Below, piece after piece: positions 1 to 64,000 of a stretch of DNA of 64,000 nt (position 1 is the stretch's first letter; the number at the start of each line of letters is the position of its first letter). The DNA comes from Anaerorhabdus furcosa. Lineage in GTDB: Bacteria > Bacillota_I > Bacilli_A > Erysipelotrichales > Erysipelotrichaceae. The notes beneath the pieces were generated by a model that saw nothing but the letters and a program-made list of their open reading frames with translations, was not told the origin of the DNA and did not search any database. The position numbers were made by a program, and so were the translations under genes. The stretch covers positions 248,001 through 312,000 of the forward strand of contig NZ_FUWY01000002.1 in assembly GCF_900167375.1 (NCBI RefSeq). The letters are read 5' to 3'.

Positions 1-1
1 A

Positions 2-1267
2 ATGGACAAACTATTAGATCAACAAGAGAAATCGAAACAGCAATTATTTCAAGATTCGATAACTGGATTAGGAAATACATTGAAGTATACTAATGATAAG
101 AAAGAAATGCATTTTAATAAGATGTGTTTAATTCAAATTGAAAATTTCAACTTGCTCGTATCACGTTTAGGTCAAGAAGGTTACCATGAACTTTTAAAAG
201 ATGCAACACGAAAATTACATCATTACCTAGTATGTCTTGAAGATGCAGAAAAATTTAATTACTATATTTTGAATGATTCAACATTATTTATTGCCGCAGG
301 ATCAATGGTAACTAAAGAATTGTTTATAAAACATATCGATTATATTTATGATCATTTTCAAACAATGCATTTTGATGCAGTGAATGAAGTCTTAATCAAT
401 CGTTTTATCATTGTTAATGCTGATAAGAATCTTTTAGAAACTGGAATACTTGCACTAAAAGAATGTCAAAGTCTTCAAACTCACTATGTAGATTACAATG
501 AGATTGATGAGAATAGAGGAAATTCTCTTGAGAAAGAAGAAGAGATTCTAAATGTATTGAATTATGCAATTGATACGGATAATATAATTCCATATTTCCA
601 AGGAATTCATGATAATAAACATCAATGTATAAATAAGTTTGAAGCACTAATGAGAATCGTAGATGAAGATGGAAATGTGTATGTACCAAGTCAATTTATG
701 GACATTGCAAAGAAGTATCATTTGTATTCAAAACTAAGTATTAGTATGATTGAAAAAGTACTAACACTGTTTGATGGTTCGAATTTTGAAGTTTCAATTA
801 ATCTATCTGCTTATGATATTTCATATCGTTCTGTAAATGAATTCATCCTTCAAAAATTATCAAAAATGAAAGATTGTAAAAATTTTGTGTTTGAAATTCT
901 TGAAGATGAAAGTTTTAAGGATATGGAAGTTTTAAGAAAATTCTTAAAAGAAGTACGAAAATTTGGAGTTAAAATTGCAATAGATGATTTTGGTATTGGT
1001 TACTCTAACTTCATGGCGATTGCACAAATGGCACCAGACTATATAAAAATAGATGGCAGTATTGTAAAGAATATACAACGTGATGAATTATGCAAGAAGG
1101 TGCTCGAAAACATTGTATTCTTGGGTAAGCAACTCAATGTAGAGATTATTGCTGAATTTGTGGAAGATCTTATAATACAAGAAGAAGTCATAAAACACAA
1201 AATTCAATATTCTCAAGGTTATTGCTTCAGCAAACCAGTTCCTTTTGCACATTTAACTTTATCTTAA
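2..1267 (+). CDS. c-di-GMP phosphodiesterase (EAL) with degenerate GGDEF domain, 5' end possibly outside window
   Basis: Cytoplasmic part of a cyclic-di-GMP signalling protein, predicted to hydrolyse c-di-GMP. The frame is open from the window edge, so the ATG at base 2 may be internal and a sensor part may lie upstream. Residues about 15-165 resemble a GGDEF fold: TGLGN is kept near residue 23, but the catalytic GGDEF loop reads NDSTLF, so cyclase activity is unlikely. Residues about 190-418 form an EAL domain with FEALMR, SINLS, FEILED, IDDFG (about 326), IKID, AEFVE and QGYCFSKP, the known metal and substrate positions of active EAL enzymes. All key residues appear present, so I infer an active phosphodiesterase. 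It ends in a strong terminator. A nearby diguanylate cyclase gene (4716-5887) would supply the opposing activity but is frameshifted. Confidence 0.9.
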   Translation: MDKLLDQQEKSKQQLFQDSITGLGNTLKYTNDKKEMHFNKMCLIQIENFNLLVSRLGQEGYHELLKDATRKLHHYLVCLEDAEKFNYYILNDSTLFIAAGSMVTKELFIKHIDYIYDHFQTMHFDAVNEVLINRFIIVNADKNLLETGILALKECQSLQTHYVDYNEIDENRGNSLEKEEEILNVLNYAIDTDNIIPYFQGIHDNKHQCINKFEALMRIVDEDGNVYVPSQFMDIAKKYHLYSKLSISMIEKVLTLFDGSNFEVSINLSAYDISYRSVNEFILQKLSKMKDCKNFVFEILEDESFKDMEVLRKFLKEVRKFGVKIAIDDFGIGYSNFMAIAQMAPDYIKIDGSIVKNIQRDELCKKVLENIVFLGKQLNVEIIAEFVEDLIIQEEVIKHKIQYSQGYCFSKPVPFAHLTLS

Positions 1268-1350
1268 GGCTTATTTATGTAAAGACATATTGAAACAGAT
1301 GATAAGCGTTTGTTTTAATAAGTGCTTTGCTATAAGCCTTTTCTTTTTTT
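1266..1350 (+). terminator. intrinsic terminator with long loop after EAL gene
   Basis: Nine-base arms AAGGCTTAT (1266-1274) and ATAAGCCTT (1332-1340) are perfectly complementary and are followed by TTCTTTTTTT. The loop of about 57 bases is unusually long and could hold further pairing. The 5' arm overlaps the stop codon. Confidence 0.6.
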
Positions 1351-1480
1351 ACAAATATTTTTAAAGGAATACTAGCTATTTTAAGTATGTAATCACAAAA
1401 ATAGTTATTAATACAAATAGAAGTATGAAAAAAATAATTGTATGATTTATTACATTTATCTTACTGAGGGGTAGTAAAAA

Positions 1481-1519
1481 ATGCATATATTAATTACTAT
1501 AGTAGTAAGGAGTGATTAA
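1481..1519 (+). CDS. possible 12-codon leader ORF before the Crp-type gene
   Basis: An ATG at 1481 follows a GAGGGG ribosome-binding sequence (1466-1471) and encodes MHILITIVVRSD. Its last codons (AGG AGT GAT) contain the Shine-Dalgarno of the next gene, and its stop codon lies one base before that gene's ATG. This is the layout expected for translational coupling, but a peptide this short can arise by chance. No family is recognised. Confidence 0.25.
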   Translation: MHILITIVVRSD

Positions 1520-1520
1520 A

Positions 1521-2108
1521 ATGGGTAAAATCTTTGATGATTTATTGAATGAAGATTTTAATCGAATACTATCCAAATCCATCGTTAGAGAATTTGACAA
1601 GCATGAGATTATCTTTTCAAAAGGAAGTAAACCAACTTATTTGTTTATTTTATTAGAAGGAAGCGTATATATTTGTGATGATTCAATTGATGGAAAAAGA
1701 AATATATTGACTATCGTGAATGAAAAGAATGATTGCTTTGGGGAAGTGTATTTATTTATGAATTTGGATTATCCATATTACTCAATCGCAACAACAAAAG
1801 TAAAAGTCATACAAATACCAAAAGATGTTTTCTTAAGTGAAAAAGTTTTAACTGAGCGTATGAATCAATTTCTTGCGGAGAAAGCTTATATTCTTTCAAG
1901 AAAACTTCAAGTGCTTATGAAAAATAGTTTGCGAGAGAAAATCCTTGAAGTTATTAAAATAAAGGATATTGTTTACTTAAAGAGATATGAATTGGCTGAA
2001 TACTTAGGAGTTAGTAGGCCTGCATTATCAAAAGAAATTTATAGTTTAATCGACGAGGGAATTTTAGAACTCAATGAAGATGGAATTATTAATATAATTA
2101 AACGGTAA
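1521..2108 (+). CDS. Crp/Fnr family transcriptional regulator
   Basis: DNA-binding regulator of about 195 residues. Residues about 15-110 have the cyclic-nucleotide-binding-like beta roll (EIIFSKGSKPTYLFILLEGS, then CFGEVYLF), followed by a long dimerisation helix and a winged helix-turn-helix near 145-190 (LAEYLGVSRPALSKEI). No cysteine cluster typical of Fnr iron-sulfur sensors is visible, so the ligand is unknown. ATG 1521 is chosen because AAGGAG at 1507-1512 sits eight bases upstream; an in-frame GTG at 1512 overlaps that site. A perfect terminator follows directly, so the gene is transcribed alone or with the small leader ORF. A second Crp-type gene lies at 5970-6653. Confidence 0.85.
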   Translation: MGKIFDDLLNEDFNRILSKSIVREFDKHEIIFSKGSKPTYLFILLEGSVYICDDSIDGKRNILTIVNEKNDCFGEVYLFMNLDYPYYSIATTKVKVIQIPKDVFLSEKVLTERMNQFLAEKAYILSRKLQVLMKNSLREKILEVIKIKDIVYLKRYELAEYLGVSRPALSKEIYSLIDEGILELNEDGIINIIKR

Positions 2109-2131
2109 TGTAGATTACCGTTTGTTTTTTT
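2100..2131 (+). terminator. intrinsic terminator after Crp-type gene
   Basis: Perfect ten-base arms AAACGGTAAT and ATTACCGTTT around a GTAG loop, followed by GTTTTTTT. The stem overlaps the stop codon. Confidence 0.9.
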
Positions 2132-2341
2132 ATAGATATAATATAGTCTATTAAATATTGTTTTATGAGATGTTAAGATGAAAATACGCATGAAATTGTA
2201 CTTAGTAAGTAAAGGTCATAAAAGTAACTACTTGTCTCTCTATACTAGAATTGTATAATTTATATGCAATAGAATTGTGTTTTGAAAATGTTTGTGTTGA
2301 ATTAAAAATAGAGATTTTTCAGTCTTTCGTGTACGAATGAT

Positions 2342-2387
2342 TACTGTACTTTGGTACAGTAGTAAAAATTACTTGATTCGATATAAT
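2342..2387 (+). promoter_or_regulatory. inverted-repeat operator next to promoter of the TPR-LuxR gene
   Basis: TACTGTAC (2342-2349) and GTACAGTA (2354-2361) form a perfect inverted repeat around TTTG. A TATAAT box lies at 2382-2387 with no good -35 hexamer, so the palindrome sits where an activator or autoregulator would bind. The rest of 2132-2431 shows no gene. Confidence 0.5.
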
Positions 2388-2431
2388 TGGAGAGTGGGTC
2401 TATTGAAAACATAATAATGGAGGTGTAAGTT

Positions 2432-3940
2432 TTGTTTAGGGAGAGAGTTACTAAAAAACAAAACAATACCAATAATAAAATTAGTGTATTGTTTAAAGAA
2501 AAAAAGTTTGATGAATTAATACCAATGCTTGAGCTTGATATAATGAATGACCAAGGACGATACAAAATTTGGAATCACCGAAATATACTTAGAAAATTAC
2601 CAATAGATATAATTAGAAAATCACCTACCATATGCTCTGCATGTGGTATTTTAGCTGAATTATCAGATGATTTTGAACAAGCAGATAAGTACATGCATAT
2701 CTTAAAAGAGATGCAACTAAGGTATCGCTCAAATTCAATTGAGTACAATGAGATAGAAAACTATTTACGATGCATTGATATTGAATTATCACATCGCTCC
2801 ATCATGAATCCTTTCCATAAATTCAAATTATTATTAGAGGTGATTGGGGATGGGAAAGATTTTAAATTTAAACCAACCATCACTTTAAATCGTCCAAGTT
2901 TATTAAATGGTGCTAGAGATAACTATCGTTATGTTTCCTATTTGGTTAATGCAAGAAAACCACTAAATGAAATAGCAGAAAAACTTTATTCTGAAAAAGG
3001 AATGATTATTCTAAATGTAGCACTTGCGGAAGCTTTGTATCAAGAAAATAAAATATCGAAATCATTGTTATTGCTTGCGAATAATATACCAATTATTGAA
3101 AGAAAAAAGGATGCAGATATTTTGTTTGTTGCTTTATATTTGAGATATTCAATTCTAGTAATGACAGGTCAATTGGATTCGGTTTTTGGTATGATTGATA
3201 CAATCAAACAAAAATTAATAGATTTGCATGCTGACTACTTGATCCCTAATTTGGATGCAATTATTGCGTGGACAGCAATGCTTAATTGTGATTACTCCGT
3301 TGTTGATGAATGGATGAAATATAAAGCACCAGATGAGAATAGTGAATACAGTAATTTGGATCGATTTCAATATTTTATAAAACTTCGTGTTTATCTATTA
3401 AATGGTAAACATTTATTGTTAGTTGATCTTGCAGAGAGATTGCTGCAAGTTTTAACGATTTTAAATCGTAGTGCTGAGTTATGTGAATTATATACAATCT
3501 TGGCAATGTCATATTACGATCAAAAAGATTATGATCAAACATATTACTATATTCGAAAAGCAATTGACTTATGTAAGAAATATAAGTTTTATCGAATAAT
3601 TGCGAATGAAGGAAGTAAGGTTTATATTTTACTGCGTGACTATGCATGTGAAAATGCTGAAACTGATGTAATAATAAAGCTTATGCAAATGAGTAAAGAA
3701 GTTGGACTATACTATCCAGATTATTTGAAACCGAAATTGCATAAATTAGTATCCCTTACTGCAACAGAAACAGATGTTTTGCGATTACTGTGTGCTGAGA
3801 GAACAAATGCAGAAATTGGTGATTATTTAAATATTTCTCTTCGTACAGTTAAATTTCATACAAGTAATATATTTGAAAAATTAAATGTAAAAAATCGTCA
3901 ACAAGCATCAAAAATTGCAAGAAAATACAATATTGTCTAA
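2432..3940 (+). CDS. LuxR-type regulator with long helical (TPR-like) sensor region
   Basis: A 502-residue regulator without an N-terminal ATPase motif. Residues about 1-430 are predicted to be helical repeats of TPR/MalT-like character (for example ILAMSYYDQKDYDQTYYYIR), probably a protein or ligand interaction scaffold. Residues about 438-500 are a LuxR/GerE helix-turn-helix: LTATETDVLRLL, then NAEIGDYLNISLRTVKFHTS and KLNVKNRQQA. The start is a TTG at 2432, chosen because GGAGGTG at 2419-2425 is ideally placed and no ATG fits. It is transcribed alone. The inverted repeat upstream suggests autoregulation. The target genes are unknown; MalT-like signal integration is inferred only from architecture. 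Confidence 0.85.
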   Translation: MFRERVTKKQNNTNNKISVLFKEKKFDELIPMLELDIMNDQGRYKIWNHRNILRKLPIDIIRKSPTICSACGILAELSDDFEQADKYMHILKEMQLRYRSNSIEYNEIENYLRCIDIELSHRSIMNPFHKFKLLLEVIGDGKDFKFKPTITLNRPSLLNGARDNYRYVSYLVNARKPLNEIAEKLYSEKGMIILNVALAEALYQENKISKSLLLLANNIPIIERKKDADILFVALYLRYSILVMTGQLDSVFGMIDTIKQKLIDLHADYLIPNLDAIIAWTAMLNCDYSVVDEWMKYKAPDENSEYSNLDRFQYFIKLRVYLLNGKHLLLVDLAERLLQVLTILNRSAELCELYTILAMSYYDQKDYDQTYYYIRKAIDLCKKYKFYRIIANEGSKVYILLRDYACENAETDVIIKLMQMSKEVGLYYPDYLKPKLHKLVSLTATETDVLRLLCAERTNAEIGDYLNISLRTVKFHTSNIFEKLNVKNRQQASKIARKYNIV

Positions 3941-4253
3941 TGATACTCTATTAATCATGCTAAAATATAAGTATAAAGACTGATAGAGGTTTATGCAGGA
4001 AACCTAAAACATGTGATTAGAGCGGTTTAATAAATTAATTGAATATAGATTTGTACAAAAAGTTACTTTTGCTGTTATTTGTAAAAGAGTCGAATATTTT
4101 CTTACAAAGAATTGTGAAAAAAATTCTAAATATCCTAATAGATATGTAAAAATTGGGTATTGATTTTATGATGGGAAACAATATGGAAGCGTGTCTTTGA
4201 AAAAGGATAGTACATGAACGCAATTAATGAGCTTTTATTAGAGAGGTGCAATA
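3941..4253. other. intergenic region without recognised gene
   Basis: About 310 AT-rich bases. A small hairpin AGGTTT/AAACCT (3987-4005) has no T-run. I see no convincing ORF, RNA gene or strong promoter. Confidence 0.5.
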
Positions 4254-4658
4254 ATGAAAAAATCATTTATTAAAAAGATAGATCACTTGGTTTTAACTAC
4301 AAGTGATTGTAATCGATTTTTAGATTTCTATGAAAAACTTGGTTTTATTATTAAAAAAGAAATTCATAGAGCAGAAATGTTTGCGGGTGATTTTAAAATT
4401 AATGTACATTATTTGGGTAACGAGTTACAACCACATGCATTAAATGTACAAGTGGGTAGTGGGGATCTCTGCTTCGAAATAAGTGGTGATTTAATGGAGT
4501 TTAAAGAATTCATAGAAAAACAAGGGATAGTTGTCGAGGAAGGTATTGTTTGTCGACATGGTGTGGTAGGAGAGATGTATTCTATTTATTTAAGAGATCC
4601 TGAAGGGAATTTATTAGAGTTTAGCAGTTATGATATTGAAAAAAATATACATTATTGA
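4254..4658 (+). CDS. VOC (glyoxalase/bleomycin-resistance-like) family protein
   Basis: A 134-residue single-domain protein of the vicinal oxygen chelate superfamily. It begins KIDHLVLTTSDCNRFLDFYE, the usual first beta-alpha unit with a metal-binding His, and ends YLRDPEGNLLEF, the usual C-terminal motif with the second metal-ligand Glu. The length is normal for a small VOC member. Such proteins include glyoxalases, dioxygenases and drug-binding proteins, and the sequence does not say which substrate is used. The start ATG follows GAGAGGTG. It precedes the cyclase locus without an obvious terminator between them. Confidence 0.85.
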   Translation: MKKSFIKKIDHLVLTTSDCNRFLDFYEKLGFIIKKEIHRAEMFAGDFKINVHYLGNELQPHALNVQVGSGDLCFEISGDLMEFKEFIEKQGIVVEEGIVCRHGVVGEMYSIYLRDPEGNLLEFSSYDIEKNIHY

Positions 4659-4715
4659 AGATAATTTGAAATTATTATAAAATAATGGCATTAAGAATAG
4701 AATAGAAGGTAAATA

Positions 4716-5887
4716 ATGGGAAATAAGTCAAAATTTTATTTAAGACGTGTTGACGTACAAGTGGTACTTTTGACTTCTTTTATTGTTATTTTTTCATGTG
4801 TAGTACTGAATAAAATTGTCTATAGTTTAGCTTATAATGATATGATTCACTCACTTGAAGAAAGAGTGATTTCAATTGTTAATTATGTTGAATCAGAAAG
4901 TTTTGATTTATCAACCTTTGAAACAATTAACACGAGGAGTGATATATATATAAAGAATCTTATGTGAATACAAAGGAATTGTTTTCTGATATTCGCATTT
5001 TGACCAATGCTCAATATTTATATACTGCTAAGTTAAATGATCAAGGTGAATTGATTTATGTTATTGATGGATTACCTATGAATTCTGATGATTTTCGCTA
5101 CCCTGGAGATTTGATTGAAGATAGTTTTCAAGCGGATTTATTGAAAGCTCTTCATGGGGAAGTCGTAATGCCTACCAATATTTTGGTTACAGAATGGGGT
5201 AATGTATTTGTTGCTTACTATCCAATTCATGGATCTGAGGATAAAATTGTTGGTGTAATTGGAATTGAATTTCCAGCCAATTCCCAATACAAAGCATATA
5301 CAGAAATAAGAAAAGTAACACCATTTATTATTGCAATATCTTGCATTATTAGTGCTATTTTCTCAATCGCGTATTTTAGAAGAATATCCAATCCAAGACA
5401 TAAAGATTTGAGTAATACAGATTACTTAACTGAATTAAAGAGTAGAAATGCTTACGAAGTAGATAGTCAAAACAGAATAGCACAAAAAATGGCTCAAAAT
5501 ACTGGGATAATCATGATTGATTTAAATGGATTAAAACCAATCAATGATACTCTTGGTCACGAAACAGGTGATTTATATTTAAAAACATTTGCAAGTTCAG
5601 TCGTAAGAGTTATAGATAATCAATCTATTCCTTATCGTACTGGAGGAGACGAGTTTATTATTTTAGTGGAAAATGCAACAAAGAAGAAGTGTGAAGATTT
5701 GATATGTTTATTAGAGAAAGCGTTTAGTGAAGATGCATCAAAATTGGTAGATCATCCTACTTTCTCAGCAGGATATGCAATTTGCATGGGGAATAAGAAA
5801 GAAGATTGGGAAAATACCAAAAAATCAGCAGACAGTACAATGTATAAAGGAAAAAAAGAATTTTATTCACAAAAACAAGGATCCTAA
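4716..5887 (+). pseudogene. membrane diguanylate cyclase (GGDEF) interrupted by a frameshift in an (AT)5 tract
   Basis: Two adjacent frames make one gene. Bases 4716-4967 encode an N-terminal membrane helix (about residues 15-38) and the start of an extracellular sensor. The remainder, in another frame, encodes the rest of the sensor (NAQYLYTAKLNDQGELIYVI), a second helix (VTPFIIAISCIISAIF) and a cytoplasmic GGDEF domain with NTDYLTELKSRN, MIDLNGLKPIND and an intact TGGDEFIIL. No RxxD inhibitory site is visible before GGDEF. Removing one AT from the tract at 4942-4951 joins the frames as D-I-Y-K-E-S-Y-V-N-T-K and gives a normal protein of about 389 residues. The downstream frame has no good ribosome-binding site at its GTG. 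It may be a real off-state (slippage) or a sequence error. Confidence 0.8.
4942..4951 (+). repeat. (AT)5 dinucleotide tract at the cyclase frameshift
   Basis: Five AT units lie exactly where the reading frame breaks. Loss of one unit (or gain of two) restores the full-length diguanylate cyclase. Confidence 0.75.
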
Positions 5888-5904
5888 TTATAAGGATTCT
5901 TTTT
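5879..5904 (+). terminator. intrinsic terminator after GGDEF gene
   Basis: GGATCCT (5879-5885) pairs with AGGATTC (5893-5899, one wobble), followed by TTTTT. Confidence 0.65.
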
Positions 5905-5969
5905 AATCGCTTTAGATGTAATATTCACTATAAATGTTTATAATGAAATTAAATTGAGAGGAATTGCAT

Positions 5970-6653
5970 ATGGAACAAATAAAATTACAGCACATCATTG
6001 AAGATACGATTCCCGCATGGACAAATTTATCAAATCATGAAAAAGAATATTTACTGAATAATTCAATAGAGGTTGGCTACAAAGCACATCAAACGATTCA
6101 TGGCGAACAAGATTCTTGCCTAGGTGTTTTAATCATTGAAGAGGGTGACTTGAGAATTTATATGTTATCTGAAGAAGGTAGAGAGATTACTTTGTATCGA
6201 TTAAGTAAAGGGGATGTTTGTATACTTTCAGCATCTTGTATTCTATCTTCTATTAGTTTCGATGTTTTTATTGATACAGAAACCAATGTCACAGGAATAT
6301 TGATTAATACGGAGGCATTTTCAAAATTAATGGATAAAAACATTTATCTTGAGAATTATGTTTATAAACTAACAACGGAGCGCTTTAGTGATGTGATGTG
6401 GGCAATGCAACAGGTTTTATTTATGAGTATGGATAAGCGATTAGCTATCTTTTTACTAGATGAGATGAATCGAAGTAAAACAGATTGTATTGAAGTTACT
6501 CATGAAACGATTGCGAAGTATATAGGAAGTGCAAGAGAAGTGGTTAGTAGAATGTTGAAATATTTTGAGAAAGAAGGCATTGTAGAGTTAAATCGTGGGG
6601 GAATCTTGGTTACGAACAAGAAAAAATTAAAAGACTTAATCAATGAAGGATAG
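5970..6653 (+). CDS. Crp/Fnr family transcriptional regulator
   Basis: About 227 residues. Residues about 25-120 are a cyclic-nucleotide-binding-like domain (LGVLIIEEGDLRIYMLSEEG, then ITLYRLSKGDVCILSASCIL) and the C-terminus has a Crp-type winged helix (ITHETIAKYIGSAREVVSRM region near 170-195). The SAREVVSRML recognition helix is typical of Fnr/NtcA-like factors. No N-terminal cysteine cluster is present, although single cysteines such as CILSASCI occur in the sensor domain. ATG 5970 is preferred over the in-frame TTG at 5964 because GAGAGGAA (5956-5963) sits at normal spacing. It is monocistronic with a good terminator. The target and effector are unknown. Confidence 0.85.
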   Translation: MEQIKLQHIIEDTIPAWTNLSNHEKEYLLNNSIEVGYKAHQTIHGEQDSCLGVLIIEEGDLRIYMLSEEGREITLYRLSKGDVCILSASCILSSISFDVFIDTETNVTGILINTEAFSKLMDKNIYLENYVYKLTTERFSDVMWAMQQVLFMSMDKRLAIFLLDEMNRSKTDCIEVTHETIAKYIGSAREVVSRMLKYFEKEGIVELNRGGILVTNKKKLKDLINEG

Positions 6654-6675
6654 ATAGAAATATCTGTCTTTTTTT
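6649..6675 (+). terminator. intrinsic terminator
   Basis: GATAGATA and TATCTGTC (one G-U pair) enclose a GAAA tetraloop and are followed by seven T. It overlaps the stop region of the preceding gene. Confidence 0.85.
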
Positions 6676-6677
6676 CT

Positions 6678-6746
6678 CACTACTATAAAATTCTTAATAA
6701 TTGGCATTAAACAGTACTTGACATTGCATAGTAGTGGTGATAAAGT
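6678..6746 (+). promoter_or_regulatory. promoter and inverted-repeat operator of the PadR operon
   Basis: TTGACA (6718-6723) and TAAAGT (6741-6746) are 17 bases apart. ATAGTAGTG (6728-6736) inside the spacer is the exact inverse of CACTACTAT at 6678-6686, fifty bases upstream. PadR proteins are known to repress their own operons, so these arms are candidate PadR sites. Confidence 0.6.
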
Positions 6747-6766
6747 AATTTCAAGGAAGTGATCAA

Positions 6767-7087
6767 ATGAATACCCAGTTTAAAAAGGGAGTACTAGAAC
6801 TCGTCGTTATGATGGTTGTAGCGAAGAAAGATATATATGGTTATGAGCTTGTAAAAGAGGTATGTAATATTGTTCACGTTAATGAAGGAACAATTTATCC
6901 GCTTCTTAAGAGGATGACAAATGAGTCGATTTTTGAAACTTACTTACAAGAATCAACGGAAGGACCACCACGTAAGTACTATCGAATTACTGTACGAGGT
7001 TTGGATGTAATGAAAGAAATAAAAAGAGAATGGATTGAATTTTCAAACAGCATTAACAAGTTTATTGAAGAGAATAAAGAGGTATAG
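6767..7087 (+). CDS. PadR family transcriptional regulator
   Basis: A 106-residue winged-helix repressor of the PadR family. The sequence starts FKKGVLELVVMMVVAKKDIYGYEL and continues with VNEGTIYPLLKRM (recognition helix) and GPPRKYYRITVRGLDVM (wing), all hallmarks of the family; a short C-terminal helix would dimerise. It is followed after three bases by a membrane protein with a DUF1700/HAAS domain. This PadR-HAAS pairing is a recurrent partnership in Bacillota in which PadR usually represses the pair in response to envelope-acting compounds. Its promoter carries an inverted repeat. The identity is firm; the inducer is unknown. Confidence 0.92.
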   Translation: MNTQFKKGVLELVVMMVVAKKDIYGYELVKEVCNIVHVNEGTIYPLLKRMTNESIFETYLQESTEGPPRKYYRITVRGLDVMKEIKREWIEFSNSINKFIEENKEV

Positions 7088-7090
7088 AAT

Positions 7091-8617
7091 ATGACAAAAC
7101 AAGAATTTTTAGAAAAACTTAAACAAAAGTTAGATTTACTAACAGACATGGAAGTAAAAGATATTTTAGATGAGTACTCTGATACAATCGATCAAAAGGT
7201 ACAAGAGGGTAAATCAGAAGAAGAAGCTGTAAATGATTTTGGAGATATCAATGAACTTGTGGATGAAATTTATGATGCATATAAGATCAAAGGTAAAAAG
7301 GAATCAAATAGACATCAAGATGCAGCTGGCAAGGCTGGAGAAGTGTTAAACGATATTATTGATAGTTTATCAAGATTCTTCTCAACTGTTTTTAAGGATT
7401 TAACTGTTGAAGGTTTATCAAAGACTTTAGTTTTAATTGGCGTGGGATTAGTTGTTCTACTTTTACTAAGAATTCCATTTGCAATTATTGAAGGCTTATT
7501 TAGAAGCTTTATCCACATCTTATTACCTAATAGCTTAGCGTATGTATTCAGTGGATTTATCTCAGTTATTGTTTCCTTGATTTTCCTAGTGTTGTCGATT
7601 GTTATTATCATCAGTTTTATAAGAGTTGGTGTCAATGGTGAAGAAATCAATACTGAAAATTTATTTAAACGTCCTTTAAGTGAAGGCTTAGATAGTTTAA
7701 AAAGTACAAAAAAAAAGACTGCATCTGATGAAGTAAAAGAGGAATCAAAAGAAAAAAGTAATGCTTCTACTTATGAATATAAAACGAAACAAGCAACTGA
7801 ACAAAAAAGTGAGGAAAAATCACAAAGAGATACTTCAGTAAAAGAAACAAGATCTTCAAATAACTATTTTGGTAAATCAATTGTAGCAGTCTTTGTATGG
7901 ATTCTTCGATTCTTTGGTATTCTATTGATGATTCCATTGTGGTGTGCAATTGTTGGTTTAGGTATTGCGGTAGGATTGATTGTTTACTTATTGTTCCAAG
8001 GGGTTTCGATTTGGGGAGTATTCTTACTTGTTATAGGTGCAATTGGAATTGTCTCTGTGATTATAAGACTAGCATTGTTATTAGTGTTTAATAAGAAAAT
8101 AGGTGGTTTCTTCATTACAATGAATTTAGTTATTGCAGCAATTTGTATAGGAATTGGTATGCCATTAACACTACATGATATTAGTCGTTTCGATATCGTT
8201 TATATGGGAACTGATGAATCTCAATTGTATCTAGATGATGATTTGGAAATTATTGGCAAGCTTAGTTTCAATGAGAACGTAGTATATGATTTCTCATATA
8301 GTGAAAATGTAACTTATGTTGCGGATGACACACTTCAAAATGAGCTTATCGTTGAAGCTTATGATACTTATGATTATTATTTACATGTATCTGATACACC
8401 AGATAAAGTAGAAATTATGCTATATCGTGATCATTATAGAGGAGATTTCTACGATTTTAGAAAATCTCTTAGCTTTACAATCGATACATTGCAAGATGGT
8501 AAAATATCTGGTTATGACTCACGAAAAATAAAAATAATTGTACGTTATCCAGCCAATGCAAATAAATTCGAAGTATTAAATCAATTCAATCAAATTGAGA
8601 ATATAGTAAAAAAATAG
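7091..8617 (+). CDS. HAAS (DUF1700-like) multi-pass membrane protein with DUF4097-like C-terminus
   Basis: A 508-residue membrane protein. Residues 1-65 are a cytoplasmic HAAS/DUF1700 helical domain (MTKQEFLEKLKQKLDLL, then EEAVNDFGDINELVDEIYDAY). Two membrane segments follow at about 115-140 and 155-180, then a charged linker of about 75 residues rich in K, E and S, then three or four more helices at about 255-370. The last 135 residues are an outside beta-rich region (ESQLYLDDDLEIIGKLSFNE onward) like DUF4097 adhesin-type domains. HAAS proteins are partners of PadR regulators and are thought to signal envelope state. The doubled membrane block around a charged linker makes it longer than common HAAS proteins. 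Confidence 0.8.
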   Translation: MTKQEFLEKLKQKLDLLTDMEVKDILDEYSDTIDQKVQEGKSEEEAVNDFGDINELVDEIYDAYKIKGKKESNRHQDAAGKAGEVLNDIIDSLSRFFSTVFKDLTVEGLSKTLVLIGVGLVVLLLLRIPFAIIEGLFRSFIHILLPNSLAYVFSGFISVIVSLIFLVLSIVIIISFIRVGVNGEEINTENLFKRPLSEGLDSLKSTKKKTASDEVKEESKEKSNASTYEYKTKQATEQKSEEKSQRDTSVKETRSSNNYFGKSIVAVFVWILRFFGILLMIPLWCAIVGLGIAVGLIVYLLFQGVSIWGVFLLVIGAIGIVSVIIRLALLLVFNKKIGGFFITMNLVIAAICIGIGMPLTLHDISRFDIVYMGTDESQLYLDDDLEIIGKLSFNENVVYDFSYSENVTYVADDTLQNELIVEAYDTYDYYLHVSDTPDKVEIMLYRDHYRGDFYDFRKSLSFTIDTLQDGKISGYDSRKIKIIVRYPANANKFEVLNQFNQIENIVKK

Positions 8618-8640
8618 ACAACCAATTGGTTGTCTATTTT
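8611..8640. terminator. bidirectional terminator between HAAS gene and trxA
   Basis: A perfect 30-base palindrome with arms AAAATAGACAACCAA and TTGGTTGTCTATTTT; the outer A and T runs make it work on both strands between two convergent genes. Confidence 0.9.
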
Positions 8641-8641
8641 G

Positions 8642-8956
8642 CTATACGTTTTTAACTAAATCAAGAACTGCAGCTTTTGGCTTAAAGCCCACTGATGTTT
8701 GAACTGGTTGTCCATTTTTAAATACAATTAAAGTTGGAATCGTCATAACACCATACTTTGCAGCAAGTTCTTCTTGCTCATCAACGTCTAACTTGAAAAC
8801 TTTGTATCCTTGAGCCTCATTAGCTATTTCTTCGATAACTGGTGATAGCATCTTACATGGTCCACACCAAGTTGCGAAGAAGTCTACTAATACTGGTTCT
8901 TTTGAATTTAAAACTTCTGTTTCAAAGTTTTCTTTTGTTAAATGGTTTACTGACAT
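8642..8956 (-). CDS. trxA: thioredoxin
   Basis: A 104-residue cytoplasmic thioredoxin that reduces protein disulfides. The active site FFATWCGPCKML is canonical (CGPC near residues 31-34), as are the FKLDVDE and VMTIPTLIVFKNG segments with the cis-proline. The length is typical. A GGAGGTAATG ribosome-binding region lies just before the ATG. It is monocistronic, convergent to the HAAS gene and shares a bidirectional terminator with it. The promoter has TATAAT (8990-8985) and carries an inverted repeat at the -35 position. Confidence 0.97.
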   Translation of the reverse strand: MSVNHLTKENFETEVLNSKEPVLVDFFATWCGPCKMLSPVIEEIANEAQGYKVFKLDVDEQEELAAKYGVMTIPTLIVFKNGQPVQTSVGFKPKAAVLDLVKNV

Positions 8957-8984
8957 AGGTCATTACCTCCTTGTTTATAGTCAA

Positions 8985-9025
8985 ATTATATAGCATACAA
9001 TAGGTTAATTCAGTGACTATGTCAC
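8985..9025 (-). promoter_or_regulatory. trxA promoter with inverted repeat at -35
   Basis: On the minus strand CTGAAT (9013-9008) and TATAAT (8990-8985) are separated by 17 bases. GTGAC-TAT-GTCAC (9013-9025) overlaps the -35. It resembles a Crp/Fnr half-site pair but the spacing between the TGTGA and TCACT arms is five, not six, bases. Confidence 0.5.
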
Positions 9026-9093
9026 AGAGAAATTACACAAAACTTTCACATTTCTACCATATTGTTTACACACACTCAATCTATAATAAAGAC

Positions 9094-9192
9094 ATCAAAT
9101 AGGAAATAATGCCAATTTGATATAGATTTCTTTCCCCCGTTAATGGATTAAAAATCCTAAAAAAATAGATGTTTATACAACATCTTTTTTTA
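9094..9192 (+). ncRNA. candidate small RNA with C-rich motif
   Basis: A TATAAT box at 9082-9087 (weak -35), about 100 bases without an ORF, and a strong terminator hairpin (AGATGTT, loop TATAC, AACATCT, then seven T; 9167-9191). The interior contains TTTCCCCCGTT (9131-9141), a conspicuous C-run in AT-rich DNA, and a small stem GGATT/AATCC (9145-9157). C-rich single-stranded loops are known in Gram-positive regulatory RNAs that pair with Shine-Dalgarno sequences. Function is inference. It ends well before the response-regulator gene, which has its own promoter. Confidence 0.45.
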
Positions 9193-9290
9193 TTATATTT
9201 GATACTTCAGGAAAAAGTGATAATGGATTCAACAAAGATGAATTAAGAATTTCTGCAGTGAATAGGTAAAAGATTAAGAATATGATAAAC

Positions 9291-9322
9291 TTTACCTATA
9301 TTTAACCATAGAAAAGTAGAAT
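9291..9322 (+). promoter_or_regulatory. direct-repeat activator box and -10 of the two-component operon
   Basis: TTTACC (9291-9296), four bases, TTTAACC (9301-9307), nine bases, TAGAAT (9317-9322). The same arrangement with the same spacing occurs at 11183-11214 before the efflux operon. Ten-base direct repeats just upstream of -10 are the usual OmpR/PhoB-type activator layout. TAGGTAAA (9263-9270) is also the inverse of TTTACCTA (9291-9298). Confidence 0.65.
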
Positions 9323-9345
9323 TATTTTAAGATTGAGGTAAATGT

Positions 9346-10017
9346 ATGAAAATATTACTAGTTGAAGATGAAAGAGATTTAGTAGATGCACTAGCAGCAG
9401 GAATAAGGAAACAAGGATATTTTGTTGATATTGCAAGAGATGGTAGAGAAGCAATAGATTTATATTATTCAACTGTGTATGATTTGATTGTCTTGGATCT
9501 TAACTTACCGTATATAGATGGATTAGAAGTACTAGAATTAATAAGAAAAGATAGCAAAGAGGTAAAAATAATAATTGTATCAGCAAGAACAGAGATAGAA
9601 CAACGAATCGAGGGACTAGATAAAGGTGCCAATGATTATCTAACTAAACCATTTAGTTTTCAGGAATTATTAGCCAGAATACGTTCGTTATTGCGACGAA
9701 ATTTCATACAAAATGATGCTCAAATCGAAACAAAGTATTTTAAATGTGATTTGGTTGGAAGATGCATAACTGATTTGAATAATAACATGATTAGACTTAC
9801 TTCTAAAGAGTATCAGATTCTTGAGTATTTATTGATAAATAATAAAAGGCCGATTTCGACAGAAGAATTAATTGATAAAATTTGGGAAAGTGATTCTATT
9901 GATTCATTTGATACGGTGAAAGTACATGTAAGTACTCTTAGAAAAAAATTGAGAAATTTATTTGAGGAAGACTTGATAGAATATATCCCAAAAACAGGAT
10001 ATATATTCAGAGGTTAG
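9346..10017 (+). CDS. OmpR/PhoB-family response regulator
   Basis: A 223-residue response regulator. Receiver residues 1-118 have VEDE, the phospho-acceptor Asp51 (IVLDLNLP), the SART segment and the conserved Lys in YLTKPF. Residues about 130-222 are a winged helix of the OmpR type (LTSKEYQILEYLL, VKVHVSTLRKKL, GYIFRG). It is followed after three bases by its histidine kinase. The promoter carries a ten-base-period direct repeat shared with the downstream MacA/MacB-like operon, so the likely targets are itself and that operon. No specific orthologue is claimed. Confidence 0.93.
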   Translation: MKILLVEDERDLVDALAAGIRKQGYFVDIARDGREAIDLYYSTVYDLIVLDLNLPYIDGLEVLELIRKDSKEVKIIIVSARTEIEQRIEGLDKGANDYLTKPFSFQELLARIRSLLRRNFIQNDAQIETKYFKCDLVGRCITDLNNNMIRLTSKEYQILEYLLINNKRPISTEELIDKIWESDSIDSFDTVKVHVSTLRKKLRNLFEEDLIEYIPKTGYIFRG

Positions 10018-10020
10018 TAA

Positions 10021-11169
10021 ATGAAAAGTAAAATGAGTTTAAAAGTTAAATTAACCTTAAGCATTGGGATTATGTTTCTATGCATGGTTTTTATTTTGAC
10101 TTTTGCATCTTTAGAGGCGCTTAACCGCTTGCTAATCATACCAGTACAAGAAGTAATTCCAACAATTCCTCTAGAACCTACAAAAGAGATAGAACAAGCA
10201 CGACTCACTGTCCCTTCACAAACAGTGATGGATGCATTACCCATTATAGTGGCAACGGGGCAAATAAAATATAATACACTTGCTTTTGTTGCGATGGGGT
10301 TAGTGGGTATAGTTGGAACAATAAGTACATACTTTATTGTCAGTAAAACTTTATCTCCCTTAAATAAACTTACAAATAAAATAGAAAAGATTGATGAGAA
10401 TGCAATAAATGAATCACTTGAGATTACAACTTCATCAAAAGAAGTAGAACAATTAACAGAATCATTTAATAAAATGTTAAAACGATTAGAATTGAGTTTC
10501 AGTTCACAGAAAAGATTTTCAACAGCAGCAGCACATGAATTGAAAACACCCCTTGCCGTTATAAAGACAAACCTTGAAGTATTAGATGATTCGCCAACAG
10601 TTGAGGAATACAAACATTTGTTTGAAGTTACAAAAAGACAAATAAATCGCATGAATGATTTAGTGAATACACTCATGCTAGTTGCATCCTCATCTTCGTA
10701 TGAATGTAGTAGTAGCGTATCGTTGAAAAAAATTATTATGGATACATTAGAAGAATTAGATCAACGAATAAGTCAAAAGGGAATTGTTGTTCAATTTGAT
10801 AATAATGATGAGGTTATACAAGGTAATGAATTAATGTTACATAGAGTTTTTTCAAATATTATTGAGAATGCAATTAAGTATTCGCAAGAATGCTCTCCAT
10901 GGATAGAAATTGAAATTACTAACACAGAACACAACATAGAAGTAACAATTAAAGACAATGGCATAGGAATAAAAAAAGATCAGCTGGGTTTAATATTTGA
11001 GCCATTCTATCGCGTCGATCAATCAAGATCGAGAGATATTGGAGGCAGTGGATTAGGTTTAACACTTGTTAAGGAAATCATTGAACAGCATCAAGGGAAA
11101 ATAGAAATAACATCACAGATAAATGAAGGAACAATGATTAAAATGATATTTAAAAGAAGGCTTATTTAA
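10021..11169 (+). CDS. sensor histidine kinase
   Basis: A 382-residue membrane kinase, partner of the preceding regulator. TM1 is at about 10-30 and TM2 at about 80-110, enclosing a short extracellular loop of about 45 residues. A HAMP-like linker follows, then HisKA with STAAAHELKTPLAVIKTN (His near 172), and a HATPase domain with the N box (SNIIENAIKYS), G1 (DNGIGIKK), F box (FEPFYRVD) and G2 (GGSGLGLTLVKEI). All catalytic motifs are intact. The short sensor loop and the downstream exporter resemble envelope-stress or antimicrobial-sensing systems, but the signal is not visible in the sequence. Confidence 0.93.
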   Translation: MKSKMSLKVKLTLSIGIMFLCMVFILTFASLEALNRLLIIPVQEVIPTIPLEPTKEIEQARLTVPSQTVMDALPIIVATGQIKYNTLAFVAMGLVGIVGTISTYFIVSKTLSPLNKLTNKIEKIDENAINESLEITTSSKEVEQLTESFNKMLKRLELSFSSQKRFSTAAAHELKTPLAVIKTNLEVLDDSPTVEEYKHLFEVTKRQINRMNDLVNTLMLVASSSSYECSSSVSLKKIIMDTLEELDQRISQKGIVVQFDNNDEVIQGNELMLHRVFSNIIENAIKYSQECSPWIEIEITNTEHNIEVTIKDNGIGIKKDQLGLIFEPFYRVDQSRSRDIGGSGLGLTLVKEIIEQHQGKIEITSQINEGTMIKMIFKRRLI

Positions 11170-11181
11170 AATAAGCTTTTT
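11160..11181 (+). terminator. intrinsic terminator after kinase gene
   Basis: GCTTATTT (11160-11167) and AAATAAGC (11169-11176) overlap the kinase stop codon and are followed by TTTTT. Confidence 0.75.
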
Positions 11182-11182
11182 C

Positions 11183-11214
11183 TTTACCGTAATTTAACCA
11201 TCGTTGATTACAAT
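11183..11214 (+). promoter_or_regulatory. direct-repeat activator box and -10 of the efflux operon
   Basis: TTTACC (11183-11188), four bases, TTTAACC (11193-11199), nine bases, TACAAT (11209-11214). This matches the element at 9291-9322 in sequence and spacing, so the two units are probably co-activated by the response regulator encoded at 9346-10017. Confidence 0.65.
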
Positions 11215-11239
11215 GACAATGTTAAATAGAGGTAGATGT

Positions 11240-12661
11240 ATGAAAATATCGAAGAAAAATAAATGGATAGTAGTAGGAATTTCTTGCTTAGTAAGTTTGC
11301 TCTTAGTTACTCAAATAATCTTAGCAAAAGGAAAAGATAGAGAAGAAGATATCTTATACCGAGAGTATCCTGTTACAACAGGAGATATCGTGGTCGGTGT
11401 TGATGGGAATGGGACTTTAAAACTGGAAGGTGACAATTTTAACTACGAAGATGAGCTAGTTGTAGAAGAAATCTATGTAAAAGTAGGAGACTGGGTTGAA
11501 AAAGAAACTAAATTAGTAAAATTATCGATTGAGAGTATTGATGAGAAATTAAAAATATTAGGTGAAGAAAAGAAAAAAGCTGAGGATGAATTCTCGCAAA
11601 CAAAAAACAACAAGGATATTCAAAATTCATCATCTAATAATGAATGGAATAATCGAGTGAATAATTCGAAAAATACTTTTGAATCAAAAAAGGCACAACT
11701 AGAAAATGATATAGCTAATATTGTACAAAGCATTCAAATAATTCAAGCAAGGATCTTGGAATTAGAAAATTTAATCAGTCAAGCTCCTTCACCAATAGAG
11801 GAAGGTAGCATAGAAGTAAACAACGAAAATGATTTAGGAAATGGAACTACGGATATACCTAATGTTGATGAATTAAAAAAAGAATTAGAAGAAAAGAAAA
11901 AAGAATTAGTGGATGCTCAAAATAAAGAAACTACACTTCGCAAAGAATTAACAAATCTGCAAAATACACGTAATGCAGAGATAAATGAAGAAAAAAGGCA
12001 AAAAGATGAAAAAGATGCGATTCAATCAAAAAATAATGCGAATTTTGATACAACGCTAGGAGCATCAGAAAGAGATTTGAATAAGATAAATATAGAAATA
12101 GAAAAATATCAAAAGTTAAAAAATAATCCTTATTTAGTTACAGATGTTGAAGGTGTAGTCATTGATATAAGTTATAAGGAAAATAAAAAGGTTGATCCAC
12201 AAGAAATAGGAATAACAATAGGTAAACCAGAAGGAAAATATGTTCTAGTGTCAGTAGACCAAGAGTCAATATTAAAACTTGAGGAAGGTCAAGAAGTTAA
12301 GCTTAGATTTAATGCCTATGGTGATGAAGAATTTATAGGAGTTTTAAGTAAAAGAGATTTAGTGGGTAAGAATGCAAATGGAGTCATTGTTTATGAAGTA
12401 TATGTTGAATTGAACCAAACAGATAAAGAACTATTATCTGGTATGTCATGTACTGTTACATTCATTACTAAAGAAATAAAGGATGTCATCAAACTTTCTA
12501 ACAAAGCAATTCAAATCAAAGATGGCAAACAGATTGTACTTGTACAAGGCGAAGATAAAAAAATAGAAGAAAGGGAAATACAAACTGGATTCTCTGATGG
12601 CAAAGTGAGTGAAATTACCAACGGCTTAAAAGATGGTGATATCGTGGTTGTTGGTGAATAA
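11240..12661 (+). CDS. MacA/HlyD-like membrane fusion protein
   Basis: A 473-residue periplasmic-adaptor type protein of an ABC efflux system. A signal anchor covers about residues 5-28. A lipoyl-like half (VEEIYVKVGDWVEKETKLVK) is followed by a long lysine/glutamate/glutamine-rich coiled coil (about 95-265), the second half-motif (NPYLVTDVEGVVIDISYKEN) and a beta-barrel region ending GLKDGDIVVVGE, as in MacA-type adaptors. In Gram-positive bacteria these link the MacB-like permease to extracellular substrates. ATG 11240 is chosen because AGAGG at 11228-11232 precedes it. It directly abuts the permease gene. Substrate unknown; antimicrobial peptides are plausible from the two-component neighbour. 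Confidence 0.88.
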   Translation: MKISKKNKWIVVGISCLVSLLLVTQIILAKGKDREEDILYREYPVTTGDIVVGVDGNGTLKLEGDNFNYEDELVVEEIYVKVGDWVEKETKLVKLSIESIDEKLKILGEEKKKAEDEFSQTKNNKDIQNSSSNNEWNNRVNNSKNTFESKKAQLENDIANIVQSIQIIQARILELENLISQAPSPIEEGSIEVNNENDLGNGTTDIPNVDELKKELEEKKKELVDAQNKETTLRKELTNLQNTRNAEINEEKRQKDEKDAIQSKNNANFDTTLGASERDLNKINIEIEKYQKLKNNPYLVTDVEGVVIDISYKENKKVDPQEIGITIGKPEGKYVLVSVDQESILKLEEGQEVKLRFNAYGDEEFIGVLSKRDLVGKNANGVIVYEVYVELNQTDKELLSGMSCTVTFITKEIKDVIKLSNKAIQIKDGKQIVLVQGEDKKIEEREIQTGFSDGKVSEITNGLKDGDIVVVGE

Positions 12662-13858
12662 ATGAATTTCTTAGAAACATGTAGAATTGTTGTACTTAAT
12701 TTACTAGAAAATAAGTTCAAGGTATTTCTTACTTCTCTTGGTATCTTTGTTGGAACTATGACAATCATTATGGTAATAGCGATTGGAAAAGGTGGGGAGA
12801 AACAAGTACTAGATCAATTTACAGGTCTAAGTGCTGAAACAGTATATGTGAATTTAAACTATGAAAAATTTGATGCTGAAAACGCAGATAAACTTGAAAA
12901 ATTAACTTTGGACCATGTAAACCAAATCAAAGCAGAGAGTGTTTCAATTGTCGATATTTACTTATTAAACTCAAGTTATAAAGAGGTGACAATAGCTAAT
13001 AAAAATGAGTATGTAGAAATAAATGCAGTCAGTGAAAATTATGATAAAGTATCAAATTTAGAAATAGAGTTTGGCGAAGAACTAAATGAAGAAGATCAAT
13101 TAAGTGGGAAGAATGTAGTTGTTATTGGAGGTAAACTTGCACAAAAATACTATGGTGTAAGTGAAGCTGCGATAGGAGAAAATATAAAGATTGGTAATAA
13201 TCTATATAAAATTAAAGGTGTTTTAAAAGGTAAAGGAGATGGTATTCAAGGACTCAATCCTGACAGTTCCATATTTCTTCCTTATGAAACAGGCAAAAAA
13301 ATTATTGGTGATTCTGGTATTCCGAGAATAATTGGTCTCTCGGATAGCATTGACAATATAGGAAAAACAAAAAAAGAAATCATGAGTACATTGAATTATA
13401 TGTTAGATGATGCAACGTTTTATATGATTGATGATGCAGGAAGTAGAATTGAAGCAGCGCTATCATCAGCTAAAACAATGAACGTGTTACTTATTTCTGT
13501 AGGTATGATTGTCTTTATTGTTGGTGGAATCGGAATCATGAATGTTTTGTTTCTATCAGTAAGAGAAAGAACGAGGGAAATAGGGATACTCAAGGCATTA
13601 GGAAGTCAAAACAATGAGATATTGCAACAGTTTATACTTGAATCAGCAATTATTAGTTGTATTGGTGGATTAGCAGGAGTTATCGTAAGTCAATTCGTAT
13701 TTCCAATTCTTACTATGACCAATGTCGCAGTTGTAGATACCATTGAAGGAAAAGTAATGGCGTTTGCATTTGCAGTAGTTACGGGAACTTTGTTTGGCAT
13801 TTATCCCGCATATAAAGCGTCAAAATTAAAGCCAATAGAAGCACTATTAGTCGAATAA
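12662..13858 (+). CDS. MacB-like ABC transporter permease (FtsX family)
   Basis: A 398-residue permease. One TM near residues 20-42 (FLTSLGIFVGTMTIIMVIAI) precedes a large extracellular MacB-type core (about 45-270), followed by three C-terminal TMs (MNVLLISVGMIVFIVGGIGI; AIISCIGGLAGVIVSQ; AFAFAVVTGTLFGIYPAYKA). The terminal PAYKASKLKPIEAL motif is typical of the family. No fused ATPase; the ATPase is the fourth gene of the operon. Its ATG begins immediately after the stop codon of the adaptor gene, which implies translational coupling. Confidence 0.92.
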   Translation: MNFLETCRIVVLNLLENKFKVFLTSLGIFVGTMTIIMVIAIGKGGEKQVLDQFTGLSAETVYVNLNYEKFDAENADKLEKLTLDHVNQIKAESVSIVDIYLLNSSYKEVTIANKNEYVEINAVSENYDKVSNLEIEFGEELNEEDQLSGKNVVVIGGKLAQKYYGVSEAAIGENIKIGNNLYKIKGVLKGKGDGIQGLNPDSSIFLPYETGKKIIGDSGIPRIIGLSDSIDNIGKTKKEIMSTLNYMLDDATFYMIDDAGSRIEAALSSAKTMNVLLISVGMIVFIVGGIGIMNVLFLSVRERTREIGILKALGSQNNEILQQFILESAIISCIGGLAGVIVSQFVFPILTMTNVAVVDTIEGKVMAFAFAVVTGTLFGIYPAYKASKLKPIEALLVE

Positions 13859-13867
13859 AGGAGAAAA

Positions 13868-14353
13868 ATGATGAAAAAACTAATTTATGTACTTGTTGTA
13901 GGTTTATTACTTGTAGGCTGTTCAACAAAAGCACCAAATCAAAATGGTGAGAGTAAAAAGGATGGACAAAACGAGCAACAAGAAGTTGAACTTGTATTTG
14001 GAAAAATTACTTCCATGACAGGAAATGAAATTGAACTAGATTTAGCTAAAGATCCAACAGGCGAAGAACAAGACTTGGAAGAAAATGAAGATGGTTCAAT
14101 TAAAGCTGCAACACTAACAGAATCAGCAAATGCAGAAGATAATGCAAATCAGACAAATGAAAATGAAGATAAAATGAAATTGGAATACACTGGTGAAAAG
14201 CTAAGTGTAAATGTTCCGGCAGGAATCGACATTAGTAACTTCTCTAGTGGCAGTGAACTAAAACTAACTGATTTAAAAGAAGGGTCTGTCATTGCTGTAA
14301 CTCGTGATAAGACAACAAAAGCATTGATAAGCATAAGTCTAATTGAAAAGTAA
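13868..14353 (+). CDS. acidic lipoprotein within the MacAB-like operon
   Basis: A 161-residue predicted lipoprotein: signal peptide with lipobox LLLVGC (Cys18), then an asparagine, glutamate and aspartate-rich chain. Two short regions look folded (VFGKITSMTGNEIELDLAKD and LSVNVPAGIDISNFSSG, then LKLTDLKEGSVIAVTRD) on either side of an acidic, low-complexity stretch (about 70-105). I recognise no named family. It lies between permease and ATPase and overlaps the ATPase start by one base, so it is probably an accessory part of the exporter, for example a substrate-capturing or metal-dependent subunit (inference). ATG 13871 is an equally good start with better spacing. Confidence 0.8.
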   Translation: MMKKLIYVLVVGLLLVGCSTKAPNQNGESKKDGQNEQQEVELVFGKITSMTGNEIELDLAKDPTGEEQDLEENEDGSIKAATLTESANAEDNANQTNENEDKMKLEYTGEKLSVNVPAGIDISNFSSGSELKLTDLKEGSVIAVTRDKTTKALISISLIEK

Positions 14354-15024
14354 TGATTGAAATCAATAATCTAAATAAGTCTTATTTGATGAAAAGTGAA
14401 TCATTGCATGTTCTTAAAAACATTGATTTACATGTAGAAGAAGGAGATTATATTGCGATTCTTGGGAAATCTGGTTCAGGTAAGACCACTTTAATGAATA
14501 TTATTGGATGTATGGATACACTAGATGATGGTTCCTATTGTTTGGATAAAATTGAAACAAGTCACTTATCTCAAAATGAACTTGCAAGAATAAGGAATGA
14601 AAAAATTGGATTTATTTTTCAAAAATATCATTTAATATCAACCTACACAGTTTTGCAAAATGTAATACTACCTCTAATTATTCGAGGAGTTTCAAGAAAT
14701 GAAGCGATAGAAAAGGCAAATGCAATGCTTAAACTAGTTGGTTTAGATAATAGAGGAAAGCATAAACCACATGAATTATCTGGTGGTCAACAACAACGTG
14801 TTGCGATTGCAAGAGCTCTTGTAACTGAACCGAAAATTCTGTTAGCGGATGAACCGACGGGGGCATTAGATTCAAAGACAGGTGAAGAAATTCTGGAATT
14901 GTTTAAATTACTGCACCAGCAAGGGCATACAATTGTAGTCATTACACATGATGTGAAAGTCGCTAAATTAAGTGAAAAAATATTTTATCTTGAAGATGGT
15001 AGATTTATAGAAACAGAGATATAG
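14353..15024 (+). CDS. MacB/LolD-type ABC transporter ATPase
   Basis: A 223-residue ATPase. Walker A is LGKSGSGKTTLMNII (about 36-46), the Q loop IFQKYHLIS, signature LSGGQQQRVAIARAL, Walker B ILLADEPTGALD and H loop VITHD. This is the standard MacB/LolD subfamily pattern. It energises the permease encoded two genes upstream, giving a complete adaptor-permease-lipoprotein-ATPase unit. The start overlaps the lipoprotein stop codon (TAATG). A terminator at 15039-15064 closes the operon. Confidence 0.95.
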   Translation: MIEINNLNKSYLMKSESLHVLKNIDLHVEEGDYIAILGKSGSGKTTLMNIIGCMDTLDDGSYCLDKIETSHLSQNELARIRNEKIGFIFQKYHLISTYTVLQNVILPLIIRGVSRNEAIEKANAMLKLVGLDNRGKHKPHELSGGQQQRVAIARALVTEPKILLADEPTGALDSKTGEEILELFKLLHQQGHTIVVITHDVKVAKLSEKIFYLEDGRFIETEI

Positions 15025-15038
15025 GTGTAATTGAAAGG

Positions 15039-15064
15039 TCGCTATTCGATAGAAAGCGATTTTT
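15039..15064 (+). terminator. intrinsic terminator of the efflux operon
   Basis: TCGCT-A-TTC, loop GATA, GAA-AGCGA with one bulge, followed by five T. Confidence 0.75.
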
Positions 15065-15283
15065 CTTTCTATAAAATATTTTGGAATTGACGAGTATACA
15101 TAGAAAAAAATTGTGATAAAAGTATTCGTGATAACTTTTGTTAGTGCTATAATGAAATAATTAATTATGAAAAAGGGCATAAAAAGGCATATATTTTGAT
15201 ATGTTAATGTTGGTTGACAAGTTTCAATGCATAGTTGGTAGTGTTAAATTAATTCAAATAGTAGACTTTGGGTGAGGTGAAGG

Positions 15284-15712
15284 ATGGGTATAAATAATAA
15301 AATTTATGAACTAAGAAAAAAAGCAGGGATGAGTCAGGAAGAATTAGGATTCAAGCTCAATGTTACCAGACAAACTGTATCAAAATGGGAGACAGGTCAA
15401 AGCCTTCCTGAAATTGATAAGGTGAATACGTTATGTGATTTGTTTGAAATCTCTACAGATGATCTGTTAAGAGATCAACCTATTGAATGCAAAAAAACAA
15501 ATGAACATGATGATTCAGAAAAAATAGAAAATAAAAGAAAGAACATATCTTTTCTTACGTTGACTGTATTCACATTTTTTTTGACAATATTACTAATTCC
15601 AATTATGAATGAATTAAATATTTCAAAGAATATAGAAGCTGTAATTGTTGGCTTGGGAATTTTATTTAGTGCATATTTCTTGGTAAGTTATTTAAAAAAT
15701 CGTAAAAAATAA
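15284..15712 (+). CDS. XRE-family regulator with C-terminal membrane helices
   Basis: A 142-residue protein. Residues 1-62 are a Cro/cI-type helix-turn-helix (KIYELRKKAGMSQEELGFKL, then VTRQTVSKWETGQSLPEI and LFEISTDDLL). A charged linker is followed by two hydrophobic segments (about 85-106 and 112-133), so the DNA-binding domain is probably tethered to the membrane. This domain layout is common in Gram-positive regulators adjacent to CAAX-like proteases or ABC genes. The next gene, 31 bases downstream, is such a protease. Target unknown. Confidence 0.88.
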   Translation: MGINNKIYELRKKAGMSQEELGFKLNVTRQTVSKWETGQSLPEIDKVNTLCDLFEISTDDLLRDQPIECKKTNEHDDSEKIENKRKNISFLTLTVFTFFLTILLIPIMNELNISKNIEAVIVGLGILFSAYFLVSYLKNRKK

Positions 15713-15743
15713 ATCCTTAACCTCATGGAAAAGTGAGGCTATT

Positions 15744-16592
15744 ATGAAACTAGAAAAGAAACGTATTTTATTATTTTTAATTTTTATTTTAATATTTTTA
15801 ACACCACTTAGTATTTTATATTCAAAGAGTGAGAATACATTTTTGCTTACAATACTAATGCTAACGCCAATGATTTCAAGTTTATTAACGAGATTATCAA
15901 CTAAAGAAGGTTTTAGAAACTTAAATATTAAACCTGATTTTAAGAAAAATTGGAAATTGTATATTAAAGCATATTTTCTACCGCCATTTTTGATGATAAT
16001 TGGAGCAACTATTTTCTTTTTGCTATTTCAAAATCTTTTTAATCCATTGCAAAGTAAATATGCAATTAATTTAGGAGTAGTAAGTGATAGTGAATATAGT
16101 TTAAAATTGGCGGTTATCATTCCAATTGCGATACTAATCAATCCAATAGCAGGTCTAATCCAATGCTTTGGTGAAGAATTTGCATGGAGAGGATATCTAT
16201 TGACTAAATTAGTTTATGTATTTGGTGAGAGAAAAGGTGTCTTAATCAATGGAATACTTTGGGGATTATGGCATAGTCCAATAATTCTTACAGGATTTAA
16301 CTATGGAAAAGAGAATTCTGTACTTGGTGTATTTGCAATGATTTTATTTTGCATAGTTATAGGAAATATTTGTTCATATTTATTTCTAAAGTCAAAGAGT
16401 GTCATTGCGCCTACAATTTTCCATGCATCGCTAAATGCAATTGATTTATATGCACCAGCATCGTTATTTATGAGAGTGAAGCCAAATTTATTTATTGGTC
16501 CAAATCCTGTAGGAATAATTGGTGGAATTGGATTTATTGGATATTCAATTTTTCTTTGTTTCAAATATAAAAATCTTAATAAAATGAGCTAA
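15744..16592 (+). CDS. CPBP-family intramembrane protease (CAAX-like)
   Basis: A 282-residue polytopic membrane protein with about eight helices. The conserved motifs of the CPBP (Abi/CAAX) family are present: FGEEFAWRGYLLTKL (EExxxR), GLWHSPII and the third-motif histidine in TIFHASLNAID. Members act as intramembrane endopeptidases, as bacteriocin self-immunity proteins or in signalling. A short hairpin CCTCA/TGAGG (15721-15738) covers the ribosome-binding site and may dampen translation. It is co-directional with the XRE gene and just upstream of the tRNA-flanked exporter segment. Confidence 0.88.
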   Translation: MKLEKKRILLFLIFILIFLTPLSILYSKSENTFLLTILMLTPMISSLLTRLSTKEGFRNLNIKPDFKKNWKLYIKAYFLPPFLMIIGATIFFLLFQNLFNPLQSKYAINLGVVSDSEYSLKLAVIIPIAILINPIAGLIQCFGEEFAWRGYLLTKLVYVFGERKGVLINGILWGLWHSPIILTGFNYGKENSVLGVFAMILFCIVIGNICSYLFLKSKSVIAPTIFHASLNAIDLYAPASLFMRVKPNLFIGPNPVGIIGGIGFIGYSIFLCFKYKNLNKMS

Positions 16593-17116
16593 TAAGATGA
16601 ATTAATGATGTTTTATATTGTGATATTCAATGCTAATAATGAGTTGATACAGTAAAGGAGCTTTTTTATAGAAATAAAAAATATGAGTTTGATATCTAAT
16701 AAGAATGTTCATAACTCATATTCTTTATCTTTTTGGTGATCGAAAAGAGAGAAAAATGTATGAATTGAAATTCAATTAGATTGAATAAATACGATTAATG
16801 AATAGGGATGTCTTGAAAAATATATCCATTATTTTAATCATTCTCTTCCTCTTTTTAAACTACTTTATAAAAATCCTGTTCTATAAACTATCGAGTAAGG
16901 CTTTAATCTACCTTTTAGTTGTGTCTGCTTTTTGCTGACAACTCCATATACAACATATTTTTTTGATAAATTATTCAACTAATATTTTCATATCTTCTTC
17001 TAAGTGTTATTATTTAAATTAATAGAAATAAGTATAAAATTTACAAATATCCATGCTTTTAATAATATAGAAAATTAATGTTATTAAAAATATTTGGAGA
17101 ATAGGGGATTTAGCAT
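16593..17116. other. intergenic region with a tRNA-Leu 3'-end copy
   Basis: No gene is seen in these 524 bases. Bases 16671-16750 hold a copy of the tRNA-Leu 3' end and terminator (separate entry). Bases 16750-17090 are very AT-rich, without a recognisable ORF; I cannot assign remnants. Confidence 0.5.
16671..16750 (-). repeat. left copy of tRNA-Leu 3' end plus terminator (possible attachment site)
   Basis: Bases 16734-16750 are identical over 17 bases to 19217-19233, which are the CCA end, acceptor arm and part of the T arm of the tRNA-Leu gene. The hairpin arms ATATGAGT (16681-16688) and ACTCATAT (16714-16721) also match the tRNA terminator at 19164-19204, with a diverged loop. The rest of a tRNA is missing here. 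This is what is expected from integration at a tRNA 3' end, or from decay of a second tRNA copy. Confidence 0.6.
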
Positions 17117-18691
17117 ATGGCAAAATATTTAAAGGAAATTAGAGTTTATATTGCATTTAGTTTGCTTTTTTATATATTGGAGACATTGGTTGCTTCGGCA
17201 ATGTTGCTTATGCCAGGTTATTTGATAGATAACTATAAAAAAGGTTTTAATATAATTGCTGGACTTATTACAACCTATGTTGTACTTTATTTAGTTAATT
17301 TATTAGTCTGCTATATATCGAATCGATTAGCAGATTATAGAAGAATAAAATTTGAAAAAAATCTTAAAAGTGATTTTTTTAATGCAGTACTAAATAAAGA
17401 TTATGATAATTTCTCTAAATATGATGTGGGGGAATATATTTCGATGCAGGCAAATGATATTAGCGAATTATGTCAAAATTATTTAAGCCCTTATATCAGT
17501 ATTTATCGATCTTTGATTATGATTATAGTTTTTGGTATAGCACTAATCGTTTTTGTGGATTTTAGAATTGCTTTTGTTATTTTAGCAAGCTCTCTTATTG
17601 CCGGGTTATCGCCAAAAATTACATCAAAAAATTTATCTAGTAGGAATCATCATTACTTAGCATCTGTCGGTGTATATACAGAAGCAATAAGTAAATTTTT
17701 TGATACTAAATTGATGCTAGATAAAAGAAGCATGAAAGCAATATCTGAAGTACATGAGAAAAACTTAGATAATGTTCTAGATAAAAATATGCATTTTCGA
17801 AAATTGAATAGTTTATCATTTGTAATCAATGGTGGTGCAGTTGATTTAGTTATGGTTATATCATTTATTACTGTAACATTGTTATTAGTCAATAATGACA
17901 TCACTATTGGTATGGCTACAACTACATTTTTATATAGTACAAAATTCATTGAACCTCTCTATGAATTGAATTTAAATATTGGCAGAGTTAAATCTGTTGA
18001 AAAAATTAGAGAGAAATTAATGCTAATAATAAATGAAAAGAATAGTTCATTTGAACATGAAAAGATATCTAGTGCAGATACAATAACAATCAAGAATGCT
18101 AAAAAAAGAGTGCATAATTTCACTATCAGTTATCCTGATTTTACATTTGCTAAAGGAAATAGCTATCTAATAGCTGGCGATAACGGAACTGGAAAAAGTG
18201 TTCTAACAAAAATTATGATGAATTTTATTACTTTAGATAAGGGATGTATTGAATATGACAAAAAGAATATTGAAAAATTAGAGGTTTCAAATTTAGTTTC
18301 ATATTCCCCACAGACTTCGGTTATATTGTCTGGTGATTACTATGATAATGTTTCACTCTATGGTTCTTACAGTTTAGATAATTTGGAGCAATATGAAAAA
18401 ATGTTTCCAATTGAAGTAATTGAAAAAATAAAGAATCAAGAAAATTTGAAAAATCTAAGTGGTGGTGAAAAGCAAATAATATCATTACTAAGAGTTTTTT
18501 GTAGCGAAAAAAAATGGTTGTTATTAGATGAACCATTTTCTGCAATGAATGAAAGAATTGTTCGGTACTTTTTAGAGAGATTTGCTATTAATGAAAAAAC
18601 ATTTATTATAGTAGCACATAATTATAGCGAATATGTTAATTATTTCGATCATGTTTACAAAATTGATTCAAAGGCAGAAAAGTTAATATAG
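17117..18691 (+). CDS. ABC exporter (fused membrane and ATPase domains)
   Basis: A 524-residue half-transporter. Residues about 1-290 hold six predicted membrane helices, starting YIAFSLLFYILETLVASAML. The ATPase domain spans about 315-524: Walker A AGDNGTGKSVLTKIMM, Q-loop YSPQTSV, signature LSGGEKQIISLLRVF, Walker B KKWLLLDEPFSAM and H loop VAHN. Sequence around Walker A (GDNGTGKS) and the short ATPase domain resemble bacteriocin or peptide exporters more than lipid flippases. It is isolated, with no partner gene and large AT-rich flanks, and lies between the two tRNA-Leu end copies. Probable transferred gene; substrate unknown. Confidence 0.88.
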   Translation: MAKYLKEIRVYIAFSLLFYILETLVASAMLLMPGYLIDNYKKGFNIIAGLITTYVVLYLVNLLVCYISNRLADYRRIKFEKNLKSDFFNAVLNKDYDNFSKYDVGEYISMQANDISELCQNYLSPYISIYRSLIMIIVFGIALIVFVDFRIAFVILASSLIAGLSPKITSKNLSSRNHHYLASVGVYTEAISKFFDTKLMLDKRSMKAISEVHEKNLDNVLDKNMHFRKLNSLSFVINGGAVDLVMVISFITVTLLLVNNDITIGMATTTFLYSTKFIEPLYELNLNIGRVKSVEKIREKLMLIINEKNSSFEHEKISSADTITIKNAKKRVHNFTISYPDFTFAKGNSYLIAGDNGTGKSVLTKIMMNFITLDKGCIEYDKKNIEKLEVSNLVSYSPQTSVILSGDYYDNVSLYGSYSLDNLEQYEKMFPIEVIEKIKNQENLKNLSGGEKQIISLLRVFCSEKKWLLLDEPFSAMNERIVRYFLERFAINEKTFIIVAHNYSEYVNYFDHVYKIDSKAEKLI

Positions 18692-19095
18692 AGTTATATT
18701 TATTGATTTGTTTAAATTTTTGAAAATTAAGTTTTATAGTTAACATTTTCAAATATGTTTTATTACTAAGAAACTCCTAGGAAACAAATTTAAAAAAGTG
18801 AGTGCATATTCTTGTGTATAATGTAATATTTTTTTCAACTGTTATAGTTAAAAGCGGAAGTAAAACTAAAATATTGGAAATAAAAGATAGATATTCTTTG
18901 CCAATAGATTAATTAAAAAGTGCATAGAAAAGTTCAGTAAAAAATATTTTGTTTAACTGGAAAATGAGAGTGAATAATTTATTAAATTAGGAGAAGAGTA
19001 AATTAATATCTCAGAGTGCTGTTTATTTTTGATAAAAAAGAGTAGAAAAAAAGATAGATATAAAAAAACCTCTCACATTATTTTGCCCTGAATCA

Positions 19096-19114
19096 ATATA
19101 TATATATATATATA
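19096..19114 (+). repeat. AT dinucleotide microsatellite
   Basis: Nineteen bases of alternating A and T in non-coding DNA close to the tRNA terminator. Confidence 0.8.
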
Positions 19115-19157
19115 ATATCAATGAGATGTCATTATAAAAGGGTTTCTAGATGAAAAT

Positions 19158-19204
19158 AAAAAAATATGAGTCTGCGTCTTATACAAAATGCTTATAACTC
19201 ATAT
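19158..19204 (-). terminator. terminator of tRNA-Leu
   Basis: On the minus strand ATATGAGT and ACTCATAT (19204-19164) form an eight-base stem with a long loop followed by a T-run (A-run 19158-19163 on the plus strand). A near copy is present at 16676-16721. Confidence 0.7.
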
Positions 19205-19216
19205 CCTCTTTCAATA

Positions 19217-19300
19217 TGGTGATCGAAAAGAGACTTGAACTCTCACGTCATAAGACACAGCATCCTTAGTGCTGCGCGTCTGCCATTCCGCCATTCGATC
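19217..19300 (-). tRNA. tRNA-Leu, anticodon AAG
   Basis: Read on the minus strand, the 84-base sequence folds as a class II tRNA. The acceptor is GATCGAA with TTCGATC, the discriminator is A, and CCA is encoded. The D arm has GGCGGAATGGCAGACGC, as usual in Leu tRNAs. The anticodon stem CAGCA/TGCTG encloses loop CTAAGGA, giving anticodon AAG for Leu CUU. A long variable arm (GTCTTATGAC region) and a T arm GAGAG-TTCAAGT-CTCTT follow. A34 leucine tRNAs are uncommon in bacteria and would need deamination to inosine to read CUC or CUA. Confidence 0.93.
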
Positions 19301-19375
19301 ATGCATACACTATTATACAAGAACTTTAAAAAAAAGAAAATGGAAATCAATGAAAAAATTCATTGTGTTATAATA

Positions 19376-19384
19376 TATCAGTTG
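19376..19384 (+). promoter_or_regulatory. extended -10 promoter of the carboxypeptidase gene
   Basis: TG-T-TATAAT (19376-19384), an extended -10, ten bases before the ATG; no good -35 is visible. The short distance leaves almost no leader apart from GGAGGG. Confidence 0.5.
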
Positions 19385-19394
19385 GAGGGATGAA

Positions 19395-20690
19395 ATGAAG
19401 AAAATATTAATTATCTGCTTATTCGTACTTAGTTTTTTTAACACACCCCTACAAGTACGTGGCGAAGAAGAAAAACCAGATATTACAAGTGATTATGTCT
19501 ATATGATTGATCGTACGACAGGCCAAGTTTTTTGGGATAAAGGATCCGATGAAATCATCTATCCTGCTTCAATGACTAAAATTATGACAGCCCTAATTGC
19601 GATAGAGAATACATCGAATTATGATCAACAGGTTCTGATTGATGAAAGAATCATGGCTGGATTAAAAGAAGCGGGAGCAAGTCGTGCAGGATTCAATGTA
19701 GGTGATATTGTAACAATGAGGGACTTAATCTATGGTACACTTCTTCCATCGGGTGCAGAATGTACTCAAGCATTAGCTTATACGATTTCGGGTAGTGTAG
19801 AAGGTTATGTCGATCTTATGAATCAAAAAGCACAAGAAATAGGAATGAAAAATACCCATTATGTTAATACTACGGGATTACATGATGATGATCATTACTC
19901 AACGTTGCAAGATATAGCTTTGTTATTAGAGTATGCATTGAAAAATGAAGTGTTCTATGAAGTATTTACATCTGATACATATCAAGCAGGAACATCCTTT
20001 AATTACCCAGTTGAAGGTTTAAAGATGGAATCAACATCTTACAAATATATAAATAATCCTACTTCGAATCAACCCTACAAGGTAACGATTGATGGGTTTA
20101 TGGGAAGTAAATCGGGGTATACCGTTGAAGCTCGATATTGTTTGGCTTCTATTGCTAATATAAATGATATGGATATCATGTTGATTACTGCACATGCTTG
20201 GGTTGAGCGTAAAATTCCAAGTCATTATTTGGACGCAGGTTTGATTTATAATACCTATCGAGATTTGTATGAGCGTGCAACAGTATTTACAGAAGGTGAT
20301 TTAATTCGAGAAAGTATTATGAAGTATCGTATTTTTAATAAAGAAATTGAATGGGAAATGCCAGATACATTAATTTGGGATTTACCAATTGATTCAAATA
20401 ATTACCAAGTCGAAGTTACTATACCTGAAGTAATAGATGAAAACATTAAAAAAGGTGATGTAGTAGGGCAAATTGTTATTACGTCCTTTGGTGATGAAGT
20501 GTATCGTGAGGATATCATCAGTAATTCAGACTATAACCAAAACTTCATTCTATTGTCTTTGGCAAATACAGGAGAATGGATGATGAACAATATGCTAGTG
20601 ACAGTATTTGGGGGCATATTAATCGGAGGATCTATCTTTGTATTATTTGCAAGAAAATCAAGAAAACGAAAGAAAACCAAGAAATTCTAG
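19395..20690 (+). CDS. dacA: serine-type D-Ala-D-Ala carboxypeptidase (DacA/DacF-like, PBP5 family)
   Basis: A 431-residue exported enzyme that trims the terminal D-Ala of peptidoglycan pentapeptides. A signal peptide covers residues 1-24. The catalytic SxxK is YPASMTKIM (Ser about 59). The second motif reads PSGAECTQALA, where most relatives have SGN, and the third reads GSKSGYT, a KSG variant of KTG. The catalytic domain is followed by a beta-rich C-terminal domain, then a C-terminal membrane helix (MLVTVFGGILIGGSIFVLFA) with a basic tail instead of the usual amphipathic anchor. It has its own promoter and terminator. Confidence 0.9.
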   Translation: MKKILIICLFVLSFFNTPLQVRGEEEKPDITSDYVYMIDRTTGQVFWDKGSDEIIYPASMTKIMTALIAIENTSNYDQQVLIDERIMAGLKEAGASRAGFNVGDIVTMRDLIYGTLLPSGAECTQALAYTISGSVEGYVDLMNQKAQEIGMKNTHYVNTTGLHDDDHYSTLQDIALLLEYALKNEVFYEVFTSDTYQAGTSFNYPVEGLKMESTSYKYINNPTSNQPYKVTIDGFMGSKSGYTVEARYCLASIANINDMDIMLITAHAWVERKIPSHYLDAGLIYNTYRDLYERATVFTEGDLIRESIMKYRIFNKEIEWEMPDTLIWDLPIDSNNYQVEVTIPEVIDENIKKGDVVGQIVITSFGDEVYREDIISNSDYNQNFILLSLANTGEWMMNNMLVTVFGGILIGGSIFVLFARKSRKRKKTKKF

Positions 20691-20710
20691 AAAAAACTAG
20701 GATTTCTTTT
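20681..20710 (+). terminator. intrinsic terminator after dacA
   Basis: GAAATTCTAG pairs with CTAGGATTTC (one G-U) around an A6 loop, followed by TTTT. Confidence 0.8.
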
Positions 20711-20738
20711 CTTTTAAGCATTCTAAAAATCATGTGAA

Positions 20739-20767
20739 GTGACAAGAAAAATTCTTAGAAATATAAT
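20739..20767 (+). promoter_or_regulatory. promoter of the DUF2177/fatty-acid kinase/DUF1295 operon
   Basis: GTGACA (20739-20744), 17 bases, TATAAT (20762-20767), 27 bases before the first gene, which has an AAAGGGG-like ribosome-binding sequence. Confidence 0.65.
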
Positions 20768-20794
20768 GAGATTATAAAGGAAAAGGGGTTATAT

Positions 20795-21184
20795 ATGTTA
20801 TTCAACGTTAAGAATTTTCTAGTTACATTCATTATATTCATTATTTTAGATGCGATTTGGCTATTTACGACTAAGGGATTTTATACAAAGGAGCTTCAGC
20901 ATTTAATGGGTAGCGATGTGAAGTGGATAGGAGCTGTTGTATTCTATCTACTGTTTGTCTTTGCATTACTTTATTTTGTTATTACACCTGCATTGTTGTC
21001 ACATGATATGAAAACCATGGTAATTTCAGCAATTATCTTTGGATTAATTACTTATGGTACGTATGATCTTACAAATTATGCAACACTAAATAAGTGGCCA
21101 TTATCTATTACCATAATTGATTTAATTTGGGGATCATCATTGTCAGTTATTACATCACTTATCAGTTACTTTATTCTAAAATAA
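20795..21184 (+). CDS. DUF2177 family membrane protein
   Basis: A 129-residue protein with four predicted membrane helices covering nearly its whole length. The family features are FIILDAIWLFTTKGFYTKEL near the N-terminus and GLITYGTYDLTNYATLNKWP around residues 88-107, matching DUF2177. The biochemical role of the family is not known. DUF2177 genes often sit near DUF1295 and cyclopropane-fatty-acid synthase genes in other bacteria, and a DUF1295 gene is two genes downstream here. It is the first gene of a three-gene operon, with one base between its stop codon and the next start. Confidence 0.85.
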   Translation: MLFNVKNFLVTFIIFIILDAIWLFTTKGFYTKELQHLMGSDVKWIGAVVFYLLFVFALLYFVITPALLSHDMKTMVISAIIFGLITYGTYDLTNYATLNKWPLSITIIDLIWGSSLSVITSLISYFILK

Positions 21185-21185
21185 T

Positions 21186-22952
21186 ATGAAAAACGAAATA
21201 TTAAACGGACAAGAAATATTCCAATTATTTAAATCAGGTGTAGAAGAAATTGAAAGGAATAAAGATTTATTAAATAAGATAAATGTTTTTCCAGTTGCGG
21301 ATGGAGATACAGGGTCAAATCTTTTGTATACTCTTAAGTCAGCTTTATCATTTTCAAATGATAGTGATTCAGCAATTGAAACGTTAAAAAGTATAAGTGA
21401 GCAAGCGATAACATTTGCCCGGGGAAATTCAGGTATTATTTTTTCTGAATTTATTCATGGTTTATCATTTTATAATGGAAGTGAACAATTAAATGTTATC
21501 GATTTTATTGAACTTGTACATCAATCGTCAACAAGATTATATGAGGTAGTTAAAAACCCAATTGAGGGAACAATACTTACAGTTATTCGTAAATGGTCAA
21601 TCTATTTGAAATCAATCAATGTCATTTCATTCAATGATTTGTTTGAACTGTCTTTACCAATAATTAAACAAGGTGTTGATGAAACGGAAAAAGAGTTAAA
21701 AGATTTACAAAAATATAAAGTACCAGACTCTGGTGCTATGGGATTCTATTTGTTTATTGAGGGCTTTAGTAAATACATTAATGGTGAAACAGGTCGTGTT
21801 ACCAATGATTGGAAGCAATTTGAAACATTGGAAATTGTTGAGGATTTCATTGATGAAAAATATCGCTATTGTACACAATTTTACATAAAAGATATTCATG
21901 TTGATTTATCGCAATTAATTAATGTGCTAGAAAAATATGGTGATTCAATTGCTTATTCAGGGGATGAAAAATATTTGAATATTCATCTTCATACAGATGA
22001 ACCATGGAAAGTAAGTAATTTATTTTATAACGCCGGAATCATCGTGAATTCAAAAGTAGATGATATGGCTATTCAAAATAAACATCGAGAAAAGAAACAA
22101 AAAATAGGTATATTAACAGATAGTATAGCGGATATTGGACAAGAACTGATTGATCAATATGATATTGGCGTGATTTCCATGAATTTGATGGTGAATCAAA
22201 ATGTATTTTTAGATAAGAAAACGATTCAAATAGAAGATTTTCTAGAATATGTAAAAGTAGGCCATGAATTTCCAACTAGTTCTCAGCCAAATGATCAACA
22301 AATTCAATATGAATTAGGTCACTATTTAGATTATTATGACCAATTATTAGTGATCACTGTCTCAAGTCATTTAAGTGGAACTTATCAAGGATTCGCAAAG
22401 TATTTAGAGAAACATCCAGAACTTAAAAATCGAATTGTTTTAATTGATAGTTATCTTAATTCTGGAGGACAAGGTTTATTCGTAAAAAAAGTGGCTCAAT
22501 TAATTCAAGGTGAAGAGTCAATTGACAATGTTTTAATGAAGATTATCAATTTACGTTCTAGAATTAAAATCTATGTTGCATTAAATGATTTTGAAAACTT
22601 ATCGAGAAGTGGTCGTGTTAATAAAAAAGTTGCGACTATTGCACACAAACTCAATATGAAAGCAATTCTATCACTTGACCAAGATGGTAAAGGAAAAGCG
22701 TATGGTTTTTCTTTGAGTTCTAAACATGTTGAAAAGAAAATTTTAAGTGAAATTGATACAGCGTTAAAACATGGAAATATTGATGAATATGTTTTATTTT
22801 ACACAAATGAAAGTAAGGACTTTGAAAAGTTTAAAAATAAAGTTCAAGAACGAATAAAGAAAGAACCAATTTATTGTGTTCCAATTTCTTCTGCTACAGC
22901 TTTGCATGTGGGAAGAGATTCACTCGCAATTGCATTTGTAGGTGAGGTATGA
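21186..22952 (+). CDS. FakA-DegV fusion: DAK2 kinase domain joined to a fatty-acid-binding DegV domain
   Basis: A 588-residue protein with three parts. Residues 1-195 are a DhaL/DAK2 ATP-binding domain (INVFPVADGDTGSNLLYTLK with the metal-binding aspartates, and ARGNSGIIFSEF). Residues about 215-295 match the FakA middle domain (YRYCTQFYIKD, LNIHLHTDEPWKVSNLF). Residues about 300-588 are a DegV domain with ILTDSIADI, FPTSSQPN, SSHLSGTYQGF and LIDSYLNSGGQG. In the known fatty acid kinase, FakA and the fatty-acid carrier FakB (DegV family) are separate proteins; here both functions appear in one chain. I infer phosphorylation of exogenous fatty acids. Neighbours also suggest lipid metabolism. 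Confidence 0.87.
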   Translation: MKNEILNGQEIFQLFKSGVEEIERNKDLLNKINVFPVADGDTGSNLLYTLKSALSFSNDSDSAIETLKSISEQAITFARGNSGIIFSEFIHGLSFYNGSEQLNVIDFIELVHQSSTRLYEVVKNPIEGTILTVIRKWSIYLKSINVISFNDLFELSLPIIKQGVDETEKELKDLQKYKVPDSGAMGFYLFIEGFSKYINGETGRVTNDWKQFETLEIVEDFIDEKYRYCTQFYIKDIHVDLSQLINVLEKYGDSIAYSGDEKYLNIHLHTDEPWKVSNLFYNAGIIVNSKVDDMAIQNKHREKKQKIGILTDSIADIGQELIDQYDIGVISMNLMVNQNVFLDKKTIQIEDFLEYVKVGHEFPTSSQPNDQQIQYELGHYLDYYDQLLVITVSSHLSGTYQGFAKYLEKHPELKNRIVLIDSYLNSGGQGLFVKKVAQLIQGEESIDNVLMKIINLRSRIKIYVALNDFENLSRSGRVNKKVATIAHKLNMKAILSLDQDGKGKAYGFSLSSKHVEKKILSEIDTALKHGNIDEYVLFYTNESKDFEKFKNKVQERIKKEPIYCVPISSATALHVGRDSLAIAFVGEV

Positions 22953-23710
22953 ATGTAGGAATGTTGTCATTTTTAATTATTTCAGTTTATTTTTTCTTGT
23001 TTTTCTTAGTTGGGACTTTCATCCGTAATAATTCAATTGTGGATATGGGATGGGGTATTGGGTTTGTCATACTTAATCTTATTTTGACATTTCTCTATCC
23101 AATTACGCTGGGAACTTTTATCTTTACAGTATTTCTCACAATTTGGGGATTGCGTTTGTTTCTCCATATTTTTAAACGAAATTATAACAAACCTGAAGAT
23201 TTTCGATATGCTACATGGCGCAAGGAATGGGGTAAATGGGTTGTCTTACGTTCATTTTTTCAAGTGTATTTGTTACAGGCTGTCTTTATGTGGGTTGTTG
23301 CTTTTCCGATTCATACTTTGTATCCAGCAAAACAACCGATTACTTATTTAACCATTCTTGGTGTCTTGATTTGGATTATTGGATTTGCATTTGAAGCAAT
23401 TGGAGATAAACAATTAAGTGACTTTATTCATAATCCATCCAATAAGGGTAAAATTATTGAAACAGGTTTGTGGAAATATACAAGGCATCCAAATTATTTT
23501 GGTGAAGCAACACTTTGGTGGGGTTTGGCTTTAATTAGTTATAGTCTATCCTGTAATGGATTGAGTTTTATCGGTGCAGCATTTATTACATTTTCGCTTT
23601 GCTTTATTTCAGGTGTACCACTATTGGAAAAACGCAATGCGAGTAAACCTGGTTATGATGAGTATAAGAGAAAAACATCAGTTTTCATTCCTTGGTTTCC
23701 TAAAAAGTAG
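22949..23710 (+). CDS. DUF1295 (steroid 5-alpha-reductase-like) membrane protein
   Basis: A 253-residue polytopic protein with about six helices. The C-terminal half has the family signature KYTRHPNYFGEATLWWGLAL (about 172-192), shared with steroid 5-alpha reductases and isoprenylcysteine methyltransferase-like enzymes that act on membrane lipids using NADPH or SAM. The precise bacterial substrate is unknown. The start overlaps the stop codon of the fatty-acid kinase gene (ATGA) behind GGTGAGG, so the two are translationally coupled. The combination suggests modification of membrane fatty acids or isoprenoid-type lipids. Confidence 0.87.
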   Translation: MNVGMLSFLIISVYFFLFFLVGTFIRNNSIVDMGWGIGFVILNLILTFLYPITLGTFIFTVFLTIWGLRLFLHIFKRNYNKPEDFRYATWRKEWGKWVVLRSFFQVYLLQAVFMWVVAFPIHTLYPAKQPITYLTILGVLIWIIGFAFEAIGDKQLSDFIHNPSNKGKIIETGLWKYTRHPNYFGEATLWWGLALISYSLSCNGLSFIGAAFITFSLCFISGVPLLEKRNASKPGYDEYKRKTSVFIPWFPKK

Positions 23711-23753
23711 CGCTTTCATTAGGGTTTCTTGTTTTGTGAAATTATAGTTTATC

Positions 23754-23782
23754 TTGTGTTTTACCTCATACAAGATTATAAT
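23754..23782 (+). promoter_or_regulatory. typA promoter
   Basis: TTGTGT (23754-23759), 17 bases, TATAAT (23777-23782). CTTGT and ACAAG in the spacer form a small inverted repeat. Confidence 0.6.
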
Positions 23783-23811
23783 TACTAGGTTATAGAGAAT
23801 GAGGTACAAAG

Positions 23812-25644
23812 ATGGATTATCAAAAAATATTAAATATAGCTGTAATAGCGCATGTAGATGCTGGGAAATCAACTTTAGTTGATGCTTTCTTATCACAATC
23901 ACATGTCTTCCGTGAAAACGAAGAAGTTGTGGATTGTGTTATGGATAGCAACGACATTGAACGTGAACGTGGTATTACAATATATTCAAAAAACTGTTCA
24001 GTGAATTACAAAGATTACAAAATCAATATTGTGGATACTCCAGGGCATGCTGATTTTTCTAGTGAAGTTGAACGTATTATTAAAACAGTAGATACTGTTA
24101 TTTTGTTAGTGGATTCTGCTGAGGGGCCAATGCCTCAAACACGATTTGTATTACAAAAAAGTTTAGAAGCTGGATTAAAACCTATTTTATTAATTAATAA
24201 GGTTGATAAAAGAGATGCACGTCCAGTAGAAGTTATTGACTTAGTTTATGATTTGTTTATTGATCTTAATGCAACAGATGAGCAATTGGATTTCCCAATT
24301 CTCTATGGTATTGCAAGAGAAGGAATTGTACGCAAGGCATTAGATGATACAAATACGGATATAGCTCCACTATTTGAAACAATTTTAAGTCATACACAAC
24401 CATTCCCAAATAAAATTGATGAACCACTTCAAATGCAAGTTTCTGCATTAGCTTATGATGATTATATTGGACGTCTTGGAATTGGTCGTATTTATTCTGG
24501 TACGCTTAAAGAAGCTAGTCAAATTACAGTTTGTGATGAAGATGGCAAAGTAAAGAAATGCAAAGTGAATCAAATCTTTGTTTATAGAGGATTAAGTAGA
24601 GTTGCAGTAAGTGAAGCACAATGTGGTGAGATCGTAATGATTTCAGGGATATCTGATATTGGTATTGGAGAAACTTTGTGTAGCAATGATGCAGTTAATC
24701 CACTTCCTTCAATTAAGATTGAAGAACCAACATTATCAATGAATTTTATGGTTAATAGTTCTCCATTTGCGGGTAAGAGTGGTAAGTACATTACTTCTCG
24801 TAATATTAGAGAAAGACTTGAAAAAGAACTTGAAGTTAACGTTGGACTAAAAGTTGAAGATACAGGAAGTACAGATAGCTTTAAAGTAAGTGGTAGAGGT
24901 GAACTTCATCTTTCAATTCTTTTAGAAAATATGAGAAGAGAAGGTTATGAAGTAGCTGTAAGTAAACCTGAAGTTATTTTCCATAGAGAAAATGGACAAA
25001 TATTAGAACCAATCGAAGAAGTAGTATGTAGTGTTCCTACTGAATATTCTGGATCAGTTATCTCAAAACTAAATTTACGTAAAGGAATGATGGTTAATAT
25101 TGTTGACGAAGGAAGTTACTCTCGCGTTGAATACATGGTACCAACTCGTGGATTACTAGGGTATCGTTCTGAATTCATCAATGATACTCGTGGTGAAGGA
25201 ACAATGGTAAGACGTCTTGCTGGATATGAACCTCATAAAGGGGATATTCCTCAACGTACCAATGGTGCTTTGGTTTCTACTGAAGCTGGAAATGCAATGA
25301 CTTACGCATTATGGAACATCCAAGAGCGTGGTCAATTGTTTATTACTCCACAAACAGATGTTTATGAAGGTATGATTATTGGACGTGCTGCAAAGGATTT
25401 AGATATGGATGTAAATCCAATCAAGAATAAGAAGATGACTGCAGTAAGATCATCAGGAGCCGATGAAGCAATGAAACTTGTTCCAGCGAAGATTTTATCT
25501 CTTGAGGAAGCACTAGAATTTATTAACGATGACGAGCTTGTGGAATTAACACCAGATAGTATTCGTCTTCGTAAAAAATACTTAACACCAAATGAAAGAA
25601 AACAACAAATGCGTCTTAGCGCAAGAGTTCAAGATGAAAACTAG
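23812..25644 (+). CDS. typA: ribosome-associated GTPase TypA/BipA
   Basis: A 610-residue translational GTPase of the elongation-factor class that binds the ribosome and supports 50S assembly under stress. Switch and G motifs are canonical: AHVDAGKST (G1, about 13-21), RGITI (G2), DTPGHADF (G3) and [10 protein letters not shown] (G4). Domain II (about 200-290), the EF-G-like domains III and V, and the TypA-specific C-terminal domain follow in the normal order ([51 protein letters not shown]). The length is normal. Monocistronic between its promoter and a strong terminator. Confidence 0.97.
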
Positions 25645-25666
25645 AAGTGGAAACACTTCTTTTTTT
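25643..25666 (+). terminator. intrinsic terminator after typA
   Basis: AGAAGTG and CACTTCT around a GAAA tetraloop, followed by T6; overlaps the typA stop codon. Confidence 0.92.
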
Positions 25667-25678
25667 AAAGTAAAAATA

Positions 25679-25746
25679 GAACCGGTTCCAAAAAAAGTGT
25701 TGACAACAATAAAAAGAGCGATATACTAGAATTGTAGAACCGGTTC
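25679..25746 (+). promoter_or_regulatory. sucrose operon promoter with two LacI-type operators
   Basis: Perfect palindromes GAACCGGTTC at 25679-25688 and 25737-25746, 58 bases apart, flank TTGACA (25700-25705) and TATACT (25722-25727). The downstream copy covers the transcription start. The sites match the AACCGGTT core used by LacI-family sucrose repressors such as the one encoded at 29108-30100. The spacing would allow looping. Confidence 0.85.
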
Positions 25747-25762
25747 CATTAAGGAGGATAGT

Positions 25763-27604
25763 ATGGAAAAGAGTGAAAAATACTTATTAATTTCAAAAGA
25801 AATCGCAACACTTGTTGGTGGTGAAGAAAATATCCAAGGTGTTGCTCATTGTGCAACAAGATTACGTATAGTATTGAACGATAATAGTTTGGTTGATTTA
25901 AAGAAATTAGAAAATGTTGATTTAGTTAAAGGTGTTTTTGTAGCAGGAGATCAACTTCAAATCATATTTGGAGCTGGCCTTGTAAATGATATTTATGCAA
26001 TATTTTCAAAACTAGTGCATCGTGAAAATATGTCTTTGGAAAGTATCAAAGAACAAAGTGGATTGAAACAAAATCCTTTACAAAAAGCGATTAAATCACT
26101 GTCAGATGTTTTTGTTGAAATCATACCCGCGATTTTAGCAGCAGCGTTGTTGATGGGATTAACTGGCGTTTTGGGTAAATGGGATGTTGTTGCGAGTAAT
26201 CCAACATTATATAGTTTAAATCGCTTAGCAAACTTAGCATCAACAGGAATCTTTGCGATACTACCCATGGCGGTATGCTACTCTGCAACAAAAAAATATG
26301 GTGGAAGACCTGTTCTTGGTTTAGTTGTTGGGGCAATTATGTTAGATGGTAGTCTTGCAAATGCGTATAGTATTGGAACTGCTGGATTTAATCCTGAAGT
26401 CTTAAATTTATTTGGATTACAAATACAAATGGTGGGATTTCAAGGCGGTATTATCATTGCCCTTATGATGGGGTGGGTTGTTGCGAATCTAGATAAATAT
26501 TTTATCAAGAAAATACCAGATGTGGTGAAGTTGTTAGTTGCACCAATGCTTACTGTGTTTATCTCGACACTACTTCTTTTTACAATAGTAGGGCCTCTTG
26601 GAAGATTATTGGGTGATACAATTACGGGCTCATTGTTGTGGATGACAGAGAATTTAGGTTTTATTGGTTATGCACTATTTGGTGGTTTCCAACAAATCAT
26701 TGTTATTACGGGGTTACATCACATTTTAGGTGCTGTTGAATCACAATTAATCTCTTCAACTGGAACAAACTTTCTTAATCCGCTTATGTCAGTTGCTCTT
26801 ATTGGACAAGCGGGAGCAGTTCTTGGTTATTTAGCTCTTCATTGGGAAAATGTTAAAATGCGTGAATTATGTATTCCGAGTTTTATTAGTACATTATTTG
26901 GAATATCAGAACCAGCTATCTTTGGAGTTAACTTGAGATATCGCTATCCACTCATTGCAGGTTGTATCGGTGGTGCAATAGCAGGTGCTTATGTTTATTT
27001 CTCACAACTAACCTCTCTTGGGTTTGGTACAACAGCCGTTCCAGGTATTGCGATTGTAGATCCAAGTAACAATGGATATATAAATTATATAATTGCACAT
27101 GTTATCGGTTTAGTTGTAGCTATGGTGTTAACGATTGTATTTGGAAAACTTCAAAAGGCACCACACAAAGCATTTAATTTTGTTATTCCTGCTAAAGGTA
27201 AGGTTGAATCAATTGAAAAAGCTAATGATCCAACTTTTAGTTCAAAGTCATTGGGTGATGGTATTGTGGTAACACCTACTGATAATTTGATTGTTGCACC
27301 TTGTGATGCTGTTGTAGAGTTTACCTTTCCTACTAAACATGCCATAGGGCTAAGATTAGATAATGGTGTGGGAATATTAATTCATTGTGGTATTAATACA
27401 GTGGAATTAAATGGGGAGCATTTTGAAGTATTGGTGAGTGCAAATCAAAAAGTTAAAGCGAACACACCGCTTATAAAAATGGATATTGAGGCAATAAAAA
27501 AATTAGGTTATGATACGCAAATATTAGTTATCGTTACAGAAACACCAGAAACAGTATCAACCAAAGTAAACGCTAATCAAGAAAATTGGTTAACATTCCA
27601 ATAA
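25763..27604 (+). CDS. scrA: sucrose-type PTS permease, EIIBCA
   Basis: A 613-residue PTS transporter that imports and phosphorylates a sugar, most likely sucrose. EIIB occupies 1-85 with the phospho-Cys30 in VAHCATRLRI. EIIC spans about 105-450 with ten or so helices and the GLHHILG and FGISEPAIFGV motifs. EIIA spans about 480-613 with VAPCDAVVEF and the phospho-His in ILIHCGINTV (about 541). The sucrose assignment is supported by the next gene, a GH32 sucrose-6-P hydrolase. Strong AAGGAGG ribosome-binding site. First gene of a four-gene operon with GAACCGGTTC operators. Confidence 0.93.
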   Translation: MEKSEKYLLISKEIATLVGGEENIQGVAHCATRLRIVLNDNSLVDLKKLENVDLVKGVFVAGDQLQIIFGAGLVNDIYAIFSKLVHRENMSLESIKEQSGLKQNPLQKAIKSLSDVFVEIIPAILAAALLMGLTGVLGKWDVVASNPTLYSLNRLANLASTGIFAILPMAVCYSATKKYGGRPVLGLVVGAIMLDGSLANAYSIGTAGFNPEVLNLFGLQIQMVGFQGGIIIALMMGWVVANLDKYFIKKIPDVVKLLVAPMLTVFISTLLLFTIVGPLGRLLGDTITGSLLWMTENLGFIGYALFGGFQQIIVITGLHHILGAVESQLISSTGTNFLNPLMSVALIGQAGAVLGYLALHWENVKMRELCIPSFISTLFGISEPAIFGVNLRYRYPLIAGCIGGAIAGAYVYFSQLTSLGFGTTAVPGIAIVDPSNNGYINYIIAHVIGLVVAMVLTIVFGKLQKAPHKAFNFVIPAKGKVESIEKANDPTFSSKSLGDGIVVTPTDNLIVAPCDAVVEFTFPTKHAIGLRLDNGVGILIHCGINTVELNGEHFEVLVSANQKVKANTPLIKMDIEAIKKLGYDTQILVIVTETPETVSTKVNANQENWLTFQ

Positions 27605-27615
27605 GGAGAGGTAAA

Positions 27616-29052
27616 ATGACAAAGCAAGATTATTTAAATCAAATTGGAGTAAAAAAAGAATTACAAAAGAAAATAAAAAATGATCCTTATCGACTTGGAT
27701 TTCATTTGATGGGTCCAAGTGGATGGGTTAATGATCCAAATGGGCTTTGTCAATTTAAAGGTACACATCACATCTATTTTCAATACACTCCTTTTTCACC
27801 GCTTTGGGGAATGAAATGTTGGGGGCATTACTCAACAAAAGATTACCTTCATTTTAAAGAAGAGGAACCCTTCTTATATCCTGATTGTTCATATGATCGA
27901 GATGGAGTATACAGTGGTAGTGCATTTGTTGAAGAAAATCAAATTCATTATTTCTATACTGGGAATGTAAAACTTTTGGATAAAGAATATGATTACATAT
28001 TGGAAGGAAGAGAACAGAATACATTGCACATCACTTCGAATGATGGGTATACCTATGATCAAAAAAGTTTAGTCCTTGATCATGATGATTATCCAAGCGA
28101 TATGTCAAAACATGTACGTGATCCTAAAGTATTTAAAGAAGGTGATGATTATTACATGGTACTTGGTGCTCGTGATGTCAATGATTGTGGTCTTGTCTTG
28201 TTGTATCATTCAAAAGATTTAGAGAAATGGACATTTCACATGCGAATTCAAACAAAGAATAAATTTGGTTATATGTGGGAATGCCCAGATTTAATTGAAC
28301 TTGATGGACAAAAGTTTTTAATCATTTGTCCTCAAGGTGTTCAACAAGAAAAATACCAGTATCAAAATGTGTATCAACTGGGTTACTTTCCAATTGATTT
28401 AGATTTGCATAATAAATCATATCGTTTGAAAGATTTTGTAGAGTTTGATGGTGGGTTTGATATCTATGCATCACAAACATATGTTGATGATTTAAATAGA
28501 AGAATACTGATTGCGTGGATGGGAATACCTGATGCTTCTTATCATAATCAACAAACAATCGATTGTGGTTGGCAACATGCCTTAACAATGCCACGTGAAC
28601 TAACACAGCACAAAGGTAAGATCTTCCAAAAACCAATTGACGAACTTAAGAATTTAAGAAAAAGTGAATATAAAGAACTGAGTGTAAAACAGAAGGAGTT
28701 TGTTGCTGAGCATGATTTAATTGAGTTGATTCTTGCGAATATAAATAATGATTGTTTCTCTTGCATAGTGAAAGAGGATATAAAAATAAATTATGAACAA
28801 GGTGTCTTAAGTTTTAATATAGAACCTATTGGTAATGGAAGAACACATAGACAAATGAAGATTGCTTCCTTAGATAAGTTACATATCTTTGTAGATCACT
28901 CATGTATAGAAATCTTTGTGAATGATGGTGAAAAAACAATTACCAGCCGTTTTTATTCATTAAAACCAAATAAGATTGAAATACAGGGTGAATGCGATTT
29001 AGAATTATATCAGTTGGATTCAATGATCATCGATTATTTAAGTGTTGAGTAA
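27616..29052 (+). CDS. scrB: sucrose-6-phosphate hydrolase (GH32)
   Basis: A 478-residue GH32 enzyme splitting sucrose-6-phosphate into glucose-6-phosphate and fructose. The catalytic nucleophile motif is WVNDPNG (Asp40). RDPK follows near residue 168 and the acid/base motif WECPDLI near 220. A five-bladed propeller is followed by a C-terminal beta-sandwich (about 370-478), as usual for the family. ATG 27616 is preferred over an upstream in-frame ATG because AAGGAGAGG lies just before it. It follows the PTS gene after 11 bases. Confidence 0.95.
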   Translation: MTKQDYLNQIGVKKELQKKIKNDPYRLGFHLMGPSGWVNDPNGLCQFKGTHHIYFQYTPFSPLWGMKCWGHYSTKDYLHFKEEEPFLYPDCSYDRDGVYSGSAFVEENQIHYFYTGNVKLLDKEYDYILEGREQNTLHITSNDGYTYDQKSLVLDHDDYPSDMSKHVRDPKVFKEGDDYYMVLGARDVNDCGLVLLYHSKDLEKWTFHMRIQTKNKFGYMWECPDLIELDGQKFLIICPQGVQQEKYQYQNVYQLGYFPIDLDLHNKSYRLKDFVEFDGGFDIYASQTYVDDLNRRILIAWMGIPDASYHNQQTIDCGWQHALTMPRELTQHKGKIFQKPIDELKNLRKSEYKELSVKQKEFVAEHDLIELILANINNDCFSCIVKEDIKINYEQGVLSFNIEPIGNGRTHRQMKIASLDKLHIFVDHSCIEIFVNDGEKTITSRFYSLKPNKIEIQGECDLELYQLDSMIIDYLSVE

Positions 29053-29060
29053 ATAATTGA

Positions 29061-29088
29061 TTGTTATAGCTAAAACATTAGTTATAAT
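29061..29088 (+). promoter_or_regulatory. possible internal promoter for the sucrose regulator
   Basis: TTGTTA (29061-29066), 16 bases, TATAAT (29083-29088) in the gap before the LacI-type gene; would give regulator expression independent of the operon promoter. Confidence 0.5.
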
Positions 29089-29107
29089 AGTAGTGCAGGA
29101 GATGTTT

Positions 29108-30100
29108 ATGAAAAAAAATCTAACAATCCAAGATATTGCAGAAGCAGCAGGGGTAGCTAAGAGTACGGTATCCCGCTATTTAAATAATGGTGCAGTGAAA
29201 GAATCAACTAAAAAGCGAATCAAAGAAATAATTGAAGAAGTCAACTATGAGCCAAATGCATTTGCAAGACTTAAGGCAAAGAAAAGTAACATTATAGGTG
29301 TTGTTGCACCTTGCCTTGATTCAACAGTAACTTCTATGGTTTTAATGAGCTTAGATGAAACATTAAAGAAAGCAGGTTATACATCTTTAATTTTGAATAC
29401 AAACCATGATATAGAAGAAGAATTAAAAGATATAGAGCGTTTGGGCAACATGAATGTTGATGGAATTATTGTCAATGCAACAAAGATATGCAATCGTCAT
29501 TTTGAAATCGCAAATCAATTAGATATTCCTGTTGTTTTCCTTGCACAACATTTTGAGAATCAAATCTCGATTATCAATGAAGACTATCTAGCGGGCTATA
29601 AAGCTGGAGAAGTAGCTGGTAATTTAAATAATAAGGATGTATTGTGCGTGAGTGTAGATCCAGATGATGTTGCAATTGGTGTTGAACGATTGAATGGTAT
29701 ACTTGCGGGATGTAAGGATTTTGGTGTCGATCATGTTGAAGTAGTGCGCAGTGACTTTGGTAATATTAAATCATATCGAGTTATCGATGAAGTACTTAGT
29801 AAGAAAAAACCGGATCTAATTTTGTGCTCAACTACAAGACAACTACTAGCTGCATACAAATGTATAAGAGATCATGGATATAAGATACCAGATGATATCT
29901 CGGTTATTGCTTTTGGTGGCTATGATGTCGTCGATTTATTAGAACCATTACCGACGACAATTCAATTTAATCCAAAAGAATTGGGACAAGTAGCAGCGAC
30001 AACGATACTCGATGTCATTGACGATAAGGAAGTAGTACAACTACAATGTATCCCCTTTGTGTTTCTAGAAGGGGCAAGTGTTAAAAGGAGAGAATCATGA
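29108..30100 (+). CDS. scrR: LacI-family sucrose operon repressor
   Basis: A 330-residue LacI/GalR regulator. The N-terminal helix-turn-helix and hinge (LTIQDIAEAAGVAKSTVSRY, LNNGAVKESTKKRIKEII) precede a periplasmic-binding-protein-like effector domain (about 60-330). ATG 29108 follows AGGAG with normal spacing; ATG 29102 overlaps that site. It lies inside the sucrose operon, overlaps the fructokinase start, and the operon promoter has two GAACCGGTTC palindromes, the expected recognition sequence for such a repressor. The inducer is likely a sucrose-derived sugar or sugar phosphate (family knowledge). Confidence 0.93.
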   Translation: MKKNLTIQDIAEAAGVAKSTVSRYLNNGAVKESTKKRIKEIIEEVNYEPNAFARLKAKKSNIIGVVAPCLDSTVTSMVLMSLDETLKKAGYTSLILNTNHDIEEELKDIERLGNMNVDGIIVNATKICNRHFEIANQLDIPVVFLAQHFENQISIINEDYLAGYKAGEVAGNLNNKDVLCVSVDPDDVAIGVERLNGILAGCKDFGVDHVEVVRSDFGNIKSYRVIDEVLSKKKPDLILCSTTRQLLAAYKCIRDHGYKIPDDISVIAFGGYDVVDLLEPLPTTIQFNPKELGQVAATTILDVIDDKEVVQLQCIPFVFLEGASVKRRES

Positions 30101-31077
30101 AAAAGTTGTGTGCAATTGGAGAAGCATTAATTGATTTTATTCCAAATGAAAAAGGAAAACGGTTAAAGAATGTTGGAAGTTTTCGACAAGTAGTTGGAGG
30201 TGCTCCTACCAATGTAGCTGCAAGTGTAGCTCGACTAGGTGGAGAGAGCATTGTCTTAACAAAACTAGGTGAGGATGCCTTTGGCGATAATATTGTAGAT
30301 ACATTGAATGAATGTGGTATTGATACTTGTTATATCAAACGCAGTAAAGATTTAGATACATCACTTGCTTTTGTTTCATTAAGTGATGATGGAAATCGTG
30401 ATTTTAAATTTTATCGTAAAACTGCTGCAGATTTAGATTATTCTAAAGATGATTTACCATTTGAGGCTATCGATGATTGTGGGATTATTCATTTTTGTAG
30501 TGTATCACTTGTAGAATCTAAAATGAAAGATGCTCACATTGCTCTTTTAGAATATGCTTTAAAACATCAACTTGTGATATCTTTTGATCCAAATTTAAGA
30601 TTATCATTATGGGAAGACCATGAAGCATTGAAAAAAACAGTACATGATTTTATACCATATGCAGATATTCTTAAGTTATCAGATGAAGAAGTAGAATTTA
30701 TTACAGGAAATACAGATATTACAAAAGAACTTGGCAAATTGTTTCAACACAGATGCAAGCTTATTATTTATACACAAGGTAAAGAAGGCGCTACACTTTA
30801 TTTTAGAGATGGAAGAAGCGTTTATTGCCCAGGATATTCAGTTGATGTAGTTGATACAACAGGAGCTGGTGATAGTTTTATTGGTGCGTTCTTATATAAG
30901 TTGTTAGAAGATGAAAAAGATTTGGATAAGATTGCTATTGAGGATTATCAGTCCTATCTAGATTTTGCGAATTGTTATGCGGCACATACAACAACTAAAG
31001 AAGGGGCACTGAACGCTCTTGCAAATCAAAAAGAAATGAATTCTTTTATAAATACAATAAAAAAAGGGAGTAGATAA
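30097..31077 (+). CDS. scrK: fructokinase, PfkB/ribokinase family
   Basis: A 326-residue PfkB-family kinase converting fructose released by ScrB into fructose-6-phosphate. N-terminal signature GGAPTNVAASVARLGG and C-terminal catalytic motif DTTGAGDSFIGAFLY (base Asp in GAGD) are canonical. The start overlaps the regulator stop codon (ATGA) after AAAAGGAGAG, so expression is coupled. Last gene of the sucrose operon. A GGGAGTAGA/TCTACTCCC hairpin lies at the stop codon. Confidence 0.95.
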   Translation: MKKLCAIGEALIDFIPNEKGKRLKNVGSFRQVVGGAPTNVAASVARLGGESIVLTKLGEDAFGDNIVDTLNECGIDTCYIKRSKDLDTSLAFVSLSDDGNRDFKFYRKTAADLDYSKDDLPFEAIDDCGIIHFCSVSLVESKMKDAHIALLEYALKHQLVISFDPNLRLSLWEDHEALKKTVHDFIPYADILKLSDEEVEFITGNTDITKELGKLFQHRCKLIIYTQGKEGATLYFRDGRSVYCPGYSVDVVDTTGAGDSFIGAFLYKLLEDEKDLDKIAIEDYQSYLDFANCYAAHTTTKEGALNALANQKEMNSFINTIKKGSR

Positions 31078-31089
31078 TTTTCTACTCCC
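31066..31089. terminator. hairpin at the end of the sucrose operon
   Basis: Nine-base perfect arms GGGAGTAGA (31066-31074) and TCTACTCCC (31081-31089). The plus-strand side lacks a good T-run; an A-run on the left would provide one for minus-strand transcripts. Confidence 0.55.
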
Positions 31090-31162
31090 ACTTCTTCATT
31101 ATACATCAAAAAAAATTATAAAAATAGACCTTACTTTTTCTCCTATTTAGGTATAATGAAGG

Positions 31163-31518
31163 TACAAGAAGATATCTTGTGTGATAGAATCGAATTTGAT
31201 TCTAAGAGGAGACTCTGAGGAGGTTAAAGTAAATGGAACCTGGACAGTATGTGGGTATTTTTCAATAAGTAGAAAAATTAAATAATTAAAGAATGAATTT
31301 ATTGAAAACGATTTACAATTCAAAGTTATTTTGTAGTATGAAGATTAAGAAGTAGAAAAGAACTTTGATTGACCTTACCTAGAATATAGGAAACTAAAAA
31401 GCTATTTTGAAAGTCATCTAGCTTTAGATATAAGAAATTCTAAAATGACGTAAAGAGACAAAGATAAATAGATTAAAATAATTGAAGGAATCTAAGATTT
31501 AGTTGGATTCCTTCTTTT
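31163..31518 (+). ncRNA. candidate structured RNA, about 355 nt, with own promoter and terminator
   Basis: TATAAT at 31152-31157 precedes a chain of hairpins: ACAAGA/TCTTGT (31164-31180), TAGAATC/GATTCTA (31185-31204), AGAG-GAGA-CTCT with a GNRA-like tetraloop (31205-31216) and AGGTT/AACCT (31221-31241). A terminator follows 240 bases later: GAAGGAATC (31484-31492), GATTCCTTC (31506-31514), then TTTT. The hydrogenase gene has a separate promoter beyond this terminator. I find no RNase P, tmRNA, 6S, SRP or T-box signature. An 11-codon ORF with a strong ribosome-binding site lies in the fourth hairpin. It may be a regulatory RNA, a leader or a small-protein mRNA. Confidence 0.5.
31233..31268 (+). 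CDS. 11-codon ORF inside the structured RNA
   Basis: GAGGAGG (31217-31223), nine bases, ATG, then MEPGQYVGIFQ and TAA. The ribosome-binding site is one of the best in the window, but the arm AGGTT/AACCT would partly hide it, so translation could be conditional. No family recognised. Being so short, it could be a leader peptide or a chance ORF. Confidence 0.35.
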   Translation: MEPGQYVGIFQ

Positions 31519-31525
31519 CATTTCG

Positions 31526-31554
31526 TTGTGTTTAGTGTCTATTTATGGTATTTT
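31526..31554 (+). promoter_or_regulatory. promoter of the hydrogenase cluster
   Basis: TTGTGT (31526-31531), 17 bases, TATTTT (31549-31554), located after the terminator of the upstream RNA and 34 bases before the first hydrogenase gene. Confidence 0.5.
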
Positions 31555-31587
31555 ATTATTGTGAAAACATTATCATTGGAGGATAGC

Positions 31588-33048
31588 ATGTCATTATTTA
31601 AACATGAAGCAAGACAGTTCAAGTTTGATATTCTAAGAGAAATTGCTGAAGAAGCATTTCAAGATAACTTAACTGAGGAAAAAATACAAGCATTTACAAG
31701 AAAATTAATACCGACAACAAGAGCGGATTTTCGTTGTTGCGTATATAAGGAAAGAGAAATTTTAAGACAAAGAGCACGTTTGGCAATGGGGAAAATGGCA
31801 AATGATGCTGCAGATTATAATCCAAGACAAATCGTTCAAGTAATCGAAGCAGCTTGTGATGGATGTACGATTAAAAAGATTAATATTACAGATAACTGTC
31901 GCAAATGTATGGCTAAAAGTTGCATGGGTTCATGTAATTTTGGTGCTATCTCAATGGGGCAAGATCGCGCTCAAATTGATTATGATAAATGTAAGGAATG
32001 TGGAGCATGTGCAAGAAACTGTCCTTACAATGCAATTGTTGTAACAGAGAGACCATGTTCACAACATTGTCCTGTTGATGCAATTCGTTGGGATGAAAAT
32101 GGAATCGCATTAATTGATGAAAAGAAATGTATTAACTGTGGAGGATGCCAAGCAGCTTGTCCATTTGGTGCAATTGAAGATATTTCATGGATAGTTCCAG
32201 TTATTCAATTACTTCGTTTAAAAACACCAATGTATGCAATCATAGCACCGGCAATTCAAGGGCAATTTGATAATGCAGCACTTCCACAAATTAAGAAAAG
32301 TATTAAAATGCTTGGTTTTGATGATGTATATGAAGCCGCAATTGGAGCAGATGCAGTTGCATTCTATGAAAATCAAGAACTACAAGAACACATTGAAAAT
32401 AAAATACCATTAACAACATCATGTTGTCCTGCCTTTGTAAATATGGCTAAAATTCATTTCCCAGAACAATATGAGAAAAATGTATCAACAACAATTTCGC
32501 CAATGATGGCAATTGCTAGAAAACTAAAGAAAGAACATCCAAATCATGGAATTGTTTTTATTGGACCATGTTTAGCGAAGAAACAAGAGGCGATGGAAGA
32601 ATTTACAGCAGTTGACTATGTACTAACATTTGAAGAATTAGCAGCAATGCTTGTAGCTGAACATATCTATTGTGAAGAGGTAGAGCCTGATACAAGTGAT
32701 TATCCTACAGTATTTGGAAGAGGATTTGCACAAGGTGGTGGAGTTTCTAAAGCAGTTATTCAAGCGGCAAAAGAGGCAAATCAAGGTGAATTTAAAGCAA
32801 TCTATGCAGATGGATGCTTTGAATGTAAGAAACAATTACTAATGATGAAAGTTGGTAAATTTGATGCAGATATCTTAGAGGGTATGTGTTGTACAGGTGG
32901 TTGTATTGCAGGACCTGGAACGGTTGAGACAGCCATGGTTGCAAAGGGCAGAATGAACAAAGAAAATTTAACTCATGATCGAAAGAATATACAAGAATCA
33001 TTAGCAATATTTGACTTTAACGGTGTTGATATGCACCGTGGTAAATAG
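31588..33048 (+). CDS. monomeric [FeFe] hydrogenase with several [4Fe-4S] clusters
   Basis: A 486-residue protein. Residues about 85-220 hold cysteine-rich ferredoxin-like regions (CDGCTIKK, CRKCMAKSCMGSC, CKECGACARNCP, CSQHCP, CINCGGCQAACP) for electron transfer. The H-cluster domain has TTSCCPAFV (about 275), FIGPCLAKKQE (about 322) and LEGMCCTGGCIAGPG (about 430), the three cysteine motifs that hold the active-site iron centre. The TSCCPAF and GPC variants resemble the less-studied group B enzymes rather than classic HydA1 (inference). ATG 31588 follows GGAGG; an upstream in-frame ATG lacks such a site. It starts a four-gene cluster with a sensory-type homologue. Maturases HydEFG are not in this window. 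Confidence 0.88.
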   Translation: MSLFKHEARQFKFDILREIAEEAFQDNLTEEKIQAFTRKLIPTTRADFRCCVYKEREILRQRARLAMGKMANDAADYNPRQIVQVIEAACDGCTIKKINITDNCRKCMAKSCMGSCNFGAISMGQDRAQIDYDKCKECGACARNCPYNAIVVTERPCSQHCPVDAIRWDENGIALIDEKKCINCGGCQAACPFGAIEDISWIVPVIQLLRLKTPMYAIIAPAIQGQFDNAALPQIKKSIKMLGFDDVYEAAIGADAVAFYENQELQEHIENKIPLTTSCCPAFVNMAKIHFPEQYEKNVSTTISPMMAIARKLKKEHPNHGIVFIGPCLAKKQEAMEEFTAVDYVLTFEELAAMLVAEHIYCEEVEPDTSDYPTVFGRGFAQGGGVSKAVIQAAKEANQGEFKAIYADGCFECKKQLLMMKVGKFDADILEGMCCTGGCIAGPGTVETAMVAKGRMNKENLTHDRKNIQESLAIFDFNGVDMHRGK

Positions 33049-33058
33049 GAGGAAATGT

Positions 33059-33313
33059 ATGATTACGATTGAAATTTGTATAGGTAGTGCTTGCTATGTA
33101 AAAGGTAGCAACCAAGCTGTAACCATCCTTCAAACTCTTTTAAAAGATAAACAATGGGAAGATAAAGTAGAAATTAAAGGATCTTTCTGTATGCAATCTT
33201 GTCAAGGTGGTCATGGTTTAGGTATTAAGATTAATGGACGTCAAATGTTAGGTGTTGGATTACACAATATCCAAGAAGTTGTTGAAGAAGAAGTTTTAGC
33301 GTTATTATCATGA
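33059..33313 (+). CDS. thioredoxin-like [2Fe-2S] ferredoxin
   Basis: An 84-residue protein matching the NuoE/HndA-type [2Fe-2S] thioredoxin-like domain: CIGSAC (C-x4-C, Cys7 and Cys12) and CMQSC (C-x3-C) spaced by about 35 residues, the usual four ligands. It probably transfers electrons between a hydrogenase and a partner. ATG 33059 follows AGGAGG at 33047-33052. The next gene overlaps its stop codon. A stand-alone domain of this kind between two hydrogenase genes fits an electron-relay role (inference). Confidence 0.9.
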   Translation: MITIEICIGSACYVKGSNQAVTILQTLLKDKQWEDKVEIKGSFCMQSCQGGHGLGIKINGRQMLGVGLHNIQEVVEEEVLALLS

Positions 33314-34980
33314 CACAATACATCCGATTACAAGAAGGTAATTGTCGTAACTGTTTGCGTTGTGTAAGGATATGTCCAACTAAAGCGATGACGTATATTG
33401 ATCATCAACCTAAAATAATTGAAGATGAGTGTATTTTATGTGGAAAATGTTACTCAGTATGTCCACATAGTGCAAAGAAAGTAAATAGTGATTTTCAATC
33501 GGTAAAAAAATGGTTAGAACAAAAGGAGAAGGTAGTATTAAGTGTTGCTCCTTCTTTTGTTGCGATTTGGCCAAAATTCAAACAGTTAGAAAAAGTTCTA
33601 TTAGAAAAAGGATTTTATCTAGTAGAAGAAACAGCTATTGGTGCAAAAATCGTATCTGAATCTTATAGTCAACTTTTAGTAGAAGGAAAAATGAAGAATA
33701 TTATTTCTACTTGCTGCCCTGCGGTTGTTTCACTAGTAGAAAAAGAGTATGGTGATTTGGTAGATCAACTAGCTCCAATTGTATCACCAATGATTGCTCA
33801 TGGTATTCATATCAAAGAACGATATCCTGATGCGAAAGTTGTTTTTCTATCTCCATGTATTGCAAAACAAAAAGAGAAGAATGATGAACGTTTCAATCAA
33901 GCAATTGATGCAACCATAAGTATGGCTGATTGTTTAGAATTCATTGGTAACATTGAACAAGATGATACAGAATGGGAAGACTTTGAAGGCAGTATTGCAC
34001 GATTATATCCAACACCAGGAGGTATTTTAAAAACCTTACCTCGCGAAATAAATTATAAAAAGGTAAATGTTGAGGGAGTAGAAAGAATTAAACAAGTACT
34101 TAACTCAATCCGCAATGATATGTTAGAAGGTTATTTCTTTGAGATGAGTGCTTGTCATGAGTCTTGTATGGGTGGACCTTTATTAACACATTGTGAACAT
34201 AATGAATGGTTAGGACAAAGTGTTATTCGAAATAGTGTAGACGAGAATAAAAAAATTAATGCAAAAGACCATATGAATACTTATCGAGTTCAATGGGAAA
34301 ATGAAAATATCCAAAGAAACCATCATACTGACGAAGAAATTCAAGATATGTTATACATGATGGGAAAAACAAATATTGATAAAGAACTTAATTGTGGTGC
34401 ATGTGGTTATGAAACATGTCGTGATAAAGCGATAGCAGTTTTGGATGGTAAAGCAGATCCGAAGATTTGTTTGCCGAATGCACTAGAACATGCAGAATCA
34501 ATCTCAAGTCTTATCATTGAAAATACACCCAATGGTATTATTGTTTTAGATGAAAATAGAAACATATTAGAAATAAATCCTTCAGCAAAGTTAATGTTGG
34601 ATTTAGAAAATGTCAATGTTGTAGGATTACCATTATATAGTGTCTTACCAGATAACGAGTTAATTGAATTGGTTAATACAGTTCGACGCGTTCAATATCA
34701 TCGTGCAGCATATCCTCAATATCATAGAACATTTGATCATGCCATAATGAAACTTGAAGAAGGAGATTATGTGGTCTTGATTTTAATGGACTTAACAGTT
34801 GAAGAGACAAAAGAAAAAGTAATGAAACAAATTCGACAACAAACAGTTGAAATTACACAACAAGTCATTGATGATCAAATGCGTACAGTACAAGAAATTG
34901 CGAGTTTGTTAGGTGAAACAACTGCAAAATCAAAAGTAGCTTTAACACGTTTAAAAAAGGCGATGGATGAAGATGAGTAA
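33310..34980 (+). CDS. sensory-type [FeFe] hydrogenase with PAS domain (HydS-like)
   Basis: A 556-residue protein. Residues 1-60 have two [4Fe-4S] motifs (CRNCLRCVRICP, CILCGKCYSVCP). The H-cluster domain shows STCCPAVV (about 133), SPCIAKQKEK (about 181) and ACHESCMGGP (about 280), a shortened third motif. An additional four-cysteine FeS domain (CGACGYETC, about 361-369, and a later CLP) leads to a PAS domain (about 395-505: ENTPNGIIVLDENRNILEIN) and a C-terminal helix. This matches group C hydrogenases proposed to sense H2 rather than turn it over quickly. The next gene, a PP2C-type phosphatase, overlaps it by 14 bases and is the likely output. Confidence 0.88.
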   Translation: MTQYIRLQEGNCRNCLRCVRICPTKAMTYIDHQPKIIEDECILCGKCYSVCPHSAKKVNSDFQSVKKWLEQKEKVVLSVAPSFVAIWPKFKQLEKVLLEKGFYLVEETAIGAKIVSESYSQLLVEGKMKNIISTCCPAVVSLVEKEYGDLVDQLAPIVSPMIAHGIHIKERYPDAKVVFLSPCIAKQKEKNDERFNQAIDATISMADCLEFIGNIEQDDTEWEDFEGSIARLYPTPGGILKTLPREINYKKVNVEGVERIKQVLNSIRNDMLEGYFFEMSACHESCMGGPLLTHCEHNEWLGQSVIRNSVDENKKINAKDHMNTYRVQWENENIQRNHHTDEEIQDMLYMMGKTNIDKELNCGACGYETCRDKAIAVLDGKADPKICLPNALEHAESISSLIIENTPNGIIVLDENRNILEINPSAKLMLDLENVNVVGLPLYSVLPDNELIELVNTVRRVQYHRAAYPQYHRTFDHAIMKLEEGDYVVLILMDLTVEETKEKVMKQIRQQTVEITQQVIDDQMRTVQEIASLLGETTAKSKVALTRLKKAMDEDE

Positions 34981-36157
34981 TAAGGTACATGTCGAAAGTT
35001 TTTTCAAATCATTAAATAAAAAAAATGAAGAACTTTGTGGTGATAAAGTTGAAGTAAGAAGAAATCAAGATTCTTTTATCATGGTTTTAGCGGATGGTTT
35101 GGGAAGTGGTGTAAAGGCGAATATTTTAAGTACACTGACAAGTACAATTATTTCTGAAATGATTGCATCAGGTGCTACGATTCAAGATGCTGTTGAAACC
35201 ATGGCGCAAACCTTACCAGAATGCCAAGAAAGAGGAATTGCATATTCAACCTTCACAATTCTACAAGTCTTTTATGATGGGCAAGCTCATCTTGTAGAGT
35301 TTGATAATCCTGCGACTATTTTTATTCGTAATAATCAATTAGTTGAAATGAATCGTGAAGTAAGAATCATTGGTAAAAGAAAAATTACTGATAGTACCTT
35401 CACTGTTGAAAAAGATGATGTTTTTGTTATGTTCTCAGATGGAATTATTCATGCGGGTATTGGACAAACATTGAACTTTGGTTGGGATTTACCCGAGGTA
35501 CAAGAATTCTTATTAACCTATACAAAAAATGAAGATAGTGCAAAACAAATCGCTCAAATTCTTTTAGCGAATGTAAATAATTTGTATGGTGGTAAGCCAG
35601 GTGATGATTCAACAGTCGCATGTGCAAAAATTCTTGAGGCAAAAGAAGCAAGAGTAATGGTAGGGCCACCTTTGAATGAAGAAGATGATGAAAAAGTAGT
35701 TATGAAATTATTATCTGCGAGTGGGAAAAAAGTATGTTGTGGTGGTACAACAAGCAATATTGTTTCAAGAATAACTGGAAAAGAAATAAAAATGGATGAA
35801 TTAGTTTCTCTAGTATCGGATGTACCTCCAATGGCATATATTGATGGCATTGATTTAGTTACGGAAGGTGTCTTAACACTTCAAAAGGTAAATAAGTATC
35901 TAAGTCGTTGTGTTGAAAGTTCTGAATATTTAGAAGAACTAATTCAATCAAAAGGAAAAGATGGAGCATTGTGTATGGTAAAGTTGTATCTTCAAGAATG
36001 TAGCCAAATTACATTTATGGTAGGGCGTTCTGATAATCCAGCTCATAAAGCAATTGCATATTCTACAATTTCTTTGAATGCAAAGATACAATTAATTAGA
36101 GAAATGGCAGAGAATTTAAAGAAACTTGGGAAAATTGTTTCAATCGAATTATACTAA
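34967..36157 (+). CDS. SpoIIE-family PP2C serine/threonine phosphatase
   Basis: A 396-residue cytoplasmic phosphatase. Residues about 1-225 form the PP2C/SpoIIE domain with VLADGLGSGVKAN, FSDGI and KPGDDSTVAC, including the metal-binding aspartates. Residues about 230-396 form a second alpha/beta domain without a recognised name. It is encoded with a 14-base overlap by the sensory-type hydrogenase, a pairing known for group C hydrogenases, so the H2 or redox signal may be passed on by dephosphorylating an anti-anti-sigma-like or other protein (inference). ATG 34967 follows AAAAAGG; ATG 34973 is another possibility. Confidence 0.88.
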   Translation: MKMSNKVHVESFFKSLNKKNEELCGDKVEVRRNQDSFIMVLADGLGSGVKANILSTLTSTIISEMIASGATIQDAVETMAQTLPECQERGIAYSTFTILQVFYDGQAHLVEFDNPATIFIRNNQLVEMNREVRIIGKRKITDSTFTVEKDDVFVMFSDGIIHAGIGQTLNFGWDLPEVQEFLLTYTKNEDSAKQIAQILLANVNNLYGGKPGDDSTVACAKILEAKEARVMVGPPLNEEDDEKVVMKLLSASGKKVCCGGTTSNIVSRITGKEIKMDELVSLVSDVPPMAYIDGIDLVTEGVLTLQKVNKYLSRCVESSEYLEELIQSKGKDGALCMVKLYLQECSQITFMVGRSDNPAHKAIAYSTISLNAKIQLIREMAENLKKLGKIVSIELY

Positions 36158-36162
36158 AGTGG

Positions 36163-36185
36163 AGTTCTTTAAGAACTTCATTTTT
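36163..36185 (+). terminator. terminator of the hydrogenase cluster
   Basis: AGTTCTT/AAGAACT seven-base stem (36163-36177), then TCA and TTTTT. Confidence 0.65.
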
Positions 36186-36246
36186 ATGAGTCAAATAATG
36201 ACCAAGATATCATAAATTATTATATAATAGAAGCATGGAGGGCAAG

Positions 36247-36846
36247 ATGAGAAAAGAATTAGATACATCGATTTTGAAATGGAAAAACCGACCCATTAAT
36301 TATGTTGTAGGACGAAATCGAATTATTTTTGAAACGATGCCCAACACAGATTTATGGTCAAGAACTTTATTTGGAATAGTGAAGAATGATGCGCATTCAC
36401 TCACATTTCGAATTGAACAGAATTTTACATTTTCTTGTAAAGTGAATTATCATTTTAAAGAAAAATTTGATCAAGCAGGGATGGTAATTTATGCAAATGA
36501 TGATAACTGGTTTAAGTTGTGTGTCGAATACATTGATGAGCAGCATTCCTTATTATCAACGGTGGTAACTTATCATGGCTATAGTGATGCTTCAACGCAT
36601 TCAATTGGTAGTGCAGTAGAAACAATGTGGTTTCGAGTAACACACTACTATGAAAATATCATCGTTGAAAATTCATTTGATGGAATTCATTACAAGCAAA
36701 TGCGAGTATTTCACATGAAATTTCGTGGAGATAAATTTGAAGTGGGTATGTTTGCAGCTAGTCCCAAAGATTCTTCATTTGATGTAACATTTGAAGAAAT
36801 GATTGTAGAAGATTGCATAATAAAAGAAGATTCATTTGAATACTAA
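36247..36846 (+). CDS. DUF1349 (concanavalin-like) domain protein
   Basis: About 199 residues. The chain is beta-rich and fits the DUF1349 family, which has a concanavalin/laminin-G-like fold: WKNRPINYVVGRNRIIFETM, QAGMVIYANDDNWFKLCVEY and GDKFEVGMFAASPKDSSFDV are the usual blocks. The family includes the fungal regulation-of-enolase protein 1; its molecular function is unclear, possibly carbohydrate binding. No signal peptide. ATG 36247 is chosen because GGAGGG lies just upstream, inside an earlier in-frame ATG at 36235. A TATAAT box (36223-36228) is just before. The stop overlaps the region upstream of pepT, suggesting co-transcription. Confidence 0.85.
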   Translation: MRKELDTSILKWKNRPINYVVGRNRIIFETMPNTDLWSRTLFGIVKNDAHSLTFRIEQNFTFSCKVNYHFKEKFDQAGMVIYANDDNWFKLCVEYIDEQHSLLSTVVTYHGYSDASTHSIGSAVETMWFRVTHYYENIIVENSFDGIHYKQMRVFHMKFRGDKFEVGMFAASPKDSSFDVTFEEMIVEDCIIKEDSFEY

Positions 36847-36859
36847 AAGGAGAAAAAAG

Positions 36860-38080
36860 ATGAAAGTACAAGATAGATTAATACAATATAGTAAAATAAA
36901 TACACAATCAAACCCAGAAAGTAATACAGTACCAACAACAGCTTGCCAAGTTGAGTTTTCTAAAATGCTTAAAGCAGAGATGGAATCAATTGGTTTAGTA
37001 AATGTAAAACTAGATGATCAAGGATATTTGTATGGTACACTACCATCAAATGTGGACTATGAAGTAGATACAATTGGTTTTATTGCCCATGTAGATACAG
37101 CACCAGATTTTACTGGTGAAAATGTAAATCCACGTGTTATTGAAAATTATGATGGTTTAGACATTCAACTAAATAATGAAGTTGTAATGAAAATAAGTGA
37201 TTTTCCAAAATTGGAAAAATTAAAAGGAAAAGATTTAATTGTAACAGATGGAAATACTTTATTAGGTGCTGATGATAAAGCAGGCGTAGCTGAAATTATG
37301 AGTGCTTGTGAATATTTAATTGCTCATCCAGAAATTAAACATGGAGAAATTCGAGTTGGCTTTACGCCAGATGAAGAAGTTGGACGAGGTGCTAGCTACT
37401 TTGATGTAGAAGGATTTAATTCTAAGTTTGCTTATACAATGGATGGTGGCGAAGTAAATGTCGTTGCCGATGAAACATTCAATGCTGCAAGTGTTGATGT
37501 GAGTATTAAAGGATTCAGTATTCATCCAGGTGAAGCAAAAGGGAAGATGATTAATGCGCTGAATGTTGCCCAAGAATTCCATGCATTATTTCCAAAATCA
37601 GCACGCCCTGAAACAACAGAGGGAAGAGAAGGATTTAATCACCTTACAGATATGGAAGGCAGTGTAGAGGAAGCAAAGATGCATTATATTCTACGTAATC
37701 ATGATGCTCGTAAGTTAGATCTGCAAAAAGAAGCAATGGAGTTAGCGAAAGAATATATCAATAAACTCTATGGACAAGAACTAGTATCAATTTCTATTCA
37801 TGATGAATATAAAAATATGTTTGAAATACTTAAAGATAATCCAGAACCTGTACAAATCGCAACAAAAGCTCTTAGTGAATTAGGAATAGATGTTGAGAAA
37901 GAAAGTGTACGTGGAGGAACAGATGGTGCAACATTAACATTTAAGGGATTACCTTGTCCAAATCTTGGAACAGGTGGTGGAAATTACCATGGTCGTTATG
38001 AATATTGTTGTATACAAGAAATGGAACAAGCTGTATCTTTAATTGTTAAAATTGCAGAATTAGTCGCTAGTAAGGAGTAA
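36860..38080 (+). CDS. pepT: peptidase T (tripeptide aminopeptidase, M20 family)
   Basis: A 406-residue zinc metalloenzyme releasing N-terminal residues from tripeptides. Metal and catalytic motifs: AHVDTAPD (His and Asp, about 78-85), GADDKAGVAEIM, FTPDEEVGRG and GGTDGATLTFKGLPCPNLGTG. The central lid/dimerisation domain (about 210-310) has FNAASVDVSIKGFSIHPGEA. ATG 36860 follows AAAAGGAG; an upstream in-frame ATG overlaps the preceding gene without such a site. Length and motif order are normal for PepT. Confidence 0.95.
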   Translation: MKVQDRLIQYSKINTQSNPESNTVPTTACQVEFSKMLKAEMESIGLVNVKLDDQGYLYGTLPSNVDYEVDTIGFIAHVDTAPDFTGENVNPRVIENYDGLDIQLNNEVVMKISDFPKLEKLKGKDLIVTDGNTLLGADDKAGVAEIMSACEYLIAHPEIKHGEIRVGFTPDEEVGRGASYFDVEGFNSKFAYTMDGGEVNVVADETFNAASVDVSIKGFSIHPGEAKGKMINALNVAQEFHALFPKSARPETTEGREGFNHLTDMEGSVEEAKMHYILRNHDARKLDLQKEAMELAKEYINKLYGQELVSISIHDEYKNMFEILKDNPEPVQIATKALSELGIDVEKESVRGGTDGATLTFKGLPCPNLGTGGGNYHGRYEYCCIQEMEQAVSLIVKIAELVASKE

Positions 38081-38082
38081 CT

Positions 38083-39012
38083 ATGATTTATACTTGCACA
38101 TTGAATCCATCATTAGATTATTACATGGAATTTTCTGAGGAGTTAAGTAAAGAATCTACCAATCGTAGTCAACTAGAATATTACGAAGCAGGTGGAAAAG
38201 GAATAAATGTTTCAATTGTGTTGAATAATTTAATGATACCTTCTCGTGCCCTTGGTTTTATTGGAGGATTTACAAAAGATTTCTATATTAATTTACTTCA
38301 AAAATATGAATACATCCAACCAAGTTTTTGTTACATTGATGGGCATACACGAATTAATGTCAAAATAAAAGCGAATGAAGATAGTATTGATTTAAATGCA
38401 GCAGGACCTTATATAACTGATAAGAATATGGAACAACTTATCGCAAGGTTAGAACGTTTGGATGAAAATGATATTTTAGTTTTCTCTGGAAATAGTCCAA
38501 ACTATTTACTCGACCAAGTAGAAAAGATGTTGAAGGATTGTGCCAAAGAAGGTGTACGTGTTGTACTGGATACAAATCCAAATATCATTAGCCGTTGTTT
38601 GCAATATAAACCGTATTTGATAAACCCAAGTTTTACAGAACTAGAAGAAATTACGGCATTGTCATGCGGTACACTAGAAGAGATTATCATTGCAGGTAAA
38701 CATTGCGTAAAGCAAGGTGCAAAGAATGTAATGATAAGATTAAAAGAAGGTTCTTTACTGGTTAACAAAGAAGGTGTTTATCGATCTCAACAAACTGAAA
38801 CGACAATGACAGGTATTAATACTGTGGGGATGAATGATGCAATGGTTGCTGGTTTTGTCATGAATTCACTACGAACAACAAAAGCAATTGAATGCTTTAA
38901 ATTCGCAAATAGTTGTAGTGATGCAACAGGATTTTCTAAGAGTTTGGAGATTAGAGATAAGATTAATGCAATCTATGACAACATTGAAATTGAAAAACTA
39001 GAAGATTTTTAA
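38083..39012 (+). CDS. PfkB-family sugar-phosphate kinase (1-phosphofructokinase/tagatose-6-P kinase-like)
   Basis: A 309-residue kinase of the FruK/LacC type: MIYTCTLNPSLDYYMEF start and AGGKGINVSIVLNNL substrate motif are typical. The C-terminal catalytic motif reads NTVGMNDAMVAGF instead of the usual NTVGAGDSMVAGF. The catalytic Asp is kept, but the glycine-rich anion-hole residues around it are changed, so activity or substrate may be altered. It follows pepT after two bases, with an AAGGAG site. No fructose PTS is adjacent. Likely phosphorylates fructose-1-P or tagatose-6-P, low certainty. Confidence 0.85.
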   Translation: MIYTCTLNPSLDYYMEFSEELSKESTNRSQLEYYEAGGKGINVSIVLNNLMIPSRALGFIGGFTKDFYINLLQKYEYIQPSFCYIDGHTRINVKIKANEDSIDLNAAGPYITDKNMEQLIARLERLDENDILVFSGNSPNYLLDQVEKMLKDCAKEGVRVVLDTNPNIISRCLQYKPYLINPSFTELEEITALSCGTLEEIIIAGKHCVKQGAKNVMIRLKEGSLLVNKEGVYRSQQTETTMTGINTVGMNDAMVAGFVMNSLRTTKAIECFKFANSCSDATGFSKSLEIRDKINAIYDNIEIEKLEDF

Positions 39013-39090
39013 TTATGTAAAATTATGTGTTCCTCTTGTTTATAACATCTTGTTTTGGTAAAATGATTTAGTTGAAAAGAGGTAATTCAA

Positions 39091-39684
39091 ATGAAAAAAA
39101 TATTAACTTTAGTTTTAACAGCGTTCTTATTGTTTGGTTGTTCAACTACACCTACAGGTGGGTCTTCAACTAAAGAAAAGATTGATGTTTCAACATTAAA
39201 TATCTTAGATTTAAATACTACTGATGCAGACATGAGTGGTTATACTTTATTGACAGATACAAAACATGTTTACAAAGAAATTACATTGGAAGAATCAATT
39301 CGTTTATTTGAAGAAAAAGGATCTGGTGTAATTTATTATGGGTACAATTCTTGTCCTTTCTGTCAACAAGCTGTTCCTGTATTAAATAATGCAGCTCGTG
39401 AAGAAGGTTTAGATATCTACTATGTAGATGTAATGAGTGATGAAGGAAATAGTGAAGAAGCATACAACACATTAGTTGATCACATTAAAGACTTCTTAAT
39501 TAAAGATGAAGGGGAACCAGTATTCTATGTTCCACAAGTCTTCGTAATTAAGGATGGAGAAATTGTAGGTGATCATTTAAGCCTAATTGAAAGCTATGAT
39601 ATTAGTTTAGGAAAAGATATGGATGAATCACAACGTAATGAGTTAAAGAAAATTTACATTGATATGATGAATAAACTACGCTAA
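39091..39684 (+). CDS. thioredoxin-fold lipoprotein with CPFC motif
   Basis: A 197-residue predicted lipoprotein: signal with FLLFGC (Cys17), a serine/threonine-rich spacer, then a thioredoxin-like domain with YGYNSCPFCQQAVPV (about residues 83-97) and a cis-proline segment VPQVFVIKDGEIVGDH. The surface location and CxxC suggest an extracytoplasmic thiol-disulfide role, as in bacterial accessory thioredoxin-like proteins. The next gene encodes a small cytoplasmic redoxin with CPHC. Separated from it by a terminator, so the two are not strictly one operon. Confidence 0.88.
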   Translation: MKKILTLVLTAFLLFGCSTTPTGGSSTKEKIDVSTLNILDLNTTDADMSGYTLLTDTKHVYKEITLEESIRLFEEKGSGVIYYGYNSCPFCQQAVPVLNNAAREEGLDIYYVDVMSDEGNSEEAYNTLVDHIKDFLIKDEGEPVFYVPQVFVIKDGEIVGDHLSLIESYDISLGKDMDESQRNELKKIYIDMMNKLR

Positions 39685-39696
39685 GCGTAGTTTTTT
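39674..39696 (+). terminator. intrinsic terminator
   Basis: AACTACGC, loop TAA (the stop codon), GCGTAGTT and a T-run. Confidence 0.9.
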
Positions 39697-39787
39697 ATTG
39701 TTTTAAATCGTGCTAAAATAGAGATAGCAAAGCATATCCATACTCAAAACAGTCGAATACTGCTAAACTATAATTAGAGGTGATAAA

Positions 39788-40042
39788 ATGAAAAAGATTA
39801 AAATGTTTATGTTTGATGGATGTCCACATTGCAAAAAGGCATTAGATTTTTTAGATGAATTACGTAAAGAAGATAAATATAGTCATGTAGAAATTGAAAT
39901 GATTGATGAGCATAAAGAACCAGATATTGCAAATCAATATGATTATTACTATGTGCCAACTTTTTATGTGGATGAAGTCAAAGTACATGAAGGAACTGTT
40001 ACTCTTGAACAAGTAAAAGAAGTTTTAGATAAGGCAATATAA
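39788..40042 (+). CDS. glutaredoxin/thioredoxin-like protein (CPHC)
   Basis: An 84-residue single-domain redoxin: FDGCPHCKKALDFLDEL (Cys12-Cys15), then YVPTFYVDEVKVHEG with the cis-proline. No signal peptide. Ahead of a GNAT acetyltransferase gene with three intervening bases. Probably an intracellular disulfide reductant or adaptor; the reductase partner is not evident. Confidence 0.88.
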   Translation: MKKIKMFMFDGCPHCKKALDFLDELRKEDKYSHVEIEMIDEHKEPDIANQYDYYYVPTFYVDEVKVHEGTVTLEQVKEVLDKAI

Positions 40043-40045
40043 TCT

Positions 40046-40498
40046 ATGTTTTGGCCATTTCAAAAACCAAAGTATACTGATGGAGAAATTGATTTAGTTG
40101 AAACTTATCAACTAAAAGGTAGTAAAGAAAATAATTTTATACCATCAATATGTTATGATATTCGACTACACGAGTCTAATAAAAAAGTTGGACGTTGTGA
40201 TTTGAGGATTGGAATGGATCGAGAATTATATCTTGTGGGTAATATTGGATATAGTGTAGCCAAAGAGTTTCGTGGTCATAATTATGCATACAAAGCTTGT
40301 AAGATATTATTTCAACTCGCAAAAGATAAGTATTTAATGGATCAGCTAATCATTACATGTAACCCAGATAATATTGCATCCAAAAAGACATGTGAAAAAT
40401 TGGATGGGAATTTAGTTGAAATTGTAGATGTACCCTTAGGCCATTGGTTAAGAAATCAAGGTGATTTAGAAAAATGTGTTTATTTGTACTATCTATAA
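40046..40498 (+). CDS. GNAT-family N-acetyltransferase
   Basis: A 150-residue protein of the GNAT fold. The acetyl-CoA binding helix region GYSVAKEFRGHNYAYKACKIL (motif A, about 73-93) and ITCNPDNIASKKTCEKLDGN (motif B) are typical of RimJ-like members. Substrate unknown. It follows the small redoxin gene after three bases with only a weak ribosome-binding sequence (AAGGCA), so it probably depends on translational coupling. Confidence 0.85.
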   Translation: MFWPFQKPKYTDGEIDLVETYQLKGSKENNFIPSICYDIRLHESNKKVGRCDLRIGMDRELYLVGNIGYSVAKEFRGHNYAYKACKILFQLAKDKYLMDQLIITCNPDNIASKKTCEKLDGNLVEIVDVPLGHWLRNQGDLEKCVYLYYL

Positions 40499-40512
40499 AA
40501 TCATGATTAAAT

Positions 40513-40547
40513 AAAGTGGTAGATTGCAAAATTTATCACTTTTTTTG
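40513..40547 (+). terminator. intrinsic terminator
   Basis: AAAGTGGT (40513-40520) pairs with ATCACTTT (40535-40542), with one G-U, followed by a T-run. Confidence 0.7.
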
Positions 40548-40696
40548 CGGTTTAATATAAATCATTGAGGATAAGAGGTATTGAATAGTGTAGAAATCGA
40601 GTTTTTATACTTCGAAATTCTTAAGATTTACAAAGTTTTGATAGTATTTCTAGAGAGTTAGTAGTGATTTTGCTATAATATTCACGAAGGTGTTAT

Positions 40697-42226
40697 ATGA
40701 AAAGAATCTTAAGTTTACTTTCTAATCGATTATTTATGGTTGCGATATTGATACTATTCCAACTTATTTTTATGATGACTGTCCTATATCGACTAGGTGA
40801 AATTGATCGAAATGTAAACTTTGTGTTGTTGGTATTAAGTTATATCATGGTTATTTATGTTATAAATAAACAAGGAAATCCATCATTCAAATTAGCTTGG
40901 TGTATACTGATTCTAATTGTACCAATTTTTGGTGGTATTTTTTATTTGTTGTTTGGGGATAAAAAAGTTCCAAAAGCGTTGCAAAAAAATATGTTGGCTT
41001 CAATTCAAGAATCATTACCGCTTATTAATCAAGAGGATGAGATATTAGATGATGTAGAGAAACTGAATTATTCAGCGTATAAACAATTTTCGTATGTATG
41101 GAAGAATACATACTTTCCAGTTTATCGTAATACAGCTGTTGATTACTTTAAAATAGGAGAGGAAAAGTTTGCTGCAATGGTGTCTGAATTAAAAAGAGCC
41201 AAACATTTTATTTTCCTTGAGTATTTCATTGTTGAAGAAGGTTTATTTTGGAATACAATTTTGGATATTTTAGAAACAAAAGTCAAAGAAGGTGTTCTGG
41301 TGCGAATGATGTATGATGATGCAGGCTGTGTTAGTACACTACCAGCTCATTATAAAAAGACACTAGAAGAAAAAGGGATTGAATGTGCAGTATTTAATCC
41401 ACTTAAAGCACAACTTGTTGTGCAAATGAATAATCGAGATCATCGCAAGATTTGTGTTATTGATAACCAAGTAGGATTTGTTGGTGGTATAAATTTAGCG
41501 GATGAGTATATTAATAAGGTTGTACGTTTTGGACATTGGAAAGATACAGCGGTTATGTTAAAAGGTGAAGCTGTATGGAGCTTAACAATTATGTTTCTTC
41601 AGTTTTGGAGTTATGTAAAGAAGATTAAAAATACAGATTATTTAGAGTTTAAATTAAATACAGATGTAGTTAATCATGACGGATATGTTCAACCATTCAG
41701 CGATTCTCCAACAGATCACGAAGAAGCAGGACTTAATGTTCATATGAACTTAATCAATAATGCACGTAAATATATTTATATCGAAACACCTTATTTAGTT
41801 ATTGGTTATGAGATGCAGAAAGCTCTATCATTAGCCGCAAAAAGTGGGGTTGATGTACGAATCATGACGCCTCATGTTCCAGATAAATGGTATGTTCATT
41901 TAGTCAGTCAAGCAAACTACTTGCCACTTATTCGTGAGGGTGTAAAAATTTATGAATATACACCGGGATTCGTTCATTCAAAGACAATGGTTTCAGATGA
42001 CATGATGGGTATATGTGGAACAATCAATATGGATTATAGAAGTTATTATCTGCATTATGAATGTGGTGTGCTGATGTATAATACAAAAGCATTGTTGGAT
42101 ATGAAAAGAGATTTCCTACAAACTCTTGAAGAATGTACTGAAATTACGATTGAAGATTGTAAGAATGAAATATTAATCAAACGAATATTGCGATCAGTAC
42201 TAAACTTCTTTGCACCTTTAATGTAA
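40697..42226 (+). CDS. cls: cardiolipin synthase
   Basis: A 509-residue membrane enzyme condensing phosphatidylglycerol into cardiolipin. Two N-terminal helices (about 10-30 and 38-58) with the PLDc_N pair (LAWCILILIVPIFGGIFYLL) precede two phospholipase D HKD motifs: DHRKICVIDNQVGFVGGINL (about 248) and VHSKTMVSDDMMGICGTINM (about 424). The length is typical. A TATAAT box lies 20 bases upstream. Single gene with a strong terminator. Confidence 0.96.
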   Translation: MKRILSLLSNRLFMVAILILFQLIFMMTVLYRLGEIDRNVNFVLLVLSYIMVIYVINKQGNPSFKLAWCILILIVPIFGGIFYLLFGDKKVPKALQKNMLASIQESLPLINQEDEILDDVEKLNYSAYKQFSYVWKNTYFPVYRNTAVDYFKIGEEKFAAMVSELKRAKHFIFLEYFIVEEGLFWNTILDILETKVKEGVLVRMMYDDAGCVSTLPAHYKKTLEEKGIECAVFNPLKAQLVVQMNNRDHRKICVIDNQVGFVGGINLADEYINKVVRFGHWKDTAVMLKGEAVWSLTIMFLQFWSYVKKIKNTDYLEFKLNTDVVNHDGYVQPFSDSPTDHEEAGLNVHMNLINNARKYIYIETPYLVIGYEMQKALSLAAKSGVDVRIMTPHVPDKWYVHLVSQANYLPLIREGVKIYEYTPGFVHSKTMVSDDMMGICGTINMDYRSYYLHYECGVLMYNTKALLDMKRDFLQTLEECTEITIEDCKNEILIKRILRSVLNFFAPLM

Positions 42227-42242
42227 ACTATAGTAGTTACCT

Positions 42243-42267
42243 AGCTTATGGAATCCATAAGCTTTTT
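42243..42267 (+). terminator. intrinsic terminator after cls
   Basis: AGCTTATGG, loop AAT, CCATAAGCT, then TTTTC; perfect nine-base stem. Confidence 0.9.
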
Positions 42268-42325
42268 CTTTGGATTTACCTTTTATATTATTTATTGAAA
42301 GGTAGTTCTAGTGTATAATGAATGC

Positions 42326-43009
42326 ATGATGAAAAAGATGAATAAGCAAAGCAAAATTTTAATCAGTATGGTTGCAATACTTCTTGTAATAGCTATTGTT
42401 TTATTATGTGTTTTTTTAATTTGGAATAAAAAAGAAGTGAGAACATATGCAACGGTTGATGCAGGATTAATTAGTGCGAAAGATATAGAAATTATTACAG
42501 ATTATTTAGCTGTTGAATCTGATAGAAGACCAAAAATTGAAAGAGAGATTAAGTGGATTGTTATTCATGAAACTGACAACCGTGGTACAAGTGCAACTGC
42601 TTCGAATCACAATTCATTTTTGCATAATGATCAATCACAAGTAAATAGTTGGCACTACACGGTGGATGATACAATCATCTATCATCATTTGCCAGACAAT
42701 GAAGTAGGATGGCATGCAGGAGATAAAAAAACTGAAGATGGTGGTAATATGAATGGAATCGGTATTGAAATGTGTGTCAATCAAACCGGAGATTACAATC
42801 AAACATTACACAATACAGCTAAGCTTGTTGCTGTGCTAATGAATAGTTATGATTTGACAATGGATGATGTCAAGTTTCATCGAGATTTTTCTGGGAAAAT
42901 ATGCCCGCATCGATTGTTTACTGAAGGAAGAACAAAAGAGTTTCTAGAAATGATAGAAAATGAGTATAATGAATTAAGAGTAGAGGAAAATAAGAATGAA
43001 TCCAAATAA
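42326..43009 (+). CDS. N-acetylmuramoyl-L-alanine amidase (Amidase_2), membrane-anchored
   Basis: About 227 residues. An uncleaved signal anchor (ILISMVAILLVIAIVLLCVF) places the enzyme outside the cell. The amidase_2 (T7 lysozyme-like) domain has zinc-binding VIHETDN, WHYTVDD, IGIEMCVN and HRDFSGKICPH. It cleaves the amide between muramic acid and the peptide stem. A TATAAT box (42314-42319) lies only seven bases before ATG 42326; ATG 42329 and 42338 are alternatives, and no ribosome-binding site is evident, so the mRNA may be nearly leaderless. The end overlaps the following ThrE-type gene by 14 bases. Confidence 0.88.
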   Translation: MMKKMNKQSKILISMVAILLVIAIVLLCVFLIWNKKEVRTYATVDAGLISAKDIEIITDYLAVESDRRPKIEREIKWIVIHETDNRGTSATASNHNSFLHNDQSQVNSWHYTVDDTIIYHHLPDNEVGWHAGDKKTEDGGNMNGIGIEMCVNQTGDYNQTLHNTAKLVAVLMNSYDLTMDDVKFHRDFSGKICPHRLFTEGRTKEFLEMIENEYNELRVEENKNESK

Positions 43010-43754
43010 AGTAATTCAATTATCAATCAAGGCTGGCTCACTTTTACTTGAAAGTGGTGCTGAAACATATAGAGTTGAAGACACGATTGTAAGAATTTGT
43101 AATAATTATAATATGGAAGATACAAATTGTTTTTGTACACAAACTGGGATTATGCTAAGTTCAATTTATGAAGGTACAACTTATTCTCAAGTAGCTCGTA
43201 TTAATACAAGAAGTACCAATCTAGATCGTATAGCTAGAATAAATCAATTATCAAGAGATGCAAAAACATTAGATGTTTTGGACTTTGAGAAACAGTTAAA
43301 TGAAATCATGCAAACAAAGACGTATAGTTTACTTACCAATATTTTATTTGCAGGAGTTTGTACTTGTGGATTTGCGTTGTTATTTAAAGGTACTTTAATG
43401 GATGCCATGTGCTCATTTGCTTTAGGTGCATTGGTGAGATACTTTACCTTATTCTTTGAATCAAAAAAACTTAATTCATTTTTTAACATTTCAATGTGTG
43501 CTATTTTTATAACATTATCTGCATTAATATTTGAGCAAGTAGGAATTGTATCAAATAGAAATACAGTGATTATTAGTACAATCATGTTACTTGTTCCAGG
43601 TCTTGCGATTACAAATGCTATCCGTGATTCAATTGCTGGTGATTTAGTAAGTGGTACTGCTAGAGGTGTTGAAGCACTCCTTATTGCTATTGCAGTTGCA
43701 TTAGGAAGTGGTATTGCAATGACGGTATGGATAAGTTTAGGAGGTATAATTTAA
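42996..43754 (+). CDS. ThrE-type threonine/serine exporter, N-terminal half (DUF1212)
   Basis: A 252-residue protein. The N-terminal soluble part (SIKAGSLLLESGAETYRVED) is the conserved ThrE/DUF1212 signature with the GAETYRVE motif. Five predicted helices follow (for example MLLVPGLAITNAIRDSIAGD, a conserved block). ThrE-like proteins are split in many Bacillota into this half and a DUF3815 half, encoded directly downstream. Together they probably export small amino acids such as threonine or serine. It overlaps the amidase gene at its start and the next gene by one base. Confidence 0.92.
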   Translation: MNPNKVIQLSIKAGSLLLESGAETYRVEDTIVRICNNYNMEDTNCFCTQTGIMLSSIYEGTTYSQVARINTRSTNLDRIARINQLSRDAKTLDVLDFEKQLNEIMQTKTYSLLTNILFAGVCTCGFALLFKGTLMDAMCSFALGALVRYFTLFFESKKLNSFFNISMCAIFITLSALIFEQVGIVSNRNTVIISTIMLLVPGLAITNAIRDSIAGDLVSGTARGVEALLIAIAVALGSGIAMTVWISLGGII

Positions 43755-44182
43755 TGATACTTTCTATTTTTGGAGCATTTCTTGCAGCACTGGGATTTGG
43801 TGTAGTATTTAATGTACATGGCAAAGCATTGATTGCAGCAGCGGTTATTGGAACAATAGGTTATACATGTTATGAACTTCAAATGATGATGGGGTCTTCG
43901 AATATTGTTGCATTATTCATATCAGCCATGATATTTAGTGGTTGTAGTGAAATAAGTGCACGTAAACTAAAAACGCCAGTGACTGTTTTTCTTATTATTG
44001 CATTAATTATCTTAGTTCCTGGAAAAGGGATGTATTATACAATGTTAGAAATTATTCAAGGAAATACAAATCAAGCAATTTTAACTGGTATTGAAACATT
44101 TGCAAGTGCAGGTGCACTAGCACTGGGAACTATTTTCATATCAACATTTGCGAAATTATTGCCTAACAAATCAAAAAGTTAG
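43754..44182 (+). CDS. ThrE-type exporter, C-terminal half (DUF3815)
   Basis: About 142 residues with four helices, matching the DUF3815 half of split ThrE exporters (GAFLAALGFGVVFNVHGKAL, then RKLKTPVTVFLIIALIILVP, then GMYYTMLEII). ATG 43754 is preferred because GGAGG (43740-43744) precedes it and it overlaps the previous stop codon; an in-frame upstream ATG is inside that gene. Same operon as the N-terminal half; the complex forms in the cytoplasmic membrane. Confidence 0.92.
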   Translation: MILSIFGAFLAALGFGVVFNVHGKALIAAAVIGTIGYTCYELQMMMGSSNIVALFISAMIFSGCSEISARKLKTPVTVFLIIALIILVPGKGMYYTMLEIIQGNTNQAILTGIETFASAGALALGTIFISTFAKLLPNKSKS

Positions 44183-44189
44183 GCTTTTT
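44161..44189 (+). terminator. intrinsic terminator after ThrE pair
   Basis: GCCTAAC and GTTAGGC (44161-44184) overlapping the stop codon, followed by TTTTT. Confidence 0.85.
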
Positions 44190-44216
44190 ATTTGAAAATA
44201 TTCATATGAAACTGAT

Positions 44217-44254
44217 AGTTGCGTTGTTTCAAAGCAAAGTTGGTGGTCGCAACT
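44217..44254 (+). promoter_or_regulatory. inverted repeat upstream of the MFS gene
   Basis: AGTTGCG (44217-44223) and CGCAACT (44248-44254) are perfectly complementary across a 24-base loop containing AAGTTGGTGGT. No T-run follows. Could be an RNA hairpin in the leader of the transporter operon; function unknown. Confidence 0.35.
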
Positions 44255-44297
44255 GAGCACTTTTAGTTAAGATTCATCTATGAAACGAGGATGAATT

Positions 44298-45590
44298 ATG
44301 GAAAAAAGAACTTACAAGCAATTACTAAAGCAAAAGAGTTTCATTGCTTATGCATTTGCTAATGTATTAAATAGGTTAGGGGATAGTTTAGATAGTATCG
44401 CATTCGTCTGGATTGTATATGCCATTACAAATAATCCTGTTTGGTCTGCAGCTATTTTTGGAATTAATAGGTTACCAACAATTTTACTCCAACCCTTTCT
44501 CGGTGTTTTTGTTGATAAACTAAATAAGAAATTTGTTTTAATCTTTACAGATCTTATTCGTGCATCATGTGTTGCTTTTGTTTTGATTGGTTATAGTCAA
44601 GGTTGGTTAAATGTAGCCCATTTAATTATTACAACACTCATTATCTCATCAGCAGAAGCATTTCGATTACCTACTTCAACAGCAATGTTGCCTCATTTAC
44701 TGAAGTCAGAAGATTATGAATATGGTGTATCTTTGAATCAGGGGTTACAAGGTACAGTTGAACTTATTGGTTTAGGAAGTGTTGGTTTCATTATTGGTAT
44801 GTTTGGTATTCATACAGCACTTATTATCGATATGTTTGCCTTCATCGGATGCAGTCTTATGATGATTTTTGTTCACTACAAACCAATTGAAGCTAAACAA
44901 GGAGATACTAAGTCAAGTTTCATTACAGATTTTGGTGAAGGGATAAACATAATTAAAGGTAGCAAAATTATTATCTATATTATTTCCTTGGCAGTTATAC
45001 TAAATGGTATAATGACACCCTTTAATGCATTTCAAATACCGTTGATAAAAGAAATACTTAAATCACCAGATCAGATGATATCAGTTATAGGGATAAGTTT
45101 TGCATTTGGAAGTATTCTTGGATCAATTGCTTTTCCTAAAATAAATGAGCGAATTAATGAATTTCAATTGGTAAAAATTGGAGGATTAGCACTCATAATT
45201 ATTTACGTTGCACCCTTAGTTATTGGAAGAATAAGTTCAAATGTATTACTAACTTCAGTGCTACTCTTTATATCATTATCAACATCAGGTTTTTTGATTA
45301 CACTACTAAATACATACGCAAATGTACTTTTAGTTAAAATAGTAGCACCTAATTTCTTAGGAAGAGTGAATGCGATTTTAATTGCTTCATGCCAAGCTGC
45401 TACACCAGTAATTTCGTTTATTGCAAGTGGCATTGTTGTGTGGATGGGTGTTAAGGGAATATTTATTGGATGCGTAGTTCTATCGATTGTTGCCTACTTT
45501 ACTTTTATGAGTAAGAAAGTTTATACTAATATGGTGCAAGATGAATTTGAAAAAATTAATTTAATGGAGAAAGTTCAATATGAAAATTGA
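44298..45590 (+). CDS. MFS transporter (MFS_3/macrolide-efflux-like)
   Basis: A 430-residue membrane transporter with 12 predicted helices. The N-terminal block FIAYAFANVLNRLGDSLDSIAFVWIVYAIT and GINRLPTILLQPFLGVFVDKLNKKFVLI (the loop 2-3 motif with D and K/R) fit the MFS_3 family that includes macrolide efflux pumps. Substrate not determinable. Start follows GAGGAT-type site. The last 11 bases overlap the alpha/beta hydrolase gene, so they form a pair. Confidence 0.88.
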   Translation: MEKRTYKQLLKQKSFIAYAFANVLNRLGDSLDSIAFVWIVYAITNNPVWSAAIFGINRLPTILLQPFLGVFVDKLNKKFVLIFTDLIRASCVAFVLIGYSQGWLNVAHLIITTLIISSAEAFRLPTSTAMLPHLLKSEDYEYGVSLNQGLQGTVELIGLGSVGFIIGMFGIHTALIIDMFAFIGCSLMMIFVHYKPIEAKQGDTKSSFITDFGEGINIIKGSKIIIYIISLAVILNGIMTPFNAFQIPLIKEILKSPDQMISVIGISFAFGSILGSIAFPKINERINEFQLVKIGGLALIIIYVAPLVIGRISSNVLLTSVLLFISLSTSGFLITLLNTYANVLLVKIVAPNFLGRVNAILIASCQAATPVISFIASGIVVWMGVKGIFIGCVVLSIVAYFTFMSKKVYTNMVQDEFEKINLMEKVQYEN

Positions 45591-46548
45591 TGAAAAAATA
45601 GTAATAAGAATAAATGATCAAGATCAAGGAATGTTTATAACAACGGATGATTTGAGTAAACCAGTTCTTTTGTTCTTACATGGTGGACCAGGTCAGCCAA
45701 CCATTGCGTTGTGTGATAAATATCCAACAGGATTAGATAAGTTATTCACAGTTTGTTGGTGGGAACAAAGAGGGTGTGGAATAAGTTATGATTCTAAAAT
45801 GGATAAGAGTTTGATGAATGTACAACAATTCATAGATGATACATTGATAGTAACCGACTATTTAAGAAAACGCTTCAAGAAAGAAAAAATTTATATCATG
45901 GGGCATTCATGGGGTTCTGTTTTAGGTATTTTAACAGTTCAGCAAAATCCATCAGTCTTTGAAGCCTATATGGGAATAGGGCAAGTAACAAATCAAGATT
46001 TATCAGAGAGATTGGGTTATGATTTTATGTGTAAAGAATTTATGCGATTAAATGATTCCAAAAATTTAATTAAACTAAGAAATCATGAAATGATTGAAGG
46101 AAAACCAATAGCTAATTCTTACTTAATGACGAGAACTAAATTTATGATGAAACTTGGAATTGGAGTAATGCACAAAAATATTTCAATCACTGAAATTTCA
46201 AGTGTAACCCTATTCTCGAAAAGATATACAGTAAATGAAAAAATAAAATATTTAAGAGGTATGAAATTGTCAATGGATTGTTTATTTGATGAGGTCATGA
46301 GTAAGAATTATATGGTCGAAGTGCCAACACTGGATATTCCAGTTTATATTTTTCAGGGGAAATATGATTATCAAGTATCTTATCAATTAGCCAAGGAGTA
46401 TGCAAAAAAACTTCAGGCACCACAAGTGGGATTTTATACCTTCCTTGATTCAGCACATAGTCCGTGTTTCGAAGAGCCTTCAAAGATGATAAGAATTATT
46501 GAAACAGATGTATTAAACAACCAAACAACTTTAGCAGATCATTTATGA
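45580..46548 (+). CDS. alpha/beta hydrolase (prolyl-iminopeptidase-like)
   Basis: A 322-residue alpha/beta hydrolase. The oxyanion motif FLHGGPGQPT, the nucleophile elbow GHSWGSVLG (Ser near 109) and the C-terminal His in LDSAHSPCFEEP complete the catalytic triad. The HGGPG and GxSWGS motifs resemble proline iminopeptidases and related esterases. It overlaps the MFS gene start-to-stop, so the pair may export and inactivate the same compound (inference). Convergent to adhE with a shared terminator. Confidence 0.87.
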   Translation: MKIDEKIVIRINDQDQGMFITTDDLSKPVLLFLHGGPGQPTIALCDKYPTGLDKLFTVCWWEQRGCGISYDSKMDKSLMNVQQFIDDTLIVTDYLRKRFKKEKIYIMGHSWGSVLGILTVQQNPSVFEAYMGIGQVTNQDLSERLGYDFMCKEFMRLNDSKNLIKLRNHEMIEGKPIANSYLMTRTKFMMKLGIGVMHKNISITEISSVTLFSKRYTVNEKIKYLRGMKLSMDCLFDEVMSKNYMVEVPTLDIPVYIFQGKYDYQVSYQLAKEYAKKLQAPQVGFYTFLDSAHSPCFEEPSKMIRIIETDVLNNQTTLADHL

Positions 46549-46564
46549 TAACTAATAGACAAAA

Positions 46565-46590
46565 GAAAAACGGATTTTCATCCGTTTTTG
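46565..46590. terminator. bidirectional terminator between the hydrolase gene and adhE
   Basis: AAAAACGGAT and ATCCGTTTTT around TTTC; A-run on one side, T-run on the other. Confidence 0.88.
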
Positions 46591-46604
46591 CTATTTTTAA
46601 ATGA

Positions 46605-49280
46605 TTAGAATCCTTTGTATGCTTCTAACATAATTTGTTTGATATCCTCAACCATTGGTACACGAGGGTTAGCAGGTGAACATTGGTCTTCATAAGCAAG
46701 GTATGCAATTTTTTCAAGATTTTCTTTGAATACTTTTTCATCAATACCTTGATCTTTGAATGACATTTTGATACCACAGTCTTTACCTAAATTACCACAA
46801 GCAGTTGCGTAAGCTTCTACACCTTCTTCAATTGTTTTGAATTTTAATCCAAGAAGTTTAGCAAGTTCAGCGTATTTTTCATTTGCTTTGTAGTAATTGT
46901 ATTTTGGCCAGATACCAGGTTTTTCTGGTTTTGTACCATTGTAACGAATTACATGTGGCATTAAGATTGCGTTTGCACGTCCATGAGGTACATGATATTC
47001 TGCACCAATCTTATGAGCGATTGAGTGGTTAACCCCTAAGAAAGCATTTGCGAATGCCATACCAGCAATTGTACCAGCATTATGCATTTTCTCACGTGCT
47101 TCAGGATCATTTTTACCATTTGCTACAGCTCTTGGTAAATATTCAAATACCATTTTGATTGCTTGTAATGCTAAACCATCAGTGAAGTCATTTGCAAGAG
47201 TACTTACATAAGCTTCAGTTGCATGTGTTAATACGTCCATTCCAGTATCTGCAGTAATTACAGCTGGAAGACTCATTGTTAATGCAGGGTCAACAATCGC
47301 AACGGTTGGAGTTAATGAGTAATCTGCTAATGGATATTTCTTTCCTTCTTCGCGGTCAGTAATAACAGCGAATGGAGTAACTTCTGATCCTGTACCTGAA
47401 GTAGTAGGGATACATACAAGTTTAGATTTCTTTCCTAATTCAGGGTAACGGAATGCACGTTTACGAATATCCATGAATTTTTGTTTCAAATCATCAAAGT
47501 TTACATCTGGTTGTTCATAGAATAACCACATACCTTTTGCAGCATCCATACTTGAACCACCACCGATAGCGATAATTGTATCTGGTTTGAATGCTTCCAT
47601 TAAACTTAAACCTTTTTTAACAGTTTGAATACTTGGATCTGGTTCAACATCACAGAATAATTGAACTTGTACTTTATTACGTCTACCTTCTAATTGATCA
47701 GTTACACGAGTTACATATCCTAAGTCAACCATTGAACGGTCAGTTACGATGAATACTCTTTCAACATCACGCATTGAGTGTAGGTATTCGATAGAATCTC
47801 TTTCGAAGTAGATTTTAGATGGCACTTTGAACCATTGCATATTATTTCTCCTTTTACCAATTTTCTTGATGTTTAGTAAGTTGATAGCACTAACATTATC
47901 TGATACTGAGTTATGTCCATAAGATCCACATCCTAGAGTTAATGAAGGGATAAATGAGTTATAAACATTACCAATACCACCGAAAGTACTTGGAGAGTTC
48001 CAAATAATACGACAAGCTTTAATTCTTTCACCAAAGCGTTTTGCAAGGTCAGCATTCATTGTATGTATTGCAGCACTATGTCCAATACCATTGAACATAA
48101 CCATTGCTTCTGACTTGTCTAAACCATCTTCAACTGAATTTGATTTTAAGAATGCAAGAACTGGTGATAATTTTTCACGAGTCATTGGTTCATTAGGACC
48201 AACTTCTTTACATTCAACAGCGATAATACTTGTTTTTGGATCAATTGTAAATCCAGCTTGTTCTGCAATCCATGCAGCAGGACGACCTACTACAACTGGA
48301 TTAAGTCGAGCGTTATCCACATCTTTAGAGTAAGCAGTTACGCCAAACATAAATTTTTCTAATAATTCTTTTTCTTTTTTACTAGCAAAGTGAACGTTAT
48401 AATTTTTGAAAAGTTCTACAGCATCATCATAAATTTCTTTATCAATAATTGCAGCTTGTTCAGAAGCACAAATCATTCCGTTATCAAACGCTTTTGATAA
48501 ACAGATATCATTTACTGCTTGTCTAAGATTAGCAGTTGTTTCAATGTATGCAGGAACGTTACCAGCTCCAACACCTAATGCAGGTTTACCACAAGAGTAA
48601 GCAGCTTTAACCATGGCATTACCACCAGTAGCTAAGATTGTTGCAACATCAGGATGGTTCATTAATGCATTTGTAGCTTCCATACTAGGTTGATCAATCC
48701 ATTGAATACAATCAGCAGGAGCACCAGCAGCGATAGCAGCATCATAGATAACTTTAGCTGTAGCAGCTGAACAGTTTTGTGCATTTGGATGGAATCCAAA
48801 GATAATTGGATTTCTTGTTTTTAATGAAATAAGAGATTTAAAGATTGTTGTTGATGTAGGGTTAGTAACAGGTGTAACACCTGCAACAACACCAACTGGT
48901 TCAGCGATGTATGTTAAACCTTGAACTTCATCTTCAGAAATAACACCAACGGTTTTAAGGTGACGCATATGATTTACTACATATTCGCAAGCGAATAGAT
49001 TTTTAGTTGCTTTGTCTTCAAAGACACCACGTTTAGTTTCTTCAATTGCAAGTTTAGCAAGATCACCATGTTTATCTAAAGCTGCAACAGAACATTTTGC
49101 AACGATGTAGTCAATTTTTTCTTGATCGTAGCTAGCATATTTATCTAATGCGATTAATGCTTTTGCGACTTTTTCATTGACTTCAGGAACATTTGTTTTA
49201 CCTACTGTTTCAACAGGTAAAGCCTTTTTGACTTCTTTTTTAGTAGAGTTACTCTTATTAGTTGTTTTTTTAACAGCCAT
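46605..49280 (-). CDS. adhE: bifunctional acetaldehyde-CoA/alcohol dehydrogenase AdhE
   Basis: An 891-residue fermentative enzyme turning acetyl-CoA into ethanol with two NADH. The N-terminal aldehyde dehydrogenase half (about 1-450) has the active-site Cys in NGMICASEQAAI and GVTPVTNPTSTTIFK. The C-terminal iron-dependent alcohol dehydrogenase half (about 470-891) has GGGSSMDAAKGMW and the iron ligands in VNHSIAHKIGAEYHVPHGRANA. An alanine/lysine-rich extension of about 35 residues precedes the usual N-terminus (KKTTNKSNSTKKEVKKALPV). The promoter carries a Rex-like operator, so the gene is likely induced at high NADH. Confidence 0.97.
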   Translation of the reverse strand: MAVKKTTNKSNSTKKEVKKALPVETVGKTNVPEVNEKVAKALIALDKYASYDQEKIDYIVAKCSVAALDKHGDLAKLAIEETKRGVFEDKATKNLFACEYVVNHMRHLKTVGVISEDEVQGLTYIAEPVGVVAGVTPVTNPTSTTIFKSLISLKTRNPIIFGFHPNAQNCSAATAKVIYDAAIAAGAPADCIQWIDQPSMEATNALMNHPDVATILATGGNAMVKAAYSCGKPALGVGAGNVPAYIETTANLRQAVNDICLSKAFDNGMICASEQAAIIDKEIYDDAVELFKNYNVHFASKKEKELLEKFMFGVTAYSKDVDNARLNPVVVGRPAAWIAEQAGFTIDPKTSIIAVECKEVGPNEPMTREKLSPVLAFLKSNSVEDGLDKSEAMVMFNGIGHSAAIHTMNADLAKRFGERIKACRIIWNSPSTFGGIGNVYNSFIPSLTLGCGSYGHNSVSDNVSAINLLNIKKIGKRRNNMQWFKVPSKIYFERDSIEYLHSMRDVERVFIVTDRSMVDLGYVTRVTDQLEGRRNKVQVQLFCDVEPDPSIQTVKKGLSLMEAFKPDTIIAIGGGSSMDAAKGMWLFYEQPDVNFDDLKQKFMDIRKRAFRYPELGKKSKLVCIPTTSGTGSEVTPFAVITDREEGKKYPLADYSLTPTVAIVDPALTMSLPAVITADTGMDVLTHATEAYVSTLANDFTDGLALQAIKMVFEYLPRAVANGKNDPEAREKMHNAGTIAGMAFANAFLGVNHSIAHKIGAEYHVPHGRANAILMPHVIRYNGTKPEKPGIWPKYNYYKANEKYAELAKLLGLKFKTIEEGVEAYATACGNLGKDCGIKMSFKDQGIDEKVFKENLEKIAYLAYEDQCSPANPRVPMVEDIKQIMLEAYKGF

Positions 49281-49292
49281 GTTATCCTCCTA

Positions 49293-49310
49293 TTGTGAAA
49301 ACTTTCACTT
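49293..49310 (-). promoter_or_regulatory. Rex-like operator of adhE
   Basis: TTGTGAAAACTTTCACTT matches the Rex consensus (TTGTGAA-N4-TTCACAA) in all but the last two bases. It lies between the -10 and the ribosome-binding site, a good place for repression, and Rex commonly controls adhE (family knowledge). Confidence 0.75.
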
Positions 49311-49322
49311 TGTAACGATTGA

Positions 49323-49351
49323 AGTATATCACTAGGAAAATAGGCTGTAAA
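49323..49351 (-). promoter_or_regulatory. adhE promoter
   Basis: On the minus strand TTTACA (49351-49346), 17 bases, TATACT (49328-49323). A cre-like sequence ATGAAAGCGATTAC (49389-49376) lies upstream with one deviation from the CcpA consensus. Confidence 0.65.
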
Positions 49352-49428
49352 TAGCAAAAGTTAAAAAAATCACAAGTAATCGCTTTCATTTTGAAAATGT
49401 TTTTTTTGTTACCGTTTACATCGATTTT

Positions 49429-51126
49429 CTATTTATTTTCTCTCTTTATTTTTGTTGAAAACAAGACAAAGATAAGTGTGAAAATAGAGATAAATCCGCT
49501 AAGCGATTGAAGGCTAGTTCCTTTATAATAAATATGTAATCTAGGATCTTGTAATGCGTAATCTTCATTAATTTGAATTGTTACTAAACCAGAGTCTGGA
49601 TCACCAATAGCATCAAGTATACAAACAACCTTATCCCCATCTTTTATTTCAGCAACATAACCGATATAGAAAGTTCTAGGTAATATAAAATAATCATTTT
49701 TCTTTAGTTGGTTAACTTTGATTGTATAAGAATTATAAGATGAGGAATCAATGATTTCAAAAGCACTAATAGAATTAGTTTTGATTTGATCTCCGTAATA
49801 GCGATAATCAATATTCGCATTCATTGGTAAATAATCAGGTGTAGATAATTCCTGAATGTTATACCAAGATTCATAACCAAGAAATTGAAGGTCGTTTTTA
49901 ATTTCATCTGATGTTGTTATGGGTGTAATAATTCCATAGGTGGAATAAATACCATAAAGCTGAATCACTGAAACAATGGTAATCATACTGATTAATATTG
50001 TATTGAATATTTTTCGATAGGTTTCATCAACATCAAAATTTAATAATGCATAGCCTGCAACAAGCGCAAGAAATGAAGATGCGGGAATGAGTAAGCGTGT
50101 TGGAAATTGTAAGAAACTAAAAAGCGTAAAGAATTTCCATGGAAATAAGTTAGTTGTCATAAAAATCATAAGGTAACTTGATAAAATCAAGAAATTCATA
50201 AATTGTGTTCTCTTGCTTTTATTCATGAAAAAATAAAGTAAAGGAATAAATAAAAGAAAGGGACCAACAGAGTCACAAAGGTAATTGCTAGCATCAGTTC
50301 TAAAATCAAATATAGATCCAAAGTTCATTGCATAATCACTTAATGAGAGTGTACCAAAGTATCCATTGATGCTATACCTTGAACCTGTCATTTGTTGAAG
50401 TAAGGGTAGTGTAAAGAAACAGGTTAAAAAGAATCCAGTTATTGCAGTGATGATAATGCTAAAGCATCTTTTTTTATCAGATAATAATTTCTTAAAATTA
50501 AGAAGAATAAGAATTCCATATAAGATAACCATAAGAACAAAAGAAATATTATGAGATAACAAGAGTCCACAAAATCCAAATAATAGTATTCTGTTTTTAC
50601 TTTTATCATCATATAAAGAATGATAAATACCCACTATCGTGATGGGTATAAAAATAAATGCTAATACCTCACCAATAGCTCCACGTTTATAAAAATCAGA
50701 CATGTAGAAACAATTCAAAATATAAACCATGACAGTGATATAAGAGTAGATGCGTTTATTTTTTAGAAAGTATGAAGCACAATAAAACATACTTAATGAA
50801 GCAAAGAAGCAACAACCAAATAGAAAAATTTGATACGTATAAAATAAATTAACTCCAAGTATTCTAAGTAATGCAGGAATATAGAGGAAAAAGAAGGAAT
50901 AAAACATAGGACTTCCATAACCAAAATTAAAATTTTGCTCAAAGAATACACGTGGGTAAAAATCACCACCACGAATAGCGATACTTAAAGCTTCAATTCG
51001 ATTTAAATGAAATGAAGTATCAGGACCTATTGATATTTGACCATTTAGAAAGGGTAAGCATAGGAAAATTGTAATGGCAAGACAGAAAATAATGGGTTGA
51101 AATTTCATGAATGATTTTTGTCTCAT
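49429..51126 (-). CDS. PTPS-related polytopic membrane protein (paralogue 2)
   Basis: A 565-residue integral membrane protein with about twelve helices. The N-terminal extracellular loop contains IGPDTSFHLNRIEALSIAIR, then FYPRVFFEQNFNFGYGSPMF, the signature of the 6-pyruvoyl-tetrahydropterin-synthase-related (PTPS_related) membrane family, which resembles GT-C glycosyltransferases (Asp and His/Arg in the first loop). The last 100 residues before the terminal helix form an extracellular beta domain. Function in the family is not established; lipid-linked sugar transfer to the envelope is plausible from the fold. Tandem with a close paralogue at 51193-52893. Confidence 0.85.
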   Translation of the reverse strand: MRQKSFMKFQPIIFCLAITIFLCLPFLNGQISIGPDTSFHLNRIEALSIAIRGGDFYPRVFFEQNFNFGYGSPMFYSFFFLYIPALLRILGVNLFYTYQIFLFGCCFFASLSMFYCASYFLKNKRIYSYITVMVYILNCFYMSDFYKRGAIGEVLAFIFIPITIVGIYHSLYDDKSKNRILLFGFCGLLLSHNISFVLMVILYGILILLNFKKLLSDKKRCFSIIITAITGFFLTCFFTLPLLQQMTGSRYSINGYFGTLSLSDYAMNFGSIFDFRTDASNYLCDSVGPFLLFIPLLYFFMNKSKRTQFMNFLILSSYLMIFMTTNLFPWKFFTLFSFLQFPTRLLIPASSFLALVAGYALLNFDVDETYRKIFNTILISMITIVSVIQLYGIYSTYGIITPITTSDEIKNDLQFLGYESWYNIQELSTPDYLPMNANIDYRYYGDQIKTNSISAFEIIDSSSYNSYTIKVNQLKKNDYFILPRTFYIGYVAEIKDGDKVVCILDAIGDPDSGLVTIQINEDYALQDPRLHIYYKGTSLQSLSGFISIFTLIFVLFSTKIKRENK

Positions 51127-51192
51127 AGAATTACCTCTCTAACAAAATAGGCATAATAAAAACAACTAGGATTAGCCAATTTTTTTAATAAT

Positions 51193-52893
51193 TTATTTCT
51201 TGATTTGTTGAATGATTGTAAATACTAGATAGATAAATAAGGAAATCACTGAAATCCAACCACTTACTTGTTGAATCAATGTACCTTTATAGATAACTTT
51301 GATGGTTACAAATTGTTCGTCATTTTGTGTTACAGTAGGTTCTATTCGTACTAGCCCAGTTTCAGGATCGCTCGTTGCTGTTAATTTTTCAATTAGTTGC
51401 TCATTTTTATAGACTTCGGCGGCATAACCTTTGTAGTAAGTTAGTGGAGCAACATAATAAGTATCAGCATTAATTACAGGTAAAGAGAAAGTGAAATTGT
51501 TGTATCCAAGATAGGGTTTATTTACAGTGATTGTTTCTTCACTATTTGTTAATACAACAGTGCCATGCATACGATGATCAACATTTGTAACAATTGGTAA
51601 ATAATCTGGTGATGATACTTCAAGTAAGTTATACCAATTAGCAGATCCTAAGAACTGTTCATCATTAGAAAGTTCTTCACCTTTTGTATGTTTTGTAATA
51701 ATTCCAGGAGTTCTTGTGTATCCAAATAATTGAAGAACACCAACAAGTACAACAACAATCAGTAATCCTTTATTGAAAAACGCTTTGTACTTTTTATGAA
51801 TTGGAGCATATGCAACGGTATAGCCAGCACTAAGTGCTAACAAGCAAACAGAAGGAATAAGTAATCGTGTTGGAAATTGTAAGAAACTTAAGAATTTAAA
51901 ATATTGCCATGGAAATAGATTGGTGGTCATTAAGACCATAATATATCCTGCGATAATGCAAAATGTTATGAGTTTATTTTTTTTCTTTGTAAATGGATAA
52001 AGAAGAGGAATAAATAAAAGAAATGGTCCAACTGAATCACATAAATACTTGCTTTCATCTGTACGAAAGTCAAAGATATCTCTAAATTTCATTGCACTAT
52101 CAACTAATGAAGTTGTTCCAAAGTAATCACTAATACGATAACTACCACTTGCTAATTGCTCAATCATTGGAAGTGTAAAGAAACAAGTCATTAAGACTGA
52201 GAAGATTGTGATAAAGGAAATCCAAATAATACGCTTTCTATTTTTTAAAAGATATTTGATATGAATCAATAAATAAATACCGTAAAGGATGACCATAATA
52301 ACAAATGAGATGTTATGAGATAAGAGTAAGCCACAAAAACCAAAGACAAGGATATACTGTTTCTTAAAGCTACTGTGAATTGAATGATACATTCCCATAA
52401 TAACGATAGGAATGAAGATGAAAGCTAATGTTTCTCCAACAGCACCTCGTTTATAGAAATCTGACATATAGAAACAATTCCATATATAGAATAAAACAGT
52501 AAACCAAATGTATATTTTTTTATTTTTATTTAATATAAGAGATGCACATTTATACATTGATATGGATGCAAGAAATGCACAGACAAACAAGAAGATATGA
52601 TAGGTGTCATAAACACTAATGCCAATGATACGTAATAATGCAGGAAAATAAAGAAAGAAGAAAGAATAAAACATGGGACTACCATATCCAAAATTATAAT
52701 TTTGATGAAAGAAAATACGAGGGTAAAAATCATTGTTTCCAATCGCAATACTTAATGCTTCAATTCGATTCATATGAAAAGCAGTATCCGGACCAATAAA
52801 TATGGATTCATTTAAGTAGGGATAACAAAATATAAGAGTAATAATGAAACAAAATGAAATCATAATCAATATATCTAAGAGTTTTCGCTTCAC
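51193..52893 (-). CDS. PTPS-related polytopic membrane protein (paralogue 1)
   Basis: A 566-residue homologue of the next downstream gene, sharing IGPDTAFHMNRIEALSIAIG, FYPRIFFHQNYNFGYGSPMF, NCFYMSDFYKRGAVGETLAF, FCGLLLSHNISFVIMVILYG and CDSVGPFLLFIPLLYPF. The start is a GTG at 52893 chosen because GGAGG precedes it at seven bases. The two copies diverge most in the C-terminal extracellular region. The promoter has an 18-base palindrome at -35 and another just downstream of -10, so the pair seems tightly regulated. The two genes likely form one operon with a 66-base gap. Confidence 0.85.
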   Translation of the reverse strand: MKRKLLDILIMISFCFIITLIFCYPYLNESIFIGPDTAFHMNRIEALSIAIGNNDFYPRIFFHQNYNFGYGSPMFYSFFFLYFPALLRIIGISVYDTYHIFLFVCAFLASISMYKCASLILNKNKKIYIWFTVLFYIWNCFYMSDFYKRGAVGETLAFIFIPIVIMGMYHSIHSSFKKQYILVFGFCGLLLSHNISFVIMVILYGIYLLIHIKYLLKNRKRIIWISFITIFSVLMTCFFTLPMIEQLASGSYRISDYFGTTSLVDSAMKFRDIFDFRTDESKYLCDSVGPFLLFIPLLYPFTKKKNKLITFCIIAGYIMVLMTTNLFPWQYFKFLSFLQFPTRLLIPSVCLLALSAGYTVAYAPIHKKYKAFFNKGLLIVVVLVGVLQLFGYTRTPGIITKHTKGEELSNDEQFLGSANWYNLLEVSSPDYLPIVTNVDHRMHGTVVLTNSEETITVNKPYLGYNNFTFSLPVINADTYYVAPLTYYKGYAAEVYKNEQLIEKLTATSDPETGLVRIEPTVTQNDEQFVTIKVIYKGTLIQQVSGWISVISLFIYLVFTIIQQIKK

Positions 52894-52915
52894 AGGTTAA
52901 CCTCCGAAAGTCTAC

Positions 52916-52963
52916 AAATGTAATCTACATTTAATTTACAGTCTTTGTTGACAGTTGTCAACA
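52916..52963 (-). promoter_or_regulatory. promoter and two palindromic operators of the PTPS-related genes
   Basis: TGTTGACA-GT-TGTCAACA (52946-52963) is a perfect palindrome that contains the minus-strand -35 TTGACA (52961-52956). The -10 TAAATT (52938-52933) follows after 17 bases, and AAATGTA-ATC-TACATTT (52916-52932) is a second perfect palindrome right after it. No regulator gene is adjacent. Confidence 0.7.
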
Positions 52964-52981
52964 GTTAAGAAATTTTGAAAT

Positions 52982-53003
52982 AAAAAAATAGAGTGACTCT
53001 ATT
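52982..53003 (-). terminator. terminator of the acylphosphatase gene
   Basis: ATAGAG, loop, CTCTAT (52988-53002), followed on the minus strand by a T-run. Confidence 0.8.
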
Positions 53004-53013
53004 ATGTGCAACT

Positions 53014-53283
53014 CTATCTGTATTTAAAGAATCTTTCATTGGGATTTAATGGAATTTCTTTAATTGTTATGTTTGTAACTTTGATGAAATGATTTCCTTC
53101 ACGTAGAATTCTTAAGACTTTATCTATTTTTTCTACTTCGCCTTGAATTTGTATTTCAACCATTCCATTATCCATATTTCGCACCCAACCAGTGCAATTA
53201 TTTTTCATTGCATTCATTTGCGTATAATTTCTAAACCCAACACCTTGTACTTGTCCTTCGACGATAATGAAATATCTTTTCAT
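53014..53283 (-). CDS. acyP: acylphosphatase
   Basis: An 89-residue cytoplasmic enzyme hydrolysing acyl phosphates. The signature GQVQGVGFRNYTQMNAMKNN contains the catalytic Arg, and GWVRNMDNGMVEIQIQGE contains the Asn of the active site, as usual. Size is typical. Small single gene, divergent from the riboswitch and cation-ATPase unit, with its own terminator. Confidence 0.95.
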   Translation of the reverse strand: MKRYFIIVEGQVQGVGFRNYTQMNAMKNNCTGWVRNMDNGMVEIQIQGEVEKIDKVLRILREGNHFIKVTNITIKEIPLNPNERFFKYR

Positions 53284-53335
53284 AAACCCATCCTCATCTA
53301 TAGTATATCATGAACATTGAAACTGATAACTTTGA

Positions 53336-53364
53336 TTGCTTAAAAATTGATAGAATTTTATAAT
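53336..53364 (+). promoter_or_regulatory. promoter of the riboswitch/cation ATPase unit
   Basis: TTGCTT (53336-53341), 17 bases, TATAAT (53359-53364). Transcription would begin near 53371, about 65 bases before the aptamer P1 arm. Confidence 0.75.
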
Positions 53365-53435
53365 AAATGTAGTTGGAATAGGTCCGGCGGTTGCTAGGAA
53401 TTTCATTGACAAACGATGGCAAACGTAGTATCTTT

Positions 53436-53569
53436 TTATCATTGAGTAGGGGAGTAGCTGCAGAAAATATTCTGTGTAAGTATTCGACATCTCGGTGAAA
53501 ACCCGGATACTTAAATCTCTTGATAAGCAAGACCTATCCATTGCAAAAGTGGGTGGAGTCTTGCTTTTT
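53436..53569 (+). promoter_or_regulatory. yybP-ykoY (manganese) riboswitch with terminator
   Basis: P1 arms TTATCATTGAG (53436-53446) and CTCTTGATAA (53517-53526) enclose the conserved core: AGGGGAGTAGC (53449-53459) with P2 CAGAA/TTCTG, and the second conserved block CGACATCTCGGTGAAAACCC (53485-53504). A long terminator follows: AGCAAGAC (53526-53533), GTCTTGCT (53558-53565), then TTTTT. In the Mn-bound state P1 should form and prevent the terminator, as in known Mn2+ yybP-ykoY riboswitches. The controlled gene is a P2A-type ATPase, a common partner. Confidence 0.85.
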
Positions 53570-53588
53570 GCTTTTCTAGGAGGAAAAT

Positions 53589-56192
53589 ATGTTTTATAAC
53601 AGAACAAAAGACCAAGTTGTAGAAGAATTACAAAGTAATGAACAAAAAGGTTTACATCAAAGTGAGATTGAAACAATAAGAGCGAAATGTGGTACCAATG
53701 AATTGAAAGAAGAGAAGAAGCAATCAATCTTCATTAAATTTTTATTGCAATTCACAGATCCACTTATCATTGTTTTGATTGCTGCTGCAATCATATCAAT
53801 CGTTGTTGATCCACATGAATGGATTGATAGTTTAATTATATTAGTTGTTGTCGTATTTAATGCTATTTTAGGAGTTGCTCAAGAAAACAGTGCTGAAAAA
53901 TCACTAGAAGCATTGAAGAAAATGAGCGCACCGAATACAAAAGTAATTCGTAATGGAGAAAGATATACTATTCCTTCAAGAGAATTAGTTGTTGGAGATG
54001 TGGTCATTCTTGAAGCAGGAGATTTAGTTCCAAGTGATGGTAGAATTTTAGAATCATATAATCTACAAATAGATGAAAGTGCATTAACTGGAGAATCACT
54101 ACCAGTTAATAAAATCAGTGATGTCATTGAGCTTGAAAATTGTCCATTAGGTGATCAAAAGAATATGGCTTTCGCAAGTACTGTAGTTACTTATGGACGT
54201 GGTAAGATGATTATCACAACTGTCGGTATGGAAAATGAAGTTGGTAAGATTGCATCGATGTTGATGAGCTCAGAGAAAGAAACAACGCCACTTCAAAATA
54301 AATTAGCACAAATCAGTAAAGTAATTGGTGTTATGTGCTTAGGAATCTGTGTAATCGTATTTGGACTTGAGTGGATGTCAGGATTAACAATTCTTGAATC
54401 ATTTAAAACATCGGTAGCCTTAGCAGTTGCTGCAATCCCTGAAGGTTTAGCAACTGTTGTAACAATCGTTCTTGCGATTGGTGTAACAAAAATGGTTAAA
54501 AACAATGCAATTGTACGTAAACTACCAGCTGTAGAAACTCTTGGATCAGCAAGTGTTGTATGTAGTGATAAAACAGGAACATTAACACAAAACAAAATGA
54601 CAGTAGTAAAAACATTTACTGCTAAGAATGGTATTGAAGATTTTAATGGTGAAGGTAATGTGGATGTAAGAGAAATGATGAAATGTTTCACTCTTTGTTC
54701 AGATGCTGAATTAAAATTTGAAAATGGTGAAACTAAATTATTAGGAGATCCAACTGAAACTGCATTAGTAGAAGCAAGTTTCAAGATGGGTGATAAAAAA
54801 GAAGATTTATACATGATTGCAAAACGTGGAGATGAAATTGCTTTTGATTCTACACGTAAATTAATGACAGTGTTCTATGATACTGAAGATGGTGTGCTTT
54901 CAATTACTAAAGGGGCACCTGATGTTATCATGGCAAAATGTATTAACACACCAAGTGATGCAAGTGATGCAAATGAAAAAATGGCAAATCAAGCATTACG
55001 TGTATTGGCAGTAGCAATTCGACGTTGGAAAGAGGTCCCAGTTCTACTTGATGCAAGTGAAGTTGAAAATCAAATGACATTTGTTGGACTTGTTGGGATG
55101 ATAGATCCTCCACGTCCTGAAGTAAAAGTAGCAATTGAAGAAGCAAAACAAGGTGGAATCCGTACTATCATGATTACAGGTGACCATGTAACAACAGCAA
55201 AAGCAATTGCACAAGATTTAGGTATTTTAAATGAAGGTCAAAAAGCGATAACAGGTACTGAGTTATCAAATATGACAGATGAAGAATTATATACAGAGTT
55301 AGAAAAAATAAGTGTTTACGCACGTGTTGCACCAGAACACAAGGTGAGAATTGTTAGTATGTGGCAAAGTAAAGGACATGTAGTAGCAATGACTGGAGAT
55401 GGTGTAAATGATTCACCAGCTCTTAAAAAGGCTGATATTGGATGTGCTATGGGTATCACAGGTACCGATGTAACAAAAGGTGCTGCTGATATGATCTTAA
55501 CAGATGATAATTTTGCAACAATTATTCATGCAGTAAGAGAGGGTCGTGGTATTTACAATAACATCAAGAAAGATGTTCAATTCTTACTATCTAGTAATAT
55601 TGGAGAAGTTATCACAATCTTTGGAGCATCAGTAATCAGTTTATTTGGATTTAATTTAGGTGTTCCTTTATTACCAGTTCACTTGTTGTGGGTTAACTTA
55701 ATCACAGATACATTACCTGCATTTGCATTAGGACTTGAGCCAGTGGATAAAGATATTATGAAAGAGAAGCCAAGACCAAAGAATGAAAGTTTCTTCGCTC
55801 ATGGACTTGGATTTACAATAGCATGGCAAGGTTTGATGGTTGGTATATTAACACTAACTGCATACATCATTGGTAATAATGTAAATCATGAAATTGGTAT
55901 GACAATGGCATTTATGACATTATCTCTATCACAATTATTCCATGCATTTAATATTAAGAGTACACACAGTATTTTCCATAGAACAATATTCAATAACAAG
56001 TATTTATGGGGAGCATTAGCTGTAGGTATGGCATTACAAATTATTGTTATGTATGTCCCAGGAATCAATGGTATCTTTAATTTAGTTCCATTAGATTCAC
56101 AATATGCATTAATTTCTCTTGGATTTGCATTATGTCCAATTGTGATTGTAGAAATAGTTAAATTATTTAAGAATCATATCTTTAAGAAATAA
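53589..56192 (+). CDS. P2A-type cation-transporting ATPase under Mn2+ riboswitch control
   Basis: An 867-residue cation pump with ten helices. TM4 carries the ion-site PEGL (AIPEGLATVV) before the phosphorylation motif CSDKTGTLTQNKM (Asp about 326); the actuator domain has LTGESLPV, the hinge GDGVNDSPALKKADIG, and TM6 NLITDTLPAFALGLEP. The N-terminal cation-ATPase domain (RTKDQVVEELQSNEQKGLHQ) is present. SERCA-like P2A pumps of this kind export Ca2+ or Mn2+; the yybP-ykoY riboswitch upstream favours Mn2+ export under manganese excess. It has an AGGAGG site and its own terminator. Monocistronic. Confidence 0.93.
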   Translation: MFYNRTKDQVVEELQSNEQKGLHQSEIETIRAKCGTNELKEEKKQSIFIKFLLQFTDPLIIVLIAAAIISIVVDPHEWIDSLIILVVVVFNAILGVAQENSAEKSLEALKKMSAPNTKVIRNGERYTIPSRELVVGDVVILEAGDLVPSDGRILESYNLQIDESALTGESLPVNKISDVIELENCPLGDQKNMAFASTVVTYGRGKMIITTVGMENEVGKIASMLMSSEKETTPLQNKLAQISKVIGVMCLGICVIVFGLEWMSGLTILESFKTSVALAVAAIPEGLATVVTIVLAIGVTKMVKNNAIVRKLPAVETLGSASVVCSDKTGTLTQNKMTVVKTFTAKNGIEDFNGEGNVDVREMMKCFTLCSDAELKFENGETKLLGDPTETALVEASFKMGDKKEDLYMIAKRGDEIAFDSTRKLMTVFYDTEDGVLSITKGAPDVIMAKCINTPSDASDANEKMANQALRVLAVAIRRWKEVPVLLDASEVENQMTFVGLVGMIDPPRPEVKVAIEEAKQGGIRTIMITGDHVTTAKAIAQDLGILNEGQKAITGTELSNMTDEELYTELEKISVYARVAPEHKVRIVSMWQSKGHVVAMTGDGVNDSPALKKADIGCAMGITGTDVTKGAADMILTDDNFATIIHAVREGRGIYNNIKKDVQFLLSSNIGEVITIFGASVISLFGFNLGVPLLPVHLLWVNLITDTLPAFALGLEPVDKDIMKEKPRPKNESFFAHGLGFTIAWQGLMVGILTLTAYIIGNNVNHEIGMTMAFMTLSLSQLFHAFNIKSTHSIFHRTIFNNKYLWGALAVGMALQIIVMYVPGINGIFNLVPLDSQYALISLGFALCPIVIVEIVKLFKNHIFKK

Positions 56193-56230
56193 GCAATAAG
56201 AGAAATTTGCTTTTCAGAAATAAAATTTAG

Positions 56231-56272
56231 TGCACCTTGTTAATTGGATAGGAATTTACAGGGTGCATTTTT
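56231..56272 (+). terminator. intrinsic terminator after the cation ATPase
   Basis: TGCACCTTGT pairs with ACAGGGTGCA (ten bases, one G-U) across a 17-base loop, followed by TTTTT. Confidence 0.85.
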
Positions 56273-56398
56273 ATTATGAATAAATAAACAAGAGAATAAG
56301 GAATTGAAATATATAGATAATGAAATTATTTTGAGGTGTAGTGGTAAAAGGAAGTATAATATATAATATTACTAAATACAAAGCATTGGAGAATAGAT

Positions 56399-57346
56399 AT
56401 GATTAGTGTTATAGTACCAATTTTTCATACAGAGAAATACTTGCAAAAATGTGTTAATTCAATTTTGTGTCAAACATATAGTGACTTAGAAGTTATTCTT
56501 GTAGATGATGGAACTACTATATATGAAGCGAATTTATGTGATGATTTCGCTAAAAGGGATGCTAGAGTCAAAGTCATACATAAGTTAAATGGTGGGTTGT
56601 CTAGCGCTAGAAATGTAGGATTAGAATTGGCAAGAGGTGACTATGTTGGGTTTGTTGACTCAGACGATTATATTCATCCCCTGATGTATGAGACTCTTCT
56701 AAAAAACATGATGGGCTCAAATGCAAATATATCTACTTGCGAAGTATACAAAACATATGAAAAAGAAGAAATTAAAGGAAGTATAACTAATAAAATAAAA
56801 GTAATTCATGAAAAAGATATGTTTTATGAATTATCAAGAGATCCCCTCAATATGGTAATTATGTGCAACAAACTATATAAAAAAGAATTATTTGATAATA
56901 TCAAATTTCCAATCGATAAATACCATGAAGATGAGTTTGTTATTCATCATTTATTATATGAAGCAAAATCGGTTGTATATACAGATGCAAAATTGTATTT
57001 CTATTTACAAAATCGTGAGAATAGTATTGGTAATGAATTTAGCGAAAAAAAATTACAAGATGCTTGGAATGCTTTTGACAATAGATGTCAATTTATTAAA
57101 GAGATAAATCACCAGGATTATTTACGAGCAAGAGTTGATCAAATATGGTTGACTATGAATAACTACAAACGGTGTAAGAATAACAATTCTAACAATTATC
57201 TAGTTTATCGAAAGAAATTTTTTAATCTTATTAGAGATTTTAAAATTTGGAGTAAAGCAGGTTTCTTTGTAAGTGCAGGATGGTGTGTATTTATCATTTG
57301 TCCAAGTTTATACTTTTGCTTAATTGATTACAAGAATAGGAATTAG
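56399..57346 (+). CDS. family 2 glycosyltransferase
   Basis: A 315-residue GT2 enzyme: VIVPIFHTEKYLQKCVNSIL, VILVDDGTTIYEANLCDDFA, GLSSARNVGLELARGDYVGF and the metal-binding FVDSDDYIH, then LCNKLYKKELFD-like block (VIMCNKLYKKELFD). The C-terminus ends in a hydrophobic stretch (GFFVSAGWCVFIICPSLYFC), perhaps a membrane anchor. It likely adds a sugar in surface polysaccharide synthesis. First of the GT genes on this side of the window, isolated by 300 bases from the next gene. Confidence 0.92.
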   Translation: MISVIVPIFHTEKYLQKCVNSILCQTYSDLEVILVDDGTTIYEANLCDDFAKRDARVKVIHKLNGGLSSARNVGLELARGDYVGFVDSDDYIHPLMYETLLKNMMGSNANISTCEVYKTYEKEEIKGSITNKIKVIHEKDMFYELSRDPLNMVIMCNKLYKKELFDNIKFPIDKYHEDEFVIHHLLYEAKSVVYTDAKLYFYLQNRENSIGNEFSEKKLQDAWNAFDNRCQFIKEINHQDYLRARVDQIWLTMNNYKRCKNNNSNNYLVYRKKFFNLIRDFKIWSKAGFFVSAGWCVFIICPSLYFCLIDYKNRN

Positions 57347-57658
57347 AGAGAATATTAATAGAACTCAAAGTTAAGCAATATTAGCAATATGGAAGAAATA
57401 AATCATCAATAAATAGAATGCCAAATATTGAAAATTATGCTTTAATAATGTTTAATATGAGATCTATGTATAGCTGCGGATTAAGTATTTAATGAAAAAT
57501 ATTGTAATCAATACAAATTAAAAACTGAGAGAAGGTTCTATATAGTTGATTTGGAGTGAAAAAATTTAGTTAAAACATTTTATAAAAATTTAATTCGATA
57601 AAATTTTATGGGTAAAGTAAGAAGCATTTTATATGTTAATTGAAATAGTATTAATAAG
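57347..57658. other. intergenic region, nothing recognised
   Basis: About 310 AT-rich bases with no ORF bearing a ribosome-binding site and no strong hairpin. Confidence 0.5.
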
Positions 57659-57718
57659 ATGCAAGAAAGGAAAAGATATTTATGTACCTTATGTGCAAGA
57701 ATATCATGGAAAATAAAT

Positions 57719-59008
57719 ATGGAAATTGCTAACGGTAGCTTAGAGATATTTGCTGCTTTAGTTATCATTATTTTGTTAGTCAGTATGTATAATGAAAAAA
57801 ATTCAGACGTATTTGATAGAAGTCTTACAATAATGGTCATTTTTCATTTAATGGTTTTAATTTTGGATGCACTGCACTGGTTCTTTTATCAACAAATCAA
57901 TTATCCTATTTTAATGATTTTGCTCTCAGTGCTTCCTACAGTGTTATCTTTGGTTGTAAATTCAATATTTGTATTTTTTGTAATAAAATTTCTTTCGCAA
58001 CGTGGTCCAATATCTGAAAAAATAGCAATACCAAGTATACTTCTCTTTGCATTTTCAATTCTTATATGGACAATTTTTATCATGCTAAATGGTGTATCAA
58101 GTGTTGTAAATGTGCAAACACAATTTGATGTCATGAATTATGGATGGGGTTATTGGTTTGGACATTTTGCGTGGGCTTCTGTTTGTGTCATTGGAATATG
58201 GATGATTTTACAATGTCATCAAAATTTAAATAAGAAAGAACGATGGGCACTGCTTAGTTATTGTTTTCTTCCATTAATTGCTTTTGGTACGCGTTTTTTT
58301 TGGAATGGTCCACAAATATTTCTTTCGATTTCGCTTTCTTTGATTTGGATATATGCAGTAATGCAAAGAGGGCAGCGACAACGATTGCAGGATAGAGAGA
58401 ACGAACTTATACAAGGTCGTATGATGATTTTATTGAGCCAATTACAACCACATTTTATGTATAACACACTTACAACAATTTGTGGATTATGCGATGAAAA
58501 TCCAAAAGAAGCAAAGGAAGTAACTGCTAATTTCGCAGATTACATAAGACATAACCTAAATTCACTAACTCAAAAATCACCTATACCGTTTGTTGATGAA
58601 TTAGAGTATATTAAGACATACCTTAGTATTGAAAAGAAACGATTTGAGAATAAACTAAATGTTGAATTTGATTTAGAAGTAATTGATTTTAATATTCCTG
58701 CTTTGACTATCCAAGTGCTTGTTGAGAATGCAGTAAAGCATGGCATAACAAAAGTAAAAAAAGGTGGAACGATTAAGGTGAAAACAGTAGAAGAACTGAA
58801 TTATTTTGAAGTTATTGTTAGTGATGATGGGATTGGTTTTGATATTAGCGAAATACAGCATGATAATAAAGAGCATATTGGAATAAATAATGTGCGTACA
58901 AGATTATGGATGATGTGTAAGGGTACACTTTCAATTGAAAGTAAAGTAGGATATGGAACAGTTGCAAGATTAACAATACCCAAAGGAGATATAAAAAAAT
59001 GTCAGTAA
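57719..59008 (+). CDS. LytS/YpdA-type sensor histidine kinase
   Basis: About 429 residues. Six or seven N-terminal helices (about 1-210) form a membrane sensor without a recognised named domain. The kinase core starts with MMILLSQLQPHFMYNTLTTI, the His_kinase signature of LytS/YpdA/AgrC-related kinases (His in QPHFMYN), and ends with the HATPase motifs VLVENAVKHGI, VSDDGIGFD and GINNVRTRLWMM. ATG 57719 is preferred; an ATG at 57659 has no ribosome-binding site, and the region between is not conserved-looking, but neither site is strong. It overlaps the response regulator gene by 10 bases. Confidence 0.87.
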   Translation: MEIANGSLEIFAALVIIILLVSMYNEKNSDVFDRSLTIMVIFHLMVLILDALHWFFYQQINYPILMILLSVLPTVLSLVVNSIFVFFVIKFLSQRGPISEKIAIPSILLFAFSILIWTIFIMLNGVSSVVNVQTQFDVMNYGWGYWFGHFAWASVCVIGIWMILQCHQNLNKKERWALLSYCFLPLIAFGTRFFWNGPQIFLSISLSLIWIYAVMQRGQRQRLQDRENELIQGRMMILLSQLQPHFMYNTLTTICGLCDENPKEAKEVTANFADYIRHNLNSLTQKSPIPFVDELEYIKTYLSIEKKRFENKLNVEFDLEVIDFNIPALTIQVLVENAVKHGITKVKKGGTIKVKTVEELNYFEVIVSDDGIGFDISEIQHDNKEHIGINNVRTRLWMMCKGTLSIESKVGYGTVARLTIPKGDIKKCQ

Positions 59009-59802
59009 TAGCGGTAGATGATGAGAGAATTGCTTTACAACTTTTAATAACTTCAATTCAAGAAGTATTACCTAATGTCAAAGTGAATGGATTTAGTACA
59101 GGAGAAGAAGCTCTTTCTTTTGCAATTTGTAGCACATGTGAATTAGCATTTTTGGATATTGATATGGGAGATGTTGATGGTATAGAACTTGCCAAGCAAC
59201 TAAAAAAATTGAACCCAAAAGTGAATATTATATTTGTTACAGCATATAGGCAATATGCAGTAGACGCACTTACTTTACATAGTAGTGGGTATATCTTAAA
59301 GCCAATTACCACTGAAAAAATAGAATGGGAACTAGAAAATTTACGCCATCCCATAGATTTGTTTTGCAATCATGAATTATGGTTTCAGTGCTTTGGAAAT
59401 TTTGAAGTGTTTATTAATGGAATACCAATGAAATTTACTTACAGTAAAACCAAAGAGTTATTAGCTTACTTAATTGATCGAAAAGGAGCTGCTTGTACAA
59501 ATGGAGAAATCATTGCAACTTTATGGGAAGACATTGATTGCGCAAGAAAAAGAAATTCCTATTTAAGAGACTTAAAATCAGATTTATGGCGCACATTTTC
59601 AGAATTTGGAATAACCGATGTGATTTGTAAAAAACGGGGTACAATTTCAATTATTCCAAGCAAAATTGCTTGTGATTATTACAACTGGATGAATGGTGAA
59701 CTCCACGCAATTAATTCATACAAAGGTGAGTATATGTCACAGTATAGTTGGGGTGAATTTACACTTGGAGGAATTGAAATGACAAAACCTCATTGTAGAT
59801 AA
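58999..59802 (+). CDS. response regulator with SARP/BTAD-like output
   Basis: A 267-residue response regulator. The receiver (1-115) has VDDE and the phospho-acceptor Asp in FLDIDMGDVDG (about 53), with the Lys in YILKPIT. Instead of a LytTR domain, the expected partner of LytS kinases, the C-terminal half (about 128-267) reads CFGNFEVFINGIPMKFTYSK, TKELLAYLIDRKGAACTNGE and IIATLW, a winged-helix/BTAD start typical of SARP-type activators, but the bacterial activator (TPR) part is short. Ribosome-binding site AAAGGAG. A strong terminator follows. Located in a glycosyltransferase region and may regulate it (inference). Confidence 0.85.
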   Translation: MSVIAVDDERIALQLLITSIQEVLPNVKVNGFSTGEEALSFAICSTCELAFLDIDMGDVDGIELAKQLKKLNPKVNIIFVTAYRQYAVDALTLHSSGYILKPITTEKIEWELENLRHPIDLFCNHELWFQCFGNFEVFINGIPMKFTYSKTKELLAYLIDRKGAACTNGEIIATLWEDIDCARKRNSYLRDLKSDLWRTFSEFGITDVICKKRGTISIIPSKIACDYYNWMNGELHAINSYKGEYMSQYSWGEFTLGGIEMTKPHCR

Positions 59803-59867
59803 CAATAATTCATACGAAAAATGTAGTACCCACTTGATAGGAAGAAAAATTTACATATAGTAGTGGG

Positions 59868-59904
59868 ATGTATTTCTAATTTGATTAGAAGTACATTTTT
59901 TTTA
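59868..59904 (+). terminator. intrinsic terminator after the response regulator
   Basis: ATGTA-T-TTCTAAT, loop TTG, ATTAGAA-G-TACAT, followed by T8; 12 to 13 pairs. A second inverted pair CCCACT/AGTGGG (59830-59867) lies just before it. Confidence 0.85.
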
Positions 59905-60598
59905 TGTTGTTCTTAATTCAATCCAGATTGTAATAAATATAGCTTGGAATGAACGAAATATGGAAAGATACAATTTAAAAACGACGCTTTACCGACACTT
60001 GATTTATTATAATAGGTCAGTTAAATACTAGGCTATAAAAATTGATAAGCACAAGAATTCTAATCAAAAGTTCAAGGCAACATTTAATAAAATGTAGCGA
60101 ATGCTAATAAAGAAACAAATGTTCTCATTGAAGCTTAAAATCTAAAGGATTGGTTTACAAAGTTTCATTTAAATGTACTGGAAGATATTTTTTTACTAAA
60201 TTTCTTCTAACTACTTCAAGAAAAGCTTCATTTAATGAATTGTGATTGGATTTGAAATCAAAAAACTAAGCTTGATATTGAATTATTTATTTGAAAATCT
60301 AACTCAATTACTTCATTTTTGCAGCATTTAGCAGTATGTGAAATGAATAGAATTGAAATAACTAAAACTAAGTTTCACTTATCACTCTCTCAGACATATC
60401 TAAAAATGGAACTATCTAAATTCTCAAGAGTGATTTAATAAGAACGAGCAAATTAATAAAGAGCTTAAAAAAGTAGTGAAGGTAAATCTTGTAAAGTAAT
60501 AAGTCTAAAAAAATTTGAGATTCTACTTGATCGTTTACAAAAAATAGAGGGGAAAACATATTCTAGTATCTCGTTTACAAGAATAAAATAGAGAAAAT
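59905..60598. other. long non-coding region, possibly decayed coding DNA
   Basis: About 690 bases with no intact gene. A 40-codon open stretch without start (60469-60591) reads KSSEGKSCKVISLKKFEILL and onward, and a shifted frame just upstream reads KNEQINKELKKVVKVNLVK, which could be parts of one decayed gene. TCGTTTACAA occurs at 60531-60540 and again at 60571-60580, exactly 40 bases apart. No family can be assigned; an inactivated transposase or glycosyltransferase-locus gene is possible. Confidence 0.4.
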
Positions 60599-61549
60599 AT
60601 GATTACAGTAATTATACCCATTTATAATGGCGAAAAACATATAAACCGGTGTCTTGACAGCCTTCTAAATCAGATTAATACAAATTTTGAATTAATAGTA
60701 ATTAATGATGGATCTACTGACAAGACAATATCAATTCTTGAGTCATACCGAATAAAGTTCAAAGACTTCAAGATAATAACAAAAGAAAATGAAGGGCAAG
60801 GAGTCGGAAGAAATATTGGAATCAAAAGAGCGAGGGGTGATTATTTAGTTTTTATTGATAGTGATGATGAAGTAGAAATAAATTATATTAGTGAATTTTA
60901 CAATATGATTAATCATAATAATATGGATCTAGGTATAACACAGATTAAAAGGAAATTTGATTATCAAGTAAGTTTCATCGAATCTAATTTTGAATATATA
61001 CAAAATGTAAATATAAACCAAAAAATAACAGTTCAAGAAAATCCAAGCTTAATTACACAAGTGTTAATTGCACCTTTTGCTAAGGTTATTCGCAAAGATT
61101 TCTTAATGAAAAATGGAATAGAATTTCCAAGTAGCAGGATATACGAAGATTTATATTTCACTATTTCTTTGTTAATGGCAAATCCTTCAACTGTGTTTGT
61201 TGATAAAAAAACATATTCTTATCATGTAAGAAAAGAAAATACTATGAATAGCTATGAAACAAAGATTGTTGATATGATTGCAACACTAAATCAAATCAAA
61301 GAATATGCAGTTGAAAGAAGAGTAAGTGAAATATATAAAAATGAAATCGAATTTTTAGCAATTTATCATTTGTTAATAGGTAGTATGTATCGTGAATGGA
61401 AGCATAAGCCGTTTAGTATTATAAAAGCGCGAAAAACATGTCAAAACTGGTTTAAAAACAGTGGATATTCTACAAATAATAAATATTTAAAGAAAATGAA
61501 ATTGTACTGTAAAATATACATTAAATTCTTCTTTTATAATCTTAAATAG
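60599..61549 (+). CDS. family 2 glycosyltransferase
   Basis: A 316-residue GT2 enzyme: VIIPIYNGEKHINRCLDSLL, LIVINDGSTDKTISIL, EGQGVGRNIGIKRARGDYLV, metal-binding FIDSDDEVE, and APFAKVIRKDFLMKNGIEFP with IYEDLYF as acceptor-site block. C-terminus basic with a short hydrophobic end. Ribosome-binding site is weak (AGAGAAAAT). Follows a decayed region, so it may be the first gene of the surface-glycan cluster that runs out of the window. Confidence 0.92.
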   Translation: MITVIIPIYNGEKHINRCLDSLLNQINTNFELIVINDGSTDKTISILESYRIKFKDFKIITKENEGQGVGRNIGIKRARGDYLVFIDSDDEVEINYISEFYNMINHNNMDLGITQIKRKFDYQVSFIESNFEYIQNVNINQKITVQENPSLITQVLIAPFAKVIRKDFLMKNGIEFPSSRIYEDLYFTISLLMANPSTVFVDKKTYSYHVRKENTMNSYETKIVDMIATLNQIKEYAVERRVSEIYKNEIEFLAIYHLLIGSMYREWKHKPFSIIKARKTCQNWFKNSGYSTNNKYLKKMKLYCKIYIKFFFYNLK

Positions 61550-61711
61550 CTTATTAATAGAGTAATTGAAATTAAGGAATAAGCATTAATACCAAGTGAA
61601 TATAATCAATATTGAAAATTCTAAGTTATATTTTACTTAAAGTATTATTTATATGTTTATTAAGTATAATGACGGTAATGATAAATTAAAAAAATAAGAA
61701 GGAAATATATT

Positions 61712-62725
61712 ATGGAGAAAACAATAAAAATTAGTATAATAATTCCAATATACAATTCAGAGCGTACTCTAGGTAAATTACTAAATATACTTTTAATGCA
61801 ATTACCAAGCAATGCTCAATTAATTTTAATAGATGATGGTTCAACAGATAATACAAGTGAAATACTTAAAATTCATCTTAAAAATAACACTAATATACTT
61901 CACAAGCGAATAGAAAAATCAGGCGTGTCAACGGCACGAAATGAAGGATTAAAAATGGCAAAAGGAGAGTATGTTACTTTTGTAGATAGCGATGATGAGG
62001 TAGCAAGTAATTATTTTGATGTGATTAACGAATTAATTGAAGACAAAAATATTGATTTATTCTTGTTTGGTTGTGTAATACATGGTCCTAATAAAAATGA
62101 AATATACTCACCAATTAATTTAACTTATGAAAAAAATTTATTCCTAATGAATCCTATTTTCTTTGATCCAGCAGTTTTGAACTTTCCATGGAACAAAATA
62201 TATAAAAGAAAAATTATTGATGAATTTGAAATTATGTTTGATGAGAGTATAGGTATTGCTGAAGACTTTGGGTTTAATGTGAAATTCTTAAAAAAAGCAA
62301 ATCAAATTAAGACTTCTAAAGAAGTTCTATATTATTATAATCGAATGATTCCTAATTCTATTACAAATACTAGACACTCATTTAAAACTGATATTGAAAT
62401 TAAGATTTTAACGGAGCTTAATGAAATGATAGATACTACTAATTTTGAACTAGAAAGAAATTATTTTAAATACTTGGTAAATATTTTTATTGGGTTAGTA
62501 AAAAGTGATTATATTAATGAAAATTTAGACACTAATACATGTAAAAATAACTTTATTAAAGCGAAAAAAATAATTGAATATAGAAATATAAATTTTGATG
62601 ATAAGAGGCAATTAATAGATTGTACTTTCTTATTTTTGATTAAGAAACTAAAGTATGAACAGTTTATATTTATAATAAAAAACTATAATTTCTTCAGTAC
62701 AATATATTTGAAAATCAGAAAATGA
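61712..62725 (+). CDS. family 2 glycosyltransferase
   Basis: A 337-residue GT2 enzyme: IIIPIYNSERTLGKLLNILL, LILIDDGSTDNTSEIL, GVSTARNEGLKMAKGEYVTF, FVDSDDEVA (metal ligands) and NFPWNKIYKRKIIDEFEIMF with IAEDFGF, the acceptor-site region typical of capsule or teichoic-acid glycosyltransferases. AAGGAAA ribosome-binding site. No membrane helix is obvious. Adjacent GT2 genes on both sides suggest stepwise assembly of one glycan. Confidence 0.92.
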   Translation: MEKTIKISIIIPIYNSERTLGKLLNILLMQLPSNAQLILIDDGSTDNTSEILKIHLKNNTNILHKRIEKSGVSTARNEGLKMAKGEYVTFVDSDDEVASNYFDVINELIEDKNIDLFLFGCVIHGPNKNEIYSPINLTYEKNLFLMNPIFFDPAVLNFPWNKIYKRKIIDEFEIMFDESIGIAEDFGFNVKFLKKANQIKTSKEVLYYYNRMIPNSITNTRHSFKTDIEIKILTELNEMIDTTNFELERNYFKYLVNIFIGLVKSDYINENLDTNTCKNNFIKAKKIIEYRNINFDDKRQLIDCTFLFLIKKLKYEQFIFIIKNYNFFSTIYLKIRK

Positions 62726-62780
62726 AAAACGCAGAAATAAAGAGCAAAAAGCAAAATAAACCATGCGAAGGAGAAGCAAC

Positions 62781-63761
62781 ATGATAGATATCACTGTGAT
62801 TGTCACATTATATAACAAAGAAAAATATATTGAGGATTGTATTAAATCACTTCTTCAACAAGAATTTGAAAACTTTAATATTTTAGTCATCGACGATGGT
62901 TCAACAGATGAATCATGCTCATTAGTAACTAATTTAATGTTGAATGAATCTAAAATTTTGTTACACAAGCAAGCTAATACAGGATTAGGTGGTGCTCGAA
63001 ATAAAGGGTTAGAATTAGCTAGCAATTGCAGATATGTTTGTTTCGTAGATGGTGATGATTATGTTAAACCAAATTATCTCAAAACATTATATACACTTTG
63101 TGAGCTAGAAAATGCAGATATTTCAATTTGTAATGTTGAATCATATCCGATGAATAAAAATTTTAGGGCTTGGTTTAAAGAATATAAAGGAAAAGTTGAT
63201 CCAGAATTTTTAGATGATAGTCTAATGGTAGTTAATAAGTTATTTAGAAAATCATATTTGGACGAAATGGAATTTAGATTTTTTGAGAAAAGTGGAGATG
63301 GTGCAATCATAAAACTTATGTTGAATACTAATAACATCATAAGTAGTTTAGAGCCGTTGTATATTTATAGATATGTTAAGGAATCTATGAGCAATACACG
63401 GAGTATAGAATTATATAAATCTGTAGTTGAAAATTCAAAGAAAATGAGAACAATAATCTGTGAATCAAAATATAACGATGATAGCAATATGATGTTATTT
63501 GGAGATTATATGGTCATTGATACATTTTTGCAATTATTGGTAATTGATATAATGAATAATGATAAAGAAGAATATAGCAATACAAAAAAAGAATTGTTAA
63601 AATTTGATTTAAACAATAAATATTTTAAGAAATTCTATAAAGATAAATATGGTATAGCCTATTACTTCGTTGTTCGTTACCTATTGATTAATAGCTTTTA
63701 TTTATCAAGGTTTATGATTTTAGTAAGAGATGCAATAAGAAAAGTGATACTTATAAAATGA
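62781..63761 (+). CDS. family 2 glycosyltransferase
   Basis: About 326 residues. GT2 motifs: IVTLYNKEKYIEDCIKSLLQ, ILVIDDGSTDESCSLV, GLGGARNKGLELASNCRYVC and FVDGDDYVK, then SLMVVNKLFRKSYLDEMEFR and EKSGDGAIIKLM. ATG 62781 is chosen because AAGGAGAAG precedes it; an in-frame ATG at 62763 overlaps that site. The stop codon overlaps the next start (ATGA). The C-terminus is rich in aromatic residues and may associate with the membrane. Confidence 0.92.
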   Translation: MIDITVIVTLYNKEKYIEDCIKSLLQQEFENFNILVIDDGSTDESCSLVTNLMLNESKILLHKQANTGLGGARNKGLELASNCRYVCFVDGDDYVKPNYLKTLYTLCELENADISICNVESYPMNKNFRAWFKEYKGKVDPEFLDDSLMVVNKLFRKSYLDEMEFRFFEKSGDGAIIKLMLNTNNIISSLEPLYIYRYVKESMSNTRSIELYKSVVENSKKMRTIICESKYNDDSNMMLFGDYMVIDTFLQLLVIDIMNNDKEEYSNTKKELLKFDLNNKYFKKFYKDKYGIAYYFVVRYLLINSFYLSRFMILVRDAIRKVILIK

Positions 63762-64000
63762 ACAAGACAAATATAAAGTCACAATGCAGTTTTCAACTAT
63801 TAGTATCAACAATGAATAAAAGCAACTATGAACTAGAAAGAATGCTACATTCTAATAATATAAGCTGTAATAGCTTGATAATTAATCAATGTAATCATAA
63901 TATATTAGATTCGAATAATATCTGTGAGAAAAAAAAGAATGTAATTAGTTTAAATGAATTTGGTTTGAGTTTAAGTAGAAACATAGCAATTGAAAATAGT
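63758..64000 (+). CDS. glycosyltransferase-like protein, 3' end outside window
   Basis: The start ATG overlaps the previous stop codon (ATGA). The 81 visible codons begin MNKTNIKSQCSFQLLVSTMN and reach CNSLIINQC and LNEFGLSLSRNIAIENS. The pattern (LVSTMN, LIINQC, GLSLSRNIAI) fits a GT2-like enzyme subfamily found in capsule clusters. The remainder, including the metal site, lies beyond the window. Confidence 0.7.
   Translation, partial: MNKTNIKSQCSFQLLVSTMNKSNYELERMLHSNNISCNSLIINQCNHNILDSNNICEKKKNVISLNEFGLSLSRNIAIENS

Follow-up and report, generated by a model that had tools for sequence, protein, structure and literature searches.

An undescribed RNA family with a conserved short open reading frame in gut Erysipelotrichaceae

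The stretch of Anaerorhabdus furcosa DNA analysed here (64,000 nucleotides, hereafter the window) contains a predicted structured RNA gene of about 355 nt, apparently a separate unit, lying 5' of a hydrogenase gene (Table 1). A sequence-only reading had proposed an independent transcript at this place, with a TATAAT box, four hairpins chained within 80 bases, then a strong terminator, and a second promoter for the hydrogenase gene. When we read the region 31150-31590 directly, the box and the terminator were found as described, the four small hairpins spanned 78 nt (31164-31241), and a second promoter-like pair was seen by inspection before the hydrogenase ATG at 31588. The corresponding site in Holdemania is TTGAAA-17-GATAAT. 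A scan of 3 kb gave 4 terminator-like sites, where 1.3 are expected. The fold energy of 31163-31518 is -74.6 kcal/mol (z = -3.2, with none of 100 shuffles as good), and the fold without the terminator has a z of -2.6, with one of 100 shuffles as good. In the hydrogenase operon (31588-36157), the group B [FeFe] hydrogenase is encoded together with a small protein similar to a thioredoxin-like ferredoxin, another hydrogenase-like protein that may contain a PAS part, and a phosphatase of the SpoIIE-like type; this content suggests a sensory hydrogenase module.

Table 1. Predicted features of the RNA locus and its surroundings, with positions in the window
Feature	Position	Strand	Remarks
Terminator of predicted tiny divergent transcript (~30 nt)	31059-31089	-	hairpin 31066-31089 and T run; layout shared by most relatives
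Divergent promoter, -10 box TATAAT	31098-31103	-	constant spacing to GAC element in 16 relatives
Central promoter element: A-rich tract, TAGAC, T-rich tract	31108-31139		between the two -10 boxes; from conservation
-10 box TATAAT of RNA gene	31152-31157	+	just 5' of the start in the sequence-only reading
RNA gene, predicted transcript	31161-31518	+	5' end inferred from -10 box, 3' end from terminator
Small hairpin, first of four	31164-31180	+	direct reading
Hairpin TAGAATCGAATTTGATTCTA, second of four	31185-31204	+	read and folded in the window sequence alone
Hairpin H1, third of four	31205-31216	+	4 bp in the window; immediately 5' of ribosome-binding site
Shine-Dalgarno AGGAGG	31218-31223	+	sequence
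Possible core hairpin AGGTT[AAAGTAAATGG]AACCT, start codon in loop	31221-31241	+	invariant, hence without covariation signal
Short ORF MEPGQYVGIFQ*, 11 codons	31233-31268	+	comparison with relatives
Hairpin H2, ORF stop codon in loop	31257-31278	+	covarying in relatives
Intrinsic terminator of RNA	31484-31518	+	hairpin 31484-31514: 12 bp, loop 7, then TTTTC
Separate promoter of hydrogenase operon, TTGTGT-17-TATTTT, TG extension	31526-31554	+	by inspection
Monomeric [FeFe] hydrogenase, group B (TIGR04105)	31588-33048	+	neighbour, outside the RNA; 550 bits against a cut-off of 450

Relatives of the RNA are found in 18 genomes of five genera, all in the family of Holdemania (Erysipelotrichaceae). 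A DNA search of 60 relatives returned one Holdemania match (34/36 bases, E 5.9e-9), which sits in the intergenic region 5' of the same hydrogenase gene. Patterns built from this match located the core in 4/4 Holdemania genomes, 9/9 genomes of the genus g65 and two of the genus g18, and two divergent members from the genus g58 were added by covariance model and synteny. The core is kept in 16 genomes from four genera, and codon 2 is altered in the two g58 genomes. When about 85,000 species genomes were scanned, the credible exact core matches were confined to Holdemania's family, and the Holdemania members included the cultured H. filiformis and H. massiliensis. No convincing relative was found elsewhere among 395 genomes of the class or the approximately 85,000 species genomes, and viral contigs gave no match to the core. 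A literature search yielded no account of an RNA like this one in the family. The members define an undescribed RNA family in gut Erysipelotrichaceae, the two cultured Holdemania species included.

Several other candidates were rejected. The remaining plain-DNA matches in the 60 relatives looked like noise in AT-rich DNA, and one match (G030, L004) lies within a coding gene. Matches to the 22-base core with three mismatches were mostly apparently unrelated, and L053, L055, L056 and L038, as read, are without the layout. Three exact core matches in other or unnamed groups (L083, L087, L091) also have no flanking layout. Of four class-wide model matches with E of 0.002-0.05 that we inspected, two are the starts of ribosomal-protein genes, another falls within a coding frame and the last is near a gene start. 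G017, the only g18 genome without the RNA, is also without a close hydrogenase match, which would fit a loss of the whole locus in one piece.

Judged by motif strength, the promoter of the RNA is at chance level (14 sites found against 14.1 expected), and it is absent from the scan list because its -35 is poor. The reason we consider it credible is that the whole unit is conserved across genera. With a GAC/GGC element (31127-31129) as the anchor, 16 sequences give a gap-free alignment from about -45 to +12, with a mean conservation of 1.2 bits per column from -25 to +12 around GAC. Two -10 boxes on opposite strands lie at about equal distance from this element, neither with a good -35. The divergent side meets a hairpin and a T run directly in the window's genome and in the majority of the Holdemania and g65 genomes; nine of these terminators were found by script, and the others have an imperfect or longer-looped hairpin. 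The divergent transcript would then be a hairpin RNA of roughly 20-40 nt, which may have a function of its own or may just shield the upstream gene. In g58 (L156, L161) the divergent promoter faces a small membrane-protein gene. In the two g18 members (L074, L075) no GAC promoter element was seen at its usual place; they have an extra covarying hairpin 5' of the core (TTAAAATTA..TAATTTTAA and TTAAAACC..GGTTTTAA, with a shared loop). A regulon search with the g65-type promoter element (at most one mismatch) in 11 genomes led essentially to this locus only, the single exception being a contig-end copy. The proposal that the RNA is its own transcription unit is backed by a promoter and a terminator that are conserved across relatives.

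The comparison makes it doubtful that the RNA is noncoding. The best-conserved stretch, the nearly invariant core GGAGGTYAAAGTRAATGRMACCT, combines a perfect Shine-Dalgarno site and a start codon, and opens a reading frame of 10-18 codons among the relatives. A conserved start and an in-frame stop are present in all 18 sequences. None of the 18 has a stop in the first ten codons of frame 0, and the other two frames have 11 and 4 stops. Core-model matches outside the family, as read, are partly ordinary gene starts, for example of ribosomal proteins S9 and S18, and for this reason the core resembles a genuine site of initiation. Together these observations strongly suggest that the ORF is translated. 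The stop codon lies at the top of H2 in seven sequences of g1 (the genus of the window's genome), Holdemania and g18, and shortly after H2 in g65 and g58. Three sister Holdemania sequences have TGA, TAG and TAA at the same codon. Beyond M-(E/T)-P-(G/T) the peptides have little in common, and they differ in length (MEPGQYVGIFQ, MEPGQRGNRR, MEPTSLEEILEGSQK, MTPTIDAETFGLNQKN), so the peptide is probably not the main product.

The sequence-only reading had also proposed covariation analysis of homologous regions as a check, and the pairs of H1 and H2 do covary across genera. Both hairpins show both-side changes in six/six pairs each, in alignments hand-made around the best hairpins with N padding, a procedure that favours structure; none of 500 shuffles attains the covariation score, and controls with slid partners collapse. 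These values were obtained from 18 sequences for H2 and outside g58 for H1. The support comes from the relatives, as the window's own H1 (4 bp) and H2 give p values of 0.63 and 0.16 against shuffled flanks. In most relatives H1 has 5-10 bp; it is absent from g58, where H2 persists. The full-length fold has z values of -3.2, -4.1 and -4.2 in three genera (the window's genome, with Holdemania and g65 at about -4). Behind the ORF follows a structured 3' part of about 200-330 nt, and a terminator lies about 250-450 nt 3' of the core: a script that covered 16 members located it in most of them, and in others it was seen by eye. The 3' parts differ so greatly between genera that no common effector structure is established. 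In Holdemania RNAs (L061-L063) the 3' half carries three AACAGCC copies. In some g65 members a pseudoknot around GAAAGG, close to the 3' end, was noticed by eye, but it does not fit all nine and was discounted.

The explanation that we favour, with a probability of roughly 55%, is a new family of independent, terminator-ended structured RNAs with a translated ORF of 10-18 codons near the 5' end, a switch and an effector acting in trans. The comparison of relatives supports the separate unit, the conserved initiation site, the open frame and the covarying H2 (and H1 outside g58), and we infer the switch step and the trans target. Ribosomes would load on the short ORF at its strong ribosome-binding site and would terminate within or just past H2, holding H1, the core and H2 open. 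The state of the structured 3' part might thereby depend on translation of the leader ORF, and this part would be the likely effector. A more specific and rather speculative form of this reading is a translation-gated RNA switch. Here the back-to-back promoter would give rise to the long RNA and the 20-40 nt hairpin RNA, and ribosomes finishing the tiny ORF inside or beside a hairpin would open or close the 3' effector, so that the RNA might report the translation state in Erysipelotrichaceae.

It is questionable whether the RNA could instead be a plain small mRNA, with the peptide of 10-18 amino acids as its product and the remainder as a long 3' untranslated region. The Shine-Dalgarno site, start and stop conserved in 18/18 would fit this, as would g58, where H1 is lost and the ORF remains. 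However, the peptides share little beyond their first residues and are of unequal length, H2 is preserved by compensatory changes, and 200-330 nt of structured RNA lie behind the ORF. We therefore regard a plain mRNA as unlikely. A true noncoding RNA, in which the loop of the invariant core hairpin binds a protein, an RNA or the 3' end of 16S rRNA and the ORF is incidental, seems less probable again. In its favour, AGGU and ACCU of the core hairpin are kept in 18/18 sequences, even where the bases between them are changed in g58. Against it stand the strict lack of early stops in frame 0, the three different stop codons at one Holdemania site and the resemblance of the core to an efficient translation start.

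The sequence-only reading had suggested a role in energy metabolism, but this was guilt by position. In three genera, g1, Holdemania and g18, the gene for the group B [FeFe] hydrogenase (TIGR04105) lies 3' of the RNA. In g65 an unrelated small membrane-protein gene on the same strand lies 3' of the RNA and the hydrogenase (about 65% identical) is found elsewhere, with no RNA before it in G229, the single g65 example inspected. The RNA of g58 points away from this membrane-protein gene and towards a typA-like gene, so that no same-strand gene lies directly 3' of it. The membrane-protein gene of g58 and g65 encodes about 114 amino acids and has no NCBIfam match. Hydrogenase orthologues in g66, g31, g58, g32, g19 and g65 are without the RNA. 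A uORF attenuator would be expected to have a constant main gene behind it, and the relatives have none. The location of the RNA away from the hydrogenase in g65 and g58 means that control of the hydrogenase in cis is not its general job, and the conserved terminator with varying neighbours again indicates a unit of its own. The hydrogenase link is a shared position in one set of genera and not a general functional partnership.

These arrangements also bear on the possibility that the RNA is a cis leader of the hydrogenase operon, whose short ORF controls read-through of the terminator at 31484 by attenuation. In g1, Holdemania and g18 the hydrogenase does stand behind the RNA, and the order of hairpin, SD/AUG, hairpin with stop and terminator resembles the uORF motif upstream of Streptococcus fthC, as far as the available text on that motif describes it (PMC11109978). 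But the RNA stands apart from the hydrogenase in two genera, one of them without a same-strand gene directly behind, orthologues of the hydrogenase do without it, and the hydrogenase has its own promoter-like pair 3' of the terminator. We consider such a leader improbable.

The sequence-only reading recognised no known RNA class, and the Rfam search it proposed agrees: among the Rfam 15 covariance models no family scored above its gathering score, even in a permissive search, and the best weak match was a truncated plant miRNA model (E 0.21). Genuine 6S RNA (RF00013, C3:137647-137807) and tmRNA (RF00023, C4:24390-24737) copies lie elsewhere in the same genome, which rules out these two identities for the locus; ARAGORN found no tmRNA inside the window, and the searches for SRP and RNase P RNA covered the window only. 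With neither an Rfam match nor a missing 6S RNA or tmRNA to account for, a divergent member of a known housekeeping RNA class (6S, tmRNA, SRP, RNase P) is hardly credible, its size and structure alone being a fit.

Dual-function RNAs such as S. aureus RNAIII/hld, SgrS/SgrT and SR1/SR1P are the first known systems to compare, and RNAIII is transcribed from one of two back-to-back promoters. Like them, the RNA described here is independent, structured and terminator-ended, with a promoter and a terminator that are both conserved in its relatives, and has a short ORF, predicted to be translated. It differs from them in having no Rfam match, a shorter and poorly conserved peptide and an ORF end nested in or next to a hairpin. 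With the trp and ilv leader-peptide attenuators it shares a short ORF overlapping a hairpin, but it has neither a run of codons for a single amino acid nor a fixed controlled gene. In bidirectional bacterial promoters, according to the available text, pseudo-symmetrical DNA drives divergent transcription (PMC12825309). The promoter region here would be similar in both respects, as predicted from its sequence, but differs from that description in that the -10 boxes are about 50 bp apart, a conserved element lies midway and the divergent side is usually terminated within about 40 nt. In the Streptococcus fthC uORF motif, as outlined in the available text (PMC11109978), two hairpins flank a conserved purine-rich SD and AUG, the second hairpin holds the stop, and an intrinsic terminator follows. 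The likeness is one of layout: here too hairpins surround a conserved SD/AUG, the stop falls in the second and a terminator follows. Unlike that motif as described there, the RNA here is long, has its own promoter, is followed by different genes in different genera, and lacks a same-strand gene directly behind it in g58. By analogy, it may work most like uORF motifs of the fthC type (as the available text of PMC11109978 presents them) and dual-function RNAs, the full definition of neither being established. Its layout, in which a short ORF stops within or beside a covarying hairpin and the gene downstream is not a fixed one, blurs the line between a uORF leader and a dual-function small RNA.
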